From the NCBI GenBank assembly GCA_014859965.1, contig JACZKQ010000019.1, forward strand, positions 1-64,000: a stretch of DNA of 64,000 nt. Reading direction: 5' to 3'. Positions 1 through 64,000 of the stretch are shown here, in pieces (position 1 is the first letter of the stretch; each line of letters opens with the position of its first letter). A program made the position numbers and the translations under genes. Source of the stretch: Phycisphaerae bacterium (GTDB lineage Bacteria > Planctomycetota > Phycisphaerae > Sedimentisphaerales > Anaerohalosphaeraceae). Below the pieces are notes generated by a model that did no database searches, was not told the origin of the DNA, and saw nothing but the letters and a program-made list of their open reading frames with translations.

Positions 1-1311
1 TTTATGATGAGGGCGGAGCGGGTCGGGGCGGAGACGGTGCTGTCGCAGATCGTGCAGATGGTGGCCGAGGCGCAGCGGAGCCGTGCGCCGATTCAGCGGC
101 TTGTGGACGTGGTGGCGGCGTGGTTTGTGCCGGCGGTGATCGCGACAGCGATCGTCACGTTTTTTGTGTGGCTGTTCTTCGGGCCGGAGCCGGTGCTGTC
201 GCACGCGATCGTCAATGCGGTGGCGGTGCTGATTATCGCGTGTCCTTGCGCGCTGGGGCTGGCGACGCCGATGTCGATTATGGTGGGGACGGGACGCGGG
301 GCACAGATGGGCGTGCTGGTCAAGAACGCCGAGGTGCTGGAGGCGATGGAGAAGGTCGACGTGCTGGTGGTGGACAAGACGGGGACGCTGACGGAGGGGC
401 ATCCGCGGGTGGTTACGGTTCGGTCGGCGGAGGGGTTTGCGGAGGCGGACGTGGTGCGGTACGCGGCCTCTTTGGAGAAGGGTTCGGAGCATCCGCTGGC
501 GGCGGCGGTGCTGCGGTGCGCCGAAGAGCGGGAGGTGAGGCCGGCGAACGCGGAGGACTTCGAATCGCTGACGGGCAAGGGGATCACGGGGCGCGTCGCC
601 GGTCGGGCCGTGGTGGTCGGCAATATGCGGCTGCTGGAAGAGATGGGCATCGACGCGGGCGCGCTGGAGGCGGAGGCGGAGGCGCTGCGGACGGAGGGGC
701 AGACGGTGATGTTTGTGACGGTCGACGGGGCGTGTGCGGGACTGTTCGGGATCACCGATCCTGTGAAGGCGACGACGGGCGAGGCGATTGGGCAACTGCA
801 TGCGGAGGGGCTGCGGATTATCATGCTGACGGGGGACAATGCGACGACGGCGCGGGCGGTTGGGGCGAAGCTGAACATCGACCGGATCGAGGCGGAGGTG
901 TCGCCGGAGAACAAGGATGCGGTGATCAAGCGTTTGCAGGCGGAGGGCAAGCGGGTGGCCATGGCGGGGGACGGGATCAACGACGCGCCGGCTCTGGCGC
1001 AGGCGGACGTGGGGATCGCGATGGGCACGGGGACGGACGTGGCGATGGAGAGTGCGGGGGTGACGCTGGTCAAGGGGGACTTGCGCGGGATCGTGCGGGC
1101 GCGGGCGCTGAGCCGGGCGACGATGCGAAACGTGCGGCAGAACCTGTTCTTTGCATTTATCTATAACTCGTTAGGCATTCCTGTCGCGGCGGGCGTTCTG
1201 TATCCGGCGTTCGGGCTGCTTTTGAATCCTATGATCGCGGCGGCGGCGATGACGTTCAGTTCGGTTTCGGTGATCACGAATGCGCTGCGGCTGCGGAAGG
1301 TGCGGCTTTAG
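1..1311 (+). CDS. copA: Copper-type P1B ATPase, N-terminus cut by window edge
   Basis: ATP-driven heavy-metal exporter of the inner membrane, most likely for Cu(I). Reading is open from base 1, so the metal-binding domain, first membrane helices and most of the actuator lie outside the window. The visible 436 residues hold the CPC metal-site motif in a membrane helix (about residues 80-82), the phosphorylation motif DKTGT (about 124-128), the SEHPLAAA nucleotide-binding motif, a GDN...[10 protein letters not shown] hinge, and two C-terminal helices. Those helices carry a YN pair and a final MTFSS motif, a combination typical of the copper subgroup P1B-1 rather than Zn/Cd pumps. The gene ends about 60 bases before a convergent DUF2267 gene. 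Family is clear; metal specificity is inferred from motifs. Confidence 0.93.
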
Positions 1312-1372
1312 AGCGGCAGCGCCAAATCGGGCGGTGGCGGGCCGAACTGCCGGTGGTAATCGTCGTCGATCA

Positions 1373-1798
1373 TCAGGCTTCGGACCAGAGTTGGCGAATC
1401 TCGTCGGGCAGTGTGCTCTTGAGATCGTTGATCTGGCCAGCGGTCATTCTATTGGCGAGGACCTTGAAGACAGCCCGGGCGGACTCCTCGGGCGGGCGGT
1501 TGCCCATGAGGCGGTCGGCGATGAGGGTCAGGAATTCGTCCCTGGTGCGGATTTTCTGCGGTTTGCCGGCGGGCGTCCAGCCGTGGTAGTAAACTCCCTG
1601 GAGGAGCATGGGCAACTGCGCGGCGAACTCGGCTGCTTCTTCGACGGTGAGCCGGTCGCGCAATGTCTGCAGTACGGCCCTCATGACGGCAAGCGCCTGT
1701 TCGTGATCGTCCAGCGACATCTCCTCGCGAAGATCTTCGAGCCATTCATGCGTTGTGGCCAGTGAATGATCGAGTGTTGTAAGACCTGTGGTCGTCAT
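1373..1798 (-). CDS. DUF2267 family protein
   Basis: Small soluble acidic helical protein of 141 residues that I recognise as DUF2267, a family of unknown biochemical role. Features are the N-terminal helix with DHSLATTHEWL, the central LRDRLTVEEAAEFAAQLPMLLQGVYYHGW stretch in overlapping pieces, and a C-terminal helix ending in LPDEIRQLW. The hydrophobic pattern suggests a compact helical bundle with no signal or membrane segment. I chose the ATG at 1798 because an AGGGGGG ribosome-binding site sits 5 bases upstream; an in-frame GTG two codons earlier overlaps that site. It is convergent with the copper ATPase. No function can be given. Confidence 0.85.
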   Translation of the reverse strand: MTTTGLTTLDHSLATTHEWLEDLREEMSLDDHEQALAVMRAVLQTLRDRLTVEEAAEFAAQLPMLLQGVYYHGWTPAGKPQKIRTRDEFLTLIADRLMGNRPPEESARAVFKVLANRMTAGQINDLKSTLPDEIRQLWSEA

Positions 1799-1933
1799 GT
1801 GCACCCCCCTGTTTATCTTATTCGCATTTCGACGAACAACTGGAAGTGGTATCGGCTCGGAAGCATGGGGCCATGAGCGCTGTTTGTGAATTTCGACAGG
1901 CGGGCGGGCGGGGATATCAGACGCGCGCTGCGA

Positions 1934-2959
1934 CTATGTCGACCAGTCGAGGATTACTTTTCCGGAGTTTCCGGAGCGCATGGCCTCGATGCCTTTTTCG
2001 TATTCGGTGTAGTGAAAGCGATGGGTGATGATGGGGCTGATGTCGAGTCCGCTTTGGATGAGCATGGTGACTTTGTACCATGTTTCGTACATTTCTCGGC
2101 CGTAGATGCCTTTGATGGTGAGGCCGTTGAAGACGATGTAGTCCCAGTCGATCTGCGTGGGGGGGAGGATGCCGAGGAGGGCGATTTTTCCGCCGTGGCA
2201 CATGTTGGCGAGCATGCTGCGGAGGGCGTCGGGGTTGCCGGACATTTCGAGGCCGACGTCGAAGCCTTCCTTCATGTTGAGTTCGGCGGCGACGTCTTCG
2301 AGTTTTTCGTTGCGGACGTCGACGGTGCGGGTTGCGCCCATTTTGCGGGCGAGGTCGAGGCGGTAGGGGTTGACGTCGGTGACGACGATGTAGCGGGCGC
2401 CGACCTGGCGGGCGATGGCGGCGGCCATGATACCGATGGGGCCGGCGCCGGTGATGAGGACGTCTTCGCCGACCAGGTTGAAGGACAGGGCGGTATGGGC
2501 GGCGTTGCCGAGGGGGTCGAAGCAGCTCAGCTGGTCGGTGGGGATCTTCCTGTCGCAGTACCAGACGTTAGTTTGGGGAATGCACAGGTATTCGGCAAAC
2601 GCGCCGTCTCGGTTGACGCCGATGCCTTTGGGATCCTTGCAGAGGTGGCGACGACCGGCGAGACAGTTTCGGCAGTGGCCGCAGACGAGGTGGCCTTCGC
2701 CGCTGACGAGGTCGCCGGGCTTGAAGTCGTGGACGTTTGCGCCGATTTCGGCGACCGTGCCGACGAACTCGTGGCCGACGATCATGGGGGGCTTGATGGT
2801 CTTTTGGGCCCACTGATCCCAGTTGTAGATGTGGACATCGGTGCCGCAGATGGCGGCCTTGGCGATGCGGATAAGAACGTCGTTGATGCCGACGGGCGGC
2901 TTCGGCATATCCGTAAGTTCAAGGCCGGCGGCGGGCCGGGCTTTAACGATGGCTTTCAT
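1934..2959 (-). CDS. tdh: L-threonine 3-dehydrogenase
   Basis: Zinc- and NAD-dependent cytosolic enzyme oxidising L-threonine to 2-amino-3-ketobutyrate. The product is 341 residues, the same length as the E. coli enzyme, and the zinc ligands fall at the same positions: catalytic Cys38 and His63-Glu64, and structural Cys93, Cys96, Cys99 and Cys107. The Rossmann motif GAGPIG lies near residue 168. It follows the OPT peptide transporter on the same strand with about 100 bases between them, so peptide uptake and amino-acid catabolism may be linked. The usual partner kbl (2-amino-3-ketobutyrate CoA ligase) is not adjacent, so the ketobutyrate product must be handled by a gene elsewhere. Other medium-chain polyol dehydrogenases are less likely given the exact match in length and ligands. 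Confidence 0.9.
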
Positions 2960-3056
2960 ATCTTCGCGTTCCTTGCGACTACGTTTTTTGTTACTGCTTC
3001 AACTACCTGTTCGGCTCGCCGTTGCCTGCACTTGGCGCCCCTGCCGCGTGAACGCC

Positions 3057-4994
3057 TCACTTTTTTTGTTTCTCGAGGGCGACGTTGAGAAGCCAGACGG
3101 CGACGCCTATGAGGAGAATGCTGCCTAACAGTTTGCCGGTGATTGTTCCACCGAAGTTCAGGTACGGCAGTTCGACATCATACTGCTTGAGGATGACGAT
3201 GGGTATCGCCAGAAGGATGCCCATGAGAGCCTCGCCGGTGATGAGGCCGGAGGCGAAGAGCAGGCCGCTGCGCGAGGAGCCTTCGACCTCGTCTGTTGGG
3301 GCGGCGGCGGCCTTGCGGAAGGCGCTGACCGCCCAGTGGATCAGGCCTCCGAAGAATATCGGCACGGACAGTTCCAGCGGCAGATAGAAACCGATGGCGA
3401 CGGCGAGCACGGGGGTGCGGAAGCGGGCCTTTTTTGCTTCCAGCACGAGGTCCAGGATGATAATGGCGGCGGCGACGCCCATGCCGATGAACGCGAAGTT
3501 CCAGGGCATGTCGCCGCGGAAGACGCCTCGGGCGACGGAGGCCATGAGGTTGGCCTGCACGGCGGCCAGTGCATCGGGGCCGGCCCCTTCCTGACCCTTG
3601 AAGCCGTAGGCGGCATGGAGCAGCATCAGGGTGGGTGCGATGACGACGGCGCCGGAAAGGGTTCCTATGATCTGCATGACCTGCTGCTTCCAGGGGGTGG
3701 CGCCGACGATGCGGCCGGCCTTGAGGTCCTGCATATTGTCGCCGGCGATGGCGGCGGCACAGCAGACGACCGAGCCGATGATGATGGCGGCGGCGGGACC
3801 GTTCGCGGCGTCGCGGCCCATGAGTACGACCAGCAGCAGCGACGACAGGACGACGGTGGCGATGGTGATGCCAGATATGGGGTTGTTCGAGGAGCCGACG
3901 AGCCCGGCCATGTAGCCGGCGACTGCTGAAAAGACAAACCCGGCGAGCAGCATGACCACGGCCATGGGAATTGTGATAGAGATGTCCTTAACGAAAACCT
4001 GATAGACGAGGAAGAGCGGAATCACCGAACCGATGATCAGCCAGAGGATGTACTTCATGGGCATATCTTTTTCGGTGCGCTCGATGGCAGCGGTCTCGTG
4101 GCCCAGCGTGCGGTAGGCCTTCAGGCCGCTGGTTATGCCGCTGAGGAGGGAGCGGCGCATCTTGATGATCGTCCACAGCCCCCCTACCAGCATCGCGCCG
4201 ACGCCGATGTAGCGCGTCTGGGTGGACCACAGCGAATACGCGAATTTCACATTGTCGGTCTGGTCGGCGGCGTCCGCCATGGCTGCACAGATAGGAATGG
4301 CGATGTACCAGTTGGCGACTCCGCCAAGGAAGATCAGAACGGCGATGTTGAGCCCGACGATGTAGCCGACGCTGAGGAGGGCCGGGCTGAGGTTGGAGCC
4401 GCCGTAGAGCAGACCGCCCTTGATGCGCGTGGCGCCTTCGAGGGCTTCGGGCCAGAGGCCGACGCCTTTTGCGCCGACCTTGAAGAGCCCGCCAACCAAC
4501 GCCGCCTTGGCGATCGTCCAGACGCCCTTGCCGCCCTGCTCGCCGGTTTCGAGGACCTCGGCGGTGGCGATGCCTTCGGGGAACTGGAGTTTGCCTTCGA
4601 CGATGAGCGACCGCCGGAGAGGAATAGTGAACAGGACGCCCAGCAGGCCGCCGAATGCGGAGATGACGGTGATCCACCAGAAATTCTTGCCGGAAAAGTC
4701 GTCCCAGAAGCCCAGGATGACCAGGGCCGGCAGTGTGAAGATGACGCCGGCGGCAAGGGATTCGCCCGCGGAGGCGGCAGTCTGGACGATGTTATTTTCG
4801 AGGATGTTGCTCTTTTTGAACAGCCGCAGTATGCCCATGGAGAGGACGGCGGCCGGGATCGAGGCCGAGACCGTCATGCCCGCAAAGAGGCCCAAGTAGG
4901 CGTTGGCGGCGGCCAGGAGCATCGACAGGAGAATGCCGAGCACTACGGCCTTGACCGTGATTTCCGCAAGTGACTTCGGTTGCTGCAGAGCCAT
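3057..4994 (-). CDS. OPT family oligopeptide transporter
   Basis: Polytopic inner-membrane protein of 645 residues belonging to the oligopeptide transporter (OPT) superfamily, proton-coupled importers of small peptides or metal chelates. It has well over a dozen hydrophobic helices, an early helix with NAYLGLFAGMTVSASIPAAVLS, and the conserved NNIVQTAASAGESLAAG segment characteristic of bacterial OPT proteins; a GDNMQDLKAG loop sits past the middle. I chose the ATG at 4994 because a GGAAGGA site precedes it; the 38 residues further upstream in frame are basic and unlike the family. The probable downstream partner is threonine dehydrogenase. Substrate cannot be told from sequence. Confidence 0.9.
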   Translation of the reverse strand: MALQQPKSLAEITVKAVVLGILLSMLLAAANAYLGLFAGMTVSASIPAAVLSMGILRLFKKSNILENNIVQTAASAGESLAAGVIFTLPALVILGFWDDFSGKNFWWITVISAFGGLLGVLFTIPLRRSLIVEGKLQFPEGIATAEVLETGEQGGKGVWTIAKAALVGGLFKVGAKGVGLWPEALEGATRIKGGLLYGGSNLSPALLSVGYIVGLNIAVLIFLGGVANWYIAIPICAAMADAADQTDNVKFAYSLWSTQTRYIGVGAMLVGGLWTIIKMRRSLLSGITSGLKAYRTLGHETAAIERTEKDMPMKYILWLIIGSVIPLFLVYQVFVKDISITIPMAVVMLLAGFVFSAVAGYMAGLVGSSNNPISGITIATVVLSSLLLVVLMGRDAANGPAAAIIIGSVVCCAAAIAGDNMQDLKAGRIVGATPWKQQVMQIIGTLSGAVVIAPTLMLLHAAYGFKGQEGAGPDALAAVQANLMASVARGVFRGDMPWNFAFIGMGVAAAIIILDLVLEAKKARFRTPVLAVAIGFYLPLELSVPIFFGGLIHWAVSAFRKAAAAPTDEVEGSSRSGLLFASGLITGEALMGILLAIPIVILKQYDVELPYLNFGGTITGKLLGSILLIGVAVWLLNVALEKQKK

Positions 4995-5149
4995 CTGAGT
5001 CCTTCCGTTTAATAAGTCGGCGCCGTCCCGGACGGCAGTTCGTCTATGCCTGGACGCGGGATATTGTAGCGGCCGGATGGGCATGACGCAAGCGTGATGT
5101 GTGCCCAAGTGGCCGAGGAGACGGGGAGGGTCCGCTTGGGCGGGTTATG

Positions 5150-7723
5150 TCAGTTGTACGGTGTTTCCGGCGGCGTTTGAGGCGATGATGGGGCTGGCAG
5201 ACGAACGAAGAACCTGCTGCCCTTTTGTGCTTGCGATTCGACCCAGATTTTCCCGCCGATTCTGTCGAGTATGCGGCGGGCGATGGTGAGCCCGAGTCCC
5301 TCTCCCTGCACTGTTCCCATGGGCTCGAGTCGGTGGAAGAGGTCAAAGACTTTGGACAGGTGCTCCCGGGCAATGCCGATGCCGGTGTCTTCAACGCAAA
5401 AGACGGCATCGGGGCCCTCAATGCGGCCGGACACGTGGATAAGGCCCTGGCGGTTCGGATCACGATACTTGATCGCATTATCGAGGAGATTCGTGAAGAC
5501 CTGGTTGACGAGCAGAGCGTCGCCGACGCAGTCGGGCAGTTTGTCGACTGTCACCGCGACGCCGCTTGCGTTGATCTGGAATTGCATGCCTGCAAGGATG
5601 TGATCCATCATTGCATTCATGTCAATTAGCGTCATTACGACGTCGGCGGTTCCCACGCGAGCGACCTGCAGGAGGCCGTGGAGCAGCACTTGCATTTTGG
5701 TTGTGCCCGCACGAATGAAGCCGATCGCCTGGGGAATATCCTCATCGAGCACCCTTGCAAGCTGCTGTTGAATTGCGGCTGGCGTTTCTTCGCGGTGGAG
5801 CACCGATTCAATTTGTTCGCAGGCGACAGCAAGTTCCGTGCTGAAGCCGTCGATGTTTACTAAAGGCGATTTGAGATCATGGGATGCGACATAGACAATA
5901 CTTTGGAGCTCTTTGTTTTTGGTTTCCAGGGTGCTCAGCAGGCGTTCACGTTCGCGTTCGGCCAGTTTCTTTTCGACGATGGCGCCGATGAGTTCCGCCG
6001 AGGTTTGTAAACGCTCCTTGGCAAGTTCGATGATGAAGGCCGGCCGTGATTCGTAGGACTCGGCGGTCTTGCGAAGTTCGTCATAATCAAGACCGTACAG
6101 GCCGGCAAGCTGCGTCAGTGTATGCGGATCTTTAGGCGGATCGCCGTATCCGAAGCTAATGGCTCCGACCACCTCATCACCGGCGTAAATCGGGACAGCA
6201 TAGAGCCGTATACCCCCACGGCAGCCAATATCCACGGGCTTGCCGGTTTCAATGGCAGTCTTTGACGCTTCGCTCCAGCACGATTCGTGGCAGAACCATC
6301 TGCCGCACTTCAGGGCGAGGGCGTTATCCACGTCGCCGCAGAGGCGTCGCGACGCAGTATCCAGAATCCTGCACCAGCCGGCGGCGAAAACACCCAGTGC
6401 ATAGTCGCCGTTTTTTTCGTAGACGGCACATGACGTCCCGAGCATGTCGATGTAGTCTTTGGCGATTTCAGCCAGCATGCGCCTGCCGACCGATTCGAGG
6501 ATGATACCGGCAGCGTTCGAATCCGCCAAACTGCCGTAGCTTTCCTGGTAAGACTCGCTTTCGGGCGACTGCGAAGTCGGCCTTTTTGTCAGCAGCCATT
6601 CGATCTGGCGCAGCTGGCGTTCAGCCTCCTTCGTTTCCGTGACGTCGAGCACAACGCCGTCGAGCGAGACCGGTTTGCCGTCCGGATCATAAACGGCGCG
6701 GCCCGTATCATGAACCCAGCGCACACCCCCGTCGGCGTGGCGCATACGATATGTCACATCAAAATGGCTGTGTGCGGCAATTGCTTTGTCCACAAGCAAT
6801 ATGACGTTGGCTACATCTTCGTCGGCAATCAGCACGCCGATACCGGCAATTTTCTGGTCCATGAAATCCCCGGCTCGGTGTCCTGTGATTTTGAAAACAG
6901 CTTCGCTCATGTGCTGCACCGCCCAAGGGTACATGGCCTGGCATCGATAGACCGCTCCGGGAATATTGGCCACCAGAGACCGGAATCGCTCTTCACTCTC
7001 CCGGACTTTGCCTTCGGCTCGGTCACGTTCCGCAAGATACCGTTTCATATCCCTGATCACCCGCAGCCACATGACTGCGAGCAGGGGTAAGCCGACCAGC
7101 ACTGCGGCGGCGGCGGCAAGGGCCCTTCTTCGAAAGCCGTCCAGTGCGGCGGCGATGTGGCCTTGAAGGTCGGCCGTGACGCGCTGTATGCCGTCGCGGT
7201 ACAAAGTCTTGTGCCGACGATACTCGTCGCTCGACAGGATCGCCTGTGCTTCGTCGAGGCGTTGTTGCGCAACCTGCTGAAAAACGCGGTTTTCGAGCTC
7301 AACAAGTTTGACGTTGGCTTCATACGTTTGTGCGGCGGCCTGCGCATTTAGAGATCCGGGCATCCGTTTTTTGAGAGTGTCAATGGCTGCGTCCAGTTGA
7401 GGTTCGACCCGGCGATACCGCGTCTGCCATTGCGGGTCACCGGTCTCGGCCGCCATATGGGCCGACATGGTGAGCACCTCGTCGAAGTATATAATCGTTT
7501 CTGTAAGGCCCAGCACCGGGAAGTACTGCTCACTGGCCTTGGCATGGTCACGGTACGACCGCCAGACCTGTACGCCTAATCCCGCAAGCAGTAAAATCGT
7601 CAAGGCGGATGCAAGGATCACAGTCGTCCCCATTGTGAAACCAGGCGCATCGCTTCCACGGCCGGCCAAGTCCGGCGCGTTTGCGCCCTGACGGTGGCGA
7701 AGAGATTCGGCATTGTCCGACAT
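5150..7723 (-). CDS. Membrane sensor histidine kinase with PAS and PocR-like domains
   Basis: Two-component sensor kinase, 857 residues. Order: membrane helix about 31-53; an extracytoplasmic helical sensor of about 145 residues; second helix about 200-222; PAS domain about 243-370; a cysteine-rich PocR-like domain about 405-545; a coiled coil about 570-605; HisKA with the H box at His615 (ASHDLKSP); and an HATPase domain with N box NLLDNAIKY near 746-754, DTGIGI at 779-784 and GEGLGLTIA near 807-815. PocR domains are known to bind small organic ligands such as diols or hydrocarbon-derived compounds; here the Cys pattern C..C..CH..C..C would suit a bound metal or redox sensing, which is inference. 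It has no receiver domain and no adjacent response regulator, so its partner is encoded elsewhere. A GGGGG site precedes the ATG. Confidence 0.92.
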   Translation of the reverse strand: MSDNAESLRHRQGANAPDLAGRGSDAPGFTMGTTVILASALTILLLAGLGVQVWRSYRDHAKASEQYFPVLGLTETIIYFDEVLTMSAHMAAETGDPQWQTRYRRVEPQLDAAIDTLKKRMPGSLNAQAAAQTYEANVKLVELENRVFQQVAQQRLDEAQAILSSDEYRRHKTLYRDGIQRVTADLQGHIAAALDGFRRRALAAAAAVLVGLPLLAVMWLRVIRDMKRYLAERDRAEGKVRESEERFRSLVANIPGAVYRCQAMYPWAVQHMSEAVFKITGHRAGDFMDQKIAGIGVLIADEDVANVILLVDKAIAAHSHFDVTYRMRHADGGVRWVHDTGRAVYDPDGKPVSLDGVVLDVTETKEAERQLRQIEWLLTKRPTSQSPESESYQESYGSLADSNAAGIILESVGRRMLAEIAKDYIDMLGTSCAVYEKNGDYALGVFAAGWCRILDTASRRLCGDVDNALALKCGRWFCHESCWSEASKTAIETGKPVDIGCRGGIRLYAVPIYAGDEVVGAISFGYGDPPKDPHTLTQLAGLYGLDYDELRKTAESYESRPAFIIELAKERLQTSAELIGAIVEKKLAERERERLLSTLETKNKELQSIVYVASHDLKSPLVNIDGFSTELAVACEQIESVLHREETPAAIQQQLARVLDEDIPQAIGFIRAGTTKMQVLLHGLLQVARVGTADVVMTLIDMNAMMDHILAGMQFQINASGVAVTVDKLPDCVGDALLVNQVFTNLLDNAIKYRDPNRQGLIHVSGRIEGPDAVFCVEDTGIGIAREHLSKVFDLFHRLEPMGTVQGEGLGLTIARRILDRIGGKIWVESQAQKGSRFFVRLPAPSSPQTPPETPYN

Positions 7724-7880
7724 TCTATAACCCCCAGGCGGTACGCCGCGCCATTATGAACGCTTCATCGGACAAGCCGGGTTCGAGATTAACATCCGCG
7801 GCCAGATATTCGCCCCCGGCTCCGGGTCCGCATTGGGCTGGCAGCCCCCTGCTACATGTCTGCGGGCGCCCTGTCCGCTG

Positions 7881-9551
7881 CTATTTGATGAATTGCTCGG
7901 CAAAGTACCGCGGCGTGAGATGCTCGCCGGTGGAGCGGCGGATCATTTCGTTCCAGAAGTAGACTGCGCCGGGGGCGAAGATGCGGGTACGGAAATAGTC
8001 GCCGATCCGTTCGTCGCCGGTATAACCGACGCCTGCGTCCGAACCGCGGCAAAGTATCTGCTTAACGATGTGATGGTGCCACTGCGAGGCCAGCAGTTCG
8101 CCCAGCATATAGTTGTGGTAGTAGCACGGCGCGACGGTGAAATGGAGCTTGGAGGCCCATCCGGCGTCGGGTTTGCCTTCGGGCCGCTTGACATGCTGAT
8201 ATCTTTCGACGAGGTCCCACCAGAGCGTATTCAGATCCTGGTCCGGGTCTGCATAGACGGCTTTTTCAAAATCGTACATGACCATGGCCCAGCGGGCAAA
8301 GAGGACCTGCTGGAACTGGAGGTATCTGAAGGCAACCTTTTCGACGGCGTCGCGCTCGGCGGCGGTGAGTCCGAGCATGGTCTGCATCCATGCGGCGTTT
8401 CTGGAGAGGCGTCCGAAGAACATGGCGACAGCCTCGGTGGTGAACGCGTGGGCGGGTTCGCGGAGCAGATACGGCTCAGACGGGTCGTGATATTTGAAGT
8501 ACACGGCATGACCCAATTCGTGGAGCATGGTCTCCATCCAGCGTTCGTCGTTGGCGGCGTTGGCCAGGATGCGGACGTCGCCGCGGCGGTCGATATCCTC
8601 GGCGAAGGCGTGAGGGTTCTTGCCGGGTTTGTCGTAGAGATCGCTGCGCGCGAGGATGTCGTCGACGGGGAGGCCCACGCCGGCGAAATACTCCTGAGAC
8701 AACCTGACCACGTCGTGTTTGGCGTAGTAGTCGTCGAGGTTGAGTTCATAGATCAGCGGCGTGCGCTGGAAGAACGGGTCGTGGTAGTGCCAGGGGCGCA
8801 GGTCCTCGGGGGCGATGCCGTAGCCGGCGGCGAGTATGGCGTCGAGTTCGGCCTTGAGCTTTGCAAACGGTGCGGCCGTGAGGACGTCCAGTTCGGCGAA
8901 AATCCTGTCGATTTCCTCGACCGACTGCTCGCCGGCGGCCAGTACGTACGCATGGTAGTTCTGATAGCCAATGGCCCGCACGGATTCGTTCCGCATTTTT
9001 ACGAGCCGCAGATAGTCGTCGATCACGACGTTGCCGACTTCTTTGCCGGCGAGCCATGCCTTTCTGCGAAGGGTCACATCCGGCTCGGCGGTCATGATTC
9101 GGTAGATTTCGGTCATCGTGACTTCGCGGCCGTCGATGCGTCCGCGGTGATTGTTGTACTTTTCGCTGATGGCGGTGCTGAGACCGATAATCTCCTTGAG
9201 TCGCTGCTGGTCCATGCGGCTGTCCTGATACGCCAGGTAGAGCTTGTCAAGTTGGCGGGCAAGGCGCGGATCGCGGACCTTGCGCGAGGCTTTCATGCGG
9301 GCCAGGAAATCGAAATCGTCGCCGTTGGCGTACACGTCATGTATGTCGAGTCGGAGCTGCTTTAGCTTGTCGAAGTCCTCGCGGCGGCCTGAAACCTCCG
9401 AGGCATACATCCTGAGATTCGCCGCCGCCCGCAACGGGGCGACGGTGTCCACGTGACGGTCGATAAAGGCCTGCATCTGCCGTTCCTGTTCGGTCATGCA
9501 CCCCCCTGCCGCAAGAATCACCGCAATTGCTGCTGTGCCAAGCCATTTCAT
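7881..9551 (-). CDS. Lipoprotein zinc peptidase, M2 (ACE-like) family, copy 1
   Basis: Envelope-anchored zinc metallopeptidase, 556 residues. A lipoprotein signal ends at LAAGGC (Cys18). The gluzincin core HELGH is followed 24 residues later by the probable third zinc ligand in FTTEAVAMFFGRL, the spacing of family M2 (angiotensin-converting enzyme) rather than thermolysin. A conserved RPWHYHDPFFQ block lies upstream of the zinc site. A GAGGCAGG ribosome-binding site supports the ATG. It is the last gene of a cluster with a GH28-like protein and a second peptidase of the same family (11058-12746), from which it is clearly a paralogue along its whole length. Probable role is trimming extracytoplasmic peptides. 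M3-type peptidase is the alternative assignment. Confidence 0.82.
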   Translation of the reverse strand: MKWLGTAAIAVILAAGGCMTEQERQMQAFIDRHVDTVAPLRAAANLRMYASEVSGRREDFDKLKQLRLDIHDVYANGDDFDFLARMKASRKVRDPRLARQLDKLYLAYQDSRMDQQRLKEIIGLSTAISEKYNNHRGRIDGREVTMTEIYRIMTAEPDVTLRRKAWLAGKEVGNVVIDDYLRLVKMRNESVRAIGYQNYHAYVLAAGEQSVEEIDRIFAELDVLTAAPFAKLKAELDAILAAGYGIAPEDLRPWHYHDPFFQRTPLIYELNLDDYYAKHDVVRLSQEYFAGVGLPVDDILARSDLYDKPGKNPHAFAEDIDRRGDVRILANAANDERWMETMLHELGHAVYFKYHDPSEPYLLREPAHAFTTEAVAMFFGRLSRNAAWMQTMLGLTAAERDAVEKVAFRYLQFQQVLFARWAMVMYDFEKAVYADPDQDLNTLWWDLVERYQHVKRPEGKPDAGWASKLHFTVAPCYYHNYMLGELLASQWHHHIVKQILCRGSDAGVGYTGDERIGDYFRTRIFAPGAVYFWNEMIRRSTGEHLTPRYFAEQFIK

Positions 9552-9588
9552 ACGCCTGCCTCATTTCCGTATACGTCTGCAATTCCGT

Positions 9589-11007
9589 CTATCGCGCCGG
9601 CTCGCGACCTGCAATGTGCTTGACGCCGTCGAAAACCATATCCTTCGATGGGTCTGCGGAGACCGGGTAGTCGAAGCCGCGGAATGTCAGTTGATCGACG
9701 TCCTTTGCGATGATCACGGGCCGGGCGTCTTCGGTTTGGCAGCGCAAGCGGACGTTGTCCAGGTGCAGGTTCTTGATATTGCGCCCGTAGAAGCCCCATG
9801 CGGGCAGCCTGCGGGCGTCGACGCCCGGGGATTTGACAGTCATTTGGGCCTGTTCGAGCGTGCCGCCGCCGGCGTATTCGACCGTGACGTCCCTGAGAGT
9901 GACATGCTCGATAGGCGTCTCGGCCCAACTCTCGGCCGAGCAGGCGGCGCGATAGACGCCGGTGGCGGTGAGCCGGTCAACGACGATTCGGCCGGCGGTG
10001 TTGCCGGGCTTGACCGACAGGTGCAGCGGGGTCGCTACATTGTGCATGGTGACATCGCTGATGAGGACGTCGTCGAGCGGGCCCATGGTGGCGTCCCAGC
10101 CGCCGGGCTGGAGGTTGATGCCGGCGAGCATGTTGTGGCGGTCCGAGGTGCGGTGAGGATGGATCCCGGGACCGTAGAACAGGCAGTCGTGAACGATGAG
10201 GTGCTGGGCGGGACCGATGACGCGTATGCCGTTACAGGAAGAGTTGATGATGCAGTTGCTGATAAGCGTGTTGTGCCAGTACCGGCCGGCGATGGCGTCG
10301 TCGCCGGTATAGAAGCGGCAGTTAACGATGCTCACGTCGCGGCAGGGTCGGTCCGGCGATCCCCGCCAGTGCACGCCGTCCCAGCCGCCGATAAACGTGA
10401 CATTGTGGATATCGACCCGGTCGCTGACCATGAAGAAGATCGCATAGTTGGCCGAATCGACGAAGGCGACATCGCGGACAATGACATCGCTGCAATTAAC
10501 GAAGACGAAGGTGTGAGGGCCGCGCATACGTTCTTCGCCGGTGGCGTCGAAAACCTTATTGCCATCGATGACGCCCGTGCCGGCAACGGAGACGTTCTTG
10601 ACGCCGTTGGCGAGTATCAGGGCGCGGTGCCATTTGCCCCATTTTGCTTCGGGCATCTCGGCCGGCGGTGCGGGGTGCTGGTAGGCATCGAGTTGCGGAG
10701 TACCGATCAGACGGGCGCCGGCTTCAAGAAAAAAGGTGACGTTGCTTTTTAAATGTATCGTGCCGGAGAGATAGCGGCCCGGACCAAGGACGACGCGGCC
10801 GCCTCCCGCGGCGGTGCAGGCGTCGATTGCCTTGTTGATGGCTGCTGTGTCGAGGGCGGCGCCGTCGCCGACGGCGCCATAGTCGCGGACGTCGAATACA
10901 CCGGGCGCGGCGGCGAGAGCCGCCTGCGCGAAGGTGATGCATATCAGGCCGAGGAGTACCGGCCGCAGACTATTTCCCGGGCGTCGGTTCATACGTGCGG
11001 ATTGCAT
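9589..11007 (-). CDS. Secreted GH28-like right-handed beta-helix protein
   Basis: Predicted exported polysaccharide-active protein of 472 residues. A signal peptide (basic MNRRPGN, hydrophobic LLGLICITFAQAALA) precedes the classic opening DVRDYGAVGDG with a GGGRVVLGPGRYLSG block, the start of GH28 and pectate-lyase-like beta-helices. A GDDAIAG motif matches the paired catalytic aspartates of polygalacturonases, but the usual GHG histidine motif is replaced near SSCNGIRVIG, so the activity or bond cleaved may differ. The ATG at 11007 has AAAGGGTGA just upstream; an in-frame GTG three codons earlier overlaps it. It sits between two M2-like lipoprotein peptidases on the same strand with gaps of 37 and 50 bases, suggesting co-transcription. 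Confidence 0.82.
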   Translation of the reverse strand: MQSARMNRRPGNSLRPVLLGLICITFAQAALAAAPGVFDVRDYGAVGDGAALDTAAINKAIDACTAAGGGRVVLGPGRYLSGTIHLKSNVTFFLEAGARLIGTPQLDAYQHPAPPAEMPEAKWGKWHRALILANGVKNVSVAGTGVIDGNKVFDATGEERMRGPHTFVFVNCSDVIVRDVAFVDSANYAIFFMVSDRVDIHNVTFIGGWDGVHWRGSPDRPCRDVSIVNCRFYTGDDAIAGRYWHNTLISNCIINSSCNGIRVIGPAQHLIVHDCLFYGPGIHPHRTSDRHNMLAGINLQPGGWDATMGPLDDVLISDVTMHNVATPLHLSVKPGNTAGRIVVDRLTATGVYRAACSAESWAETPIEHVTLRDVTVEYAGGGTLEQAQMTVKSPGVDARRLPAWGFYGRNIKNLHLDNVRLRCQTEDARPVIIAKDVDQLTFRGFDYPVSADPSKDMVFDGVKHIAGREPAR

Positions 11008-11057
11008 GCGCGTCACCCTTTCACGAAAACCGGCGCGGAACCGCCGGCGTTGCTGTT

Positions 11058-12746
11058 TTACTTGCCGGATGTAACGAACTGCTCGACAAAGTATTCGGGG
11101 TTGAGGCCCTCGCCGGTAGCGCGGCGGATCATCTCGTTCCAGTGATACTCCCTGCCGACCTCGAAGACATTGTTCCGCAGATAGTCGCCCACCCTGGGCT
11201 GCCCCACATACGAGACACCCTCATCGGATGCGAGGTTCAGCACATTCTTAACGATGTGGTTGTGCAGTTGCGAAGCCAGCAGTTCACCCAGCAGGTAATT
11301 ATGATAGTAACACGGGGCCGACGCGATGTGAATTTTGGAGGCCCAATCCGGGGCGTCGCGGCCGTCCGGCGGCGTGACGAATTGATATTTCTTCACGAGA
11401 CTCCACCAGAGAGAGTTGAGGTCCTGGTCCGGGTCGGCATAGAGATCTTTTTCGAAGTTGTACATCACCATGGCCCATCGGGCGAAGATGAGCTGCTTGA
11501 GCCGCGCGTACTTGGCGCCTACGACGGCGATTTCGTCGCGCTGGGCGTCGGTGAGGCCGAGCATCTGCTGCATCCAGTCGGCATTGCCGCTGAGGCGGCC
11601 GAAGAACATCGCGATGGCCTCGGTGGTGAAAATGTGGGCCGAGTCCCGCAGCAGCCACGGCATCTGGCCCTCGTAGAATTTTGCATAAACGGCGTGGCCG
11701 AGTTCGTGGAGCATCGTCTCGGTCCACTTCTCGTTGTCCTTCACGTTGCAGAGGATGCGGACGTCGCCCTGGCGATCGATGTCGGTGCAGAAGGCGTGGG
11801 GGCTCTTGCCCTGGCGCTCGTACAGGTCGCTTTTGTTGAGGACCGAATCGACGGGAAGATTGATGCCCGCGTAGAAGCGCCTTGATAACTCGACCACATC
11901 CCTGCCTTGGTAGTACGCGTCCAGGTCGAGGTTGAGTACGAGCGGGGTTTCCTGGAAGAATGGATCGTGATAATGCCAGGGCCGCAAGGCCGTCAGCGGC
12001 ACGTCGTATATCTCGGAGAGGATCACGTCCAGTTCGGCCTTTAACTGACGGAACGGGGCCTCGGTGAGTTCGTACAGACGGGCGAAAATGGCGTCGAGTT
12101 CTTCAACATTCTGCTCGGAAATGGTCAGCGAGAAGGTGTGATAGTTCTCAAAACCGAGTTTGCGCGCCGCCTCATTGCGGAGCTTCACCAACCGAACGAC
12201 GTCGGGGGCGAGGACCGCGCCGACCTGTTTGCCGGCCTGCCAGGCCCTCATTCGCTTTTCAGAATCCGTCTCGTTCTTAAGGATTTCTTTGATCTGGTTA
12301 TCCGTGACCTGCTGTCCATCGATTACGCCCCGATGGGTGTTGAACTTCTGCGAGACCTGGTTACCCAATTCCACGATCTGTTTGAGCAGGTCCGGCTCGA
12401 TCTGGTTCGCCAGATAAGCTCGGTAAAGAATCTGCACCTGGCGATTCAGCCTCGGGTCTTCGACGCCGGTTTCCTTGAGCGTTTTCACATATTCGAACTC
12501 ATCGCTGTCGGCGTAGACCTGCCGCAAGGCAAGCTCCAATTCGGTCAGCCGTTTGAAGTCCTCGTCGCGGCCGGTGGTTTCGGCGGTCCAGGCGGCCAGA
12601 TTGGTTTCCTTCTCCATCGGTTTGATTTTCTGGACATGTTCCGTCACAAAATCCTGCACTTCGGCCTCCTTCACCCGTGCATCGCCGCAGCCCGTTAAGC
12701 ACAGCATGCACAATATCCCAATCGCACTTATCAGTATATTAGCCAT
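11058..12746 (-). CDS. Lipoprotein zinc peptidase, M2 (ACE-like) family, copy 2
   Basis: Paralogue of the peptidase at 7881-9551, 562 residues. The lipobox is LTGC near residue 19. The zinc core HELGHAVYAKF is followed by a second conserved block, FTTEAIAMFFGRLSG, carrying the third ligand; the RPWHYHDPFFQE block and the NYLLGELLASQLHNH tail are also shared. I chose the ATG at 12746 because GAGGAGA lies 6 bases upstream and it begins a proper lipoprotein signal (MANILISAIGILCMLCLTGC). A candidate promoter lies at 12789-12816, so this is probably the first gene of the peptidase/GH28/peptidase cluster. Function inferred: surface or periplasmic peptide hydrolysis. Confidence 0.83.
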   Translation of the reverse strand: MANILISAIGILCMLCLTGCGDARVKEAEVQDFVTEHVQKIKPMEKETNLAAWTAETTGRDEDFKRLTELELALRQVYADSDEFEYVKTLKETGVEDPRLNRQVQILYRAYLANQIEPDLLKQIVELGNQVSQKFNTHRGVIDGQQVTDNQIKEILKNETDSEKRMRAWQAGKQVGAVLAPDVVRLVKLRNEAARKLGFENYHTFSLTISEQNVEELDAIFARLYELTEAPFRQLKAELDVILSEIYDVPLTALRPWHYHDPFFQETPLVLNLDLDAYYQGRDVVELSRRFYAGINLPVDSVLNKSDLYERQGKSPHAFCTDIDRQGDVRILCNVKDNEKWTETMLHELGHAVYAKFYEGQMPWLLRDSAHIFTTEAIAMFFGRLSGNADWMQQMLGLTDAQRDEIAVVGAKYARLKQLIFARWAMVMYNFEKDLYADPDQDLNSLWWSLVKKYQFVTPPDGRDAPDWASKIHIASAPCYYHNYLLGELLASQLHNHIVKNVLNLASDEGVSYVGQPRVGDYLRNNVFEVGREYHWNEMIRRATGEGLNPEYFVEQFVTSGK

Positions 12747-12788
12747 GACATCTCTCCTCAAAATAGAAAACCTTGTGGTCACGCTATC

Positions 12789-12816
12789 ATTATCCATAAA
12801 TCGCTGAAAATGTAAA
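12789..12816 (-). promoter_or_regulatory. Candidate sigma70-type promoter of the peptidase/GH28 cluster
   Basis: On the minus strand TTTACA and GATAAT are separated by 16 bases, about 45 bases upstream of the start codon of the first M2-like gene. Each hexamer matches the bacterial consensus at five of six positions. Position and match are seen; activity is inferred. Confidence 0.5.
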
Positions 12817-13009
12817 GAGATTTCGACAGAAGGCGGCGCGAATGCCTCCGGAACTCTTTGTTACAAGCCGCCGGAGCGTTCTGTTCGCGCGTTAAGCGGC
12901 CGAGCCCCTGGACCGACATGGTGTGCGGGAAAACATCGGTGCGCCCGGATGGTGTATCGGGCTATTTATGTAAATGGACTGGGGGACTGACAACATGGGG
13001 GGTAGAGCC

Positions 13010-14176
13010 ATGAAAACGAACACTCGGGCGTTTGTATGGATCGGAGGCGTCGTCTGCCTTGCGGCCGCGGTGCTCTATGTGCCTGTCCTGATCGGGCAGA
13101 TCCGCTATCAGAACACGGCGGGGCAAATTCGGGCGTACAACGAGTCGCTGGATGCATTGTCGGAAAAGGATCCTTCGGCTCTTTATAGAGCGGTAGCGCA
13201 AACGATGATCCCGGCGGTGGCGGTGGTGGCGACGGCGGAACGTATCGAAGCGGACGCTGCAGAGGATGGCGGCGGGAACGATTCCGCACCACAGGCGCCG
13301 CCCTTGCCTGTGCCGCCCGACGGGCGGGGTCAGCCTGAATTATTCCAGCTCGGGGTGGGCAGCGGTATCGTCGCCGACGCGGAGAACGGCTACATTCTCA
13401 CGAACTGGCACCTCGTGGCCGACGCCGACGAGGTGCGGGTCATCCTGGCCGACGGCCGCGCGTTTAACAGCGGATGGATCCGTACGGATCGGAGGACGGA
13501 CCTGGCGGTCATTAAGATCGAGGCGGACGGCTTGTTTGCAGCCCCGCTGGGCGACAGCAGTCAAGCAAGCGTCGGAGATGTTGTACTGGCCATTGGGGCC
13601 CCCCGGGGTCTGGCCCATACCGTAACCGCCGGCATCGTTTCCGCGCAGGACCGAACCACCGGCCAGATATATCAAACGTATATTCAGAGCGATGCAGCCA
13701 TTAATCCCGGCAATTCAGGCGGGCCCCTGGTGAACATGCGGGGTGAAGTGGTCGGCGTCAATACGGGGATCGTTTCATCGGCGGGCGCCTTTCAGGGCAT
13801 CGGGCTGGCTATTCCATCCAACGTGGCCAAAGCCGTGATGAAACAGCTTATCGAAAAAGGCGAGGTGGTGCGCGGCTACATCGGGGTTCAGATACAGGAC
13901 ATGAGCGGCAGGATAGCCGAGCGACTTGGATTGCCGAACGACAAAGGCGCCTTGGTCGTGGGCGTCGAACCGGAAGGTCCGGCGGCCCAGGCAGGCCTAT
14001 CGCCCGAAGATGTCATCGTGCGCGTCGACGGCGAAGAGATCGCCAACAGCTACGATCTTCAGCTTGTCGTCTCCGAACTGGAGCCCGGCAGACAAGTGCC
14101 GGTTGATATCTACCGCGGCGGCGAGAAACAGACGGTCGAGGTGGAGATCGGGACGCTGCCGGACGCGCCGGAATAG
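13010..14176 (+). CDS. HtrA/DegP-like membrane-anchored serine protease
   Basis: Envelope quality-control protease, 388 residues. One N-terminal membrane helix (about 9-29) acts as uncleaved anchor or signal. A linker of about 80 residues, rich in Ala/Pro/Asp, precedes the trypsin-like domain with catalytic His134 (TNWHLV), Asp164 (DRRTDLAV) and Ser236 (GNSGGPL). A single PDZ domain follows at about 285-380 with the carboxylate loop near GYIGV. The family binds unfolded or mis-sorted proteins through PDZ and degrades them outside the cytoplasm. One PDZ and an anchor resemble DegS/HtrA of stress signalling. I preferred the ATG at 13010 because the anchor begins there; in-frame ATGs at 12974 and 12995 are possible. 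It is convergent with the export operon. Confidence 0.9.
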   Translation: MKTNTRAFVWIGGVVCLAAAVLYVPVLIGQIRYQNTAGQIRAYNESLDALSEKDPSALYRAVAQTMIPAVAVVATAERIEADAAEDGGGNDSAPQAPPLPVPPDGRGQPELFQLGVGSGIVADAENGYILTNWHLVADADEVRVILADGRAFNSGWIRTDRRTDLAVIKIEADGLFAAPLGDSSQASVGDVVLAIGAPRGLAHTVTAGIVSAQDRTTGQIYQTYIQSDAAINPGNSGGPLVNMRGEVVGVNTGIVSSAGAFQGIGLAIPSNVAKAVMKQLIEKGEVVRGYIGVQIQDMSGRIAERLGLPNDKGALVVGVEPEGPAAQAGLSPEDVIVRVDGEEIANSYDLQLVVSELEPGRQVPVDIYRGGEKQTVEVEIGTLPDAPE

Positions 14177-14257
14177 ATGTCGCTCTCGGCCGCGCGCCGC
14201 ACATTACGGCGATTACCCCCGCAACAGGACTCCGAGATTGCGGACGCAGCGAGTCCG

Positions 14258-15526
14258 TCACTCGTGGCGCAGGGCCACAATAGGGTCTACATTGGCGGCC
14301 CGGACCGCCGGATAGAGCCCGAAGACCATTCCCACCGCGACGCTGATGCCCACCGACAGGAGCACGCTCTTGAGCGTCACGACCGTAGGCATGCCCGCGA
14401 AGTAGGTGATGAGCCAGGGGATGAACATCCCCAGGCCGATGCCGATAAGCCCGCCGACGGTGGACAGGACGATGGTTTCAATGAGAAACTGGCTGATGAT
14501 CTGGCGGCGTTTGGCGCCGATGGCCCGGCGGACGCCGATCTCGCGGGTGCGTTCCGTAACCGAGGCCAGCATGATGTTCATGATGCCGATGCCGCCGACG
14601 AGAAGGCTGATGGCGGCGATTGAGCCGAGGACGATGTTGAAGGTGCGTTTGGTGGCTTCGGCCTGCCGCAGGAGAGCCAGCGGGATGCTGATGCGGTAGT
14701 CTTCTTTCTTATGGAATCGCGCGAGCATGGCTTCGATGCCTTTGGCGACCGATTCGACATCATCTATGGAAGCGGCCTCGACAATCAACTGATGCAATTG
14801 GACCATTTCGCGATTATAGCCGCCGGCGCTGCGCGTGGTAGCGATGTCTCCGAATCGCTCCCGGGCGACGGTAATGGGCACGTAGGCGTCGATTTGCTCG
14901 TCGGGCATCTGGATGTTGCCGGCCAGACCGCCTTCGCTCCGGACGATGCCGACGATTTCGAAATAGCTGGACCCGACGCGCAGGGTGCTGCCGATGGTGT
15001 TCTCGGCCGCGAGCAGTTTGCGTGCGCCGAATTCGGTGAGCACCACCACCCCGGCCAGGTTGGCGATATCCGCGTCGGTCAGAACACGGCCGGCGACCAC
15101 ATCACGCTGGAGCAGTTCGAACCATGCCGGCAGCGTGCCGACCACACGCAGCTCAAGGGCGCGCTCTCCGAGGCGACATTCCTGGCGAACCATTTTTACC
15201 GGAACCGTCTGGCGGATGCGATTGAAGGTTTCTTCAATGCGTATCTGGTCATTATAGGTCAAGCCATAGATGCTCATGTTGGCCTGCATGGCGGATGACG
15301 AGGCATCTTCGGCGGCCTTGATGGAGGTGACGATAATGTTGTTGCTGCCGATCTTTCGGATCTGTTCGAGGGCCTCCTGGCTCGCCCCTTCGCCAACGGA
15401 TAGCATCGCCACCACCGAGCCGACGCCGAAGACTACGCCGAGCATGGTCAGGAAGGTGCGCAGCTTGTGCAGCAGGAGATTCTCGATGCCAAGGAGGATA
15501 TTGCGTGCTGTCTTGCTTCGCGCCAT
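14258..15526 (-). CDS. MacB-type ABC transporter permease
   Basis: Inner-membrane permease of a tripartite export system, 422 residues. It has an N-terminal helix ([21 protein letters not shown]), a periplasmic MacB-core domain of roughly 230 residues, and a C-terminal FtsX-like block of three helices with [19 protein letters not shown] between them, the hallmark of mechanotransmission ABC permeases. The stop of the ATPase gene and this ATG share a base (TGATG), implying translational coupling. Unlike E. coli MacB the ATPase is a separate protein. Partners are the HlyD-like adaptor and the TolC-like protein of the same operon. Cargo could be a peptide, lipoprotein, antibiotic or siderophore. 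Confidence 0.9.
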
Positions 15527-16236
15527 CAGTTCTCCTCGATGCTTTCTATTTTGCCGTCGCGCATGTGGAGACAATGTTTGGCATGCGCGGCGACGTGCGT
15601 TTCATGCGTGACCATCACGATGGTCTTGCCCTCGCGGTTCAGCTGGCCGAGAATGTTGAGGATCTGGTCGCCGGTGGCCGAATCGAGGTTGCCGGTGGGT
15701 TCGTCCGCCAGCAGGATCTGCGGATCATTGGCCAGCGCACGGGCGATGGCGACGCGCTGCATCTGGCCGCCGGACAGTTCCGTGGGTTTATGATTGAGGC
15801 GTCCTTCGAGCCCCACCAGGCCTGCCAGCTCGACCGCACGGGCGGCGCTGCGCTCAGCCTCCCAGCCCAGGTAGTAGAGCGGCAATTCAATATTGCGGCG
15901 CACCGTCAGTTGAGGGATCAGGTTGAAACTCTGGAAAATGAACCCCAGATGTCTGAGTCGTACATCGCTGAGGGCATCGTCTTCCATGGTGCTGACATCG
16001 TTGCCTTCGAGGACGTAGTCGCCCGAAGTCACGCGGTCGAGACAGCCGAGGATATTCAGCATGGTGCTCTTGCCTGAACCGCTGGGCCCCATGATCGCCC
16101 AGAAATCGCCCGGATAGAAGCTGATCGAGACGCCGGCCAGGGCGTGGACCAGGGTACTGCCCATCTGGTAGGTCTTTCGGACGTTGTTCAGCGCGATGAC
16201 AGCGCCGTTTCGATGTTCGCCGGGCGCGGTATGCAT
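15526..16236 (-). CDS. ABC transporter ATP-binding protein, MacB/LolD type
   Basis: Cytoplasmic ATPase of the tripartite exporter, 236 residues. Walker [10 protein letters not shown] is at about 50-58, the signature [15 protein letters not shown] near 145, and Walker [13 protein letters not shown] just after; the LDRVTSGDY and [15 protein letters not shown]-loop are typical of the MacB/LolD/FtsE branch. It hydrolyses ATP to drive the MacB-type permease encoded immediately downstream. The start overlaps the adaptor stop by one base (TGATG) and its own stop overlaps the permease start in the same way, so the three genes are tightly coupled. Confidence 0.94.
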
Positions 16237-17972
16237 CAGTTGCTCCTGCGCGTCTCAGCGGATTGTCCGGCGCCTTCCGTCGTTTGTCGCGGCCGCGATG
16301 TGTTACCGGAACCGGGTGCATTCGGCGATCTTGCGGGGCGCTCGCCGTCCGGGCCGCTTGCGCCCGAAGACTGCGAAGGCCTTGTGCTGTCGCCGCCCTG
16401 TTGGCTCCCGGAACCCAGGTTGCCGCCGTTGGGTGGACCATCCGGCACGGGCGGCCGGTCAGGCAGGTCAAGGTCCTCAGCTTTTTCCGCCTGGCGGACC
16501 TCGGCAGCAGCCAGCGGCGGGGTAAGCAGTACCACCTCGCCGGGTTGAAGCCCGCTCTTGATATGCACCATTCGGTTGTTATCCAGGCCGATGACCACCT
16601 GGCGGTCGACGAATTTGTTGCCTTGCCGGACATAAACCGTCGGCTGCTTGCCGATTCGCACCACGGCCTGGACCGGGATGAACGTGACGTTATCGTAACG
16701 GTCAACAATAATTTCAGCACGGCAGCTCATGCCCGTCCGCAAACCGGTGCTGTCGCCATCCAGAAATATCTCGGTGGCGTAGATCTTCAAATCGGGGTTC
16801 ATCCACATGCTCGCCGCATCGGGCAGCAGCGCGATTTTTGCCACTCTGCCCATAAAGGTTTTTCCCTGCAAGGCGTCGACAGTAACCACGACCGGCAGGC
16901 CGACCTTGACCTTCTCCATGCTGGACTCGTGCACCTTGATTTCCGCCTTGACCGAATCGCTGGTGGGCAGATAAATCAGTTCCGTGCGTTCATAGACCGT
17001 CTGGCCTTCTTCGAGCGGGGCCTGATTGCCCCTCCAACTCCCCTTGGCGCTCGTCGCATAAACCACCATGCCCGCGGCGGGGGCTTTGATGACGGCTTTT
17101 TGTATCTGGTCTTCAATTTTGGCGAGTCTGGTTTTCTCGCGCTGGAGTTTTGATTCGGTCGCGCGGAGTTCGGCTTCGAGTTGAATGACCTTGGCGGCCG
17201 AACTGCGCCGGATGCGCTCCAGCGCCATTTCGGCCTGGCTGACGTCGCTGTTGAGCTGCGCCAACTGCCGCTTGTAGGTGAACTCATTGAGCAGTTCGAG
17301 TCTGTTCTGGGCCAGTTTGACGTTCAGCGTGGCCTTGTTCCACGCCAACTCATCGGTCTGGAGTTCGGTGGATGAGATATACTTTTCAGCGGCGAGCTTC
17401 TTCGACCATTTCAGTTTTTCTTCCGCTCTGAGGAGCTCTTCCTGTGCGAGCCTGATGCTGGCTTCGGCTTCGGTTCGCTGCGTCTCGTATTCGCCTTTTG
17501 AGGCGGTGTATTTTTCGAGATCGAGCCTGGCGAAGTCCAGCGTAAGCTGCGCCAGTTCAACGTCCGCCTGCGCCTGGTTCCTGCCGACCGCCAACGTCTC
17601 ACGGGCGGCTATAAAGGCCGTCTCGGCGTTCTGGGTCACGGTCTGCTGATCGATGCGCCTGTCGTTGAGCGTGCTGGCGTCCAGTTCGACCAGCATGTCG
17701 CCCTTTTGAACATGCGAGCCCTCGGGAATCACCCAGAGGATGGTCGTCGTGCCTTCAACCTGGCTCTTGATGATTTCCTGATCGCGGGCCTTGATGGTTC
17801 CCGACTCGCTGATTCCGATGGTCAGGGGGCCCTGCTCGACAGTGAAGGTCGGGGCGTCGGCCAGGCTGTTGTCGTCGGTCGCGGCCAGCTTGAACGCCGT
17901 GCCGGCCACAATTAGGACTGCGACCGCCGCTACTATGCCTGCCTTCAAAAGCGTACTGTTCTTTCGTGTCAT
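16236..17972 (-). CDS. HlyD/MacA-type periplasmic adaptor
   Basis: Adaptor bridging inner-membrane ABC pump and outer-membrane channel, 578 residues. It has an N-terminal anchor helix (about 9-27), a first biotinyl-lipoyl half (GTIKARDQEIIKSQVEG), a long coiled-coil hairpin of about 190 residues rich in Glu/Gln/Leu, a second lipoyl half (VIKAPAAGMVVYA), then beta-barrel and membrane-proximal domains. The C-terminal 90 residues are a low-complexity Pro/Gly/Ser tail unusual for the family and probably disordered. Its start overlaps the TolC-like stop by 4 bases (ATGA). Substrate unknown. Confidence 0.9.
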   Translation of the reverse strand: MTRKNSTLLKAGIVAAVAVLIVAGTAFKLAATDDNSLADAPTFTVEQGPLTIGISESGTIKARDQEIIKSQVEGTTTILWVIPEGSHVQKGDMLVELDASTLNDRRIDQQTVTQNAETAFIAARETLAVGRNQAQADVELAQLTLDFARLDLEKYTASKGEYETQRTEAEASIRLAQEELLRAEEKLKWSKKLAAEKYISSTELQTDELAWNKATLNVKLAQNRLELLNEFTYKRQLAQLNSDVSQAEMALERIRRSSAAKVIQLEAELRATESKLQREKTRLAKIEDQIQKAVIKAPAAGMVVYATSAKGSWRGNQAPLEEGQTVYERTELIYLPTSDSVKAEIKVHESSMEKVKVGLPVVVTVDALQGKTFMGRVAKIALLPDAASMWMNPDLKIYATEIFLDGDSTGLRTGMSCRAEIIVDRYDNVTFIPVQAVVRIGKQPTVYVRQGNKFVDRQVVIGLDNNRMVHIKSGLQPGEVVLLTPPLAAAEVRQAEKAEDLDLPDRPPVPDGPPNGGNLGSGSQQGGDSTRPSQSSGASGPDGERPARSPNAPGSGNTSRPRQTTEGAGQSAETRRSN

Positions 17973-19912
17973 TGCTCAACATCCTCCAAGACGAATTCCC
18001 GCCATAATCCGTTTTCATCGACCTGGAGCAGCCCCATGTCGCGTTGCAGGTTCAATTCCGCTATTCTGTAGTTGACCACGGCCGACGTCAATGCATTTTG
18101 GGCCGACAGCAGCGAGCGCTGGGCTTCGAGCACGTCGCGGATCTGGGCACGGCCGGCCTGTAGGAACAGATCGGTGCTTTCGACCCGTTTGCGTGCGACG
18201 TCGACGCCTTGTGCGGATATTTGCAGGCTTTCGCGGCTTGACAGCAGCCGGCGCAACTGGCTGCGGATCTCGCTCTTGATCTGGTCCTCGGTGCTTGCCA
18301 GCGTACGGATCGCCTGTTCAAGCGAAATCAGGCTCTGGCGGTAATTGTTGCGCTCCGCAGTGCGTTCCAGCGGCAGTTCCATTGCCAGAGGAAACGTCCA
18401 CGCGGCCCGGTCAAACCGGAGTTGGGTGCTGTTGTCATCGAAGGCCGAGTTGACGCCGCGACCGAGGTTGACGTCGGCGCCGATGGTCAGCTTGCCCCGC
18501 AGCCTGTCGGCTTCAAAGACAACGGCCCGCTGTTTGTCGTGAACCTCGCCCTGCCGCCGCCTCAGGTCCAACCGATTCGCCAGACCCAGCCGTACGGCGG
18601 TCTCGGCGTCCATTTCCAGCCGGCCCGGATTGCGGTATCCCGGCTCCTCAAAAACGACCGGGGCATCCATCGGCATATTCGGATCTCCAGTCTCCTCCAC
18701 GGCGACATAGGCCAGCAACTCGGTTTGGGCCAGTGTCGTCAGCCTGTCCAACTCCCCGCCGTCCAATTCTACACGTGCATCCACGGGCAGGCCTAACGTC
18801 TGCTTGAAATCATCCAGGCTGTTCTGGTAGCTTTGAAGCGAACCGATCCACCGCTCGCGGGCGCTGAGTTCGTCCTGCACCGCCTGGTCGACCTGGATTT
18901 CGGTCAACTGGCCTGCGTCGGCCAGCCGCCGCGCACGCCGCACCGACATCATCAGCCGCCGGTAGTTTTCTTCAGCATTCTTGATCTGGTCGGCCTGGCC
19001 CAGCACGCCGAGGTAACCCGCGGCCACCTGCGTTGCAAAGGACTGCCTGAAGCGGTTGAAATCATAAATTTGATACACCACCGCCTGCTCGGCATTGGTG
19101 AGGGCGAACGTCCGGATGTGACGGCCCGATCCCTGGAGCAGTGGAACGCTGACAGACGCATCGGCCCGCAATCCTACCGCCGAGGGCCCGCCGCCGGTCA
19201 GGAGGTCGACCATATTAAGAACGAGATTGGCGCCGAAATCCACGCCGTTGGCAAAACGCTTCGTGACGCTTGTCCTGGATGCCCCGCTGAATTGCGTACG
19301 GGCGTTACCCGGATCACTGTTGTCGTATTGCAGTTCGCCTGCAATCGTCTCGGCGTATTGAAAACGGAAGAAGTGCCGCTGAAGGTCGAGATCCATCGCT
19401 CTGGCAAAAACGTCCTCCTTGGCCTTTTGATAATTGAAGTTGTTGTATGCTCCGATCTGAAGCGCCTGCATCAGGCCTATCCGGACCGGCTCATGCGGCA
19501 ATACGCTCAAAGGGTCGAGTTCACGCTGCTCGTTGACGAGAACGTCGGGACTGTGCCGAGGCACCAGATAATTGGGGTCGGGCCAGTGCTCGACGTGCGC
19601 CAGATACGGCACGCCTGAAGACGCTTCCATGGAAACCGGAAGATTCTGGCAGGCGATAAGGCGATGACGCAACAGGTCGCTGTACCGCACGATAGTAAAG
19701 CGTTCGGTCTGGCCGAGCGCCTCGTCTTGCTTCTCCTGAACAATGTCGTAGGCCACGTTGTCGGCCTCCATGCGGTAATCCGTCGGAGATTTGCAGCCCG
19801 ACGGAACCACTAACATGAGCGCCAGCAGCAAAATGCAGCGCCAGCGGCGCCCGCGCGCACAAACGTTATCGGCCCCCCGGCCATGCGTATCACCCTCTCG
19901 CCAATACACCAA
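17969..19912 (-). CDS. TolC-like outer-membrane efflux lipoprotein
   Basis: Outer-membrane channel component, 647 residues, first gene of the export operon. A basic n-region (RGRRWRC), a hydrophobic core and a lipobox ending PSGC indicate lipidation, as in OprM-type channels. The rest shows the repeated long amphipathic helices of the family, with paired blocks around LLQGSGRHIRTFALTNAEQ and the C-terminal RTLASTEDQIKSEIRSQLR and VDVARKRVESTDLFLQAGR. The start is uncertain: TTG at 19912 or the adjacent GTG at 19909, with AGGAG about 10-13 bases upstream; an ATG nearby is out of frame. Function depends on the adaptor and ABC genes that follow. Confidence 0.85.
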   Translation of the reverse strand: MVYWREGDTHGRGADNVCARGRRWRCILLLALMLVVPSGCKSPTDYRMEADNVAYDIVQEKQDEALGQTERFTIVRYSDLLRHRLIACQNLPVSMEASSGVPYLAHVEHWPDPNYLVPRHSPDVLVNEQRELDPLSVLPHEPVRIGLMQALQIGAYNNFNYQKAKEDVFARAMDLDLQRHFFRFQYAETIAGELQYDNSDPGNARTQFSGASRTSVTKRFANGVDFGANLVLNMVDLLTGGGPSAVGLRADASVSVPLLQGSGRHIRTFALTNAEQAVVYQIYDFNRFRQSFATQVAAGYLGVLGQADQIKNAEENYRRLMMSVRRARRLADAGQLTEIQVDQAVQDELSARERWIGSLQSYQNSLDDFKQTLGLPVDARVELDGGELDRLTTLAQTELLAYVAVEETGDPNMPMDAPVVFEEPGYRNPGRLEMDAETAVRLGLANRLDLRRRQGEVHDKQRAVVFEADRLRGKLTIGADVNLGRGVNSAFDDNSTQLRFDRAAWTFPLAMELPLERTAERNNYRQSLISLEQAIRTLASTEDQIKSEIRSQLRRLLSSRESLQISAQGVDVARKRVESTDLFLQAGRAQIRDVLEAQRSLLSAQNALTSAVVNYRIAELNLQRDMGLLQVDENGLWREFVLEDVEQ

Positions 19913-20257
19913 CTTACAACAACTCCTGTGTATCTGTAATTCAGTAAATGGTTAGACCCGATAACGTATCATATTAAAGCCGGAAATTCAAGCCGGGGCA
20001 TCATCTTTTCCATATCGCTGAAGCTTGAAGCCGCAGTGTACACGTAAAACATTATCGGCTATGCAGGCTCCACTATTTAAGGAAGAGCGCTTTATTCGTG
20101 CGGAGACACACCACCCGGGGCCCCCGCTCGAAGCACAGAATTAGACGCATGGGGGCGGCTTTTTCTTGCGGAAAAGCCGGCAGCAATCGCGGCAATGTGA
20201 AAATGGCCATAAAATGTGGAGCTTATTAGTTCGGCATGGTGCGGAAACATATATGCT
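19913..20257 (-). other. Intergenic stretch, no gene seen
   Basis: About 345 bases between the M48 protease stop and the export operon start. No open frame here has a ribosome-binding site or family-like sequence. A short inverted repeat (20157-20178, GGCTTTT/AAAAGCC) lies downstream of the M48 gene and could contribute to termination, but there is no clear T-run. The right part should hold the export-operon promoter, though I could not fix one. Confidence 0.4.
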
Positions 20258-20971
20258 TCAGCGGGATGCGGTGCGGGATGCGGCGGTTTGTGCCGCGGCA
20301 TTGGCCCGCTCGCTCAGAGGCGGATGCGACGAAAAATATTTGGTCAGTTCACTGAGGCGTCCCTGGCGGTCGAGGTCGTAAAGACGCTTGAGCAGCCGCT
20401 CGGGAGCGGCCATGTCGAAATGAGCGGCCCGAACGAGACTGACGCCGAGATTGTCGGCCTCGAATTCCCGGTCCTGGGAATAGGCGCTTTGCAGAAATTG
20501 AACGCCAACCCTCTTGAGCCAGCCGCCGAGAGCCCCGCGTACGACGGACGTCCGCGCGAGCGTCTGGACGGCGGTATCGCCGACGATACGGTCCATAGCG
20601 TGGCCGCGGATGACATGGGCCATCTCGTGACCCAGCACGAACGCCAGTTCGTCATGATCCGACCGGCACAATTCGATGAGTCCGCAGGTGATGTAGATAA
20701 AACCGCCCGGAAGGGCGAAGGCATTCGGTTCGGCTCCTTCGAGCACGGCGAAGGTGAATTTGCGGTTCTTGTTGGCGACGCAGGCCGCGAGGCGCGATCC
20801 GACCCGGCGAACAAGGGCTGCGGCATCGCCATCGCTTTCAACACGGACCTGCCGGGCGACTTCGGCGGCAAGGTCCCTGCCGACATCGTATTCGGCGGCG
20901 ATTGCATCCGTTTCGCTGCCGGCAAGCGATTGCCAGAGCCACTTGCCCTTGCGGATTTTCGGACCGGCCAT
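20258..20971 (-). CDS. M48 family zinc metalloprotease
   Basis: Peptidase of family M48 (Ste24/BepA/LoiP-like), 237 residues. Zinc motif HEMAH is at 115-119 and the third ligand lies in REFEADNLG about 60 residues later. The AFALPGGFIYITCGLI strand block before the zinc site is diagnostic of the family. I see no signal peptide or membrane helix, which is unusual since relatives are periplasmic lipoproteins or membrane proteins; the start is therefore uncertain. An in-frame GTG at 21001 adds ten residues but no signal either. Likely role is proteolytic quality control. It is not obviously in an operon. Confidence 0.83.
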   Translation of the reverse strand: MAGPKIRKGKWLWQSLAGSETDAIAAEYDVGRDLAAEVARQVRVESDGDAAALVRRVGSRLAACVANKNRKFTFAVLEGAEPNAFALPGGFIYITCGLIELCRSDHDELAFVLGHEMAHVIRGHAMDRIVGDTAVQTLARTSVVRGALGGWLKRVGVQFLQSAYSQDREFEADNLGVSLVRAAHFDMAAPERLLKRLYDLDRQGRLSELTKYFSSHPPLSERANAAAQTAASRTASR

Positions 20972-21114
20972 TCGCCCTAAATTGTAAAACAGACTGCACA
21001 CGATGGTTTCTCGCAGAAGTTTAAGACCGCCAGTATCTCAGAAAACCGGCAAGAAGTCAAACGGGTAGATACGCCGCACAACCGCAAAACGCCCAAACTT
21101 CAGGCGCACTGCAG

Positions 21115-23568
21115 TTATCCGTCTGACGGACTCCTGCGGCCGGCCATCAGTGCGGCGATGTTTTTCTGTTCGAGCAATTCCATATCTTTTCTCTTCTGCA
21201 GGAAGTGCTCGTATTTGCGGACCTCGTCCTCCGGCCAGGCGTTGGCCTCGCGATAATCCCCACAGAACGGCACCAGCAGGTCGATCCAGCAGGCGATCTT
21301 GTCGCGCTCCTCATTGGACAGTTTCACGTCATAGTGACCCTTTTCGAGGATTGTCAGCAATTCACTTCGGACCGATCCGGGGTCATATGGCGGCAGCATG
21401 GGCGGGGCCGACTGCACATTGAGCCAGTTGACAATGCGGTTAGGTTGGCCTTGTTGCGTCAGTGTCAGATAAGATTGCGACCATTGACGCATGGCAGCGG
21501 TGTCCAGCACAGGCGTCCCTCGCAGATCGAACTCCGCGGCACGCCGGTTGTCGCTTTGGGGATTATGGCAACTGACGCAGTGCCGGTCCCAGATAGGCTG
21601 GACTTCGGCGGAGTAACTGAAGCCGCGGGGCGAGCCATAGAACGAATCCAACTTCTGCGGGCCCGCCTGCATCGCCAGAGTCTTTCTGGCGGCAATCGTG
21701 GGCGCCTGGTTGCGCGACTCGTGGCAACCCACGCAGGAAGAAACCTCGCCGGGTTGGAGAGTCGACCAGCTTCGCATTGATTGGACCACGCGGCCCTTGT
21801 TATCCAAAGCCTGGAAATACACCGGCGTCCGGGCAGGCACATCAAAACACGCCGAACCATCGGCATAGACCTTGGCATCGCCCAACACAACTTTAACGTC
21901 CCAGGTTCCGTTGTCGATCGCCACCGGGGTGCTGACCATCGCCCCGCCCGCCGGCCCCCTGTTGCCGTTGCTGCCTATACCCGCCGCTCGAAACTCAATG
22001 GCGACGATCCGCAGACGGTCCACAGTGCCGCGCTGTACGCCCTTCAATCCCGGACCTGCATAAACATCCTGCATGTAGTACGTCCCCGTTTGCCGGCGGT
22101 AATCCACCAGGCTCGGCTGAACATGCGGCACATGCCGCACAGCCAGCGGAACCGGCTGGTTGCACGAGATCGTCCCGTCGGCCGCCAGCAGTTCGCGCCC
22201 CCCGTCGACGTTCATAAGGTAGATGCCGAAGCGTGCATCGCCCGCCCCGCCGCCCAGAGGCGCATACGCCACGAGAAAGGTCTTCTCCGTGAGCGGATAG
22301 GGGTACTGAAAGAGTTCGCCCTGCTGTCCGTAGGCATCCACCCGCACGGCCTCGGCGCGGCGAACGGGGGCGAGCAGTTCGACGCCTGCGTTCTCTTCCC
22401 TGCCTTTGGCAATGTCGATGCGGATCAGCTTGCCCATCTGAAAGCTGTGGTGGCCTGTGGCGATGGCGATGACCTTGCCACTGTTGGGAATTTCGCGGGC
22501 ATGCAGAATCGTGGTCGGGAACCATGAATTATTGCCGTAGAAAGCGGATTGCGCGGTGCCGTCGGCGTTCATCACGAACAGGGCCTGAGGGAATATCTGC
22601 CCGCGGTCGTTATAGTCCCAGCGCGTGTAGAGCACGCGTCCGTCGGCTGTGACCGCTGGAAAGTTCGTATGCACCTGGTCGAACGTCAGCCGCCGCAGAT
22701 ACGCCCCCGTGCGGTCGCAGGTGTAGAGATTGCTGACCTCCGTCCACCAGCAGTCGACGATCTGCACGCACCGGGTGGAGTTGAAGATCAAGTCGCCATT
22801 TGGCAGGTAAGCGCCTTCGTAATCGGCATGGCCCGCACCGGAAGTGATCTGCCGGATTGTGCCGGCGGCCGCGTCCATTTCGTAAAGGTGGTAATCATCG
22901 TCCCAGTCCGATTTCTTCCATGCAAAAAGAATATGCTTTCCGTCGTACGACACGTCGGGGTCGCGAATCACGCCGTCGCGGTCATGGATCAGCGTTGTAA
23001 CCCTGCCGAAGAGCCCGTCCATATCGATCCGGCACAACGCTGCACCCGGGCGAAAGTTCCGCTCCGCCTGAGCATCGGAGAGCGCCTCGGTATAGGCGTA
23101 ATGGGACCCGCCGAGGTTGAAATGTTTGGTGAAAATGACTGGCGGCAGGCCGTCGGGCAGTACGTCGAGCCGCATCGCCCGACGTTTCAGACAGGCGCGG
23201 ACGTACAGGGTGAGCCACTGGCGGTTCGACATCGGGCCAACCGGCGAAAGGGTCTGCTCGCCTGGTTCCTCGCCCTGCAATCCCAATTCACCGGTTACGC
23301 GGGCTAACATCCGTCTCTTGAGATCGTGTGCGGCATCATCCCCGTCCCGAATGGATAGCCACACCTCTTCGCCGCCGTCCTGCAACATCCAATCCCACAG
23401 GACCGGCGAGCGCCTCTGTATCCAGCCGGCAAGCCGGTCGCCAGCGGGTGCATTGTCCCATTCCGCAAGGACCTGCTCAAGGCCGGCGTTATCGGCCTGC
23501 ATTGCGGGCGCAGAGCCAACAATAAAGAATGCTGACATGCAGAATATCTGTACCCAGCTTGCTTTCAA
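21115..23568 (-). CDS. HzsA-related TolB-like dihaem cytochrome c protein
   Basis: Secreted protein of 817 residues. A signal peptide is followed by a helical N-region, a TolB-like beta-propeller with DPDVSYDGKHILFAW and LPNGDLIFNSTRCV blades, a middle domain like that of the hydrazine synthase alpha subunit, and a C-terminal part with haem motifs CVGCH (Cys612) and CVSCH (Cys664). The end (LLVPFCGDYREANAW) matches proteins common in Planctomycetota, Verrucomicrobiota and Lentisphaerota and often annotated HzsA-related. True hydrazine synthase is confined to anammox bacteria and needs HzsB/C, absent here, so the label marks similarity only. I chose TTG at 23568 because GGAGT lies 6 bases upstream. 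A strong promoter candidate precedes it. A relative is cut by the right edge of the window. Confidence 0.8.
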   Translation of the reverse strand: MKASWVQIFCMSAFFIVGSAPAMQADNAGLEQVLAEWDNAPAGDRLAGWIQRRSPVLWDWMLQDGGEEVWLSIRDGDDAAHDLKRRMLARVTGELGLQGEEPGEQTLSPVGPMSNRQWLTLYVRACLKRRAMRLDVLPDGLPPVIFTKHFNLGGSHYAYTEALSDAQAERNFRPGAALCRIDMDGLFGRVTTLIHDRDGVIRDPDVSYDGKHILFAWKKSDWDDDYHLYEMDAAAGTIRQITSGAGHADYEGAYLPNGDLIFNSTRCVQIVDCWWTEVSNLYTCDRTGAYLRRLTFDQVHTNFPAVTADGRVLYTRWDYNDRGQIFPQALFVMNADGTAQSAFYGNNSWFPTTILHAREIPNSGKVIAIATGHHSFQMGKLIRIDIAKGREENAGVELLAPVRRAEAVRVDAYGQQGELFQYPYPLTEKTFLVAYAPLGGGAGDARFGIYLMNVDGGRELLAADGTISCNQPVPLAVRHVPHVQPSLVDYRRQTGTYYMQDVYAGPGLKGVQRGTVDRLRIVAIEFRAAGIGSNGNRGPAGGAMVSTPVAIDNGTWDVKVVLGDAKVYADGSACFDVPARTPVYFQALDNKGRVVQSMRSWSTLQPGEVSSCVGCHESRNQAPTIAARKTLAMQAGPQKLDSFYGSPRGFSYSAEVQPIWDRHCVSCHNPQSDNRRAAEFDLRGTPVLDTAAMRQWSQSYLTLTQQGQPNRIVNWLNVQSAPPMLPPYDPGSVRSELLTILEKGHYDVKLSNEERDKIACWIDLLVPFCGDYREANAWPEDEVRKYEHFLQKRKDMELLEQKNIAALMAGRRSPSDG

Positions 23569-23616
23569 GTTATACTCCAAAATTCTCTACTCTGTCCGCC
23601 CGCTTTAAGAACCCGC

Positions 23617-23645
23617 ATTATTGCAAAATCCGGGCTGCAAGTCAA
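23617..23645 (-). promoter_or_regulatory. Candidate strong promoter for the HzsA-related gene
   Basis: Minus-strand TTGACT and AATAAT are separated by 17 bases, each matching the consensus at five of six positions, about 50 bases before the TTG start at 23568. It lies in the short gap after the broken nucleoside hydrolase gene. Confidence 0.6.
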
Positions 23646-23668
23646 TCGCTTGCGCCGGTCTGCACGCG

Positions 23669-24675
23669 CTACTCTTTCACCGGGGCCACCCAGGCGCTGA
23701 GCTTCTGCTCAAGCAGCTCGAAGGTACTGTCTCTATCGATATCGTAACACCGCAGGATTTTGCCCTTCGTTTTCTTGAACTTGTAGGAGAGGTCCCAGTC
23801 CACCTCCGGGCAGTCCACAATCTCCCATTTGGCAAGGTCCGGCTCGACCAGGGCAGCAATGTCGCCCAGATCATAGAAGCCTTTCGTCGGATTCTGATAC
23901 CACTTGTTCTCAAAACGATACGCGTGAAGGAAAGCCCCGAGCGGGCCATATTGTGTCCATTGCTGCGACTGTTCCATCGGGCAACTCAGGTGCGTGCCGG
24001 TGTCGAAGAGCACGAACGACAGATCGGAATGAAACACCAGCCGCGCCGCACGCACGTCGCCGATGACGTTGAAGTTCCAGCATTGCGTAGGCCAGCGGGT
24101 TCGAAAATGCCAGAAGACTATGATACGGTCGGCGATGCGGGGCTCTTTCAGATAAGCCGAGGCGATGTCGCTCGCCGCGCCAAGGCCGATGATCCACAGC
24201 GGGTCGTCGGGCGCAGAAGCCATCGCTCTTTCGATAATGAAGTCCACACCCTCAGACTCCGACGGCTCGAACTGGTACCGCAGGGGCGGCGACCCGCGTT
24301 TGACAGGGATATCGCCTTTCAGGCCTGCCCTAGGAGCGTCGTCTCGATTAGTCGAGCCGAAGCCTGGATGCTGTCGACGCCTGCGCCGGGGCTGTCGTTG
24401 TCATAATTGGCAGCCACAAAGCCCTCAATCCTGAATCGCTCCGGGCACATCATCGCCAGAGCAATCGCCCAAACATCGTCGATCTCATTTTGCGCATCAG
24501 TGTCAATGATGACCCGCAAAGGCTTGTCGCGGGGAGGAATTACGGGAACCCGCCGTGCGGCCGCAGACCGACTTCGAATGCTCTCTTTCCGCTGCAGGTA
24601 TTCATCAGCGAGGGCGCAATCCAAGTATCCCACTGATAAAATTGACAACATTACGACGCAACAGACCTGCTTCAT
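23669..24675 (-). pseudogene. Frameshifted nucleoside hydrolase-like protein
   Basis: Two adjacent frames together form one secreted nucleoside-hydrolase-like protein. Frame 1 (24675-24319) has a signal peptide and the Asp-rich calcium-site motif IIDTDAQNEIDDVWAIAL. It breaks at a TGA just after LIETTLLGQA. In the other frame the sequence runs on without a start as GLKGDIPVKRGSPPLRYQFE and through DFIIERAM to the end at 23669. A single-base indel near 24322-24332 accounts for the switch. The family hydrolyses the N-glycosidic bond of nucleosides; exported versions scavenge nucleosides or related glycosides. It may be a real pseudogene, a recent mutation or a sequencing error. A perfect TATAAT -10 box lies upstream. 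Confidence 0.78.
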
Positions 24676-24720
24676 TGCTCGCTCCCGATCAAACAGTTTT
24701 TCTGTTCACTACTGTTCGAA

Positions 24721-24749
24721 ATTATACAATAACTCGGGCACCTGTTCCA
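24721..24749 (-). promoter_or_regulatory. Candidate promoter of the nucleoside hydrolase gene
   Basis: A perfect minus-strand TATAAT with a weak TGGAAC -35 element 17 bases upstream, about 46 bases before the ATG at 24675. Confidence 0.5.
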
Positions 24750-25013
24750 GTGCGGCCGATTAGATTTGAGAGGCATGAACCTACGGCTTGCGGCTTGTCC
24801 GGTCCGCGGCCTTTTACTGTGCCCTGGATAACACACCGAGCAGCCCCGCCGGTGATCACCGCTTGCCGGGTTCCGATTTATCGCGGCTGATCGGGTGGGG
24901 GGTTGGTTGCTGCCGCATACGCAATGGGCGGGGAGGCCTTGCCTCAGCTTGGGCGGACGTTCGGCGCTTTTGCACGAACGTAGCGCCAATACGCCGGCCG
25001 ATCCCCAAACGCC
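24750..25013. other. Non-coding or decayed stretch
   Basis: I see no intact gene between the nucleoside hydrolase promoter and the dockerin-like remnant. Short plus-strand stretches look protein-like in alternating frames (for example near 24916-24980), suggesting decayed coding sequence continuous with the remnant downstream, but no family can be named. Confidence 0.3.
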
Positions 25014-25250
25014 GTCCTTCTCGCCGGGCGATATCGCCTGATGGTCAACGGCGAAGCCCCAATCCACGACCTGGCCGGGTGGCGGCTGGATGAGAACTAT
25101 GACGGTGTCCAGGGCGGCAACTACGTCCGCAGCTTTGACAGTGCGGCCGAATTCCTAATCGCCGACCTGAACCAGGACTCGATGGCGCTGACATGGCCCA
25201 GTCCAGCACCGTCGATCTGCACGACTTTGCAGTTATGGCGGGGCAGTAGC
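25014..25250 (+). pseudogene. Decayed C-terminal tail of a dockerin-like secreted protein
   Basis: In one frame the sequence reads LAGWRLDENYDGVQGGNY...EFLIADLNQD and, after a frame change near 25178, DGADMAQSSTVDLHDFAVMAGQ followed by a stop. The DLNxD...VDLxDFAxxAxQ pattern is the dockerin-like or calcium-loop ending frequent on secreted proteins of Phycisphaerae-type planctomycetes. No start codon with a ribosome-binding site, and no upstream domain in frame, can be found, so I call it a remnant. The pattern is seen; the family link is from general knowledge. Confidence 0.45.
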
Positions 25251-25498
25251 TAATGTGCAACGGCCCGGCAAGTGACGACTGCGAGCAACCGCTGCGCGCA
25301 TGAATGCGCAATTCGTCAACGCGCCGATGCACACGTCTTGCGTTGTCGGTGCGCTTTACTGCCGACCGGTATCGGACCATAGGCCGGCCTGTGGCGATAC
25401 AGCTTTCGCAGGCCGACGGCCCGGTTATTTGAAAGCAATGTCCTTGGCATCTTAACGGCCAATCCGTATCTTCTTTGAAGCCACAGATTCAGAAGTTG

Positions 25499-25527
25499 TT
25501 GACGAACGCAGGCGTTTTTGGTTAAAT
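25499..25527 (+). promoter_or_regulatory. Candidate promoter of the cold shock gene
   Basis: TTGACG and TTAAAT are separated by 17 bases, with transcription expected to start about 90 bases before the GTG. A leader of this length fits cold shock genes, whose mRNA leaders are often regulatory. Confidence 0.45.
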
Positions 25528-25595
25528 GAAGGCGCGTCCTTGGGCGTCCGAACCCTCCGGATGCCGGTGGGTGGCGGGAGGTAAGAGGGTTTTCC

Positions 25596-25608
25596 GGTCC
25601 GCTGGACC
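25596..25608 (+). promoter_or_regulatory. Leader hairpin next to the cold shock gene ribosome-binding site
   Basis: A perfect GGTCC/GGACC stem with a GCT loop ends two bases before the GGGAGGAGG ribosome-binding site of the cold shock gene. It could tune translation with temperature; that role is inferred. Confidence 0.35.
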
Positions 25609-25622
25609 AGGGAGGAGGCAAC

Positions 25623-25820
25623 GTGGAAGGTCGAGTAAAGTGGTTCGACGTGAGGAAGGGATACGGGTTTATCAGCCCGGAGGATGGCGGCAGGGATGTC
25701 TTTGTGCACTACTCGCAGGTAGAAGGCGGCGGCAAGAAAATGCGTGAGTCTGTCCGGGTGGCTTTTGTGCTCAGCGATGGGCAAAAAGGGCCGTGTGCCC
25801 GCGAGGTTCGGGCATTGTAG
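25623..25820 (+). CDS. Cold shock domain protein
   Basis: Single-domain RNA/DNA-binding protein of 65 residues. RNP1 is KGYGFI (residues 12-17) and RNP2 is VFVHYS (about 26-31); the N-terminal strand VKWFD is intact. Length and motifs match the CspA family, which melts RNA structure and acts as an RNA chaperone. Start is GTG with a GGGAGGAGG site 4 bases upstream. The C-terminus ending REVRAL lacks the usual AxxV ending but the fold appears complete. A candidate promoter, a leader hairpin and a strong terminator flank it, so it is probably monocistronic. Confidence 0.93.
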   Translation: MEGRVKWFDVRKGYGFISPEDGGRDVFVHYSQVEGGGKKMRESVRVAFVLSDGQKGPCAREVRAL

Positions 25821-25851
25821 TCACGGTTGTTTTGGCCTGCGGCAGGACGAC

Positions 25852-25883
25852 AAAAGGCTCTGTCGATAATGACAGGGCCTTTT
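25852..25883 (+). terminator. Rho-independent terminator of the cold shock gene
   Basis: A 13-base stem (AAAAGGCTCTGTC with GACAGGGCCTTTT, one T-G wobble) and a 6-base loop, followed by TTTTCATTTT in overlap, about 30 bases after the stop. The A-run on the left arm could let it act in both directions. Confidence 0.8.
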
Positions 25884-25941
25884 CATTTTGGACGATATAA
25901 ATGGACGGCTTGGGCGCCGGCGGGGCTGATTGAACATTAAT

Positions 25942-25969
25942 TTGCAGGGACGCCGATGCGGCGTATAAC
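25942..25969 (+). promoter_or_regulatory. Weak candidate promoter for the trehalose genes
   Basis: TTGCAG and TATAAC are separated by 16 bases, about 65 bases before the ATG of the trehalose-phosphate synthase/phosphatase gene. The -10 element is good (five of six) and the -35 weak. Confidence 0.33.
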
Positions 25970-26035
25970 AGGTCGCGTGCTGCGAAATCTGCATTTCGTG
26001 AATCGCGGGCAGCGCGACCGTATCGCAGATTCAGG

Positions 26036-28234
26036 ATGAAAGGCCGCAAAGTGAAACGCAAAACGAAAGTGATAACCGTATCAAACCGTTTGCCGGTCAC
26101 CTTGGGTAAGGAGATCAAGAAATCGTCAGGCGGACTGGTGTCTGCAATGGAGGGAACGGGCGGCGAGTTCGAAATGTCGTGGATCGGATGGCCTGGTTCC
26201 GCTGTGGTCGACGCCAAACGACGACAGCGGGTGCAGAAAGAGTTGCGCGAGTCGTATGGTTTTGAACCGATCTTTCTGACCCAGGAAGAGGTCACCGGAT
26301 ATTATCAAGGCTTTTCGAATTCGAGCTTATGGCCGCTGCTGCACTACCGAATGAACTTCATGCGGTACGAATCGGAATGGTGGGATTGCTATCGGCAGGT
26401 CAATTCGCGTTTCGCCGAGGCGGTGCTTGCGGACGCCCGCGAAGGCGACCTGGTCTGGATACACGATTACCACCTCATGCTGCTGCCGCAAATGCTGCGC
26501 AAGGCGGGTCGCGGGCTTCGAATCGGTCTTTTCCTGCACACGCCATTTCCCTCATACGAAGTCTATCGCTGCCACCCGAACCGCCGCGAACTGCTCGAAG
26601 GGCTGCTCGGGGCCGACCTGGTGGGTTTTCATACGTTCGGCTACCTGCGGCATTTTCGAAGTTCGGTCATTCGCCTGCTGAATGCGGAGGCGCACCCGGA
26701 TCATATCGCATACAACAACCACAAGTGCGTCATGGGGGTCTACCCCATCGGGTGCAATGCAACGGCCTTTAAAGAGGAATTGCACACGCCCGGCTTTTCC
26801 CGCCGCCGCAGCTACTTCGAGCGGATCTATGAGGGCAAAAAGCTGGTCCTGAGCGTTGAGCGGCTGGACTACTCCAAAGGCATCCCGCAGAAACTCGACG
26901 CGATCGAAAAGTTCCTGGAGACATGGGAACATGCCAGCAAGGTGACATTCGTTTTTATCAGTGTGCCCAGCCGCGGCGACGTTCCGGAATACCAGCAGTT
27001 GCGCCAGGAGGTCGAGACACGCGTCGGACATATCAACGGTCGGTTCAGTACGGTGGACAATGTACCTATTCACTTTATCCATAAATCGATTTCCTTTACC
27101 GACCTGTGCGCTTTGTATTCGCTGGCGGACGTGGCGATGGTCACGCCGTTTGTCGACGGCATGAACCTGGTTGCCAAGGAATACGCAGCGTGCAAACCGG
27201 ATGGGACGGGCGCCCTCGTCCTGAGCGAATTCGCGGGAGCGACCGATGAATTGTTCAAAGCGATCATTGTGAATCCGTATGACCTCCAGAATATGATTTC
27301 GGGTCTTCGGGATGCGCTGACCATTCCGGCCGACGACAAGCATCGTCGCATGTCGAGCATGCACGAGCGCGTGATAACCTTCGACAACCGGTACTGGGCG
27401 CACTCGTTTGTCACGGACCTTTCGCATGTGACGCCCGAGACTTCTCGACGGCGACGTCCTGACCAAACGGAACAGCAGGTGCTCGCCAAAACGGCCCAGG
27501 CCGGCCGCATAGCGTTTTTCCTGGACTACGACGGGACGTTGAAAGAACTGCAGGACGATGCAGACACGGCGTGGCCAACGGCTCCGATCCAGGACCTGCT
27601 GGATCGGCTGGCGCAACGAGAACATGTCGACACCTATATCATCAGCGGCCGCAAGCCCGATGACCTGGACAGTTGGCTGGGGCATTATCCATTTACCCTG
27701 ATCGCAGAACACGGGTTTTTGTACCGCCTGAAGGGCCACAAGCACTGGCAACCGCTGGATGCCCATGCCGATCTGAGTTGGAAATCGCAGGTCATAGACG
27801 TGCTGGGTAAGTTCGTGGGTTCCACGCCGGGCAGTTACGTAGAGGAAAAAGCGTCGTCCGTCGTATGGCATTTTCGACGGTCGGACCCGGAATTCGGGCA
27901 GGTGAAGGCGCAGCAGCTTATCGGCCTTTTGCAGGACATGCTCTCGAATGTTCCGGTGAGAGTCCACCACGGCAAAAAAATTGTGGAAATCAGTTCGCTC
28001 CAGGTGAGCAAGGGGGCGGCGATGTCGTACTTTACTCAGAACCGGCGATACGACGTAATCGTATGTGCCGGCGACGATCAGACCGACGAGAGCATGTTCC
28101 GGCTGGAAGACGAGCGGCTGATCAAGATAAAGGTGGGCAGGGAGGAGACACTGGCCGATATACGGATGGACAATCCGGCGGACTTCCGGAATTTCATTGC
28201 GAGCATGGTCAATGTCATAGGTACGTCGCGCTGA
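26036..28234 (+). CDS. otsAB: Fused trehalose-6-phosphate synthase/phosphatase
   Basis: Bifunctional cytosolic enzyme of 732 residues making trehalose from UDP-glucose (or another NDP-glucose) and glucose-6-phosphate through trehalose-6-phosphate. The N-terminal GT20 synthase (about 10-465) has SNRLPV, GGLVSAM, the WIHDYHLMLLP block, LDYSKGIPQKLDA and the donor-loop VTPFVDGMNLVAKEY. After a linker rich in Arg and Gln comes the HAD phosphatase (about 490-725) with FLDYDGTL, SGR and GDDQTDESMF. Fusion of OtsA and OtsB occurs in several bacterial phyla and eukaryotes. The ATG at 26036 is adopted; ribosome-binding site is poor. The GH15 gene follows on the same strand. Roles likely include osmolyte or stress sugar production. 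Confidence 0.93.
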   Translation: MKGRKVKRKTKVITVSNRLPVTLGKEIKKSSGGLVSAMEGTGGEFEMSWIGWPGSAVVDAKRRQRVQKELRESYGFEPIFLTQEEVTGYYQGFSNSSLWPLLHYRMNFMRYESEWWDCYRQVNSRFAEAVLADAREGDLVWIHDYHLMLLPQMLRKAGRGLRIGLFLHTPFPSYEVYRCHPNRRELLEGLLGADLVGFHTFGYLRHFRSSVIRLLNAEAHPDHIAYNNHKCVMGVYPIGCNATAFKEELHTPGFSRRRSYFERIYEGKKLVLSVERLDYSKGIPQKLDAIEKFLETWEHASKVTFVFISVPSRGDVPEYQQLRQEVETRVGHINGRFSTVDNVPIHFIHKSISFTDLCALYSLADVAMVTPFVDGMNLVAKEYAACKPDGTGALVLSEFAGATDELFKAIIVNPYDLQNMISGLRDALTIPADDKHRRMSSMHERVITFDNRYWAHSFVTDLSHVTPETSRRRRPDQTEQQVLAKTAQAGRIAFFLDYDGTLKELQDDADTAWPTAPIQDLLDRLAQREHVDTYIISGRKPDDLDSWLGHYPFTLIAEHGFLYRLKGHKHWQPLDAHADLSWKSQVIDVLGKFVGSTPGSYVEEKASSVVWHFRRSDPEFGQVKAQQLIGLLQDMLSNVPVRVHHGKKIVEISSLQVSKGAAMSYFTQNRRYDVIVCAGDDQTDESMFRLEDERLIKIKVGREETLADIRMDNPADFRNFIASMVNVIGTSR

Positions 28235-28318
28235 CCTCCATAATTAATAAGCTGTGGCAATGCCGCATCGACAGGTTCAGATGCGGCGACGGGATTAACT
28301 GCACGAAAGAAAAGGGGC

Positions 28319-30103
28319 ATGAAAAACTTGAACTATGGCGTGATCGGCAACTGCCGATCCGCAGCGCTTATTTCCGAAAAGGGGTCGCTGGACTGGGCTT
28401 GTTTACCGACGTTCGATTCACAATCCGTGTTTGCGCGGCTCCTGGACGACACTCGCGGCGGCGAGTTTTCGATCGAACCGGTGGGTGACTACCAGGTTCG
28501 GCAGCGGTACTTGCCCAAGACGAATATTCTGGCGACGCACTTCACCAACGGCATGGACACGTTCGAAGTGTACGACTTCATGCCGCGCTATCGGCTGGGC
28601 GCATCTGATTTTCATTGTCCGCCGGACATCATACGGTATTTCCGGCACGTGTGGGGCCGCCCCGAGATCGTCCTGAACTACAATCCCAAACTGAATTATG
28701 GAGACGGCGCAACTTTTAACCGCCTGATGCCGGGCGGCATTAAGAGCGTCGTTCGAAACAGCGAATATGAGTCGCTGTACCTCTACACGGATATGGACGC
28801 CCGGCGGATCCTCCATCGTGAGCCGATCACTCTGGTACATGATGCGTTCGTCATCATCAGTTACAACCAGAAGATCACTGCACCAACTCTGGAGAAGGTG
28901 GACCTGGAGTTTGAGAAGACCAAGGTTTACTGGATGGACTGGCTCGCCAAAACGACCGCGCCGCCGGCGTGCCGCGACCAGATCGAACGAAGCATCCTGG
29001 TGCTCAAGCTTTTGGCGTACCAGAAGACGGGCGCTCTGCTGGCGGCGGTGACGACGAGCCTTCCTGAGGCGCTCGGCGGGGTGCGGAACTGGGATTACCG
29101 GTTCTGCTGGGTCCGTGACGCGTCAATGATCGTGAGCATTTTTGTACGTCTCAATCATCGGGGCATGGCGCGGCGTTTTCTGGAGTTTGTGCTGGATGTG
29201 ATTCCGTATAAGAAAGAAAAAATTCAGATCATGTACAGCATTGAGGGACACAAGACCTTGACGGAACGTACGCTGACATGGTTAAGCGGCTATGAGAACT
29301 CCCGGCCGGTGAGAACCGGAAATGCCGCATACAAGCAGAAGCAGAACGATATTTATGGCGTCCTGATGGATGTCATACATCAGGACCTTCTGAATTACAG
29401 CAATATTATCGATACGTATGAGGAATTGTGGACGGTGGTTCGCACGCTCGTGCGGCATGTCCGCAACAATTGGACGCGACCGGACCGCGGCATCTGGGAG
29501 TTCCGCAGCGACAAAAAGCATTTTGTGTTTTCCAAGGTGCTGTGCTGGGTGGCGCTCGATCGCGCCGTCAAGATCGCCGAACTTCTAAATAAGAAGGCCG
29601 ACGCGCAGGACTGGGGGCGACTCCGCGACAAAATCAAGAATGAAGTCCTGCTGCGAGGCTGGAGCACCGAGATGCAATGTTTTACGCAGCACTACGGCAG
29701 CACCTCCGTGGACGCTTCTAATCTGCTCATAGAGCACTACGGCTTCATCGCCGCCGACGATCCGCGGTATGTGCAGACCGTTCGCAAGACCTACGACGAA
29801 CTGTGTGTCGACGGGCTGATGTTTCGCTACAAAGACAACGATGATTTCGGCAAGCCGACGTCTTCCTTTACCGTTTGCACGTTATGGATGATCAAGAGCC
29901 TTAATCGTATCGGCGACAAGCAGCGGGCGAAAGAGATGTTTGAGCAACTGCTGGAGTACACCAATCACGTGGGCCTGCTCAGCGAAGATATTGACTTCGA
30001 GACAAAGCGGCTGTTGGGGAATTTCCCGCAGGGGTACAGTCATCTGGCGATCATCGATGCGGCGTTGGAGCTGTATAACGGCAAATCCGAAGCCCCGATC
30101 TGA
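28319..30103 (+). CDS. GH15 glycoside hydrolase (glucoamylase/trehalase-like)
   Basis: Inverting alpha-glucosidase of family GH15, 594 residues. An N-terminal beta domain begins YGVIGNCRSAALISEKGSLDW; the (alpha/alpha)6 barrel carries VRNWDYRFCWVRDAS near residue 255-268 and the region of the general base, GLLSEDIDF...LLGNFPQGYSH, near 550-568. There is no signal peptide, so it acts in the cytoplasm. GH15 members of this bacterial type include glucoamylases, isomaltose-type glucosidases and trehalases; the neighbouring fused OtsAB gene makes trehalase a reasonable guess, which would give synthesis and turnover from one locus. AAAGGGG precedes the ATG. Confidence 0.9.
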   Translation: MKNLNYGVIGNCRSAALISEKGSLDWACLPTFDSQSVFARLLDDTRGGEFSIEPVGDYQVRQRYLPKTNILATHFTNGMDTFEVYDFMPRYRLGASDFHCPPDIIRYFRHVWGRPEIVLNYNPKLNYGDGATFNRLMPGGIKSVVRNSEYESLYLYTDMDARRILHREPITLVHDAFVIISYNQKITAPTLEKVDLEFEKTKVYWMDWLAKTTAPPACRDQIERSILVLKLLAYQKTGALLAAVTTSLPEALGGVRNWDYRFCWVRDASMIVSIFVRLNHRGMARRFLEFVLDVIPYKKEKIQIMYSIEGHKTLTERTLTWLSGYENSRPVRTGNAAYKQKQNDIYGVLMDVIHQDLLNYSNIIDTYEELWTVVRTLVRHVRNNWTRPDRGIWEFRSDKKHFVFSKVLCWVALDRAVKIAELLNKKADAQDWGRLRDKIKNEVLLRGWSTEMQCFTQHYGSTSVDASNLLIEHYGFIAADDPRYVQTVRKTYDELCVDGLMFRYKDNDDFGKPTSSFTVCTLWMIKSLNRIGDKQRAKEMFEQLLEYTNHVGLLSEDIDFETKRLLGNFPQGYSHLAIIDAALELYNGKSEAPI

Positions 30104-30241
30104 ACGGCTGCCGCAGCGAGCCCAAGAGGGAGGCAAATTCACCTGAAGTGCAGTTGAGAGGAAGAAATCCTTAGCATTCACGCCGATTGACGCTACAATG
30201 CATGGAGGGTGGGAAGAGTCGTTTGTCTAAAAGGAAGCAGT

Positions 30242-31369
30242 ATGGATTTTAAGGTGCATTTGTCGCGGCCGGACATTAGCGCCGCGGAAATTGACGCGGT
30301 GTGTGCGGTGCTGCGCAGCCCCACTCTCTCCCTGGGTCCCAAACTGGATGAATTCGAACAGGCCTTTTGCAAATATGTCGGACGGCGACGGGCCGTCGCC
30401 GTCAACAGCGGTACCAGCGGCCTGTACCTGGCCATGAAAGCACTGGGGATCGGCGACGGGGATGAGGTCATTACGACTCCGTTTACCTTTATCGCGTCAG
30501 CGACGACGATCATGATGACCGGCGCTCGGCCGGTTTTTGTCGACATCGATCCGGTCAGCCTGAATATGGATGCCGCGCGGATTGCCGGCGCAGTCACGGA
30601 GCGGACAAAGGCGGTGCTGCCGGTGGAGGTCTTCGGCAACCCGGCGGGCATGGACGCAATCTGTGACGCCGCGGCCGTCCACGACCTTGTGGTGGTCGAG
30701 GACAGTTGCGAGGGGCTTGGATCCGAACTGCGCGGGCGCAAGGTAGGCGCCTTCGGTAAGGTAAGCACTTTTGCGTTCTATCCCAACAAGCAAATCACGA
30801 CCGGCGAGGGCGGGATGATTTTGACCGACGACGACGCGGTGGCCGACATGTGCGTGTCGCTGCGAAATCAGGGACGCGGCAAGGGCGGCGGCTGGCTGGC
30901 CCATGAACGGTTGGGTTACAACTACCGGCTCAGCGACATAAACTGTGCGCTGGGAATCGTGCAGTTGTCCCGCCTGGAGGAGTTTGTCGCCAAGCGGCGG
31001 CGCGTAGCCGATATGTATTTCTCGCGGCTGGGCGACGATGCACGATTGATTATGCCGCAAGAGCCCCAGGACAGCGTCATGAGCTGGTTTGTCTACGTTG
31101 TTCGGCTGGCGGACCGGTACACTATGGAGCAGCGCAATACCATTTTGCAGAAGATGCTGGGACGCGGCGTCCAGGTGAGCAATTACTTTCCGCCGGTCTA
31201 TCTACAGCCCTTCATGGTCGACGCGTACGGCTGGAAGGAAGGAGATTTTCCGATCACCGACGCGGTATGCCGCAGCACGATGGCGCTTCCGTTTCATAAC
31301 AACATCAGCGCCGGCGAAATCGATTTTGTCTGCGAACAGTTGCGTGCCTGTCTTGCGGAGGTCGACTGA
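30242..31369 (+). CDS. DegT/DnrJ/EryC1-family PLP sugar aminotransferase
   Basis: Fold-type I PLP enzyme of 375 residues that aminates nucleotide-linked keto sugars. The Schiff-base lysine is Lys183 in AFYPNKQITTGEGG, the PLP-binding Asp is Asp154 (VVEDSCEGLG), and the NSGTSGLYLA phosphate loop is at 55-64. These are textbook for the DegT/ArnB/WecE group. I chose the ATG at 30242 with GGAAG upstream. No glycosyltransferase or sugar-nucleotide gene is adjacent, so the pathway (surface polysaccharide or glycan modification) is a guess; it appears to stand alone. Confidence 0.92.
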   Translation: MDFKVHLSRPDISAAEIDAVCAVLRSPTLSLGPKLDEFEQAFCKYVGRRRAVAVNSGTSGLYLAMKALGIGDGDEVITTPFTFIASATTIMMTGARPVFVDIDPVSLNMDAARIAGAVTERTKAVLPVEVFGNPAGMDAICDAAAVHDLVVVEDSCEGLGSELRGRKVGAFGKVSTFAFYPNKQITTGEGGMILTDDDAVADMCVSLRNQGRGKGGGWLAHERLGYNYRLSDINCALGIVQLSRLEEFVAKRRRVADMYFSRLGDDARLIMPQEPQDSVMSWFVYVVRLADRYTMEQRNTILQKMLGRGVQVSNYFPPVYLQPFMVDAYGWKEGDFPITDAVCRSTMALPFHNNISAGEIDFVCEQLRACLAEVD

Positions 31370-31716
31370 GGCAGGCGCCCGGGGACGATCTTACAGCGGC
31401 CGGTGTGACCTATATGGCGTGCGACAGCATATAAGCCGGTTTTTCGGCAATTTTGCATAGAGCAGCATGCACGTCCACAGCCGCTTCTTTCGGCATGTCC
31501 TTATTTTAGCCTTGAAGGAACCTTTTTATTGGACATTGCGTGACTTTCCGGCACCCCGTGCGCCGCTGTCCTCTTTTTTTGCCAAATTCCTCCGAAAGCC
31601 CGTCCCACGTTTGACATCGCGCGTTTTCATTCTTACGTTTTATGTGGAAAGGGAGCCCGTGAAGAGTGGCGGGCCTCCGAAGCGAGCGAAGGTTTTCCTG
31701 ACGGGGGGGACGGACA
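31370..31716. other. Intergenic stretch with a promoter candidate
   Basis: About 350 bases with no supported gene. It contains a weak GCCG/CGGC hairpin near 31435-31449 followed by AATTTT, which might end the aminotransferase transcript, and the promoter candidate of the small membrane protein at 31611-31639. Confidence 0.4.
31611..31639 (+). promoter_or_regulatory. Candidate promoter of the small membrane protein gene
   Basis: A perfect TTGACA is followed after 17 bases by TACGTT, which keeps the three most conserved -10 positions. It lies about 78 bases upstream of the ATG at 31717. Confidence 0.45.
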
Positions 31717-31998
31717 ATGCATGCTTGGCGAAGTAAAATGCTGTTAGCGCTAATCATATATTTCGCGGGCTTTGCCACGGCGATTTACTACCTGGCGCCT
31801 GCGAATGACGAAGTGAAAGCGAGCGAAAGAAGTTCACGGCGGCTGGATATACGGGGCCGAACGAGCGAATTTAGAAAGCAGGAATGGGCGGCGACCGCCG
31901 AGACGAGTTTAAAAACATTTGTTAGTTTCGCCGAGGAAAAGGCTGTTCAATTTGGCGAGTTCATCCGAGCGAAGCTCGCCGAAGCCGACAAGAAGTAA
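31717..31998 (+). CDS. Small single-helix membrane protein, unknown
   Basis: Protein of 93 residues not assigned to a family. One N-terminal hydrophobic helix (about 8-26, MLLALIIYFAGFATAIYYL) could be an anchor or uncleaved signal. The remaining 65 residues are charged and probably helical, with SFAEEKAVQFGEFIRAKLAEADKK at the end in an amphipathic pattern. A GGGGGGACGGACA ribosome-binding site supports the ATG. A promoter candidate upstream and a strong terminator about 110 bases downstream suggest a single-gene transcript. Topology is seen; function unknown. Confidence 0.65.
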   Translation: MHAWRSKMLLALIIYFAGFATAIYYLAPANDEVKASERSSRRLDIRGRTSEFRKQEWAATAETSLKTFVSFAEEKAVQFGEFIRAKLAEADKK

Positions 31999-32107
31999 CA
32001 ACGCAAGTGATGTCGAAAAGTGGGGTTTTCCGAGATGAGTGCATCTGTTTTCGGCATCGATTGAATTGTGTCCTTGCGATAAGCAAGACGCAAGGTTTCG
32101 CTCGCTG

Positions 32108-32146
32108 TGCCTGCCACGGCCGCAATGGCCTGGCAGGCATTTTTTT
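32108..32146 (+). terminator. Strong rho-independent terminator
   Basis: A perfect 9-base stem TGCCTGCCA/TGGCAGGCA, with an inner GGCC/GGCC pairing possible in the loop, followed by seven T. It ends the small membrane protein transcript and separates it from the sugar-phosphate operon. Confidence 0.88.
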
Positions 32147-32263
32147 GCGCCGCATCGCCCCATTTCGTGTTTGCAATCGTTGCCTTCAAACGTGATAATG
32201 CGGGACTCCGTGTCGCTTAAGGAGAGCCGCGGGGGCAATTGCATTGGCTTTTCGGGACCGAAC

Positions 32264-32968
32264 ATGACCGGGCTTTACGGGCTGATTCTTGATGTGGACG
32301 GGGTGATCGCCGACACCGAGGCCATCAATGCGCGGGCTTCGATTGCAATGTTTGAGGAGTCGTTCGGGCTCAAGGGCATGGTGCGGACGGACTTCGACAA
32401 GGGTCTGGGCCGGGGCGCGGCCGCCTACGTTCGCGCCGCGGCCGAGGTGCATGGACTTGAACTGACCGACGCGCAGGTATCCGCGGCCACGGAGATGCGG
32501 CAGGAGAAGTTCCTGGCGATGCTCAACGAGCAGCCGCTGCCGCCGTTTGAGGGCGTGCTGGAGTTGATGCAGGAGGCAATGAGCCGGCCAGATTTTCGCG
32601 TGGCGATTGCAACATCAAGCACCCGCGAAAAGAGCGAGGCGGTGCTCCAATCAGCGAAGGTCCCCTACCGTGAGATCACCTACATCACCGGCAGCGACGT
32701 CGCCCGAAAGAAACCGGACCCGGAATTATTTCTGACCGCGGCACTGCGGGCGGGTGTTGATCCGGTCCGGTGTGTGGTGATCGAGGATGCGCCGGACGGC
32801 GTAGCGGCGGCGAAGGCGGCCGGCGCCCGGTGCATTGCGGTGACAAATTCGACAACGGCTGACAAACTTGCGCAGGCCGATTGGATCGTCGCGAGCCTGG
32901 CCGAGGTGGATGTCGACAGTGTCTTGAAATTAATCGAGCAAAGCGAGCGACGCACGGGACGTAAGTAA
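32264..32968 (+). CDS. HAD-superfamily beta-phosphoglucomutase-like phosphatase/mutase
   Basis: Cytosolic HAD enzyme of 234 residues. Nucleophile Asp10 and acid/base Asp12 lie in LILDVDGVIADTEA; motif II is the threonine/serine of IATSST, and motif III-IV is RKKPDPELFLTAA...VIEDAPDGVAAAKAAG. A helical cap about 18-90 marks subclass I, as in beta-phosphoglucomutases and small sugar-phosphate phosphatases. The ATG at 32264 is chosen because the HAD core begins there, although in-frame starts at 32198 and earlier exist; a terminator lies just upstream. With a PfkB kinase and a polyol dehydrogenase downstream, it probably acts on a sugar or polyol phosphate. Confidence 0.87.
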   Translation: MTGLYGLILDVDGVIADTEAINARASIAMFEESFGLKGMVRTDFDKGLGRGAAAYVRAAAEVHGLELTDAQVSAATEMRQEKFLAMLNEQPLPPFEGVLELMQEAMSRPDFRVAIATSSTREKSEAVLQSAKVPYREITYITGSDVARKKPDPELFLTAALRAGVDPVRCVVIEDAPDGVAAAKAAGARCIAVTNSTTADKLAQADWIVASLAEVDVDSVLKLIEQSERRTGRK

Positions 32969-32985
32969 CGGATGAGGAATGCCTG

Positions 32986-34206
32986 ATGGAGTGTGAGATG
33001 GATGTGGATGTACTGGTGTTGAATACGGCGGTGGCGGATTTCCGCAGTGAGGTCTTTTCGTTTGCTGACGATCTGGTGGGCCCGGGCGGGCTGGCCAAGT
33101 GCGATACAAAGCACATGCCGCCCTACACTCAGGAGCAGTACCGCCAATGGATCGATGCAGGCCTGGCCACAACCGGCGGGCCCGGCAATTCGGCTCCCTT
33201 GATGGCCCGCGCAGGCTTAAGGGTCGCCATCGGCGTGAATCTCGGTACGGGGGATTTCGACGGTCTCGATGCGCAAGGCCGCTTCTTTTATGGCGTCATG
33301 GCCGAAAACGGCGTTGACATGTCCGCGACATTCGTGCATCCGACTCTTCCGACCGGAACAACCTACATATATGAAAAAACCGGCGACGAGCGCGGCGGCA
33401 TTGCGTATTTTCCGAATGCCAACAATGACTTTGACTTCGCATATTTCAGGAAGGCCGTCGAGACGCTCTCGCCGAAGATCGTGTACTATATGTATTCGGG
33501 CCTGTCCGACCGCGGCGACGCCAACGGCGGCCGCGACCTTGCCGAATTCATGCGGTGGTGTCGGCAGCGCGGCGCCGTTACCATTGTAGACAGCCACACG
33601 CTCACCGGCGACCCGCAGGCCCTAATCGATACGGGCAAACCGGTGCCGGAGTACGCCCTGCTGGAGCCCCTCCTGCCCGAGGTGGACATCTTCTTCACAT
33701 CCTCCGACGAAGCAAGGATGATCGGCAATACACTCGGCATGGGCCGCGAATGGAGGGCCTTTCTCGAGCCTGACAACTGCGTGCATTTCCTGAATGCTCT
33801 GGCCCAGCGATTCTGGACCGGGCCGGGCCGCACAAGGCTGTTCGGCGTCACGGTGAGCAATGGCGCTTATGAAAAACACATCGCGCCCGACGGCACGATG
33901 GCCGCACCGCACAAGACCGAATCTCGGTTTATGGCCGGCGAGGTCATCGATCTCGTCGGCGCCGGCGATTCGTTTCGTTCAGGGCTGTTAACCTACGTCG
34001 CCTGCAACCTGAAGCAGTTCGTCGACGGCTCGATGGACTTTTCGCAAGCCGTGCAGATGGGCAATCTCTTCGCCGCCCTCTTCATCAAGGCCCCTCTCCG
34101 TGACCGCTACAGCAACATAAAACCGTACGCGAGCATGCTGCATGCGGTCCAAAGCGGCAGACAGTACGGCACGCTGGACGATTTAATGAAGGAACTTGAC
34201 AGTTGA
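32986..34206 (+). CDS. PfkB-family carbohydrate kinase
   Basis: Ribokinase-fold sugar kinase of 406 residues. The N-terminal GGPGNSAPLMARAG and the C-terminal signature VGAGDSFRSGLLTY (325-338, catalytic base Asp328) define the family. It is longer than typical ribokinases (about 310 residues), with an extra segment near 15-45 and a longer C-terminus, so it may be a family branch with a distinct substrate. GAGGA is 7 bases before the ATG. The gap from the HAD gene is 17 bases and the stop overlaps the next start (TTGA), so the three genes form one operon. It probably phosphorylates a ketose, polyol or nucleoside sugar. Confidence 0.9.
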   Translation: MECEMDVDVLVLNTAVADFRSEVFSFADDLVGPGGLAKCDTKHMPPYTQEQYRQWIDAGLATTGGPGNSAPLMARAGLRVAIGVNLGTGDFDGLDAQGRFFYGVMAENGVDMSATFVHPTLPTGTTYIYEKTGDERGGIAYFPNANNDFDFAYFRKAVETLSPKIVYYMYSGLSDRGDANGGRDLAEFMRWCRQRGAVTIVDSHTLTGDPQALIDTGKPVPEYALLEPLLPEVDIFFTSSDEARMIGNTLGMGREWRAFLEPDNCVHFLNALAQRFWTGPGRTRLFGVTVSNGAYEKHIAPDGTMAAPHKTESRFMAGEVIDLVGAGDSFRSGLLTYVACNLKQFVDGSMDFSQAVQMGNLFAALFIKAPLRDRYSNIKPYASMLHAVQSGRQYGTLDDLMKELDS

Positions 34207-35480
34207 AGGCAATCCCCCCCCAGCCCGTGAAGCAACGCGTTTTCGTTGGCTTCGGCTTCGGCCCCATACAGGCGGGCCTCTTCGTCAGCGAGGCGTTTGC
34301 AAGCGGCAATTTCGCACGTCTCGTCGTCGCGGAAATTGACCCTGCCCTGGTCGCGGCAGTTCGCGCCAATACCGGACGCCTCTGCGTGAACGTCGCAGGC
34401 TCAAGCGGCATCGAAGTTCAACAGGTAGCGGGGGTGGAGATATACAATCCGACTGTGCAGTCGGATCGCACTGCGCTGCTGGCCGCCTTGGCCGAAGCAA
34501 GCGAAATATCCACGTCCCTGCCGGCGGTCGCCTTCTATGATATGGGACAGCATAGTGTCGCCTCACTCATCGCCGAAGGCAGACGGCACAGCAAGGCCCC
34601 CGCCTGCGTCATCTATGCCGCTGAGAACAACAATCACGCCGCCGAAATACTTCAGGAAAAAGTAGAGGCAAATCTGGCCGCCCCCCTGCCGCCGGGCGTC
34701 CAATTCCTCAACACTGTCATCGGCAAGATGAGCCAGGTGGTCGTCGGCACAGAAGCCATTGCGTCCATGGGCCTTGCACCAATGACGCCCGGCCTGGACC
34801 GCGCGTTTCTCGTCGAGGCGTTCAATCGCATACTGATCAGCCGTGTCCGCTTGCCGGGCTTTACCCGCGGCATCGAAGTCTTCATCGAAAAAGACGACCT
34901 GCTGCCCTTTGAGGAAGCGAAACTCTACGGCCACAACGCTATACACGCCCTGCTCGCATACCTCGGCGCCGCCAAAGGTTATACAAACATGACCGAACTC
35001 AAGCACGACGCCGCCGTCATGAAGATCGCACGCGACGCCTTCCTGAACGAATCCGGCGCCGCCCTCGCAAAGAAATACGCCCACCTCAACGACCCCCTCT
35101 TCACCGAGGCGGGCTATCGCGCCTACGCCGAAGATCTGCTGGAGCGAATGACCAACCCCTATCTCGCCGACACCATCGCCCGAGCCGCCCGAGACCCCCG
35201 CCGCAAGCTCGGCTATCACGACCGCATCTTCGGCACAATGGACCTCGCCCTCAGCCAGGGCATCGTCCCCGAGAACATGGCCCTCGGCGGCCTCGCCGGC
35301 ATCGCTTCGCTCCTCCAGCAGGAGGATGTCCCCGATATTGCCAAAGACCGCTCTTGCGAGACTCTCAGCGATATCGAAATCCAGCACATTCTGCAATGGC
35401 TCTGGGCGAAAGATGCCGGCCCGCATGCCGGTGAAATTACTGCCTGGGTTTGTCGAGCAAGACAACGCTTAGCCAGTTAG
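34203..35480 (+). CDS. Mannitol dehydrogenase/mannitol-1-phosphate dehydrogenase-like protein
   Basis: NAD(P)-dependent polyol dehydrogenase of the long-chain (PSLDR) family, 425 residues. An N-terminal nucleotide-binding loop, VFVGFGFGPIQAGLF, replaces the classic GxGxxG with a close variant. The catalytic motif K-x4-N-x2-H is exact: Lys240, Asn245, His248 in KLYGHNAIHALLAYLG. The start is TTG, overlapping the PfkB stop by four bases, with AAGGAA upstream, so translation is coupled. With the kinase and the HAD enzyme it suggests interconversion of a polyol (phosphate) and a ketose (phosphate). Mannitol itself is only one option. Confidence 0.82.
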   Translation: MKAIPPQPVKQRVFVGFGFGPIQAGLFVSEAFASGNFARLVVAEIDPALVAAVRANTGRLCVNVAGSSGIEVQQVAGVEIYNPTVQSDRTALLAALAEASEISTSLPAVAFYDMGQHSVASLIAEGRRHSKAPACVIYAAENNNHAAEILQEKVEANLAAPLPPGVQFLNTVIGKMSQVVVGTEAIASMGLAPMTPGLDRAFLVEAFNRILISRVRLPGFTRGIEVFIEKDDLLPFEEAKLYGHNAIHALLAYLGAAKGYTNMTELKHDAAVMKIARDAFLNESGAALAKKYAHLNDPLFTEAGYRAYAEDLLERMTNPYLADTIARAARDPRRKLGYHDRIFGTMDLALSQGIVPENMALGGLAGIASLLQQEDVPDIAKDRSCETLSDIEIQHILQWLWAKDAGPHAGEITAWVCRARQRLAS

Positions 35481-35504
35481 TTACTGGAGGCCGAACTCAA
35501 CGGC

Positions 35505-36245
35505 TCAGTCGTGAATTGAAGAAAGGTCTATCAGATTCACTCCGACTGTGCCTGCTCGGATTACGCCATGGATGATGTGTTCAGTCAGGTTCGTCCACTG
35601 GCAGCATTCGTCGAGGATGTTGCTGTCGGAGGTGGCGACGGGCTTGTCGCTGGCGATGAGCAGGTTGTCGGGATTGGCGTCCAACTCGACCTCGAACGGC
35701 CACCCGTGCGCTCGTATAAGCTCCCCCAACAGCGTCTTGAGCCGCCCGGAGTTGGACACCGGGCTATCGAACAGCCAACGGGCATGGGGCACACCGAGCG
35801 CCAGCACGTGTCTGGCGATCAGTTCAATCGCGGGGATTGTCTCCGTCACCTTCCGATACGACCCGTGAATGCCGCCCAGGTCCCGCATGCACCCGTCGCG
35901 GCCGACAAAAACGGGGGCTCCGCTCAGCGCGGATTCTACGGTGATGAGCAGGTTGTAACCGTCAATCTCCATCGCTCGGCCCACAAGCTGCGAAACGTCG
36001 ACTTGTCTGGCACGCCGGCCGGCAATCTGCGTATCCGAGCAGGCCGACCGCATCACCGCCAGTCGCTGCCGCTCCGTCAGCGCAAGATGATCCCCAACCA
36101 GCTTAAGCGAACTCTTCTCGGGATACCCCCGCGACAGCAGCATGGAATAGTCCGCCACCGCACGTCGCAGATCGTCAAGCTTCTCTTGTGCGAAGAGATT
36201 CACATCGTCGGGATGCGGGCCTCTATGTTTTCGTGTGTCGGGCAT
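35505..36245 (-). CDS. DUF434 family protein
   Basis: Soluble protein of 246 residues that I recognise as DUF434 with its C-terminal DUF5616 partner, a family of unknown function shared by archaea and anaerobic bacteria. N-terminal part: HPDDVNLFAQEKLDDLRRAVADYSMLLSRGY in overlapping pieces; then LVGDHLALTERQRLAVMRSACSD; the second half holds DGYNLLITVESALSG and GVPHARWLFDSPVSNSGRLK, which look like a nucleotidyl- or RNA-related core, though that is speculation. It lies convergent with the sugar-phosphate operon and just downstream of the glycyl radical enzyme on the same strand. Confidence 0.8.
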   Translation of the reverse strand: MPDTRKHRGPHPDDVNLFAQEKLDDLRRAVADYSMLLSRGYPEKSSLKLVGDHLALTERQRLAVMRSACSDTQIAGRRARQVDVSQLVGRAMEIDGYNLLITVESALSGAPVFVGRDGCMRDLGGIHGSYRKVTETIPAIELIARHVLALGVPHARWLFDSPVSNSGRLKTLLGELIRAHGWPFEVELDANPDNLLIASDKPVATSDSNILDECCQWTNLTEHIIHGVIRAGTVGVNLIDLSSIHD

Positions 36246-36343
36246 GGAGAATCATGGTAGACCGCTCCGCCCCGCTACGCAAGAAGAATATGCCGGCTCT
36301 CCGGGAGCCATCAGGACGTCATACCCGGTTCCCGGCTCGCGGT

Positions 36344-38704
36344 TCAGAGCGCCTGCTGTTCGGTCCGGCCGATGATTTCGTTCTGGAGATCAGCCCCAAG
36401 GTCGATGAAATAGTCGCTATAGCCCGCAACACGCACGATAAGATCGCGATAGTCCTGCGGCTTCTGCTGCGCCTGCCGCAGCGTTTCGGCGCCTACGACA
36501 TTAAATTGCACGTGGTGGCCGTCCATCGTGAAATACGCCCGGATCAGGTGGGCCAGTTTATCCAGCCCCTCACCTTCCAGCACCTGCGGATTGAACTTCA
36601 TATTGAGCAGCGTGCCGCCGGTCCGGGCATGGTCGATCTTGCCGGCCGATTTGATCATGGCCGTGGGCCCCTGCGAGTCGATGCCCTGGCTCGGGGAGAT
36701 GCCGTCGCTGACAGGCTCACCGGCCTTACGCCCGCTGGGCAGCGCCCCGGTCACCTGCCCGAAGTAGATGTGCGCGGTCGTCGGCAGCAGATTCACGGCG
36801 TACCGCCCACCCTTGGTGTTGGGCCTGCCGCTGAAGGCATCGTAGTAGGCGTTGAACGCCTCCACCGCCAGCACGTCGGCATAATCGTCATCGTTGCCGT
36901 ACTTGGGCGTCCGATTCAGAAATGTCTGGCGAAGCTGTTCATACCCCTCGAAATCGGCCGTCAGTGCTGATGTCAATTCCGCGAGGGTGACGGTTTTCCT
37001 GTCAAAAACATGATACTTAATGCCCGCAAGGGCATCCGTCAACGAGCCAATGCCTACGCCCTGGATGTAAGTCGTATTGTACCGAGCCCCGCCATCATGA
37101 TAATCCCTGCCCTTTTCGATGCAGTCATCCATCACAAGCGACATGAACGGCGACGGCATGTATGCGGCGAACAGCCGTTCGATAATGTTGTTGCCGGCAA
37201 TCTTTAGATCAACGAAATACTGCAACTGCTTCCTGTAAGCGGCCATCACGCCGTCGAACGATACCCACTCACCCGCGTCCCCCGTCCGGGGTCCAACCTG
37301 AATGTTCGTACGGGGGTCGCGCCCGTCATTGAGCGCTAATTCAAGTATCTTCGGCCAGTTGCAGTAGCCTGTCAGGCAGCAGCTCTCCTTGCCAAACGCG
37401 CTGATCTCCACACAGCCGCTCGGACCGCCCGACCGCGCATCGGCTATCTTCTTACCTTGCTGGAGCATCTCCTGGATAATTACGTCGGTATTAAATACCG
37501 ACGGCTGGCCAAAACCGGTGCGGATGACCTCGCAAGCGCGTTTCAAAAAACGGTTGGGAGTCTTTTTGCTGATCTGTATGCATGCGCTGGGCTGCACCAG
37601 CCGCATTTCCTCGACCACATCCAGCAGCATGTACGAGACCTCATTGACCCCGTCGCTGCCGTCCGCCCGCAGACCGCCGATATTAATGAGTGCAAAATCG
37701 GTGTACGTGCCGCTCTGTTCCTCCGTGATGGCGACCTTCGGCGGAGCGGGGTGATTATTAAACTTAATCCAGAAGCACTGCACAAGCTCCCTGGCTTGGC
37801 CTTCGGTAAGCGTGCCCGCCTCAATTTGCCGCCTGTAGAACGGATGCAGGTGCTGATCGAGCCTGCCCGGATTGAATGAGTCCCATGTGTTTAATTCCGT
37901 AATCACGCCCAGGTGGACGAACCAGTACGCCTGGAGGGCTTCATGGAAGTCACGCGGTGCATGAGCAGGCACCCGATCACAGATACTGGCGATTCTACTC
38001 AATTCTTCCCGTCGCACCGGATCGGTCTGTTCGATCGCCTGACGCCTCGCTTCCTCGGCGTGCCGTCCCGCAAAAAGCATAATCGCGTCGGCACATATGT
38101 CCATCGCCTGGTACTGCTGGTCTTTCGAGTAGGCCTCGGGGTCGCTGAGGAAATTAAGTTCGTTTCGCTTGCGCGCGATCCGCTGTTTAAAATCCATCAT
38201 CCCGTAATGATAGATTTTGTCATCGAGAATGGCGTGACCCGGCGCCCGCTGCTCCATGAATTCAGTGAAAACCCCGGCATCAAACGCGCGCTGCCACTCC
38301 GGACTCATCGCGGCAAACACCTTCTCCCGCTGCGTTTTGCCCCGCCAGAAGGGTATGATTACTTCCTCATAAATCTTCATCGCCTCGGGGCTCACATCAA
38401 ACGGCGTGCGATCCCGGGAACTGAGAACCCGCAGGTCCTCCACGTCATGACAGCACAATTCCGGATAGGTCGGCGTCGCCTTTGGCGCCCCGCCCCGCTC
38501 GCCCACAATCAGTTCGCCCTCGCCAATATATATCCGCTTATTCGCCATGACAGAATGGAAGGCCATCGCCCGAAACACTACCGGAGAGACCGCCAGCGAG
38601 GCATACGTCTTATAAAACCGGGTCATCAGCTCGGCCCGCTCGGTCGATATATAGGGCCGCATCTCGGTGCTCTCACGCCGCAGCCGTTTAACACGCTCGT
38701 TCAT
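36344..38704 (-). CDS. Glycyl radical enzyme (PflD/HypD-like)
   Basis: Oxygen-sensitive radical enzyme of 786 residues. The radical glycine is Gly761 in RVAGYSDYF, 25 residues from the C-terminus; the thiyl cysteine is Cys431 in SGCVEISAFGKE, with Glu433 completing the Cys-Val-Glu motif of dehydratase/lyase members. True pyruvate formate-lyase has a Cys-Cys pair instead, so pyruvate is unlikely. The following TGYCNWPKILELALNDG resembles the trans-4-hydroxyproline dehydratase (HypD) and glycerol dehydratase branch. Substrate is not fixed. The ATG at 38704 has GGTGGG upstream; an in-frame TTG lies 5 codons earlier. Its activase is encoded immediately upstream. Confidence 0.9.
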   Translation of the reverse strand: MNERVKRLRRESTEMRPYISTERAELMTRFYKTYASLAVSPVVFRAMAFHSVMANKRIYIGEGELIVGERGGAPKATPTYPELCCHDVEDLRVLSSRDRTPFDVSPEAMKIYEEVIIPFWRGKTQREKVFAAMSPEWQRAFDAGVFTEFMEQRAPGHAILDDKIYHYGMMDFKQRIARKRNELNFLSDPEAYSKDQQYQAMDICADAIMLFAGRHAEEARRQAIEQTDPVRREELSRIASICDRVPAHAPRDFHEALQAYWFVHLGVITELNTWDSFNPGRLDQHLHPFYRRQIEAGTLTEGQARELVQCFWIKFNNHPAPPKVAITEEQSGTYTDFALINIGGLRADGSDGVNEVSYMLLDVVEEMRLVQPSACIQISKKTPNRFLKRACEVIRTGFGQPSVFNTDVIIQEMLQQGKKIADARSGGPSGCVEISAFGKESCCLTGYCNWPKILELALNDGRDPRTNIQVGPRTGDAGEWVSFDGVMAAYRKQLQYFVDLKIAGNNIIERLFAAYMPSPFMSLVMDDCIEKGRDYHDGGARYNTTYIQGVGIGSLTDALAGIKYHVFDRKTVTLAELTSALTADFEGYEQLRQTFLNRTPKYGNDDDYADVLAVEAFNAYYDAFSGRPNTKGGRYAVNLLPTTAHIYFGQVTGALPSGRKAGEPVSDGISPSQGIDSQGPTAMIKSAGKIDHARTGGTLLNMKFNPQVLEGEGLDKLAHLIRAYFTMDGHHVQFNVVGAETLRQAQQKPQDYRDLIVRVAGYSDYFIDLGADLQNEIIGRTEQQAL

Positions 38705-38778
38705 AGTTCCCACCGCCAATCCACACTGAATAAGAAAGACGCATTATACCACAACCCGCGGCAAGACAACATACTCGT

Positions 38779-39678
38779 TCAGCCGCCGACCCTCACCTCC
38801 AGGCCGAAACCCCTCAGCATCCGGGCTATTTCTTCGGCACGTTCCCGCGTTACCGTCTCGCCATCGAACACCTCGAAGTTGCCGGACAATCTGGCCTCCT
38901 TATCCAGACCGTGACGATTATAAATCAGCAGGTCTATGCGGCGGACCGTGCCGAGCGACCGCACAAACCGCCCCGTCGCACGGATGTTCTCCTCACGGTC
39001 ATTGAACCCGGGGATGATCGGCACACGTACAATCACATCTTTGACGGTCGCGAGCCGTTCGAGATTGCTCCGTATTCCTTCGTTTGGCACCCCTGTAAGT
39101 CGGCGATGCACGTCCGAGTCCATGTGCTTCAGATCGCAAAGGAAGAGGTCCGTCGTCTCAACCATGCCCATAATCGTCTCCCAGTCCGCATACAATGTCG
39201 TGTCGACAACCGTGTGAATGCCGAGACGTTTGCAGCCGCGCAGGGCTTCGGCCAGAAATCGCGGCTGCATCAGAGGTTCACCGCCGGAAAACGTAACCCC
39301 GCCGCCGGACTCATCAAAGAAGATGACATCTTTGGTGATCTCCGCAAGGACCTCGCCAACAGTGATTTTTCGGCCGATGATGCGCCGGGCGTCGGCGGCA
39401 CAGACCTCGACGCAACGTCCGCAACGCGTACACGTCTCGCCGTCGGTGGTTATTTTTCCATTAACCTGACGAATCGCACCGGCCGGACACACCTGTACGC
39501 ATTCCCCGCATGAGCGGCATCGGGCAACCCGTATAGCAGGTTCAGGACCGTGGCGGTAGCTTTCTGGATTATGACACCATGGACAGCGCAGCGGGCAGCC
39601 CTTCAGAAACACGGTAGTCCGGATGCCCGGCCCGTCGTGGATCGCATATCGCTTGATGTCGAATACAATTCCGCACAT
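38779..39678 (-). CDS. Glycyl radical enzyme activase (radical SAM)
   Basis: Radical SAM protein of 299 residues installing the glycyl radical. The cluster motif is C-x3-C-x2-C (Cys28, Cys32, Cys35 in KGCPLRCPWCHNPE), and an inserted ferredoxin-like domain (about 52-105) has two clusters, CRSCGECVQVCP and CTRCGRCVEVCA, the usual build of activases for dehydratase/lyase-type enzymes. The VTFSGGEPLMQP motif and DLKHMD follow. I chose the ATG at 39678 because MCGIVFDIKRYAIHDGPG is the conserved opening. It lies 74 bases upstream of the enzyme gene on the same strand. Confidence 0.93.
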   Translation of the reverse strand: MCGIVFDIKRYAIHDGPGIRTTVFLKGCPLRCPWCHNPESYRHGPEPAIRVARCRSCGECVQVCPAGAIRQVNGKITTDGETCTRCGRCVEVCAADARRIIGRKITVGEVLAEITKDVIFFDESGGGVTFSGGEPLMQPRFLAEALRGCKRLGIHTVVDTTLYADWETIMGMVETTDLFLCDLKHMDSDVHRRLTGVPNEGIRSNLERLATVKDVIVRVPIIPGFNDREENIRATGRFVRSLGTVRRIDLLIYNRHGLDKEARLSGNFEVFDGETVTRERAEEIARMLRGFGLEVRVGG

Positions 39679-39775
39679 TTCTTTTTCACCCACTTGGCAA
39701 CTCCTGTCGATCCGCCGCACAACGCCCTTCCAGTTTACCGTTTCACCTAATCCAACGCAATGCGCAACCGCCGTC

Positions 39776-39804
39776 TTGACCCTGAGCACATATCAGGCGA
39801 TAAT
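39776..39804 (+). promoter_or_regulatory. Candidate promoter of the anmK-murQ operon
   Basis: TTGACC and GATAAT are separated by 17 bases, each matching the consensus at five of six positions, about 25 bases before the anmK ATG. It lies in the divergent gap with the radical SAM activase. Confidence 0.62.
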
Positions 39805-39828
39805 CCCGTAATAACCAGTGTAAGGAGA

Positions 39829-41016
39829 ATGCCCATCACTGCAACAAAGCTCAGCAAACTTGCGAATCAGCATCGCTTGCGCGTCATCGGGTTGATGTCG
39901 GGCACCAGCGCCGACGGCGTAGATGCCGCCGCAGTCGATCTCGACCGCGACGGCTTGAACGTATTGGCGTTTGCAACGTTCCCTTATTCCCAAGCACTCC
40001 GCACCGCTGTCTTCAGGCTTTTCAATCCTGAAACTTCTCAGGTCGACGATATCTGCCGCCTCAATGTTCTGTTGGGTGAGGTATTCGCGGATGCGGTCCT
40101 TAAACTCTGCGACAAAGGCGGCATTGCTCGCGAATCGGTCGATCTGATCGGTTCTCACGGCCAGACGATCTACCACGACCCCGTGGGTCGCCGGTCCGGC
40201 CGCAAGGTCATCCGGTCCACTCTGCAAATCGGCGAACCCTCCGTGGTCGCCGAACGAACAGGCATCACCACTGTTGCCGATTTCCGACCCAGGGATATGG
40301 CTGCCGGCGGCCAGGGAGCACCGCTGGTTCCGTATGCCGATTATATTCTTTTTGCCGGGACCGACAAATGCCGTGCGATCCAGAACATCGGCGGCATCGC
40401 CAACGTCACCTGGCTGCCGCCCAAATGCAACCCGGGCGACATTGTCGCCTTTGACACCGGCCCCGGCAACATGGTCATCGACCGCATGGCGGAGATTGTT
40501 ACCGGCGGCCGAATGAAATATGATCGCAACGGCCGAATAGCGACAAGCGGCATCGCCAATGCATCATTGCTCAAGCAGCTTCTAAACCATCCGTTCTACC
40601 GCCGCCGCCCCCCCAAGACGACCGGCCGCGAGGTGTTCGGAACGGCGTACTCTGACGCTGTTTGCCGCCAAGCGCGTGCTGCTGGGATCTCCGATCCGGA
40701 CCTCATGGCCACCGTGACGGCATTGACCGCCCGGACCATCGCCCAGGCGTACCGCCGGCTCCTGCCCGCCATGCCTGAAGAGATGATCCTCTGCGGCGGC
40801 GGCGGGAACAACCCCACGCTTGTGAGCATGTTACAGCAGGAGATGCGCGAAGTACGAATACTGCGGACGGACGATTTCGGCATCCATGCCGACGCCAAGG
40901 AGGCGGTCTCCTTTGCGATCCTCGCGTACGCGACCGTCAAGGGAATCGCCAACAACGTGCCCGGCGCCACAGGCGCAGGCAAGCCGGTGATATTAGGGAA
41001 GATTGTACCCGCATGA
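39829..41016 (+). CDS. anmK: Anhydro-N-acetylmuramic acid kinase
   Basis: Cytosolic kinase of 395 residues that opens and phosphorylates 1,6-anhydro-MurNAc to MurNAc-6-phosphate in peptidoglycan recycling. Motifs: IGLMSGTSADGVDAAAVD at the N-terminus (ATP-binding), DLIGSHGQTIYH (catalytic Asp region), NIGGIANVTW, DTGPGNMVID and the CGGGGNNPTL loop. Length fits the family (about 370-390). AGGAG lies very close to the ATG, so initiation may be modest. The gene overlaps murQ by 4 bases (ATGA) and has a promoter candidate upstream. Confidence 0.95.
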   Translation: MPITATKLSKLANQHRLRVIGLMSGTSADGVDAAAVDLDRDGLNVLAFATFPYSQALRTAVFRLFNPETSQVDDICRLNVLLGEVFADAVLKLCDKGGIARESVDLIGSHGQTIYHDPVGRRSGRKVIRSTLQIGEPSVVAERTGITTVADFRPRDMAAGGQGAPLVPYADYILFAGTDKCRAIQNIGGIANVTWLPPKCNPGDIVAFDTGPGNMVIDRMAEIVTGGRMKYDRNGRIATSGIANASLLKQLLNHPFYRRRPPKTTGREVFGTAYSDAVCRQARAAGISDPDLMATVTALTARTIAQAYRRLLPAMPEEMILCGGGGNNPTLVSMLQQEMREVRILRTDDFGIHADAKEAVSFAILAYATVKGIANNVPGATGAGKPVILGKIVPA

Positions 41017-41912
41017 GCATAAAAGACAGATCACACCTGACGACCGAAAAACGCAACCCCCGGACTGAGCAAATCGACACCCTGCCCACGCAGGCAATTG
41101 TCGACATGATCAATTCAGAAGATTTGTGCGTCGCGGCGGCGGTCGGCAAAGAACGCATGGCCATTGCACGCGCAGTGGACATGATCGTACACCGTTTTCG
41201 TGAGGGCGGCCGGCTCTTTTACGTTGGCGCCGGCACCAGCGGCCGATTGGGGGTCCTGGACGCCTCGGAGTGCCCGCCGACGTTCGGGGTAAACCGTTCG
41301 CTTGTGCAGGGGATCATCGCCGGGGGCAGACGCGCACTGGTCCGATCCATCGAAGGCGCTGAGGATCATGAGGATGACGGCCAGAATGCTGTTGTCAAAA
41401 AAAAGATCCGCGCCGCGGATACCGTCGTCGGCATCGCCGCATGCGGATTAACGCCGTTTGTGCGCGGCGCCCTGAAAGAGGCCCGCCGCCTCGGCGCAGG
41501 CACGATCTTTATCACCTGCGCGCCCGAAGCTGTTAACCAGGCCCGTGCCGACATCGTTATCAATCCCGTCGTCGGTCCTGAAGTCGTCACGGGCTCGACG
41601 CGCATGAAGGCAGGCACCGCCACCAAACTCGTCCTCAACACCCTCACAACGGCTGCCATGATCCGGATGGGCAAGACGCATGGCAATCTCATGGTTGACC
41701 TGAAGGCGACCAATGAGAAACTGAAAGACCGCTCGCGGCGAATCGTCACCGAACTTACCGGCCTTCCCTCCAGGAAAGCCGAAGCGCTCCTCAAGCAAGC
41801 CCAGGGGCACCTGAAGACCGCAATCGTAATGCACTTTAAGAACACAACGCCCCTGAAAGCCAGGCAGATTTTGAAGCGAAACGACCACTCGCTCCGAAAA
41901 TCAATTGAGTAA
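41013..41912 (+). CDS. murQ: N-acetylmuramic acid 6-phosphate etherase
   Basis: SIS-domain lyase of 299 residues that cleaves the lactyl ether of MurNAc-6-P to GlcNAc-6-P and D-lactate. Motifs: VGAGTSGRLGVLDASECPPTFG (71-92, with the catalytic-type Glu86), the EGAED block at 114-118 with the second conserved Glu, and GSTRMKAGTATKLVLN. It is coupled to anmK by a four-base overlap, so the pair runs anhydro-MurNAc to GlcNAc-6-P. Length and motifs are a full match. Confidence 0.95.
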   Translation: MSIKDRSHLTTEKRNPRTEQIDTLPTQAIVDMINSEDLCVAAAVGKERMAIARAVDMIVHRFREGGRLFYVGAGTSGRLGVLDASECPPTFGVNRSLVQGIIAGGRRALVRSIEGAEDHEDDGQNAVVKKKIRAADTVVGIAACGLTPFVRGALKEARRLGAGTIFITCAPEAVNQARADIVINPVVGPEVVTGSTRMKAGTATKLVLNTLTTAAMIRMGKTHGNLMVDLKATNEKLKDRSRRIVTELTGLPSRKAEALLKQAQGHLKTAIVMHFKNTTPLKARQILKRNDHSLRKSIE

Positions 41913-41964
41913 TCCCGGCAATCCGGGCATGGGACGTCAATTCGGGAGGGAGCCTTTTCGTTCC

Positions 41965-41992
41965 TTGACTTCTGGGCTGTACCGGGTATTTA
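41965..41992 (+). promoter_or_regulatory. Weak candidate promoter of the dehydrogenase pair
   Basis: TTGACT is followed after 16 bases by TATTTA, about 58 bases before the ATG at 42051. The -35 is good (five of six) and the -10 poor. Confidence 0.33.
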
Positions 41993-42050
41993 TGGAACGC
42001 AAGGACTCAGGCGAAGCCGTAAGCAGGTGTTGGCGATAACAGGAGATGAC

Positions 42051-43127
42051 ATGGCGACGATGAAGGCGCTGGTGCTGACTGATTATAAACGGTTCGAGTA
42101 TGTAGACGTGGCTCGGCCGGAGCCGGCTGAGGACGAGGTTTTGGTCGAGGTGCGGGCCTGCGGGATCTGCGGCAGCGACGTGCACGGGATGGACGGCAGC
42201 ACCGGCCGCCGTCGGCCGCCGGTAATCATGGGGCATGAGGCGGCGGGGGTAATTGTTGAGACGGGTGCGGCGGTCCGGGGCTGGGCCGTGGGCGACCGGG
42301 TGACGTTCGATTCTACGGCGTACTGCGGTCGGTGCGATTTCTGTCGGGCCGGCAGGATCAATCTTTGCGATGATCGGCGGGTATTGGGCGTCTCGTGCGA
42401 GGAGTACCGGCGGGACGGGGCGTTTGCGGAATACATTGCGGTGCCGCAGCGGATACTGTACCGATTGCCCAACGAGGTATCTTTCAGCCAGGCCGCGATG
42501 GTGGAGCCGGTATCGATCGCGCTGCACGCGGTGAATCGGACGCCGGTGCGGCTGGGCGACACGGCGGTTGTGGTCGGCGTGGGGATGATCGGCGTGATGG
42601 TCGTCCAGTTGCTTAGGGCGGCCGGGTGCGGGCGGATTGTTGCAGTGGATGTCGATCGAAACCGCCTGGACTTGGCGTGTCAACTGGGGGCGGACGCTGC
42701 GATCGTTTCGGGAGAGTGCGACGCGGCGGAGGAGGTGCGGCGGCTTACAGGCGGGCGAGGAGCGGACGTGGCGTTCGAGGCAGTGGGTATAGCAGAGACG
42801 CTGGCTGTCACCCTGGGTTCATTGCGCAAAGGCGGGACAGCAACTCTGATCGGCAATGTGGCGCCGAGCGTGCCGCTTGCCCTGCAGGCGGTAGTGACGC
42901 GGGAGATTACGTTAAACGGCAGTTGTGCATCCTGCGGGGAGTATCCGGCGTGCCTGGACTTGATAGCGCGGGGGACGGTGGATGTCGCCCGGCTGATCAG
43001 TGCGGAGGCGCCGCTGGCGGACGGGGCGACGTGGTTTGAGCGGCTCTATCAACGGCAGGAGAGGCTGATGAAGGTGATACTTATGCCGCATGTCGAATCG
43101 GCGGCGGGAAAGGAGCAAAGGCAATGA
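42051..43127 (+). CDS. Zinc-dependent alcohol/polyol dehydrogenase
   Basis: Medium-chain NAD(P)-dependent dehydrogenase of 358 residues. Catalytic zinc ligands Cys40 and His62-Glu63, structural zinc ligands Cys92, Cys95, Cys98 and Cys106, and a Rossmann loop with VVVGVGMIGVM are all visible. It resembles sorbitol, L-threonine or galactitol-1-phosphate dehydrogenases and differs clearly from the tdh at 1934-2959. AGGAG lies 5 bases before the ATG. Its stop overlaps the SDR start (ATGA), indicating an operon for oxidation or isomerisation of a sugar acid or polyol; the substrate is unknown. The last 12 residues, GKEQRQ-like, extend beyond the usual end. Confidence 0.88.
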   Translation: MATMKALVLTDYKRFEYVDVARPEPAEDEVLVEVRACGICGSDVHGMDGSTGRRRPPVIMGHEAAGVIVETGAAVRGWAVGDRVTFDSTAYCGRCDFCRAGRINLCDDRRVLGVSCEEYRRDGAFAEYIAVPQRILYRLPNEVSFSQAAMVEPVSIALHAVNRTPVRLGDTAVVVGVGMIGVMVVQLLRAAGCGRIVAVDVDRNRLDLACQLGADAAIVSGECDAAEEVRRLTGGRGADVAFEAVGIAETLAVTLGSLRKGGTATLIGNVAPSVPLALQAVVTREITLNGSCASCGEYPACLDLIARGTVDVARLISAEAPLADGATWFERLYQRQERLMKVILMPHVESAAGKEQRQ

Positions 43128-43942
43128 GTGCGGAAGCGTTTGACCTGACGGGCAAGGTGGCTTTGGTGACGGGAACGAGCCGGGGCCTGGGTCAGTACAT
43201 GGCGCGGGCGCTGGCCAGAGCGGGCGCAGACATCGTGATGACATCGCGGACGCTGGCGTCGCTCGATGCTTTTCGCCAGGAGATACAGGCACTCGGGCGC
43301 AGGGCGCTGCCGCTCGAACTCGACGTGCGGGATTATGACAGCATTCAGCAGATGGCCGCCAAGGCGCATGCGGTATTCGGGAAGATCGACGTTCTGGTGA
43401 ACAACGCCGGGTGCAACGTCCGCAAGCCCGCTGTGGACGTCACGTGGGAGGACTGGAACCTGATTCTGGATACGAATCTGCGGGGCACATTTTTCGTGGC
43501 GCAGGCGGTCGGCCGGCACATGATCGAGCGGCAGTATGGCCGGATCATCAACATCGGGTCGGTGACGTGCGTTGCGGGCTATGCCGGCCTGGGGCCGTAC
43601 TGCGCCAGCCGCGGCGGCACAAAGCAGCTTACAATGAGCCTTGCGGATGACTGGGGCCGGTATGGCATCACGGTGAATTGTCTGGCGCCGGGTTGGTTCA
43701 AGACGGCGCAAAACGCGGTGCTTTATGAGAATCCGGAGTGGCTGTCTTACCTGTGCGACAGAATTCCACTGAAACGACCCGGCCAGCCGCACGACCTGGA
43801 CGGGGCGGTAGTTTTTTTAGCTTCGGACGCAAGTGCTTACGTCACGGGGCAGACGCTGTTGGTGGACGGCGGGATTTCCACAGGCGCAACGAAAGCGACG
43901 GTGGACAAGAACAAGCAAAACGCCGATTCTTCCGGACGATGA
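43124..43942 (+). CDS. SDR oxidoreductase with Arg in place of the catalytic Lys
   Basis: Short-chain dehydrogenase fold of 272 residues, closest in style to gluconate 5-dehydrogenase or KduD. The cofactor loop is TGTSRGLG (16-23), NNAG is at 93-96, and Ser146 and Tyr159 of the triad are present. The usual Lys of YxxxK is replaced by Arg163 (YCASRGGTKQLTMSL); Lys normally holds the NAD ribose and lowers the Tyr pKa, so activity may be reduced, altered or lost. The GQTLLVDGGISTG end is standard. Starts inside the preceding dehydrogenase (four-base overlap). It is convergent with metF. Confidence 0.85.
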   Translation: MSAEAFDLTGKVALVTGTSRGLGQYMARALARAGADIVMTSRTLASLDAFRQEIQALGRRALPLELDVRDYDSIQQMAAKAHAVFGKIDVLVNNAGCNVRKPAVDVTWEDWNLILDTNLRGTFFVAQAVGRHMIERQYGRIINIGSVTCVAGYAGLGPYCASRGGTKQLTMSLADDWGRYGITVNCLAPGWFKTAQNAVLYENPEWLSYLCDRIPLKRPGQPHDLDGAVVFLASDASAYVTGQTLLVDGGISTGATKATVDKNKQNADSSGR

Positions 43943-43975
43943 CGGGCGAGACGAACCAGTTTGACTGCGCAGGCG

Positions 43976-44908
43976 CTATGCGACGTCGGGACGCGGCAGC
44001 AGGCCGGCACGCTCCACGATGACGGGCGTGATGCTCTCCCATCCGACGGGCATGAGATGGATACCGCGGACGCCTTCGATGTGCTTGACGCACTCGATCA
44101 TTTCGAGGCAGATTTTAATACCCTCCTCCATTTTTTCGTCCTTGTCTTTCACCGCAGCCATGCGGGCGATCAGTTCGTCCGGCACGGACATGCCGGGGAC
44201 TTCGTCCTTCATGTACTGCAGGGCGCGTTCGGAGCGGACAGGCGCCAGACCCGCGAGAATGTACGCCTTCTCATGGAGACCGCGGTCTACCACCATTTTC
44301 ATGTACTGTTCGAAACGGTCAATGTCAAAGATGCACTGCGTCTGAATGAAATCCACCCCCGCAGCGATTTTCTTGGCGAGACGAGTAATGCGAAAGTTGA
44401 GCGGGTCGGCAAAAGGATTGGCGGCGGCCCCGATGAAGAAACGCGGCTCGTGGTCCTTGATGGGCTCACCGGACAGGAACGTCTTGTCGTCGCGCATGCG
44501 GCGGACCATGTCGATCAATTGCATACTGTCGAGGTCATAAACGCCCGAGGCCTGGGGATGATTGCCGAACTTCTGGTGGTCGCCGGACAGGCAGAGAAGG
44601 TTCTTGCAGCCGAGGGCGGCGGCCCCGAGAATGTCACTCTGCATGGCGATTCGATTGCGGTCGCGGCAGACCATCTGGATGACGGGTTCGACGCCGCAAG
44701 AGAGCGCAATCGTGCCGGCGGCGATGCTGGACATACGCACGATGGCAGTCTGGTTGTCGGTGACATTGGCGGCGTCGACGTTGCCGAGGCAATAGCTCGC
44801 TTTCTTGCGGATGTTGTCGGGATCGGCGTTTTTTGGGGGCCCAAGTTCCGAGGTAACCGCGAAGTGTCCCGCCGCCAGAATCCTTTCCAGTCTGCTCCCT
44901 GATTTCAT
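43976..44908 (-). CDS. metF: Methylenetetrahydrofolate reductase
   Basis: FAD-dependent TIM-barrel enzyme of 310 residues reducing methylene-THF to methyl-THF. It shows VTSELGPPKNAD near residue 17, the NVTDNQ segment at about 48-53, LCLSGDHQ, and DFIQTQCIFD. It is of the short type that pairs with MetV in the Wood-Ljungdahl pathway. The start overlaps metV by 4 bases (ATGA), the last link of the seven-gene operon. A direct electron donor is not defined by sequence; with MetV and the Hdr proteins next to it, an NAD(P)H- and ferredoxin-linked complex as in acetogens is likely but unproven here. Confidence 0.92.
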   Translation of the reverse strand: MKSGSRLERILAAGHFAVTSELGPPKNADPDNIRKKASYCLGNVDAANVTDNQTAIVRMSSIAAGTIALSCGVEPVIQMVCRDRNRIAMQSDILGAAALGCKNLLCLSGDHQKFGNHPQASGVYDLDSMQLIDMVRRMRDDKTFLSGEPIKDHEPRFFIGAAANPFADPLNFRITRLAKKIAAGVDFIQTQCIFDIDRFEQYMKMVVDRGLHEKAYILAGLAPVRSERALQYMKDEVPGMSVPDELIARMAAVKDKDEKMEEGIKICLEMIECVKHIEGVRGIHLMPVGWESITPVIVERAGLLPRPDVA

Positions 44909-45573
44909 AGCATGGCCTCTTCGAATTTGACTTTGCGCTGTCCGGCATTGGTGCTGGTTCGCCAATCCCTGGCCGGCCTAACGATTTCGAGGTTTTCAAG
45001 CTTGTTAAGTTTTTCGAGTCTGTCGTGAATGAGCTGCCAGACGCACTCGACTTCCTTGTCGACTTCGCACCGGCCGCCGGCGGAGCCTCCGCAGGGACCG
45101 TTGAAGAGACGCTTGGCGCAGCGGGCAACAGGGCACAGACCGCCGGTCCATTGCAGGACGCAGTCGCCGCAGCCGGCGCAGCGTTCCTGCCACAGGCCGT
45201 GCTCTACAGGGTAACCCATGAACTTGGTGTTGAGGCCCGGAATTGTAACGCCCTCAGCGAGGTGCTCGTTCATGGTCTGCACGCCGACGCCGCAGGCGAT
45301 CGAAAGAACCGCCTCGACGGAAGCAATCTGTTCCTTGAAGGCATCGATGAATTCGAACTCACACTGACGTTCGGGAGTACACTCGACGATGTCGATGTCG
45401 CTGCCTGCCTTGTTGCGGGCCATGCGGATCTGCGAGGCGAGCAGCTCTACCGCTTTGGCGCCGCCGGAAAAGCATATTGTCACGCATCCGCCGCAGCCCA
45501 TGAGCATGATCTTCTTGTATGGCTCGATGGAGGCGAGAATTTCGTCCAGTGGTTTTCTATCCGCTACTATCAT
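44905..45573 (-). CDS. metV: MetV-like zinc-binding subunit of methylene-THF reductase
   Basis: Cysteine-rich protein of 222 residues. The N-terminal half has GCGGCVTICFSGGAKAV, and the C-terminal half CAGCGDCVLQW...CPVARCAKRLFNGPCGG...CEVDKEVECVW. This matches MetV, the small partner of MetF in acetogens, reported to bind zinc and iron-sulfur clusters. It probably passes electrons from the Hdr proteins to MetF. It overlaps hdrB and metF by 4 bases each. Family from knowledge of MetFV; role here inferred from context. Confidence 0.85.
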   Translation of the reverse strand: MIVADRKPLDEILASIEPYKKIMLMGCGGCVTICFSGGAKAVELLASQIRMARNKAGSDIDIVECTPERQCEFEFIDAFKEQIASVEAVLSIACGVGVQTMNEHLAEGVTIPGLNTKFMGYPVEHGLWQERCAGCGDCVLQWTGGLCPVARCAKRLFNGPCGGSAGGRCEVDKEVECVWQLIHDRLEKLNKLENLEIVRPARDWRTSTNAGQRKVKFEEAML

Positions 45574-46442
45574 AGTAATGCCCTTTCTTTCAGGAAAGCG
45601 CTCACGTCGGTGAGGTGTTTGCCGATGGCGAGTTGTCCGGGTGCGATGCCGAAGGCCATGCCCATGAGCTGGGTGAAATAGAAAATCGGCACGTGGAAGT
45701 CGGCGCCGAAGGCGGTGTTAATCTGTTCCTGGCGTCCGTCGAGATTGGCATGGCAGAGCGGGCAGGCGACGACGATGGCCTCGGCTCCGACGGCGACGGC
45801 ATCGGCCAGGACCTTGCGCGTCAGTTCGAGGACGACCTCCGTCTTGGTGAGAGCAAAGCCTGCGCCACAGCAGAAGGTCTTGAGGTTCCAGTCAAGGGAT
45901 TCCGCACCAATGGTTTCCATGATGGATTCCATGACGCTGGGGTTCTCGTGGTTTGCACCGCCGACAATCTTCGGCGGCCGGGTCAGCAGGCAGCCGTAAT
46001 AGCAGGCGACCTTGAGCCCTGCAAGCGGCTTGACAACGTGCGCGGCCACTGCTTCGAGGCCAACTTTATCGGAAACGAGGTCAAGCATATTGTACACGCC
46101 GATATCGTCGGGACAGGAACGCCCCACGACTGCTTCGATGTCCGCACGCCACTTGGGATCGCCGAGGCGGTCTTGGGCGAACTTAAGGCGCGAGTAGCAC
46201 GAAGCACATGGGGCACAGACCTCTCGCAGGCCTTCGGTTTCGGTTGTAAGGGCAAGAATGCGCGCCGGCAGCGCCACCGACATCAGTTCGTCACACTGGT
46301 GGGCGGGCGAGGAGCCGCAGCAGGTCCAATCCTTGACCTCACACAGTTGCACGTCCATCGCCTCACAGACCTTGCGGGTTGAGACGTCGAATTCGGCGCC
46401 CGTCGAATGAAGAGAGCAGCCCGGAAAATAAGCGATCTTCAT
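45570..46442 (-). CDS. hdrB: Heterodisulfide reductase subunit B-like protein
   Basis: Protein of 290 residues with two CCG domains of the cysteine-rich HdrB family. The first has PGCSLHSTGAEFD, WTCCGSSPAHQC and CAPCASC; the second has YYGCLLTRPP, FCCGAGFALT and CPLCHAN. In methanogens these bind two non-cubane 4Fe-4S clusters and reduce CoM-S-S-CoB; in bacteria without those thiols the module serves as an electron-transfer subunit. It overlaps hdrC and metV by 4 bases each. Confidence 0.91.
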   Translation of the reverse strand: MKIAYFPGCSLHSTGAEFDVSTRKVCEAMDVQLCEVKDWTCCGSSPAHQCDELMSVALPARILALTTETEGLREVCAPCASCYSRLKFAQDRLGDPKWRADIEAVVGRSCPDDIGVYNMLDLVSDKVGLEAVAAHVVKPLAGLKVACYYGCLLTRPPKIVGGANHENPSVMESIMETIGAESLDWNLKTFCCGAGFALTKTEVVLELTRKVLADAVAVGAEAIVVACPLCHANLDGRQEQINTAFGADFHVPIFYFTQLMGMAFGIAPGQLAIGKHLTDVSAFLKERALL

Positions 46443-46996
46443 TTCTTCAGGCTCCTTGCCCGTTTAAACATGCGGTGGATTTCAAGTGGTTTGCGTATCG
46501 TGGGTAAGAGTTTGATCTTGCCTTTCCTGATCATTTTGGCGGCGAGCCTTGCGTCCTTGAAGGGATGCCCGCTGAGGATGTTCATCAGGCCGGCGAGCCC
46601 CATTTCGTACATGCGGCCCAGACGCAGCATCGCCATCCAGAGGCGGTTGAGGAGGGCGGCGTCGCCCGTGTCGGTCTTGATCTTCTTTTCCTGCACAATG
46701 ATGCGCAGGGCATCGACCACGTGCGGTATATCGATATCCTGCGGACAGCGGGCCGAGCACGTATGACAGGACAGGCAATACCAGATCGTGTTGCCCTTCA
46801 TCGCCTCTTCGGCCATGCCGAGTTGGACATAACGCATCAGTTCGGTGGGCGTGCTGTCCATAAAAAGTCGATTCGGACATCCAGCGGCGCACTTGCGGCA
46901 CTGGTAGCAGAGGTACACGTTCTCGCCGCAGCGCGCGCGGATTTCCTCGGCCAGGCCGGGATCGCGCGCTCCATTTTTGTCTGTTATGATTTTCAT
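46439..46996 (-). CDS. hdrC: Heterodisulfide reductase subunit C-like ferredoxin
   Basis: Electron carrier of 185 residues with two 4Fe-4S motifs, CYQCRKCAAGCP and CLSCHTCSARCP, followed by an all-helical tail. It should pass electrons between the HdrA fusion and HdrB. Length and cluster layout match HdrC. It overlaps mvhD and hdrB by 4 bases each. Confidence 0.92.
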   Translation of the reverse strand: MKIITDKNGARDPGLAEEIRARCGENVYLCYQCRKCAAGCPNRLFMDSTPTELMRYVQLGMAEEAMKGNTIWYCLSCHTCSARCPQDIDIPHVVDALRIIVQEKKIKTDTGDAALLNRLWMAMLRLGRMYEMGLAGLMNILSGHPFKDARLAAKMIRKGKIKLLPTIRKPLEIHRMFKRARSLKK

Positions 46997-47424
46997 GATT
47001 CGGCGGCCTCTTTTCGGCGGGCCGGCACAGTGGGCCCGAGTCGTTTGACCCGCGCGGTCATCTCCTCGGCGATCTCAGCGAATCGGCCGCCCATCGCCGA
47101 GGACAGGTTGAACATCTCCACTCGCTCGGGTTCAAGCCCGACTTCGGCGATCAGGCGTTTAACGTATGCAACGCGCTTTCTGGCCCGCAGATTACCTTCG
47201 AGAAAATGGCACTCCCCTTCCATGCATCCGGCGACGAAGACGCCGTCAGCGCCGCTCTCGAACGCCTTCAGCAAATGCAGGGCATCGACCTTGCCCGTAC
47301 ACGGCAGGCGGACGATTCGGACGTTTGGCGGGTACTGCAAGCGCATGGCGCCGGCGAGGTCCGCCGCGGCGAACGCACAGAAGTTGCAGCAGAACGCAAC
47401 AATCTTTGGTTCGAAGTCAGTCAT
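46993..47424 (-). CDS. mvhD: MvhD-like hydrogenase/Hdr-linked iron-sulfur subunit
   Basis: Small protein of 143 residues in the MvhD/VhuD (hydrogenase delta subunit) family. Conserved cysteines: FCCNFCAFAAADLAG at the N-terminus, RLPCTGKVD, and CMEGECHFLEGN. In methanogens it joins hydrogenase or formate dehydrogenase to HdrA; here no hydrogenase gene is present, so it may connect another donor or simply complete the Hdr module, as in the acetogen MetFV-HdrABC-MvhD set. Its start overlaps the end of the HdrA fusion by 8 bases. Confidence 0.9.
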   Translation of the reverse strand: MTDFEPKIVAFCCNFCAFAAADLAGAMRLQYPPNVRIVRLPCTGKVDALHLLKAFESGADGVFVAGCMEGECHFLEGNLRARKRVAYVKRLIAEVGLEPERVEMFNLSSAMGGRFAEIAEEMTARVKRLGPTVPARRKEAAES

Positions 47425-50400
47425 TTTTCACCAGTTCACTTTTCGTGTCGAACAAAGCGTCGGTCTTGGCGATCACCTGGGCATCCTTGTAGTGCATCAG
47501 GCTGATGGCCTTTGCCGGACATTCCGACGCACAGATGCCGCAGCCGTGGCACATGGCGGCTTCGATGACCGCGACCCCGTCGGTGTCGATCCGCGGGACG
47601 TCATAGGGGCACGTCCGCACGCAGGTCAGGCACGCGGCGCATCGGTCGCGGTCGACGACACTGACGATGCCGCTGACTTCCATGACAGGACGCGAGAGGA
47701 TGGACACCACCTTGGCTGCGGCGGCCTGCGCCTGCGTAATCGTCTCGTCAATGAATTTCGGTGCATGGCAGGTCCCGCAGAGGAACAGCCCGTCGGACGC
47801 AAAGTCGACGGGGCGCAGCTTCATGTGAGCCTCCAGGAAGAAGCCCTCGCGCGTGACGGGGACCTTGAAAGCCATGCCGACCTTCTCATTGTCCGGCTGT
47901 GGGATCATGGCGGCGCTGAGCGCCAGAACATCGGGGTCAAAACGAAGCGTCAGTTGTGAATTGAGATCGCGGACTTTAACTTCCAGCCGGCCGGATGCGT
48001 CGGCTGCGACTACGGGTTTGCTGTCGAGATCATAACGGAAAAACAACACGCCCAGCCCTCGGGCTTCATTGTAATAGTCTTCGCGGAAGCCGTACGTCCG
48101 GATGTCACGGTAAAGGACCGCAACGGTTGCCTGGGGGTTGGCGCATTTGATGGCGGCGGCGTTCTTGACTGCGACCGTGCAGCAGACGCGGCTGCAGATC
48201 ATACGATCCGAATCCCGTGAGCCGACGCACTGAATCATAACGACCTCCTGGAGCTTTTCAGCATAGCTCGGATCGTCACACAGGCGGTTTTCCAGTTCGA
48301 GCTGCGTCATCACACAATTGTTGTCGCCGTACAGATATTCACGAGGTTTCGCCTCGTTTGCGCCGGTCGCCACAATCGCGGCCCCGTGTTCGAGTTCGAG
48401 TACCTTGGGACCCGGGCCTTCAAGCTGCACAACGGATTTGAAGTCGCCGATGAAGCCCTTACACTCCTTCAGGGTCGCACCGTAGTGGACTTGAATGTTT
48501 TCGTTTTCGCGGACCTGCTTGATGAGACCAGCAAGCAGCAACTGCGGATCGGACTCGTCCAGCACCTTGCGAACATTTCGGACGTTGCCTCCGAGCCGAT
48601 CTGTCTTTTCCAGCAGATGCACACCGTAGCCCTGATTGGCGATCGACAGCGCGGCGGTAATCCCGCCAACCCCCCCGCCAACGACGACGGCGCTCTTCTT
48701 CGGGACATAAGTCCTGGTTTGCAGCGGCTCGATGGTGGCGGCCCGCCCGACGGCCATCTTCACAAGGTCGACCGCTTTTTTCTCGGTAAGGTCACCAAGG
48801 CGGGTATGCACCCACGTGCACTGATCGCGAATGTTGGCCATCTCGAAGAGGTAGGGATTGAGGCCGACTTCTCTGACGGCTTCCTGGAAGAGCGGTTCGT
48901 GTGTGCGCGGCGTACACGAGGCGACGACCACGCGATTAACGTCGTACTTTTTAATGTTTTCCTTGATGGCTCGCAGGCCGTCCGGCGAGCAGGTATACAG
49001 CAGGTCGGTGGCGAACACAACATTGGGCAGGCCGGCTGCATCAGCGGCGATCTTCCTGCAATCGATGACGCCGCCGATATTAGAGCCGCAATGGCAGACA
49101 AAAACGCCGATGCGCGGGACCATGCCAAAAACGTTTCGCTCGTCGGGATAGTGCTTGTCGGCGACCTGCGTGCCCCGCACTTCCTCCAGAAGTTCCATCG
49201 CCGCCGCCGCCGCGCCGGTAGCCTGGGTCACACTCTCGGGAATGTCTTTGGGGCTTTCAAAAGCGCCAGCCAGATAGACACCGTCGCGGGAGGACTTCGT
49301 TGGGAAGTAGCCTGCGGAGCGGGCGAATCTATACGCGTTCAGTTCGATACCGCAGACGTCGGCGAGTTGAGCCGTACCCTCGGCGGGACACAGGCCGGAC
49401 GACAGGATAACCATGTCGAACTCCTCTTCGACCCAGTTCTTGCCGTCGGCGCTGTATTCGATGGTGAGGTTGTACGTCTTAAAGTCCTGGCGTACGGCTG
49501 ACGGCCGCGTGTAGATATACTGGACGCCATATTTGTCTTTGGAGCGTTCGTAGTATTCGTCGAAACCTTTGCCGAAAGCCCGGACGTCCATGGCGAATAC
49601 CTTCACTTGCGTTTCCGGCACGTGCTCGGCAATGACGACGGCTTGCTTGACCGCGTACATACAGCAGACCGACGAGCAGTACGGATTCTCGGTGTCGCGG
49701 GAGCCGACGCACTGGATAAAGGCGATCCTGCGCGGCTCCTCGCCGTCGGAGGGTCTGCGGAGATGGCCCATTGTAGGCCCGGAGGCGCTCAGCAGCCTTT
49801 CACAGTCGAGCCCGCTGACGACATTGGGGAACCGGCGATAACCATACTCGCCCTTTCTGGCGGCATCGTACACGTCGAAGCCCGGCGCCAGGATGAGCGC
49901 CCCAACGTCGAGCGTCCGTTCTTCGGGTTTGTCGTTGTACTGTATGGCTTCGGCCTCGCAAAGCTTTTCGCACAGGCCGCAGGACGAGCACACCGCACAA
50001 TAGAGACAGCGGCTTGCCTCGGCGACAGCCGTTTCTTCCGCAAAGCCGAGATCAACCTCCTCAAAGCTTCGGCGGCGTTGCAGATCAATTGTAGGCATCT
50101 GCCTGCGACGAATGACTTTCGCTTTGCGTTCCTTGAGTTCCTCTCGCGAAATTTCGGCGACCGGCTGCTTCTCCTCGGGGGGCAGCTCAACGCCCCGGAG
50201 CCATGCGTCAATCGCCCGGGCGGCGAACTGGCCGTCGGCGGTGGCCTGGACGACGCTTGCGGCTCCCCGGACAACGTCGCCGCCGACAAAGACGCCCTGC
50301 CACGTAGTCATCCCGTTCTGCGCATCGACTTCGACGGTGCCGCGGCGCGTCAGTTTGATCTTACCGCCTTCGGCCAGCAGGCCAAGTTCGGGTTTCTGTC

Positions 50401-51892
50401 CGATGGAGACGATCAACTCGTCGGCCGCGACGGTTCGCTCGCTGCCTTCTATGGTTTCCAGTTCAAGGCGGCCGTCGACAAACGCCATCCGCCGCACGTC
50501 GAGCAGTTCGAGCCCGGCAAATGCATTGCCGTCCCCAACAATCCGCTTGGCAGCTTTGGCGGCAAGCACTTCCACCCCCTCCTGCTCGGCCCATTCGATT
50601 TCCCAGGGATAAGCGGGCATCTTGTCGCGGGACTCCAGACAGACAATGCTGACTTTTTTGGCCCCGAGACGCATCGAGGTGCGGGCGCAATCCATGGCGA
50701 CATTGCCGCCCCCCACGACGATGACGCTTGCCTTCACGGACGTTCTCTTGCCGAGCCGGACATCTCGCAGGAAGTCGATACCATGTGAGACATTCTCAAA
50801 GTCCTCTCCGGCAAGCCCCATACGAGCGCTCTTGTGCGAACCGACAGACAGGAACACCGCTTCGAAACCTTCCTCAAAGAGGGCCTGGATGTCCTCCTGG
50901 TGCTGGATATGACTGTGTCGCCGCACCTCGATACCGTAGTCGAGGATGTTTTGAATGTCGCGGTCGATGACCTCCGTAGGCAGCCGGTATACAGGGATGC
51001 CGATCCGCATCATACCGCCGAGGACCCCGTGCTTCTCGAAAATGGTGACAGCATAGCCCATCTTGCGAAGATCCAGCGCGGCCGCCAGCCCGGCGGGGCC
51101 GGAACCAATGACGGCTATCCTGCGGCCATTCTCGGTGATGGAGGCCCGCTTTTGCTCGGGAGTGGGTTTTTCGCCATGCTCGGCGTACCAGTCGCTGAGG
51201 AAACGCTTCACATACGCAATTGCGATCGGATCGTCCAGATTGCCGCGGTTACACGCCTGCTCACAGGGGTGTTCGCAGATCCGCCCGCAGATACCGGGAA
51301 ACGGGTTGTTGGCGGTTGCAGACTCGTAGGCCTCTTGGAAACGACTGGCGGCCGTCAGGGCCACGTACCCGCTGGGATTAGCGTGAATGGGGCAGGCGTC
51401 ATAACAGGGAGCCCAGCCGAGGCGTGTCATGGCAAATTTATTGGGAACAGCCTGAGGGTATTTCTTGAAGATCACCCGGCGGTCGCCTAACAGTTGGTTA
51501 TACTCATCTTTTACCGGGACGGGGCAGTTCTCGCCGCAGATACCGCATCCGGTGCACTTTTCAAGATTGACGAAACTCGGCCTTTGTGTAATCGTCGCCT
51601 GAAAATTGCCGGCCTGTCCGGTAAGCTGCGAGACCTCGGCGTTGGTAATGATTTCGATGTTGCGGTGCGTGCCCGCAGCGACCAGACGCGGCGAAATAGT
51701 GCACATCGCACAATCATTGGTGGGAAATGTCTTGTCCAGTTGCGCCATACGGCCGCCGATGGCGGTGCTTGACTCGATAAGGTAGACCTTGTATCCGGAG
51801 TCCGCAAGATCAAGCGACGCCTGGATGCCGGCAATGCCCCCTCCCACCACCATCACCGAACCGATTTTTGCACTTTCGCCCATAATCACCAT
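47417..51892 (-). CDS. hdrA: HdrA-GltD-HdrA fusion flavoprotein
   Basis: Very large flavin/iron-sulfur protein of 1491 residues. Order: HdrA FAD-binding start (VVGGGIAGIQ at about 15-24; NDCAMC at 59-64); a cluster motif CTGCGICGENC at 113-123; a GltD/NfnB-like NAD(P)H:flavin module about 155-600 with its own Cys set (CYDACPIHANPSGY, CGRICEHPCEQAC) and two dinucleotide loops (IGSGPAGLA near 262-270; VVGGGNVAMD near 392-401); an HdrA half with CLYCAVCSSCGLCEKLC and IQCVGSR; a second HdrA half (VFVCHCGSNIGG near 905; VVGGGVGGITAAL near 1045); and a C-terminal two-cluster ferredoxin. The GltD part points to NAD(P)H as a donor and HdrA flavin to bifurcation; both are inferences. ATG at 51892 or 51883 are both possible. 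Confidence 0.88.
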   Translation of the reverse strand: MVIMGESAKIGSVMVVGGGIAGIQASLDLADSGYKVYLIESSTAIGGRMAQLDKTFPTNDCAMCTISPRLVAAGTHRNIEIITNAEVSQLTGQAGNFQATITQRPSFVNLEKCTGCGICGENCPVPVKDEYNQLLGDRRVIFKKYPQAVPNKFAMTRLGWAPCYDACPIHANPSGYVALTAASRFQEAYESATANNPFPGICGRICEHPCEQACNRGNLDDPIAIAYVKRFLSDWYAEHGEKPTPEQKRASITENGRRIAVIGSGPAGLAAALDLRKMGYAVTIFEKHGVLGGMMRIGIPVYRLPTEVIDRDIQNILDYGIEVRRHSHIQHQEDIQALFEEGFEAVFLSVGSHKSARMGLAGEDFENVSHGIDFLRDVRLGKRTSVKASVIVVGGGNVAMDCARTSMRLGAKKVSIVCLESRDKMPAYPWEIEWAEQEGVEVLAAKAAKRIVGDGNAFAGLELLDVRRMAFVDGRLELETIEGSERTVAADELIVSIGQKPELGLLAEGGKIKLTRRGTVEVDAQNGMTTWQGVFVGGDVVRGAASVVQATADGQFAARAIDAWLRGVELPPEEKQPVAEISREELKERKAKVIRRRQMPTIDLQRRRSFEEVDLGFAEETAVAEASRCLYCAVCSSCGLCEKLCEAEAIQYNDKPEERTLDVGALILAPGFDVYDAARKGEYGYRRFPNVVSGLDCERLLSASGPTMGHLRRPSDGEEPRRIAFIQCVGSRDTENPYCSSVCCMYAVKQAVVIAEHVPETQVKVFAMDVRAFGKGFDEYYERSKDKYGVQYIYTRPSAVRQDFKTYNLTIEYSADGKNWVEEEFDMVILSSGLCPAEGTAQLADVCGIELNAYRFARSAGYFPTKSSRDGVYLAGAFESPKDIPESVTQATGAAAAAMELLEEVRGTQVADKHYPDERNVFGMVPRIGVFVCHCGSNIGGVIDCRKIAADAAGLPNVVFATDLLYTCSPDGLRAIKENIKKYDVNRVVVASCTPRTHEPLFQEAVREVGLNPYLFEMANIRDQCTWVHTRLGDLTEKKAVDLVKMAVGRAATIEPLQTRTYVPKKSAVVVGGGVGGITAALSIANQGYGVHLLEKTDRLGGNVRNVRKVLDESDPQLLLAGLIKQVRENENIQVHYGATLKECKGFIGDFKSVVQLEGPGPKVLELEHGAAIVATGANEAKPREYLYGDNNCVMTQLELENRLCDDPSYAEKLQEVVMIQCVGSRDSDRMICSRVCCTVAVKNAAAIKCANPQATVAVLYRDIRTYGFREDYYNEARGLGVLFFRYDLDSKPVVAADASGRLEVKVRDLNSQLTLRFDPDVLALSAAMIPQPDNEKVGMAFKVPVTREGFFLEAHMKLRPVDFASDGLFLCGTCHAPKFIDETITQAQAAAAKVVSILSRPVMEVSGIVSVVDRDRCAACLTCVRTCPYDVPRIDTDGVAVIEAAMCHGCGICASECPAKAISLMHYKDAQVIAKTDALFDTKSELVKND

Positions 51893-51925
51893 AACCAGTA
51901 ATGTTTTCGCCGCCCACTTGTTCGA

Positions 51926-53689
51926 TCAGAACAGGCCGCGGACCTTGCCGGTTTCCACGTCCACATCGATGCGTCGGAAGGCCGGATCGGAGGCGGTCCC
52001 CGGCATGAGCTTAATGCCGCCGGCGACCGGCACGACGAAGCCCGCGCCGCGGTAGATCATGATGTCACGGATGGGCAAGAGCCAGCCCTTGGGACGATTT
52101 TTTAGATCGGGATCATGCGAAAGACTTAAATGGGTCTTGACCATGCAGGTCCCCAGTTCCTTTGCCGCGGGATCAGCCTCGATGGCCTTGGCTTTGGCGA
52201 GAGCGTCGTCAGTATAAGTGACGCCCTCGGCCCCGTAGACCTCCTTGGCGATAAGTTCAATCCGCTTGCGCAGGGGCGTGTCCAGCTCATAAAGAAAGCG
52301 AAAATTGCTCTTCTCTTCGCAGGCTGCCACAACGGCCTCAGCCAGTTCCACGGCTCCTTCGCCGCCTTTAAGCCAATGCTCAGACAGAGCCGCCATCGCA
52401 CCGTTATTCTCGGCGACCCTGCGGACCAACTCAATTTCAGCCTTTGTATCGGTATAGAAGCTGTTGACACAAACGATGGGGCGAACACCGGCTTTCTTGA
52501 CGGTCTCGATATGTGCGATCAGATTCTCGCAGCCCTTTTCGAGCAGACCGAGGTTTTCCCTGGCGTACTCCTGGCTCAGCGGCATGCCGGGCTTAACTTC
52601 GGGTCCGCCGCCATGCATTTTAAGTGCTCGGATCGTGGCGACGATGACCACGGCATGCGGCGCCAGGCCGGACATGCGGCATTTGAGATTCCAGAATTTT
52701 TCAAAACCGATATCGGCGCCGAAACCGCTCTCAGTGACAAGATAGTCCATCAGACGCGTGCCGACCAGGTCGGCAATGATGGAGCTCTGGCCGATCGCAA
52801 TATTGGCGAACGGGCCGGCGTGTACGAGGACGGGCTGGCCTTCGATCGTCTGCATGAGATTGGGATTCAGCGCGTTGAGCATCCACGCGGTCATGGCGCC
52901 GTCGACTTCGAGGTCGGCGGTCGTGACCTCCCTGCCTTTCATGTCATGGGCGACGACAATCCTCGCCATACGCCGGCGGAAGTCTTTCAGGTCCCTGCTG
53001 ACGGCGAGAATTGCCATCACTTCACTTGAGACAGTGATCTGAAAGCCTGATTCCATCTCGTAGCCGTCCATTCTGCCGCCTTTGCCGACGGTAATGTTTC
53101 GCAGCGCCTGGGCACAGAAGTCCATCACCCAGCGCATTTGCACGCGGTCGGGATCGATGTCGAGCCGCTTGAGGTTGCTCCTGGCGAGTCGAGCGTCATC
53201 GTAGTTGCGCTCGTGCTGCATCCGGGCGGTGAGGGCGACCATGGCAAGATTGTGCGCATTGCTGATGCAGTCAACATCGCCGGAGAGGCCGATTGAAAAT
53301 GGGGTCAGCGGAATACACTGGGCGAGCCCGCCGCCGGCCGCGGAACCCTTGATGTTGAATGTGGGGCCGCTGCTGGCCTGGCGGATGGCCCCTACAACGC
53401 GCTTATTGATCTTGCCGAGCCCCTGAACCAGACCGATTGCCGTCGTGGTCTTGCCTTCGCCTAACGGCGTCGGAGTAATAGCCGTGACATCCACGTACTT
53501 GCCCTGCGGGTTAGTCTTCACCCGTTCGAGAATTTTCAGGTAGTCGAGCTTGGCAAGCTTCGTACCGAGCGGCAGCAATTCGCCATATGCCAGACCAAGT
53601 TCGCACGCCAGTTGCTCCAGCGGTTTCATACTCTCCTCGGCTGCCTCGGCAATCTGCCAGTCCGCCATTTTGGTCGGATCCAGTTTCAT
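51926..53689 (-). CDS. fhs: Formate--tetrahydrofolate ligase
   Basis: ATP-dependent enzyme of 587 residues making 10-formyl-THF from formate, the entry step of the methyl branch of the Wood-Ljungdahl pathway. P-loop [10 protein letters not shown] is at 74-83; conserved [35 protein letters not shown] and the [12 protein letters not shown] block are intact. I chose the ATG at 53689 with GAGGAAAAG upstream; an in-frame start at 53710 is less well placed. It lies 33 bases upstream of the HdrA fusion and opens the seven-gene unit. folD, the next step, is not in the window. Confidence 0.95.
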
Positions 53690-54204
53690 AGCTCTTTTCC
53701 TCGTTGACATCAGATACTCTGTTTCTCGCGGTTAATCAGCCTTACTCAGGCCGCACATCGTACCGAAAAAAACCGTCATTACCACGTTATTTTATGTTTG
53801 TCGGCCCCGAAAATGTTCAAAACACCATCTTCACTGAGGCCCAAATCAGGACACAAAATTTGCGGTGCCCGTGCCCACTCTACGCTCCTAATTTTCACCG
53901 CTTATCCGCCGGTGACGTGCACCATATACTTAAACCTGCACACGGGCGTGGTAACACCGAGCCGCGCGGGGTACTTACCCGTAAGGATGCTGGCGGCGGG
54001 CGCTGCCGTGGACCTCGCAGGAACACCATAACAAACCACACACCAGCGGAGCCGCTTTCGGGAAATCTCTTCGCGATATTCCGCTCATAAAAAAATGCTC
54101 TACGTTTTTTACGTGGTTTTTTGCTCCAAACCGCACCAGAACGTATTATCGCATAATTCGCCGGGTTTGTACAGAGCCGCGTTGGGGGGCGCACCAAGTG
54201 CGTG
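53690..54204. other. Gap between the folate operon and the cytochrome operon
   Basis: About 515 bases with no gene I can support. It must contain the start signals of the fhs operon on its left and the end of the cytochrome operon on its right. Tracts of T and A near 54090-54115 could take part in termination of the cytochrome transcript, but I found no clean stem. No convincing promoter hexamer pair was found. Confidence 0.35.
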
Positions 54205-55155
54205 TTAGCGGATGTGGCATTTTCGGCACAGATCGCCGCGATCGGCGACGGTGAAGTGGGTGCGGCCGCCCGCGTACAGGCTGTGACAACTGCCGCAGCC
54301 GACCCGCTCATCAAAGAGCCGGACGTGGTCTGTCGCAGGAACAGGGTAGTTGAAAAACACCGTGCCGCCGGCAGCGGTGACGCGATAATTCATGCCGATC
54401 GGATGGTCCTTCATTATCGCCCAGCGTGCGACCCGCTCTTGACGCGATTCGTTTTCGCCGGGAATGGTGACGGTGATGTCTTCGTGACAATCCAGGCAGG
54501 CCAGGGATTCGTCGTCAATATAGCCGAAGGGCGTACCACTGGAACTTGCGGTGCTGTCCGGCAATTTGATATTCCCAAGATGGGCCTTGGTTGAAAAACG
54601 CCAGTGGACACGTTTGCTGCCGACTGCGTTCATTTGCTGGTGACACGACGCACAGATGTCGACCTCGGGGGACAGCAGCACTCCGCCCGGCCGCTGCTGA
54701 TCGCTCGCCCGCAGTGTCCCCCCCGCCGCCGGAACGTGACAGGTAACACACGTAATGCTTCCGAGGGGCATGTACCCAGGTACCCCCGTCGGAACGGCCA
54801 CGTCCAATGGGTGGTTGAGCACAGGATCGTAATCATGACATGCCGACGTTGTACAGGCCCTGTTGATGTCACCGGTCACATGCCAGTCCTCGTGCTTCTG
54901 GTCGGCGGATTCGTGGCACGCAGTGCACGGCAGGTCGAAATGGTGCAGAGGCGTTTCCGCTGATGAGTTACTCGCAGAGTCGCCGGAGAGATCAGTCGGG
55001 GCCAGATGCCACAAAGGCTGCGAAAAGGTCATCTGTTCGGCGGCGTAGTGGCCCGACTCCATCACCGGCGCCGCAAGAACGGCCGACACTAACAGGATGA
55101 CACCGACAGCCATCCACTGGCACTTCAGCCCGGGTTTATTTCTGAATCGTCTCAT
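54205..55155 (-). CDS. Heptahaem c-type cytochrome
   Basis: Exported multihaem cytochrome of 316 residues. A signal peptide (basic MRRFRNK, core WMAVGVILLVSAVLAA) precedes seven haem sites: CTACH, the long form CTTSACH (Cys-x4-Cys-His), CVTCH, CASCH, CLDCH, CGSCH and the C-terminal CRKCH. Many extra His between sites can serve as axial ligands. The ATG at 55155 starts the signal; upstream in-frame sequence is not signal-like. It is the last gene of the cytochrome operon, 222 bases downstream of the 12-haem gene. Long-form haem motifs are rare and may need a dedicated maturation enzyme. Confidence 0.87.
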   Translation of the reverse strand: MRRFRNKPGLKCQWMAVGVILLVSAVLAAPVMESGHYAAEQMTFSQPLWHLAPTDLSGDSASNSSAETPLHHFDLPCTACHESADQKHEDWHVTGDINRACTTSACHDYDPVLNHPLDVAVPTGVPGYMPLGSITCVTCHVPAAGGTLRASDQQRPGGVLLSPEVDICASCHQQMNAVGSKRVHWRFSTKAHLGNIKLPDSTASSSGTPFGYIDDESLACLDCHEDITVTIPGENESRQERVARWAIMKDHPIGMNYRVTAAGGTVFFNYPVPATDHVRLFDERVGCGSCHSLYAGGRTHFTVADRGDLCRKCHIR

Positions 55156-55377
55156 TTCTTTCGCTCGCGGCACGGTTGCGTAGGACGCTGCGAGTGTATC
55201 GCCCGAAACGGACCCGGTAAAAAGCAAGAAATATTGTGCAGCGGACGGCAAAAGGATTAGGGAAACGAGAGACGAAAAAACGTCCGATAACTCGCCATGG
55301 CCCGGAAGACAGGTAAACTCCATAACCTGGGCGTTAAGCGCAGCGCCGCCCATGCTGGCAAGCAACAGGTCACCGCG

Positions 55378-57048
55378 TCAGTAAGCTTCGCGGCGGTATT
55401 CTTCGGGCGAGTGCTTTTCGCCGTGGCACTCCAAATAGCATCGGCCCCGAAAGACGCCAAGGTCCTCGAATTCCAGCCGCCCCGTGTCCGGGTCCGCAAA
55501 GACAACATTGGCATCGAAGTTGATCAGGTTGCTGTGATTGACCGCGGTCCCCTGGGTGCGACTGATACCGTGCGGGTCGTGACAAACCGAGCACGGCGTC
55601 TTCTGGTCTTGGATGTGCTTCTTGTGTCGGCTGAAACTCTCATCATTGAGGATGCTCTGCCGATCATGGCAGCGATAGCACAATTCGTACGCGTAAGGGC
55701 TCTCCTGCGTGTTGTCGTCCGTTTCATATTGATAAGCCAGCAGGAACGGAAACCGCGAGCCGTGGGGGCCCTTTACCTGCGAAGAGGCATCGGCGCTGTG
55801 ACAGTCGGTGCAGTAGATGATCGTCGATTCGTCCATACCTGGGACAAGACTGGGAACGTTCGGATTTGCCCCCTGTGTGACCACAGGATGGTACGATGGA
55901 TTGCCTCTTTCGAATTCGAGCAGCGTGCTGGTCTGCGTGATTTGCCGCGAGATCGTGCCCATTATCTCGACCGGATTGTTGCCGTGACATTTGAAGCAGA
56001 CCTCGTATTCGTAAGCTGCGTTGTCGATGGGGCTGCCCTCGCTGGTGACGCCGCTGACGGCGCGCATGGCTTCCTGAATGAAGGGCGCCCGTGTCGCGCC
56101 GGCGCCGACCTTCACGGCATGGGGATTATGGCAATCCACGCATTCGACGTGCGCTTCGGCGCCGCCGGCCAACTCCTTGATATCGTGCACCCCTTGATAA
56201 TCCTTGACGAAATGCCCGCTCGTGCGGTCGAATTCGTCCACCATGTTCTTCCGGGCCACGAGGCCGTTATGGCAACTGAGGCAGTTTTTTTCCTCTTCGG
56301 CGAAGTGTAACAGCCGCTCGGCGCCACCGGCCGAATGCGGCCGATGGCATGAAAGGCACCCGTTGTCGGCGACGCTGCGATGCCCCGTCCCTGTCAGGTA
56401 CGGATCGGCGGCCTGCTGAACACCGGCAGTCGATGTTGCATGGATACTGTCCGTCCAGCCCGCCAGATCATGGCAGGTGATGCACAATTGCGAACCCACG
56501 TTGAGCGTAACGAGAAAATGACCGAAACTGTTGTCGTGAGGGTCATGACAAGTCACGCATTGCATTTCGCCGAATCGGTCCAGCCGAAATTCCTGCGGCA
56601 GCGTATCGGGGTGCCGAATCTGCGGGTCTTTGCCGGCCAGTTCGGCGGAGTAGACAAAACTCACCGGATGATCGTCGGAAAGATCCGTGCCCAGATTCGC
56701 TGCGCCCGGGCGCATAAACGCCGAGCCGGGTTTGCCCGTGACGGTGGCATCCAGCGCGACGGTCCCGTCATGACAGCTCAGGCACAGCTTGCTGGAGCCG
56801 GTGGGCTGGCCCACTTCGGCATCCAGGGAGGTGCTCCAGTAGATCTCATACGTTCGGTCGGAAAGCTTGTGATTCCAAAGCGGCGTGCCGGCGAGCGCCT
56901 TGTGCGGAGTGTGGCAAAACTGGCAGGCCATGCTCCCGTCGCCGCCCGGCGAAAAATCATGCGCCGTGCCTGAGACGCCGGCCGGCGCCATCGAAACGCA
57001 TAAACAGACGGCCAGAGCGCCGATACATGTGCACAGGTTCATTTTCAT
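55378..57048 (-). CDS. Dodecahaem c-type cytochrome
   Basis: Exported cytochrome of 556 residues. A signal peptide (LCTCIGALAVCLCVSMAPAG) is followed by twelve haem sites: eleven CxxCH (CQFCH, CLSCH, CVTCH, CITCH, CLSCH, CLSCH, CVDCH, CFKCH, CTDCH, CYRCH, CSVCH) and one variant, CYLECH (Cys-x3-Cys-His), near the end. Spacings and CH...PH pairs (CHDPH, CHRPHS, CHNPH) resemble stacked-haem proteins of the doubled-CxxCH kind. The start overlaps the NHL lipoprotein stop by 4 bases (ATGA), so it is translated with it. Expected location is periplasm or outer-membrane face. Confidence 0.9.
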   Translation of the reverse strand: MKMNLCTCIGALAVCLCVSMAPAGVSGTAHDFSPGGDGSMACQFCHTPHKALAGTPLWNHKLSDRTYEIYWSTSLDAEVGQPTGSSKLCLSCHDGTVALDATVTGKPGSAFMRPGAANLGTDLSDDHPVSFVYSAELAGKDPQIRHPDTLPQEFRLDRFGEMQCVTCHDPHDNSFGHFLVTLNVGSQLCITCHDLAGWTDSIHATSTAGVQQAADPYLTGTGHRSVADNGCLSCHRPHSAGGAERLLHFAEEEKNCLSCHNGLVARKNMVDEFDRTSGHFVKDYQGVHDIKELAGGAEAHVECVDCHNPHAVKVGAGATRAPFIQEAMRAVSGVTSEGSPIDNAAYEYEVCFKCHGNNPVEIMGTISRQITQTSTLLEFERGNPSYHPVVTQGANPNVPSLVPGMDESTIIYCTDCHSADASSQVKGPHGSRFPFLLAYQYETDDNTQESPYAYELCYRCHDRQSILNDESFSRHKKHIQDQKTPCSVCHDPHGISRTQGTAVNHSNLINFDANVVFADPDTGRLEFEDLGVFRGRCYLECHGEKHSPEEYRREAY

Positions 57049-58112
57049 CGTGCTTGAGCCTCCAGCAGTTGAAAAATCTGTATTCTCTTGTTGAACGAGT
57101 CGGCGACAAAGATGCGGTCGCGGTCATCGATGAAGAGCCCCATAGGCAGCCAGAACTCGCCCGGGCCGCGTCCTTCGTGTCCGAGGGCCATGAGTATCTG
57201 CCCGTCGGCGTTGAATATCTGCACGTTTTCAAAATGTTTGTCCGTCACATAAATGTTGCCTGAACGGTCCGTGGCGATGCCCGAGGGATGGGCAAAATAC
57301 CCCGGCCGGTTGCCGTGCTCGCCGATGCTGCGGACAAACCGGCCATCCGGCTCAAAAACCTGTATACAATAATTGAGTGTGTCGCTGACATAGATGCGGC
57401 CCTGCCGGTCAACCGACACGAACGTCGGAAAGCGCAGACCTTTCGGGCCCTGATCACCCAGCGAGCCAAGATGCTTTCCCCGCAAATCGAACATGTCGAC
57501 GACGTGCCTCTTCGTATCGACGACGTACAGCCTCTGCTGAGATCTGCCGTAAGCGATACCCGATGGCCGCTGCAGGATGCCGTGACCGAATGCAAACCGA
57601 TAATTGCCGGCCGTGTCAAAGACACACACCCTGCCGAGTACACTGTCCGAAACATAGACGTTATCTTCCACGATCGCGATGCCGACCGGCGAGCGCAGCG
57701 TACTGTCACCGTCCAGCTTTGAAAACTGCACATACTTTCGCGTCTTCAAATCCATGATGTGTATCACCGCCGCGCCGCCGGCGGCGACAAACAACCGGTC
57801 GCCGTCAACAGCCACACTCCTGGGATTCTTGAAAACGCCGACGTCCTTGCGGCCGAAGATCAGCCTTCCGAAGGCCTCCGCACCCGACACGCGCCGTCCC
57901 AGGTCGCCCTCGCCGCTCAATTGGCCGAGGTATTTGATGCGAGCAGGCTCCGGCGGTTCGGGCCAGACAATCGCCCCGTGCGTGTCCGTGAACAGCGGCT
58001 GCTGTACACTGCCGCATCCGCCCCATGCGATCGTCAGCAGAACCGCCGCAAACCACGCGGCCGTCGGCGGAAATTTCTGTTTTAAGCGTTGCACAGTCGT
58101 TTGCATAGCCAT
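57045..58112 (-). CDS. NHL-repeat beta-propeller lipoprotein, copy 1
   Basis: Envelope lipoprotein of about 353-355 residues (ATG at 58112 or 58106). After the hydrophobic AAVLLTIAWGGC lipobox it forms a six-bladed NHL propeller; blade-like repeats include NPRSVAVDGDRLFVAAGG, SPVGIAIVEDNVYVSDS, RPSGIAYG, FPTFVSVDRQGRIYVSD, HPSGIATDRSGNIYVTD and LPMGLFIDDRDRIFVAD. NHL propellers mostly bind proteins or peptides; here it may act as a scaffold for cytochromes or the barrel. It lies 9 bases after the beta-barrel gene and is coupled to the dodecahaem gene. A second, divergent NHL lipoprotein opens the operon. Confidence 0.86.
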   Translation of the reverse strand: MAMQTTVQRLKQKFPPTAAWFAAVLLTIAWGGCGSVQQPLFTDTHGAIVWPEPPEPARIKYLGQLSGEGDLGRRVSGAEAFGRLIFGRKDVGVFKNPRSVAVDGDRLFVAAGGAAVIHIMDLKTRKYVQFSKLDGDSTLRSPVGIAIVEDNVYVSDSVLGRVCVFDTAGNYRFAFGHGILQRPSGIAYGRSQQRLYVVDTKRHVVDMFDLRGKHLGSLGDQGPKGLRFPTFVSVDRQGRIYVSDTLNYCIQVFEPDGRFVRSIGEHGNRPGYFAHPSGIATDRSGNIYVTDKHFENVQIFNADGQILMALGHEGRGPGEFWLPMGLFIDDRDRIFVADSFNKRIQIFQLLEAQAR

Positions 58113-58121
58113 CCTGCCTTT

Positions 58122-60146
58122 TCAAAAACGCCTGATCATTTTAATGAAAAACATCGAGTTCGTCGTCTCCGTATTTCCGCGATCCAACACATAGTAGCCC
58201 CATCCGCTGCGAATACTGAGCGCCCGCCGATGATACTCCATAGCCGCATCCAGGCGAAAGCCGTCCGTCCGACCGATGTCGCTGCTGTCTTCACGCCGCA
58301 ATTCCGCATCGCCCGTGAGGCGCAGGTGTTTGGTTAACCGATTCTTAAAGCCCGCCCGTGCGGTGAAAAGAGACGTTTCGCGGTTGCGGTCACCGGTCGA
58401 ATCGATCCACGCTTGCGCCACCTGGCCGTGGACCGAGGTCGTCGGTGACAACGACCAGTGCGCGCTCGCTGTAAGCCGATCGCTTTGGGAACTGTTGCGT
58501 GTGGCTTCCACCTCGCGATGCTCGGCCGTCAGGGTATAATTCCGTATTCTGTAAGCGGCGCCGAATGTATTAGATTCATAATCTTCATCCGGGTCGACGG
58601 CGACGGCATGCGAGTAGTCAATGTCCGTTTGGCGGTTCTGATGCGCATAGTACACCGAAAAGCCATTCTTAAACATCTGTTCTATACGAAAGGTGTGTTC
58701 GAGGAGGTCTTCGGTGGCGGACGTCTCCACCGCATAGAGGTAGTCCACATGAAGGTTCTGGCCGTCGCTGATATTCGGGAAGTCGGCGCCGAGCGTCGTC
58801 ACATCAAGTTCAATCCAATCGCCGATCTGTCGAATGATGTAATCGTCGCCCTCCGTGTAGATCTCCGTGCCCGCGGCATTCTTCACCACGATGGTGTCGA
58901 CCAGAATGCCCCTTTTTTCCAGAGCGATCGGGAACGGATCGCTGAAGGTGTGGGATTCGTCAAGCACGATATCCGTGCCGGTACTGCCCGTACTTTCCAA
59001 ATTGAGCATCCGGAACCCGTATTCCGCCGTCAGCAGGCCCCACGGATTGTGTCGGTAGTAGTTGAAATGGATGTCGCCGCCGCGAGAAAGCGACTCGCTG
59101 CTGCGGCCGAATTCCGTCTTATGACTGTAAAGGCTCAGTTTCGTCGTAAAGTTGTCATACAGGCGGTGGGTGAAGCCGCCCACACCGCCGAGCGTCCGGC
59201 TGTCGATGGATTCGAACGTGTTCTGCGAATAATGAGCGCTGTAAAACGTGCTGAAGCTGTCGCTGTGGCGCAGCAGGAGGCTCTCCTGCCATTCGAGAGT
59301 CTGCGTATCGAAATCGCTGTCCCGGTCGACGAACGACAGATGCGACCTCAGGCTGTGACGATTGTCCGCACCGAAAGTGTAATCATGAGCAAGCCGATAG
59401 TTTTGCGTTTTGATGCTGCGGGAGTAACCCGTGCTTTTCTGCAGAATGTCGTCCATGTCAAACCTGAAGTCCAGGTGGGATCGCTCGCTGAAATCGTGGG
59501 CGACAGAATAGGCAAAACGCTCGGACCGTCTGTCGAACATAAAACCGCTGTCATCGAGATCCGCCCGCTGCTGCATATGGCTGTCCGTCCAGGAAAACGT
59601 CATCGGCCACTCCGAATGACGCCACCGGGCGAGAATGCCGCTGGACGTGTTTTCCATATGCAAGGGGCTCCTGAACCGCCGCGGCAGAAACGTTTCCTCT
59701 TTGTTCAGGCTGACACTGAAGGGGTACGGTTTGCCGGAAAGAAAATGGGAGATCAGCCGGTAACTGTTCATGCTGCCGGACGAACTGCCGGAGCTGGTGC
59801 CGGTGTCGAATTTTTGCTGGACCAACCCCATGCCCAGGCCCGCCGCATAGGTCATGAACTTCGGGTCGAACACGTCGCCCTCGGTGTGAAGATACAGTTC
59901 CTCCTGCATAATGCTGCTTTTGTTTTCGTGGTGGGTGGTTGCCGACTCGAGTTCCTCCGTGTACTGTCTTGCCGAGACGCGCAACTCGCCGTGAATGCCG
60001 TTTCCGCGCAGCAAAGGCCGCTCGCTGCCGCGGACGCGAACCGCACAGCCCGTATGCAACAACACCCCCGAACACGCTGCGGCGATCAGGAGTATGCCTC
60101 GAAAGTCAATTCCGTTGACACATTTCTTTGATGTGTCCTTAGTCAA
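58122..60146 (-). CDS. Outer-membrane beta-barrel lipoprotein, candidate electron-conduit porin
   Basis: Protein of 674 residues. A lipoprotein-like signal ends LLHTGC near residue 34, then alternating polar/hydrophobic strands run to the C-terminus, many ending in aromatic residues, and the chain ends in Phe (MFFIKMIRRF), the barrel-assembly signal. I estimate over 20 strands, enough for a pore that could hold a multihaem cytochrome, like MtrB or Geobacter Omb proteins. A non-barrel segment at about 400-470 (EGDDYIIRQIGDWIEL) is a probable plug or periplasmic domain. Start appears to be TTG. I recognise no specific family; the link to electron conduits comes from the flanking cytochromes. 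Confidence 0.75.
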   Translation of the reverse strand: MTKDTSKKCVNGIDFRGILLIAAACSGVLLHTGCAVRVRGSERPLLRGNGIHGELRVSARQYTEELESATTHHENKSSIMQEELYLHTEGDVFDPKFMTYAAGLGMGLVQQKFDTGTSSGSSSGSMNSYRLISHFLSGKPYPFSVSLNKEETFLPRRFRSPLHMENTSSGILARWRHSEWPMTFSWTDSHMQQRADLDDSGFMFDRRSERFAYSVAHDFSERSHLDFRFDMDDILQKSTGYSRSIKTQNYRLAHDYTFGADNRHSLRSHLSFVDRDSDFDTQTLEWQESLLLRHSDSFSTFYSAHYSQNTFESIDSRTLGGVGGFTHRLYDNFTTKLSLYSHKTEFGRSSESLSRGGDIHFNYYRHNPWGLLTAEYGFRMLNLESTGSTGTDIVLDESHTFSDPFPIALEKRGILVDTIVVKNAAGTEIYTEGDDYIIRQIGDWIELDVTTLGADFPNISDGQNLHVDYLYAVETSATEDLLEHTFRIEQMFKNGFSVYYAHQNRQTDIDYSHAVAVDPDEDYESNTFGAAYRIRNYTLTAEHREVEATRNSSQSDRLTASAHWSLSPTTSVHGQVAQAWIDSTGDRNRETSLFTARAGFKNRLTKHLRLTGDAELRREDSSDIGRTDGFRLDAAMEYHRRALSIRSGWGYYVLDRGNTETTNSMFFIKMIRRF

Positions 60147-60151
60147 TGGGC

Positions 60152-60892
60152 TCAGTCAATTAACTCAATGATGTTGGGATCCGCCGGCAATGTCGCAGCA
60201 ATTTTGAGAAGGTCCTCATGTTCGCTGGCATGCGGATCGTGACAGTCGGTGCAAAGCATCTCTTCCATCTTGTCATGGCCGGCAACAGCAGCTATATCCC
60301 CGCGGACGTGACAACGATAACACAAATCCGGCTGGGGAGCGACCTGCAGGTGTACGTAACCGCTTTGATGGGGATTATGACAGAACACGCACTCCCCGAC
60401 CGCCACCGGCCCGTGCAGTCGGTTGGTCGGTGTCTCATGGCGATCATGGCAGGAATAGCATAACTGGGGCACGGGCTCGATCAGTTCACGCTCGTATTGT
60501 CTGAAACTGGAGGCGTGACAGATGGTGCAGTCCCGCGCGGGCGAATGTCGCGAACCGCGCCGCTGCAGTGAACCCGCGCTGAGGTCCCCCGCCGTTCCGT
60601 CAGCGGGCAGTCCGCCGGTGTTTAACACCACAACGGACGACGAGGGGCGTGCGTCCTTGTCGACCGGAGGCACACCTTCGAAGAACAGCGTCAGCCACGC
60701 GTGGCGTTGACTATCGTCACACCCGATGCTGAAGACGGCGGCAAAGAGGCATATCCCCAGCAGCCATGCAGCCGCACCCCGTGTGCATCGCCACAAGCGA
60801 TGTCCCGCAGGCCTTGCACAAGCCTCCGGACGGACTCCTGCTGTACGTTTCTCTTTCTTTACCATCACCCTCATTCCGTGCCGTAACGGCAT
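60152..60892 (-). CDS. Pentahaem c-type cytochrome, probable lipoprotein
   Basis: Cytochrome of 246 residues with five CxxCH sites (CTICH, CYSCH, CVFCH, CYRCH, CTDCH) in its C-terminal 130 residues and CHDPH/CHNPH pairs. The N-terminus has a long basic region, a hydrophobic core and a lipobox ending FSIGC, so it may be lipid-anchored. The start is uncertain: adjacent TTG and ATG (60895/60892) lie directly after the upstream NHL stop, and an ATG at 60865 with GAGGG upstream also fits. It is followed after 5 bases by the beta-barrel gene. Confidence 0.83.
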   Translation of the reverse strand: MPLRHGMRVMVKKEKRTAGVRPEACARPAGHRLWRCTRGAAAWLLGICLFAAVFSIGCDDSQRHAWLTLFFEGVPPVDKDARPSSSVVVLNTGGLPADGTAGDLSAGSLQRRGSRHSPARDCTICHASSFRQYERELIEPVPQLCYSCHDRHETPTNRLHGPVAVGECVFCHNPHQSGYVHLQVAPQPDLCYRCHVRGDIAAVAGHDKMEEMLCTDCHDPHASEHEDLLKIAATLPADPNIIELID

Positions 60893-60895
60893 CAA

Positions 60896-62098
60896 CTATT
60901 TCGGTGATTCTGAGCGCACAGGCTCCTGCGGCCTTGCTTGCTCGCTGCGCTCCGAGATATCACTTGCGCTGCTGCCTGAAGGAGCAAACAACTCCGGAAA
61001 TGTCCCGAAACCATATACACTCACCTTCTGATTGCCGAACTGATTGGTGACCAATACCAGAAAGTCGAGTTTAGCGCCCTTGACAGCGTACTTCTCAAAC
61101 AACTTCACATTGTCGTAATCAAGGGTCACATCGGCCGGCAGATACATCTGGCCGGGTAACGTTCCGAGCGTGCCGAAATACATCAGAAGCTGTCCGTCCT
61201 CTCGGAAGACCTTCACGGCGCACGAGGGACCCGCATCGGCGACCCACACCCGTCCCTCCCTGTCTACGGCGATGCCCTTGGACCGCACGAGACTGGCCGG
61301 GCTGCTGCCCCCCCCCTGTCCGTACGAACGCACAAACGATCCGCCGGGCCCAAAACGCGTCACACTGCCCTTGAGCTTGTCCCCCACATACACGTCGCCG
61401 TTGTGGTCGACCGCCAGATCGGTAATCATCGCGAGCTCTTCGGCGCCGGGCCTCTGCCCGTCGCCGACGCCTTTGCCGATTCGCCCCAGGAGCTGGCCGC
61501 TGTGCTTATCCAGTATGAGAACTTGATTGCTGTTGGCGTCGGTGATGTAAAGGCTTCCGCCGTGGACGACCACGTCGATGGGCCGCATACCCAGATCGCG
61601 CCCCAGGAATGCCGCGAGTTTGTCCTCCGCGTTCCAGACGGAAACCACGCCCGAACCGACGTCGGCCACATACTTGGTCCCATCGGACTCGATGAAAATA
61701 TTGGCGGGCCGCTGCAGAGACCTGCCCGAAGGAAACGTCGCAAAAGTGTTGTTGACAAGGTCCATAATTTTGATGTTGCCCTGCCCGACATCGCAGACGT
61801 AAATTTTGCCCTTGTGCAGGGCAACCCCGTAAGGCTTTACAACCGAATCGACGGGCGCCTCCGAATCACCGAGCACAAACGTCTCAAGGAAGCTGGCTTT
61901 CTCAACGTGGAAATCCTTGCCTCCCGCGAAGGAGGTGAGGAATTGCAGACGCGGCGTACTTGGCGGCGGCGGATAAAAGACCGGTTCGAATTCCGCTTTC
62001 TGCATCGCCGACTTCTGGCATCCGGCATTTATGCACAAGCCCCATGCGGCCAGGCAGCCAATTACAATCTGCAAGAACCGAGCACCACGACCAGTCAT
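60896..62098 (-). CDS. NHL-repeat beta-propeller lipoprotein, copy 2, first gene of the cytochrome operon
   Basis: Lipoprotein of 400 residues with lipobox CINAGC and a propeller with blades such as KPYGVALHKGKIYVCDVG, RPANIFIESDGTKYVADV, MRPIDVVVHGGSLYITDA and MITDLAVDHNGDVYVGD. After the propeller, a C-terminal segment (ADVTLDYDNVKLFEKYAVKG...LVLVTNQFGNQKVSVYGFG) follows a pattern recurring in NHL proteins near cytochromes. I chose the ATG at 62098 because AAGGGGG lies about 9 bases upstream and a signal peptide begins there; the 66 residues before are not signal-like. It is followed directly by the pentahaem gene. Confidence 0.86.
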   Translation of the reverse strand: MTGRGARFLQIVIGCLAAWGLCINAGCQKSAMQKAEFEPVFYPPPPSTPRLQFLTSFAGGKDFHVEKASFLETFVLGDSEAPVDSVVKPYGVALHKGKIYVCDVGQGNIKIMDLVNNTFATFPSGRSLQRPANIFIESDGTKYVADVGSGVVSVWNAEDKLAAFLGRDLGMRPIDVVVHGGSLYITDANSNQVLILDKHSGQLLGRIGKGVGDGQRPGAEELAMITDLAVDHNGDVYVGDKLKGSVTRFGPGGSFVRSYGQGGGSSPASLVRSKGIAVDREGRVWVADAGPSCAVKVFREDGQLLMYFGTLGTLPGQMYLPADVTLDYDNVKLFEKYAVKGAKLDFLVLVTNQFGNQKVSVYGFGTFPELFAPSGSSASDISERSEQARPQEPVRSESPK

Positions 62099-62266
62099 CT
62101 TACGTGCCCCCTTTCCATCATTTAAAAATTGGCGAAATTTACTCGCAATTAACATATCATTGAAATCGCGAGGGTTATCCTCTTTTCTCAGGTTACTTGA
62201 ACAGTAATATTCGGCATATAAGGACTTACGGTCAACCTGAAAGGTTTTACATACATCCCAAAACAT

Positions 62267-62296
62267 AGTATACCTCTGGGAATACCATGATAGCAA
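62267..62296 (-). promoter_or_regulatory. Candidate promoter of the cytochrome operon
   Basis: Minus-strand TTGCTA and TATACT are separated by 18 bases, giving a leader of about 160 bases before the first ATG. The -10 element matches five of six positions. The long leader could carry regulation. Confidence 0.42.
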
Positions 62297-62358
62297 GGTG
62301 GCAAGCCCAAAAAAGATGCCCCGCCCCAGCTTGGTGACCTGTTAAACCCCGTTATGAG

Positions 62359-62396
62359 AAAAAAAACCGGCCTGGGGCTGTTTTCTCCTCAGGCCG
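62359..62396 (-). terminator. Terminator after the tetrahaem cytochrome gene
   Basis: On the minus strand CCGGCCTG/CAGGCCGG forms an 8-base perfect stem followed by seven T. It lies about 40 bases after the tetrahaem stop and separates it from the cytochrome operon. Confidence 0.85.
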
Positions 62397-62433
62397 GGTC
62401 CAGTTGTCTAAAATATGCGTGAAAGATGTTCCG

Positions 62434-63180
62434 TTACTTGATATGGCACGTCTTGCACAGGGCACCGTAATTTAGCTCATAACTCTGTGCAAGATAGTTC
62501 AGGCCGGCTCTTCGGGCGCTGTAGGTCAGGCCCCACTGGATTCCCGGAATATTGACCAGGTGCGGAATGCTCAGTTCAAACTCGCCCGAACCGGGAGCCG
62601 TCACCGGCTTTCCTTCACCATCCAGTATCGGGTTGCCGCCCGCGTCGTATTGCGGCACAGCATCATTATCCCACTGAACCAGTTGCCCATGAAGCCCCTG
62701 GAGGTGGATATCGTGGCAGCTCTGGCAATTCACATAGCCCTTGGTCGCACTGAGGAGGTCGTCACGAATGGTACCGCGGCCATGTACCACGTTACTGGGG
62801 CTGGCTTCAGGGTGCAGCTCTGGATCCTGCGCCGCCGCCATGGCATAAGAGAATTCAATGGGATGCGTTCCGCTCAGATCGCCGCCGGCACTGTTGATTG
62901 TGTGGCTGCTGCCGTCCGTCGCGTCGTGGCAAGCCAGACAGAGCAATGTGGGCCCCTCAGGGTCGCCCGGCGTGGCGTCCATGGTTTCGCTGGAGTAATT
63001 CGTCCAACTCGTTTGCGTAGTCATAGTCCCGCTCCACAGCGGCATGTCCGTCATCTGCTGCGCTTTGTGGGGAATGTGACAGGAGTCACAATCATAAGTC
63101 GAGCTGCTCTCAATGCTGTGGAAAGCCATCAGCGGCGCCGCAATACCGACAAGCGATACCAACAAGAAATACTTTTTCAT
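62434..63180 (-). CDS. Tetrahaem c-type cytochrome
   Basis: Exported cytochrome of 248 residues with signal peptide MKKYFLLVSLVGIAAPLMAF and four haem motifs CDSCH, CLACH, CQSCH and CKTCH, the last at the C-terminus. The layout (CxxCHIPHK start, CHDATDG, CHDIHLQG) resembles doubled-CxxCH or NrfB-like periplasmic electron shuttles. It has its own terminator, so it is probably a separate transcript from the downstream operon, between that operon and the HzsA-related gene. GGAGGTAAGG-type ribosome-binding site precedes the ATG. Confidence 0.9.
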   Translation of the reverse strand: MKKYFLLVSLVGIAAPLMAFHSIESSSTYDCDSCHIPHKAQQMTDMPLWSGTMTTQTSWTNYSSETMDATPGDPEGPTLLCLACHDATDGSSHTINSAGGDLSGTHPIEFSYAMAAAQDPELHPEASPSNVVHGRGTIRDDLLSATKGYVNCQSCHDIHLQGLHGQLVQWDNDAVPQYDAGGNPILDGEGKPVTAPGSGEFELSIPHLVNIPGIQWGLTYSARRAGLNYLAQSYELNYGALCKTCHIK

Positions 63181-63248
63181 TACCTTACCTCCGAAACTGT
63201 GGTTCTATTTACCGGGTACAGACTTCCGCAATCCAAACCCACCTGATA

Positions 63249-63267
63249 GGCAGGCACGATGCCTGCC
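63249..63267. repeat. Perfect inverted repeat in the gap before the tetrahaem gene
   Basis: GGCAGGCA and TGCCTGCC flank a 3-base loop (8-base stem), 58 bases after the stop of the partial HzsA-like gene. There is no T-run on either strand, so it may be a weak terminator, mRNA 3' stabiliser or operator. Confidence 0.5.
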
Positions 63268-63324
63268 GAAACACTCTTCATTAAAAACATTATTTCCGAT
63301 ACTTGCCTGACGCCGGATCGTACA

Positions 63325-64000
63325 CTATTCGAGCGTAGGATAAACGATTTCGCCGCGCAATTGCGCTTCCCCGCCTTCTTTCTCATAAACGCCGTAGAAC
63401 AGCGAACAGGAGTCGAGCCACACGCGGATGCGGTGCACGTCTTCAGGGGGCATTTGCAGGTCATGGTGGCCCTCCTGCAGCATCGCATGCAGTTTCGATG
63501 CACGGGCCCCGAAGTTGCCCGGAATCGTTCGGTGCCGATCCCCGTAGCTCCAGAACCCGAACTTCGGCGCAAGACTGAAATACGAGGCATACCACTTCTG
63601 GCGTCCCTTAACGATGACTTCACTGTCGAGTCGCGGCGCCTTGTCGGCGTTCTTCTGATGGCAGGACACGCAGTGTCTATCCAGCACCGGCTGCACCAGC
63701 CTCGGATAACTAAACGGATTGGTGCCGTCGACATCCGGCACGGGAATGGACGGCGGCCGCCGCATCGCGATGGGCGTTTGCTTCGCAAGGCCCGGCGCGC
63801 GATGTCGAGGCTCGTGACAGCCCTGACAAACAAGACGCTCGCCCGGCTGAACATAGGTTGCCGAACGCATGGATTGTACCGCCAGCCCGTCGGCATCCAA
63901 CGCCTGGAAGAAAAGTTCTTTTTGTGCCGGAACCGTAAAGTGTGCACTGCCGTCCGCTTCCACCGGCACGGTACCCAGAACGTACCGCGCAAGCACCACG
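63325..64000 (-). CDS. HzsA-related dihaem cytochrome protein, cut by window edge
   Basis: The C-terminal 225 residues of a protein whose start lies outside the window. It carries CQGCHEPRHRAPG and CVSCHQKNADKAP, with the same architecture as the C-terminus of the protein at 21115-23568 (ELFFQALDADGLAVQSMRS, the paired haem motifs about 60 residues apart). The end differs: a DVHRIRVWLDSCSLFYGVYE tail. As with that gene, the likeness to hydrazine synthase alpha is only a family link. It reads toward the tetrahaem gene and might share transcription with it. Confidence 0.75.
   Translation of the reverse strand, partial: VVLARYVLGTVPVEADGSAHFTVPAQKELFFQALDADGLAVQSMRSATYVQPGERLVCQGCHEPRHRAPGLAKQTPIAMRRPPSIPVPDVDGTNPFSYPRLVQPVLDRHCVSCHQKNADKAPRLDSEVIVKGRQKWYASYFSLAPKFGFWSYGDRHRTIPGNFGARASKLHAMLQEGHHDLQMPPEDVHRIRVWLDSCSLFYGVYEKEGGEAQLRGEIVYPTLE

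What the first reader, a model, noticed from the sequence alone, without database searches (positions are those of the whole stretch)
54205..62098. NHL-cytochrome-barrel-NHL-cytochrome-cytochrome operon: candidate trans-outer-membrane electron conduit
A large lipoprotein beta-barrel of 674 residues is flanked by a pentahaem cytochrome and by 12-haem and 7-haem cytochromes, with two NHL propeller lipoproteins. Together with the neighbouring tetrahaem gene this gives at least 28 haem sites. The arrangement mirrors porin-cytochrome conduits (MtrCAB; Geobacter PCC clusters) without close resemblance of parts. Gene spacing is 3-9 bases or overlapping for most steps, arguing for a joint complex.
Basis: partly seen in the sequence, partly recalled or inferred. 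Interest (0 to 1): 0.8.

Follow-up and report, generated by a model that had tools for sequence, protein, structure and literature searches.

The report
Outer-membrane conduit with OmcE-type nanowire gene
These planctomycete genes form a conserved set, found in at least a dozen bacterial phyla, that probably wires the cell's outer membrane to an external cytochrome filament, and one protein looks like the plug joining the two.

Summary
The genes are a 5-haem cytochrome, a 674-aa barrel, two NHL propellers, a 12-haem cytochrome (11 CXXCH plus an invariant CX3CH) and a 7-haem cytochrome, with a 4-haem gene upstream.

(1) This is a widespread module. The order 4h-NHL-5h-barrel-NHL-12h, or close variants, recurs in Planctomycetota, Nitrospirota, Desulfobacterota, Verrucomicrobiota, Zixibacteria and Hydrogenedentota. 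It is permuted in Bacteroidota, KSB1, Calditrichota and Ignavibacteria. The 7-haem gene is a satellite.

(2) The 4-haem protein and the first 190 residues of the 12-haem protein belong to the OmcE nanowire family (PDB 7TFS, E = 2e-45 with a profile), with all haem ligands kept.

The barrel is predicted at 28-30 strands (pLDDT 88.7); MtrB has the best TM-score among the 50 listed fold matches. The 5-haem lipoprotein is MtrA-like.

Best model: an MtrA-like wire inside the barrel passes electrons to the 12-haem protein, whose OmcE-like head is the base of an OmcE-type filament. The gene inventory matches the published Uet clusters, whose sequences I could not obtain. Filament formation and the pore occupant are inferred. 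I rate it a new variant of a known kind.

The parts
62434..63180 (-). A: tetrahaem cytochrome, OmcE family (putative nanowire subunit), Sec signal peptide
   Evidence: 4 CXXCH; phmmer to PDB 7tfs OmcE E=6e-10; matches the OmcE-like part of the F profile; a homologue 51% identical to Geobacter OmcE sits in the same slot of the same cluster in another genome
60896..62098 (-). B: NHL propeller lipoprotein 1
   Evidence: NHL 7e-12; start ATG 62098 with Shine-Dalgarno and lipobox INAGC; homologues fused to octahaem domains in four genomes
60152..60892 (-). C: pentahaem MtrA-like lipoprotein (candidate in-barrel wire)
   Evidence: 5 CXXCH at 23-residue spacing; PDB MtrA 6r2q_A E=7e-11; family signature lipobox Cys...FFFDGVPP
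58122..60146 (-). D: large outer-membrane beta-barrel, 674 aa, probably lipidated in this clade
   Evidence: AF2 pLDDT 88.7, 28-30 strands; MtrB 6r2q_B has the best TM-score among the 50 Foldseek matches listed, 0.44/0.45; lipobox in close homologues
57045..58112 (-). E: NHL propeller lipoprotein 2, directly upstream of F
   Evidence: NHL 1.6e-30; NHL gene precedes F in 74 of 80 named loci
55378..57048 (-). F: 12-haem cytochrome; residues ~9-193 OmcE-like head (4 haems), the rest an octahaem domain with MtrC/F-like similarity and a CX3CH site
   Evidence: 7tfs E=7.8e-22 (single), 1.8e-45 (profile); only significant fold hit of its model is 7tfs; PF22113 50.8 bits; OmcE ligands conserved
54205..55155 (-). 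G: heptahaem satellite cytochrome, not part of the conserved core
   Evidence: 6 CXXCH + CX4CH; homologues in about 13 loci but some kb away or on the other strand; probable start 55155

Best explanation
A-B-C-D-E-F encodes a trans-outer-membrane electron conduit coupled to an OmcE-type extracellular cytochrome filament. The MtrA-like pentahaem lipoprotein C lies inside the wide barrel D and carries electrons across the outer membrane. Outside, the octahaem part of F receives them, and its OmcE-like four-haem head forms the base (terminal subunit) of a filament polymerised from A. The NHL lipoproteins B and E act as docking or assembly scaffolds. Shown here: the genes, homologies, conservation of order, ligand conservation and predicted barrel. 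Inferred: C as pore occupant, polymerisation of A, F as junction, the role of the NHL proteins, and the direction of electron flow, which may be either.
For: Conserved order: D-E-F contiguous in 55 of 80 named loci, NHL-F in 74, a D-family barrel in 69, full ABCDEF in 25 and ABCD in 38, with many loci cut by contig ends. The barrel occurs in 76 of 298 genomes of the class, and the D-E-F arrangement holds in nearly all of the 40 loci examined. A and the F head belong to the OmcE family. All four CXXCH and all four conserved non-motif histidines of OmcE are kept in almost all of 55 A-type and 68 F-type sequences; OmcE has an interfacial haem ligated by a His of the adjacent subunit (PMC12954529). 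F also keeps further invariant histidines, e.g. H203 just after its fourth haem, so it could close its own chain. In the Geobacter-like family F is intact, or split into adjacent OmcE-like and octahaem genes, so the two halves are separable modules. C is MtrA-like and is doubled to 9-10 haems in other phyla. D is a confident 28-30-strand model with MtrB the best TM-score among the 50 listed hits. B-type NHL is fused to octahaem domains in four genomes.
Against: No complex could be modelled. Many gammaproteobacterial clusters have D, E and F but no C, so another cytochrome would have to fill the barrel there. In some Geobacter-family genomes the split F lies without a D-type barrel nearby. A in this genome is only distantly related to OmcE in a pairwise search (6e-10). 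No expression or localisation data. Nearly all loci examined come from metagenome-assembled genomes.
Confidence: 0.6

Rival explanations
1. Conduit with the octahaem domain of F itself threaded through barrel D, its OmcE-like head outside and C a periplasm-side donor.
For: F, not C, accompanies D almost everywhere; clusters with D but no C exist.
Against: C is the MtrA-like lipoprotein beside the barrel in most loci; the C-terminal part of F resembles the external MtrC/MtrF domain (PF22113); split F occurs without a D barrel nearby.
Confidence: 0.15
2. Ordinary porin-cytochrome conduit of the Uet kind with no filament: A is a soluble or surface tetrahaem electron acceptor or donor.
For: The published Uet inventory (4-haem, barrel, trihaems, two NHL, 11-12-haem; PMC10734462) matches the components found here.
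Against: A and the F head keep every OmcE ligand, including the one that must act between subunits in OmcE (PMC12954529).
Confidence: 0.15
3. D with the NHL lipoproteins is an export or assembly channel for the extracellular cytochromes and not itself an electron path.
For: NHL-F is the tightest gene pair; in the Geobacter-like family the split F lies beside GspE/GspF-like genes.
Against: An MtrA-like pentahaem is encoded next to the barrel in most loci, and the barrel resembles MtrB most by TM-score among the listed hits.
Confidence: 0.07
4. Unrelated redox genes that happen to be neighbours.
For: None found.
Against: Conserved order across at least 12 phyla.
Confidence: 0.01

Closest known systems
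Uet (undecaheme electron transfer) cluster, 'Ca. Tenderia' and Gallionella (PMC10734462; PMC5371394)
   Same: Beta-barrel (UetC), two NHL proteins (UetHI), tetrahaem (UetA), 11-12-haem cytochrome (UetJ); proposed porin-cytochrome complex.
   Different: Uet as published also has a PPIase and three trihaems (UetDEG), and the Tenderia cluster a TPR gene; here a single pentahaem lipoprotein. I found gammaproteobacterial intermediates with two trihaems in place of C. No Uet sequence was available, so homology is not tested.
OmcE nanowire, Geobacter sulfurreducens (PDB 7TFS)
   Same: A and the F head are family members with all ligands conserved.
   Different: OmcE itself is a lone tetrahaem; in Geobacter-like genomes its locus is trihaem-ResBC-10-haem-8-haem-NHL-OmcE-(~750-800 aa protein without Pfam hit). 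The fusion of an OmcE-like head to an octahaem (F) is different.
MtrCAB
   Same: Barrel plus MtrA-like wire plus external cytochrome; C matches MtrA and D is closest by TM-score to MtrB.
   Different: D has no MtrB_PioB family hit; C has 5 haems, not 10; F is not MtrC; NHL lipoproteins are added.
Oet conduit (OetABI) and the four-gene SEEP-SRB core (PMC10553843, PMC5539420); D. ferrophilus DFE cluster (PMC9769857, PMC8322314)
   Same: Conduit or multihaem clusters, the SEEP-SRB and DFE ones with beta-propeller proteins.
   Different: The SEEP-SRB core is a 16-haem, a 26-haem, a PPIase and a propeller; no barrel was identified in the DFE cluster. Sequence relation not tested.

Membership tests
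OmcE nanowire family (proteins A and head of F) | Significant sequence similarity to OmcE over the tetrahaem domain | tested here: met
   F 7.8e-22, profile 1.8e-45, A 6e-10; Foldseek 7tfs E=2.9e-6
OmcE nanowire family (proteins A and head of F) | All four proximal and four non-motif (candidate distal) haem histidines, including the inter-subunit one | tested here: met
   Conserved in 52-55 of 55 A and 67-68 of 68 F sequences; which of them acts between subunits was not determined
OmcE nanowire family (proteins A and head of F) | Polymerisation into filaments | not testable with these tools
   Needs cryo-EM
Uet | Gene inventory: 4-haem, barrel, two NHL, 11-12-haem | tested here: met
   Inventory as in PMC10734462
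Uet | PPIase and three trihaem genes | tested here: not met
   None in the window cluster
Uet | Sequence homology to UetC and UetJ | not testable with these tools
   No Tenderia or named Gallionella sequence could be fetched
MtrCAB / MtoAB | Barrel in the MtrB_PioB family | tested here: not met
   No PF11854 or TIGR03509 hit; MtrB fold similarity only
MtrCAB / MtoAB | Decahaem MtrA | tested here: not met
   C has 5 haems; TIGR03508 53.6 bits against a 192 cut-off
MtrCAB / MtoAB | Haem wire inside the barrel | not testable with these tools
   No complex modelling offered
Oet / DFE / Geobacter PCC (OmbB type) | Sequence homology of barrel and cytochromes | not tested
   Reference sequences not available by name

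The most novel reading that the evidence does not exclude
F is a dedicated junction protein: its OmcE-like head is the terminal subunit of an OmcE-type nanowire made of A and its octahaem tail docks on a barrel-enclosed cytochrome, so this operon encodes the physical joint between an outer-membrane conduit and a cytochrome nanowire, and the joint is shared by at least a dozen phyla.
Probability: 0.4. Interest if true: 0.85.

Novelty: new variant of a known kind. Interest (0 to 1): 0.65.

Why it matters
How extracellular cytochrome nanowires are joined to the outer membrane is, as far as I know, unresolved. A conserved operon that encodes a barrel, an MtrA-like wire, an OmcE-type subunit and a protein fusing an OmcE-like head to an octahaem domain gives a direct, testable candidate for that joint. 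It extends OmcE-type cytochromes to Planctomycetota, Nitrospirota, Bacteroidota, Calditrichota and others. Full-length versions also occur in what appear to be Geobacter-family genomes, some of which may be tractable.

Tried and rejected
Haem motif search with a wrong pattern (ignored). Reading the Tenderiales/Uet and OmcE structure papers (not held) and a Geobacter envelope review (paper cap reached). Looking for the exact Uet gene order in Gammaproteobacteria: trihaem-bearing variants were found, but no locus with PPIase, TPR and three trihaems. Testing whether the gammaproteobacterial order rich in this cluster is methanotrophic with PF02461: nothing rang in targets or controls, inconclusive. 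NCBIfam 'phage tail tube' and Pfam Porin_4 hits on D are below their cut-offs. G as a core member: rejected, because homologues are not adjacent.

Full report
OBSERVATION. On the minus strand the window holds, in transcription order: A (62434-63180, 4 CXXCH), B (NHL, start ATG 62098), C (60152-60892, 5 CXXCH), D (674 aa barrel, 58122-60146), E (NHL, 57045-58112), F (55378-57048, 11 CXXCH plus CX3CH) and G (54205 to about 55155, 6 CXXCH plus CX4CH). Composition shuffles never exceed 3 motifs. Gaps are 3, 5, 9 and -4 nt from B to F, taking ATG 60892 as the start of C; A-B is 335 nt, and F-G is about 222 nt if G starts at its signal peptide. The total of 28 haem sites is right. Pfam finds NHL repeats in B and E, multihaem domains in A, C, F and G, and only a sub-threshold porin hit in D; NCBIfam assigns none to a named family.

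ORGANISM. 

CONSERVATION. The barrel family occurs in 6 of 59 close relatives and 76 of 298 genomes of the class (62 of 219 genera). In 40 fetched loci, B-C-D-E-F or D-E-F recurs wherever the contig allows. Of these 80 loci, many cut by contig ends, 74 have an NHL gene directly before F, 69 have a D-family barrel, 55 have D-E-F, 38 have A-B-C-D and 25 have A-B-C-D-E-F. Bacteroidota, KSB1, Calditrichota and Ignavibacteria use the permuted order E-F-A-B-C-D or close to it. Gammaproteobacteria keep A-B-D-E-F or an NHL-4h-3h-3h-barrel-NHL-11h variant. Some loci of an apparent Geobacter family carry the full set. This excludes chance neighbourhood.

WHAT THE PARTS ARE. F and A: the F profile hits the OmcE nanowire chain (PDB 7tfs) at E=1.8e-45 over its first 214 positions, and 9yuq_N at 1e-35; the window F alone gives 7.8e-22 and the window A 6e-10. 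The AF2 model of F (pLDDT 78, pTM 0.79) has one significant fold match, 7tfs, TM 0.60 on OmcE length. All CXXCH sites and all four conserved non-motif histidines of OmcE are kept in essentially all of 55 A-type and 68 F-type sequences. OmcE filaments have an interfacial haem ligated by histidines of two subunits (PMC12954529), so F and A both keep that ligand, whichever of the four it is. The remainder of F carries eight more haems, ten more invariant or nearly invariant histidines including H203 just after haem 4, and an invariant CX3CH; residues 345-495 score above threshold for the MtrC/MtrF domain (PF22113). In some genomes of the Geobacter-like family F is two adjacent genes, one OmcE-like and one octahaem: the two halves are natural modules. 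In one desulfobacterotal genome a protein 51% identical to OmcE occupies slot A of a complete A-F cluster.

C is a lipoprotein with a recurring N-terminal signature (Cys...FFFDGVPP), then five haems at 20-26, 23, 23 and 23 residue spacing in most loci, doubled to 9-10 in others; its best solved relative is MtrA (6r2q_A, 7e-11). D is predicted with confidence (pLDDT 88.7) as a 28-30-strand barrel with an insert between about 400 and 464. Foldseek finds many large outer-membrane barrels, and MtrB (6r2q_B) has the highest TM-score of the 50 listed (0.44). Close homologues of D have clear lipoboxes; distant ones do not. B-type NHL proteins are fused to octahaem domains in four genomes, which suggests that the propellers sit on cytochromes. 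G homologues occur in about 13 loci but not next to F: a satellite.

MECHANISM. Shown: homologies, order, ligand conservation, predicted barrel. Inferred: C in the lumen of D; F outside, receiving electrons at its octahaem part; the OmcE-like head of F as first subunit of a filament of A; B and E as scaffolds; direction reversible. The weak point is the pore occupant: clusters with D but no C exist, so F could thread the barrel in those or in all. The second weak point is polymerisation, which cannot be tested here.

COMPARISON. The inventory matches Uet of Tenderia and Gallionella (PMC10734462: UetA tetrahaem, UetC barrel, UetHI NHL, UetJ 11-12 haems) except for the PPIase and trihaem genes. 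I could not fetch a Uet sequence, so membership is open, though I think common descent likely. It works like MtrCAB but D is not in the MtrB family. The DFE cluster of D. ferrophilus and the SEEP-SRB/Oet clusters have beta-propellers or conduits but other cores (PMC9769857, PMC5539420, PMC10553843). DFE-type genes were reported among Oslofjord tunnel MAGs (PMC10732223); several Phycisphaerae MAGs of that study carry the present cluster.

VERDICT. Real, ordered, ancient and widely shared; a conduit of a known general kind with a component pair (OmcE-type subunit plus OmcE-headed 12-haem protein) that points to a nanowire junction. I found no published statement of that pairing, but the key Uet and OmcE papers were not readable here.

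Noticed in passing
L002:1325-4210 (just upstream of A, ends at window ~63325): A 961-aa protein with F5/8 type C, PD40 and hydrazine synthase alpha middle domains and two CXXCH, same strand, 144 nt upstream of A.
   Followed up: partly
L002:4454-12481: CusCBA-like heavy-metal efflux operon (OEP, membrane fusion, RND pump) divergent from the cytochrome cluster.
   Followed up: no
L227-L230: OmcE loci of Geobacter-like genomes: PpcA-like trihaem, ResB/ResC, MtrA-like 10-haem, 8-haem, NHL, OmcE, then a ~750-800 aa secreted protein; the one scanned (L228) has no Pfam hit and may be an unrecognised barrel.
   Followed up: partly
L245-L248: F split into adjacent OmcE-like and octahaem genes after an NHL gene, beside GspE/GspF-like genes, in Geobacter-like genomes.
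   Followed up: partly
L249-L254: Full A-F clusters in Geobacter-family genomes with giant 1000-1580 aa multihaem proteins (7-22 CXXCH) next to them.
   Followed up: partly
L066, L068, L072, L076: NHL lipoproteins fused to octahaem domains, divergent from D-E-F and beside the tetrahaem gene.
   Followed up: yes
window 55378-57048, residues 537-542 of F: CX3CH haem site invariant in 54 of 54 aligned homologues, an unusual motif conserved across phyla.
   Followed up: yes
L205, L206, L208: Gammaproteobacterial order with 4-5 Mb genomes, some with chromosome-length contigs, carrying NHL-4h-3h-3h-barrel-NHL-11h, resembling Uet.
   Followed up: partly
window 47417-51892: 1491-aa HdrA/glutamate synthase-like flavoprotein next to formate-tetrahydrofolate ligase (51926-53710), suggesting a Wood-Ljungdahl type metabolism (by reading the sequence).
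   Followed up: no
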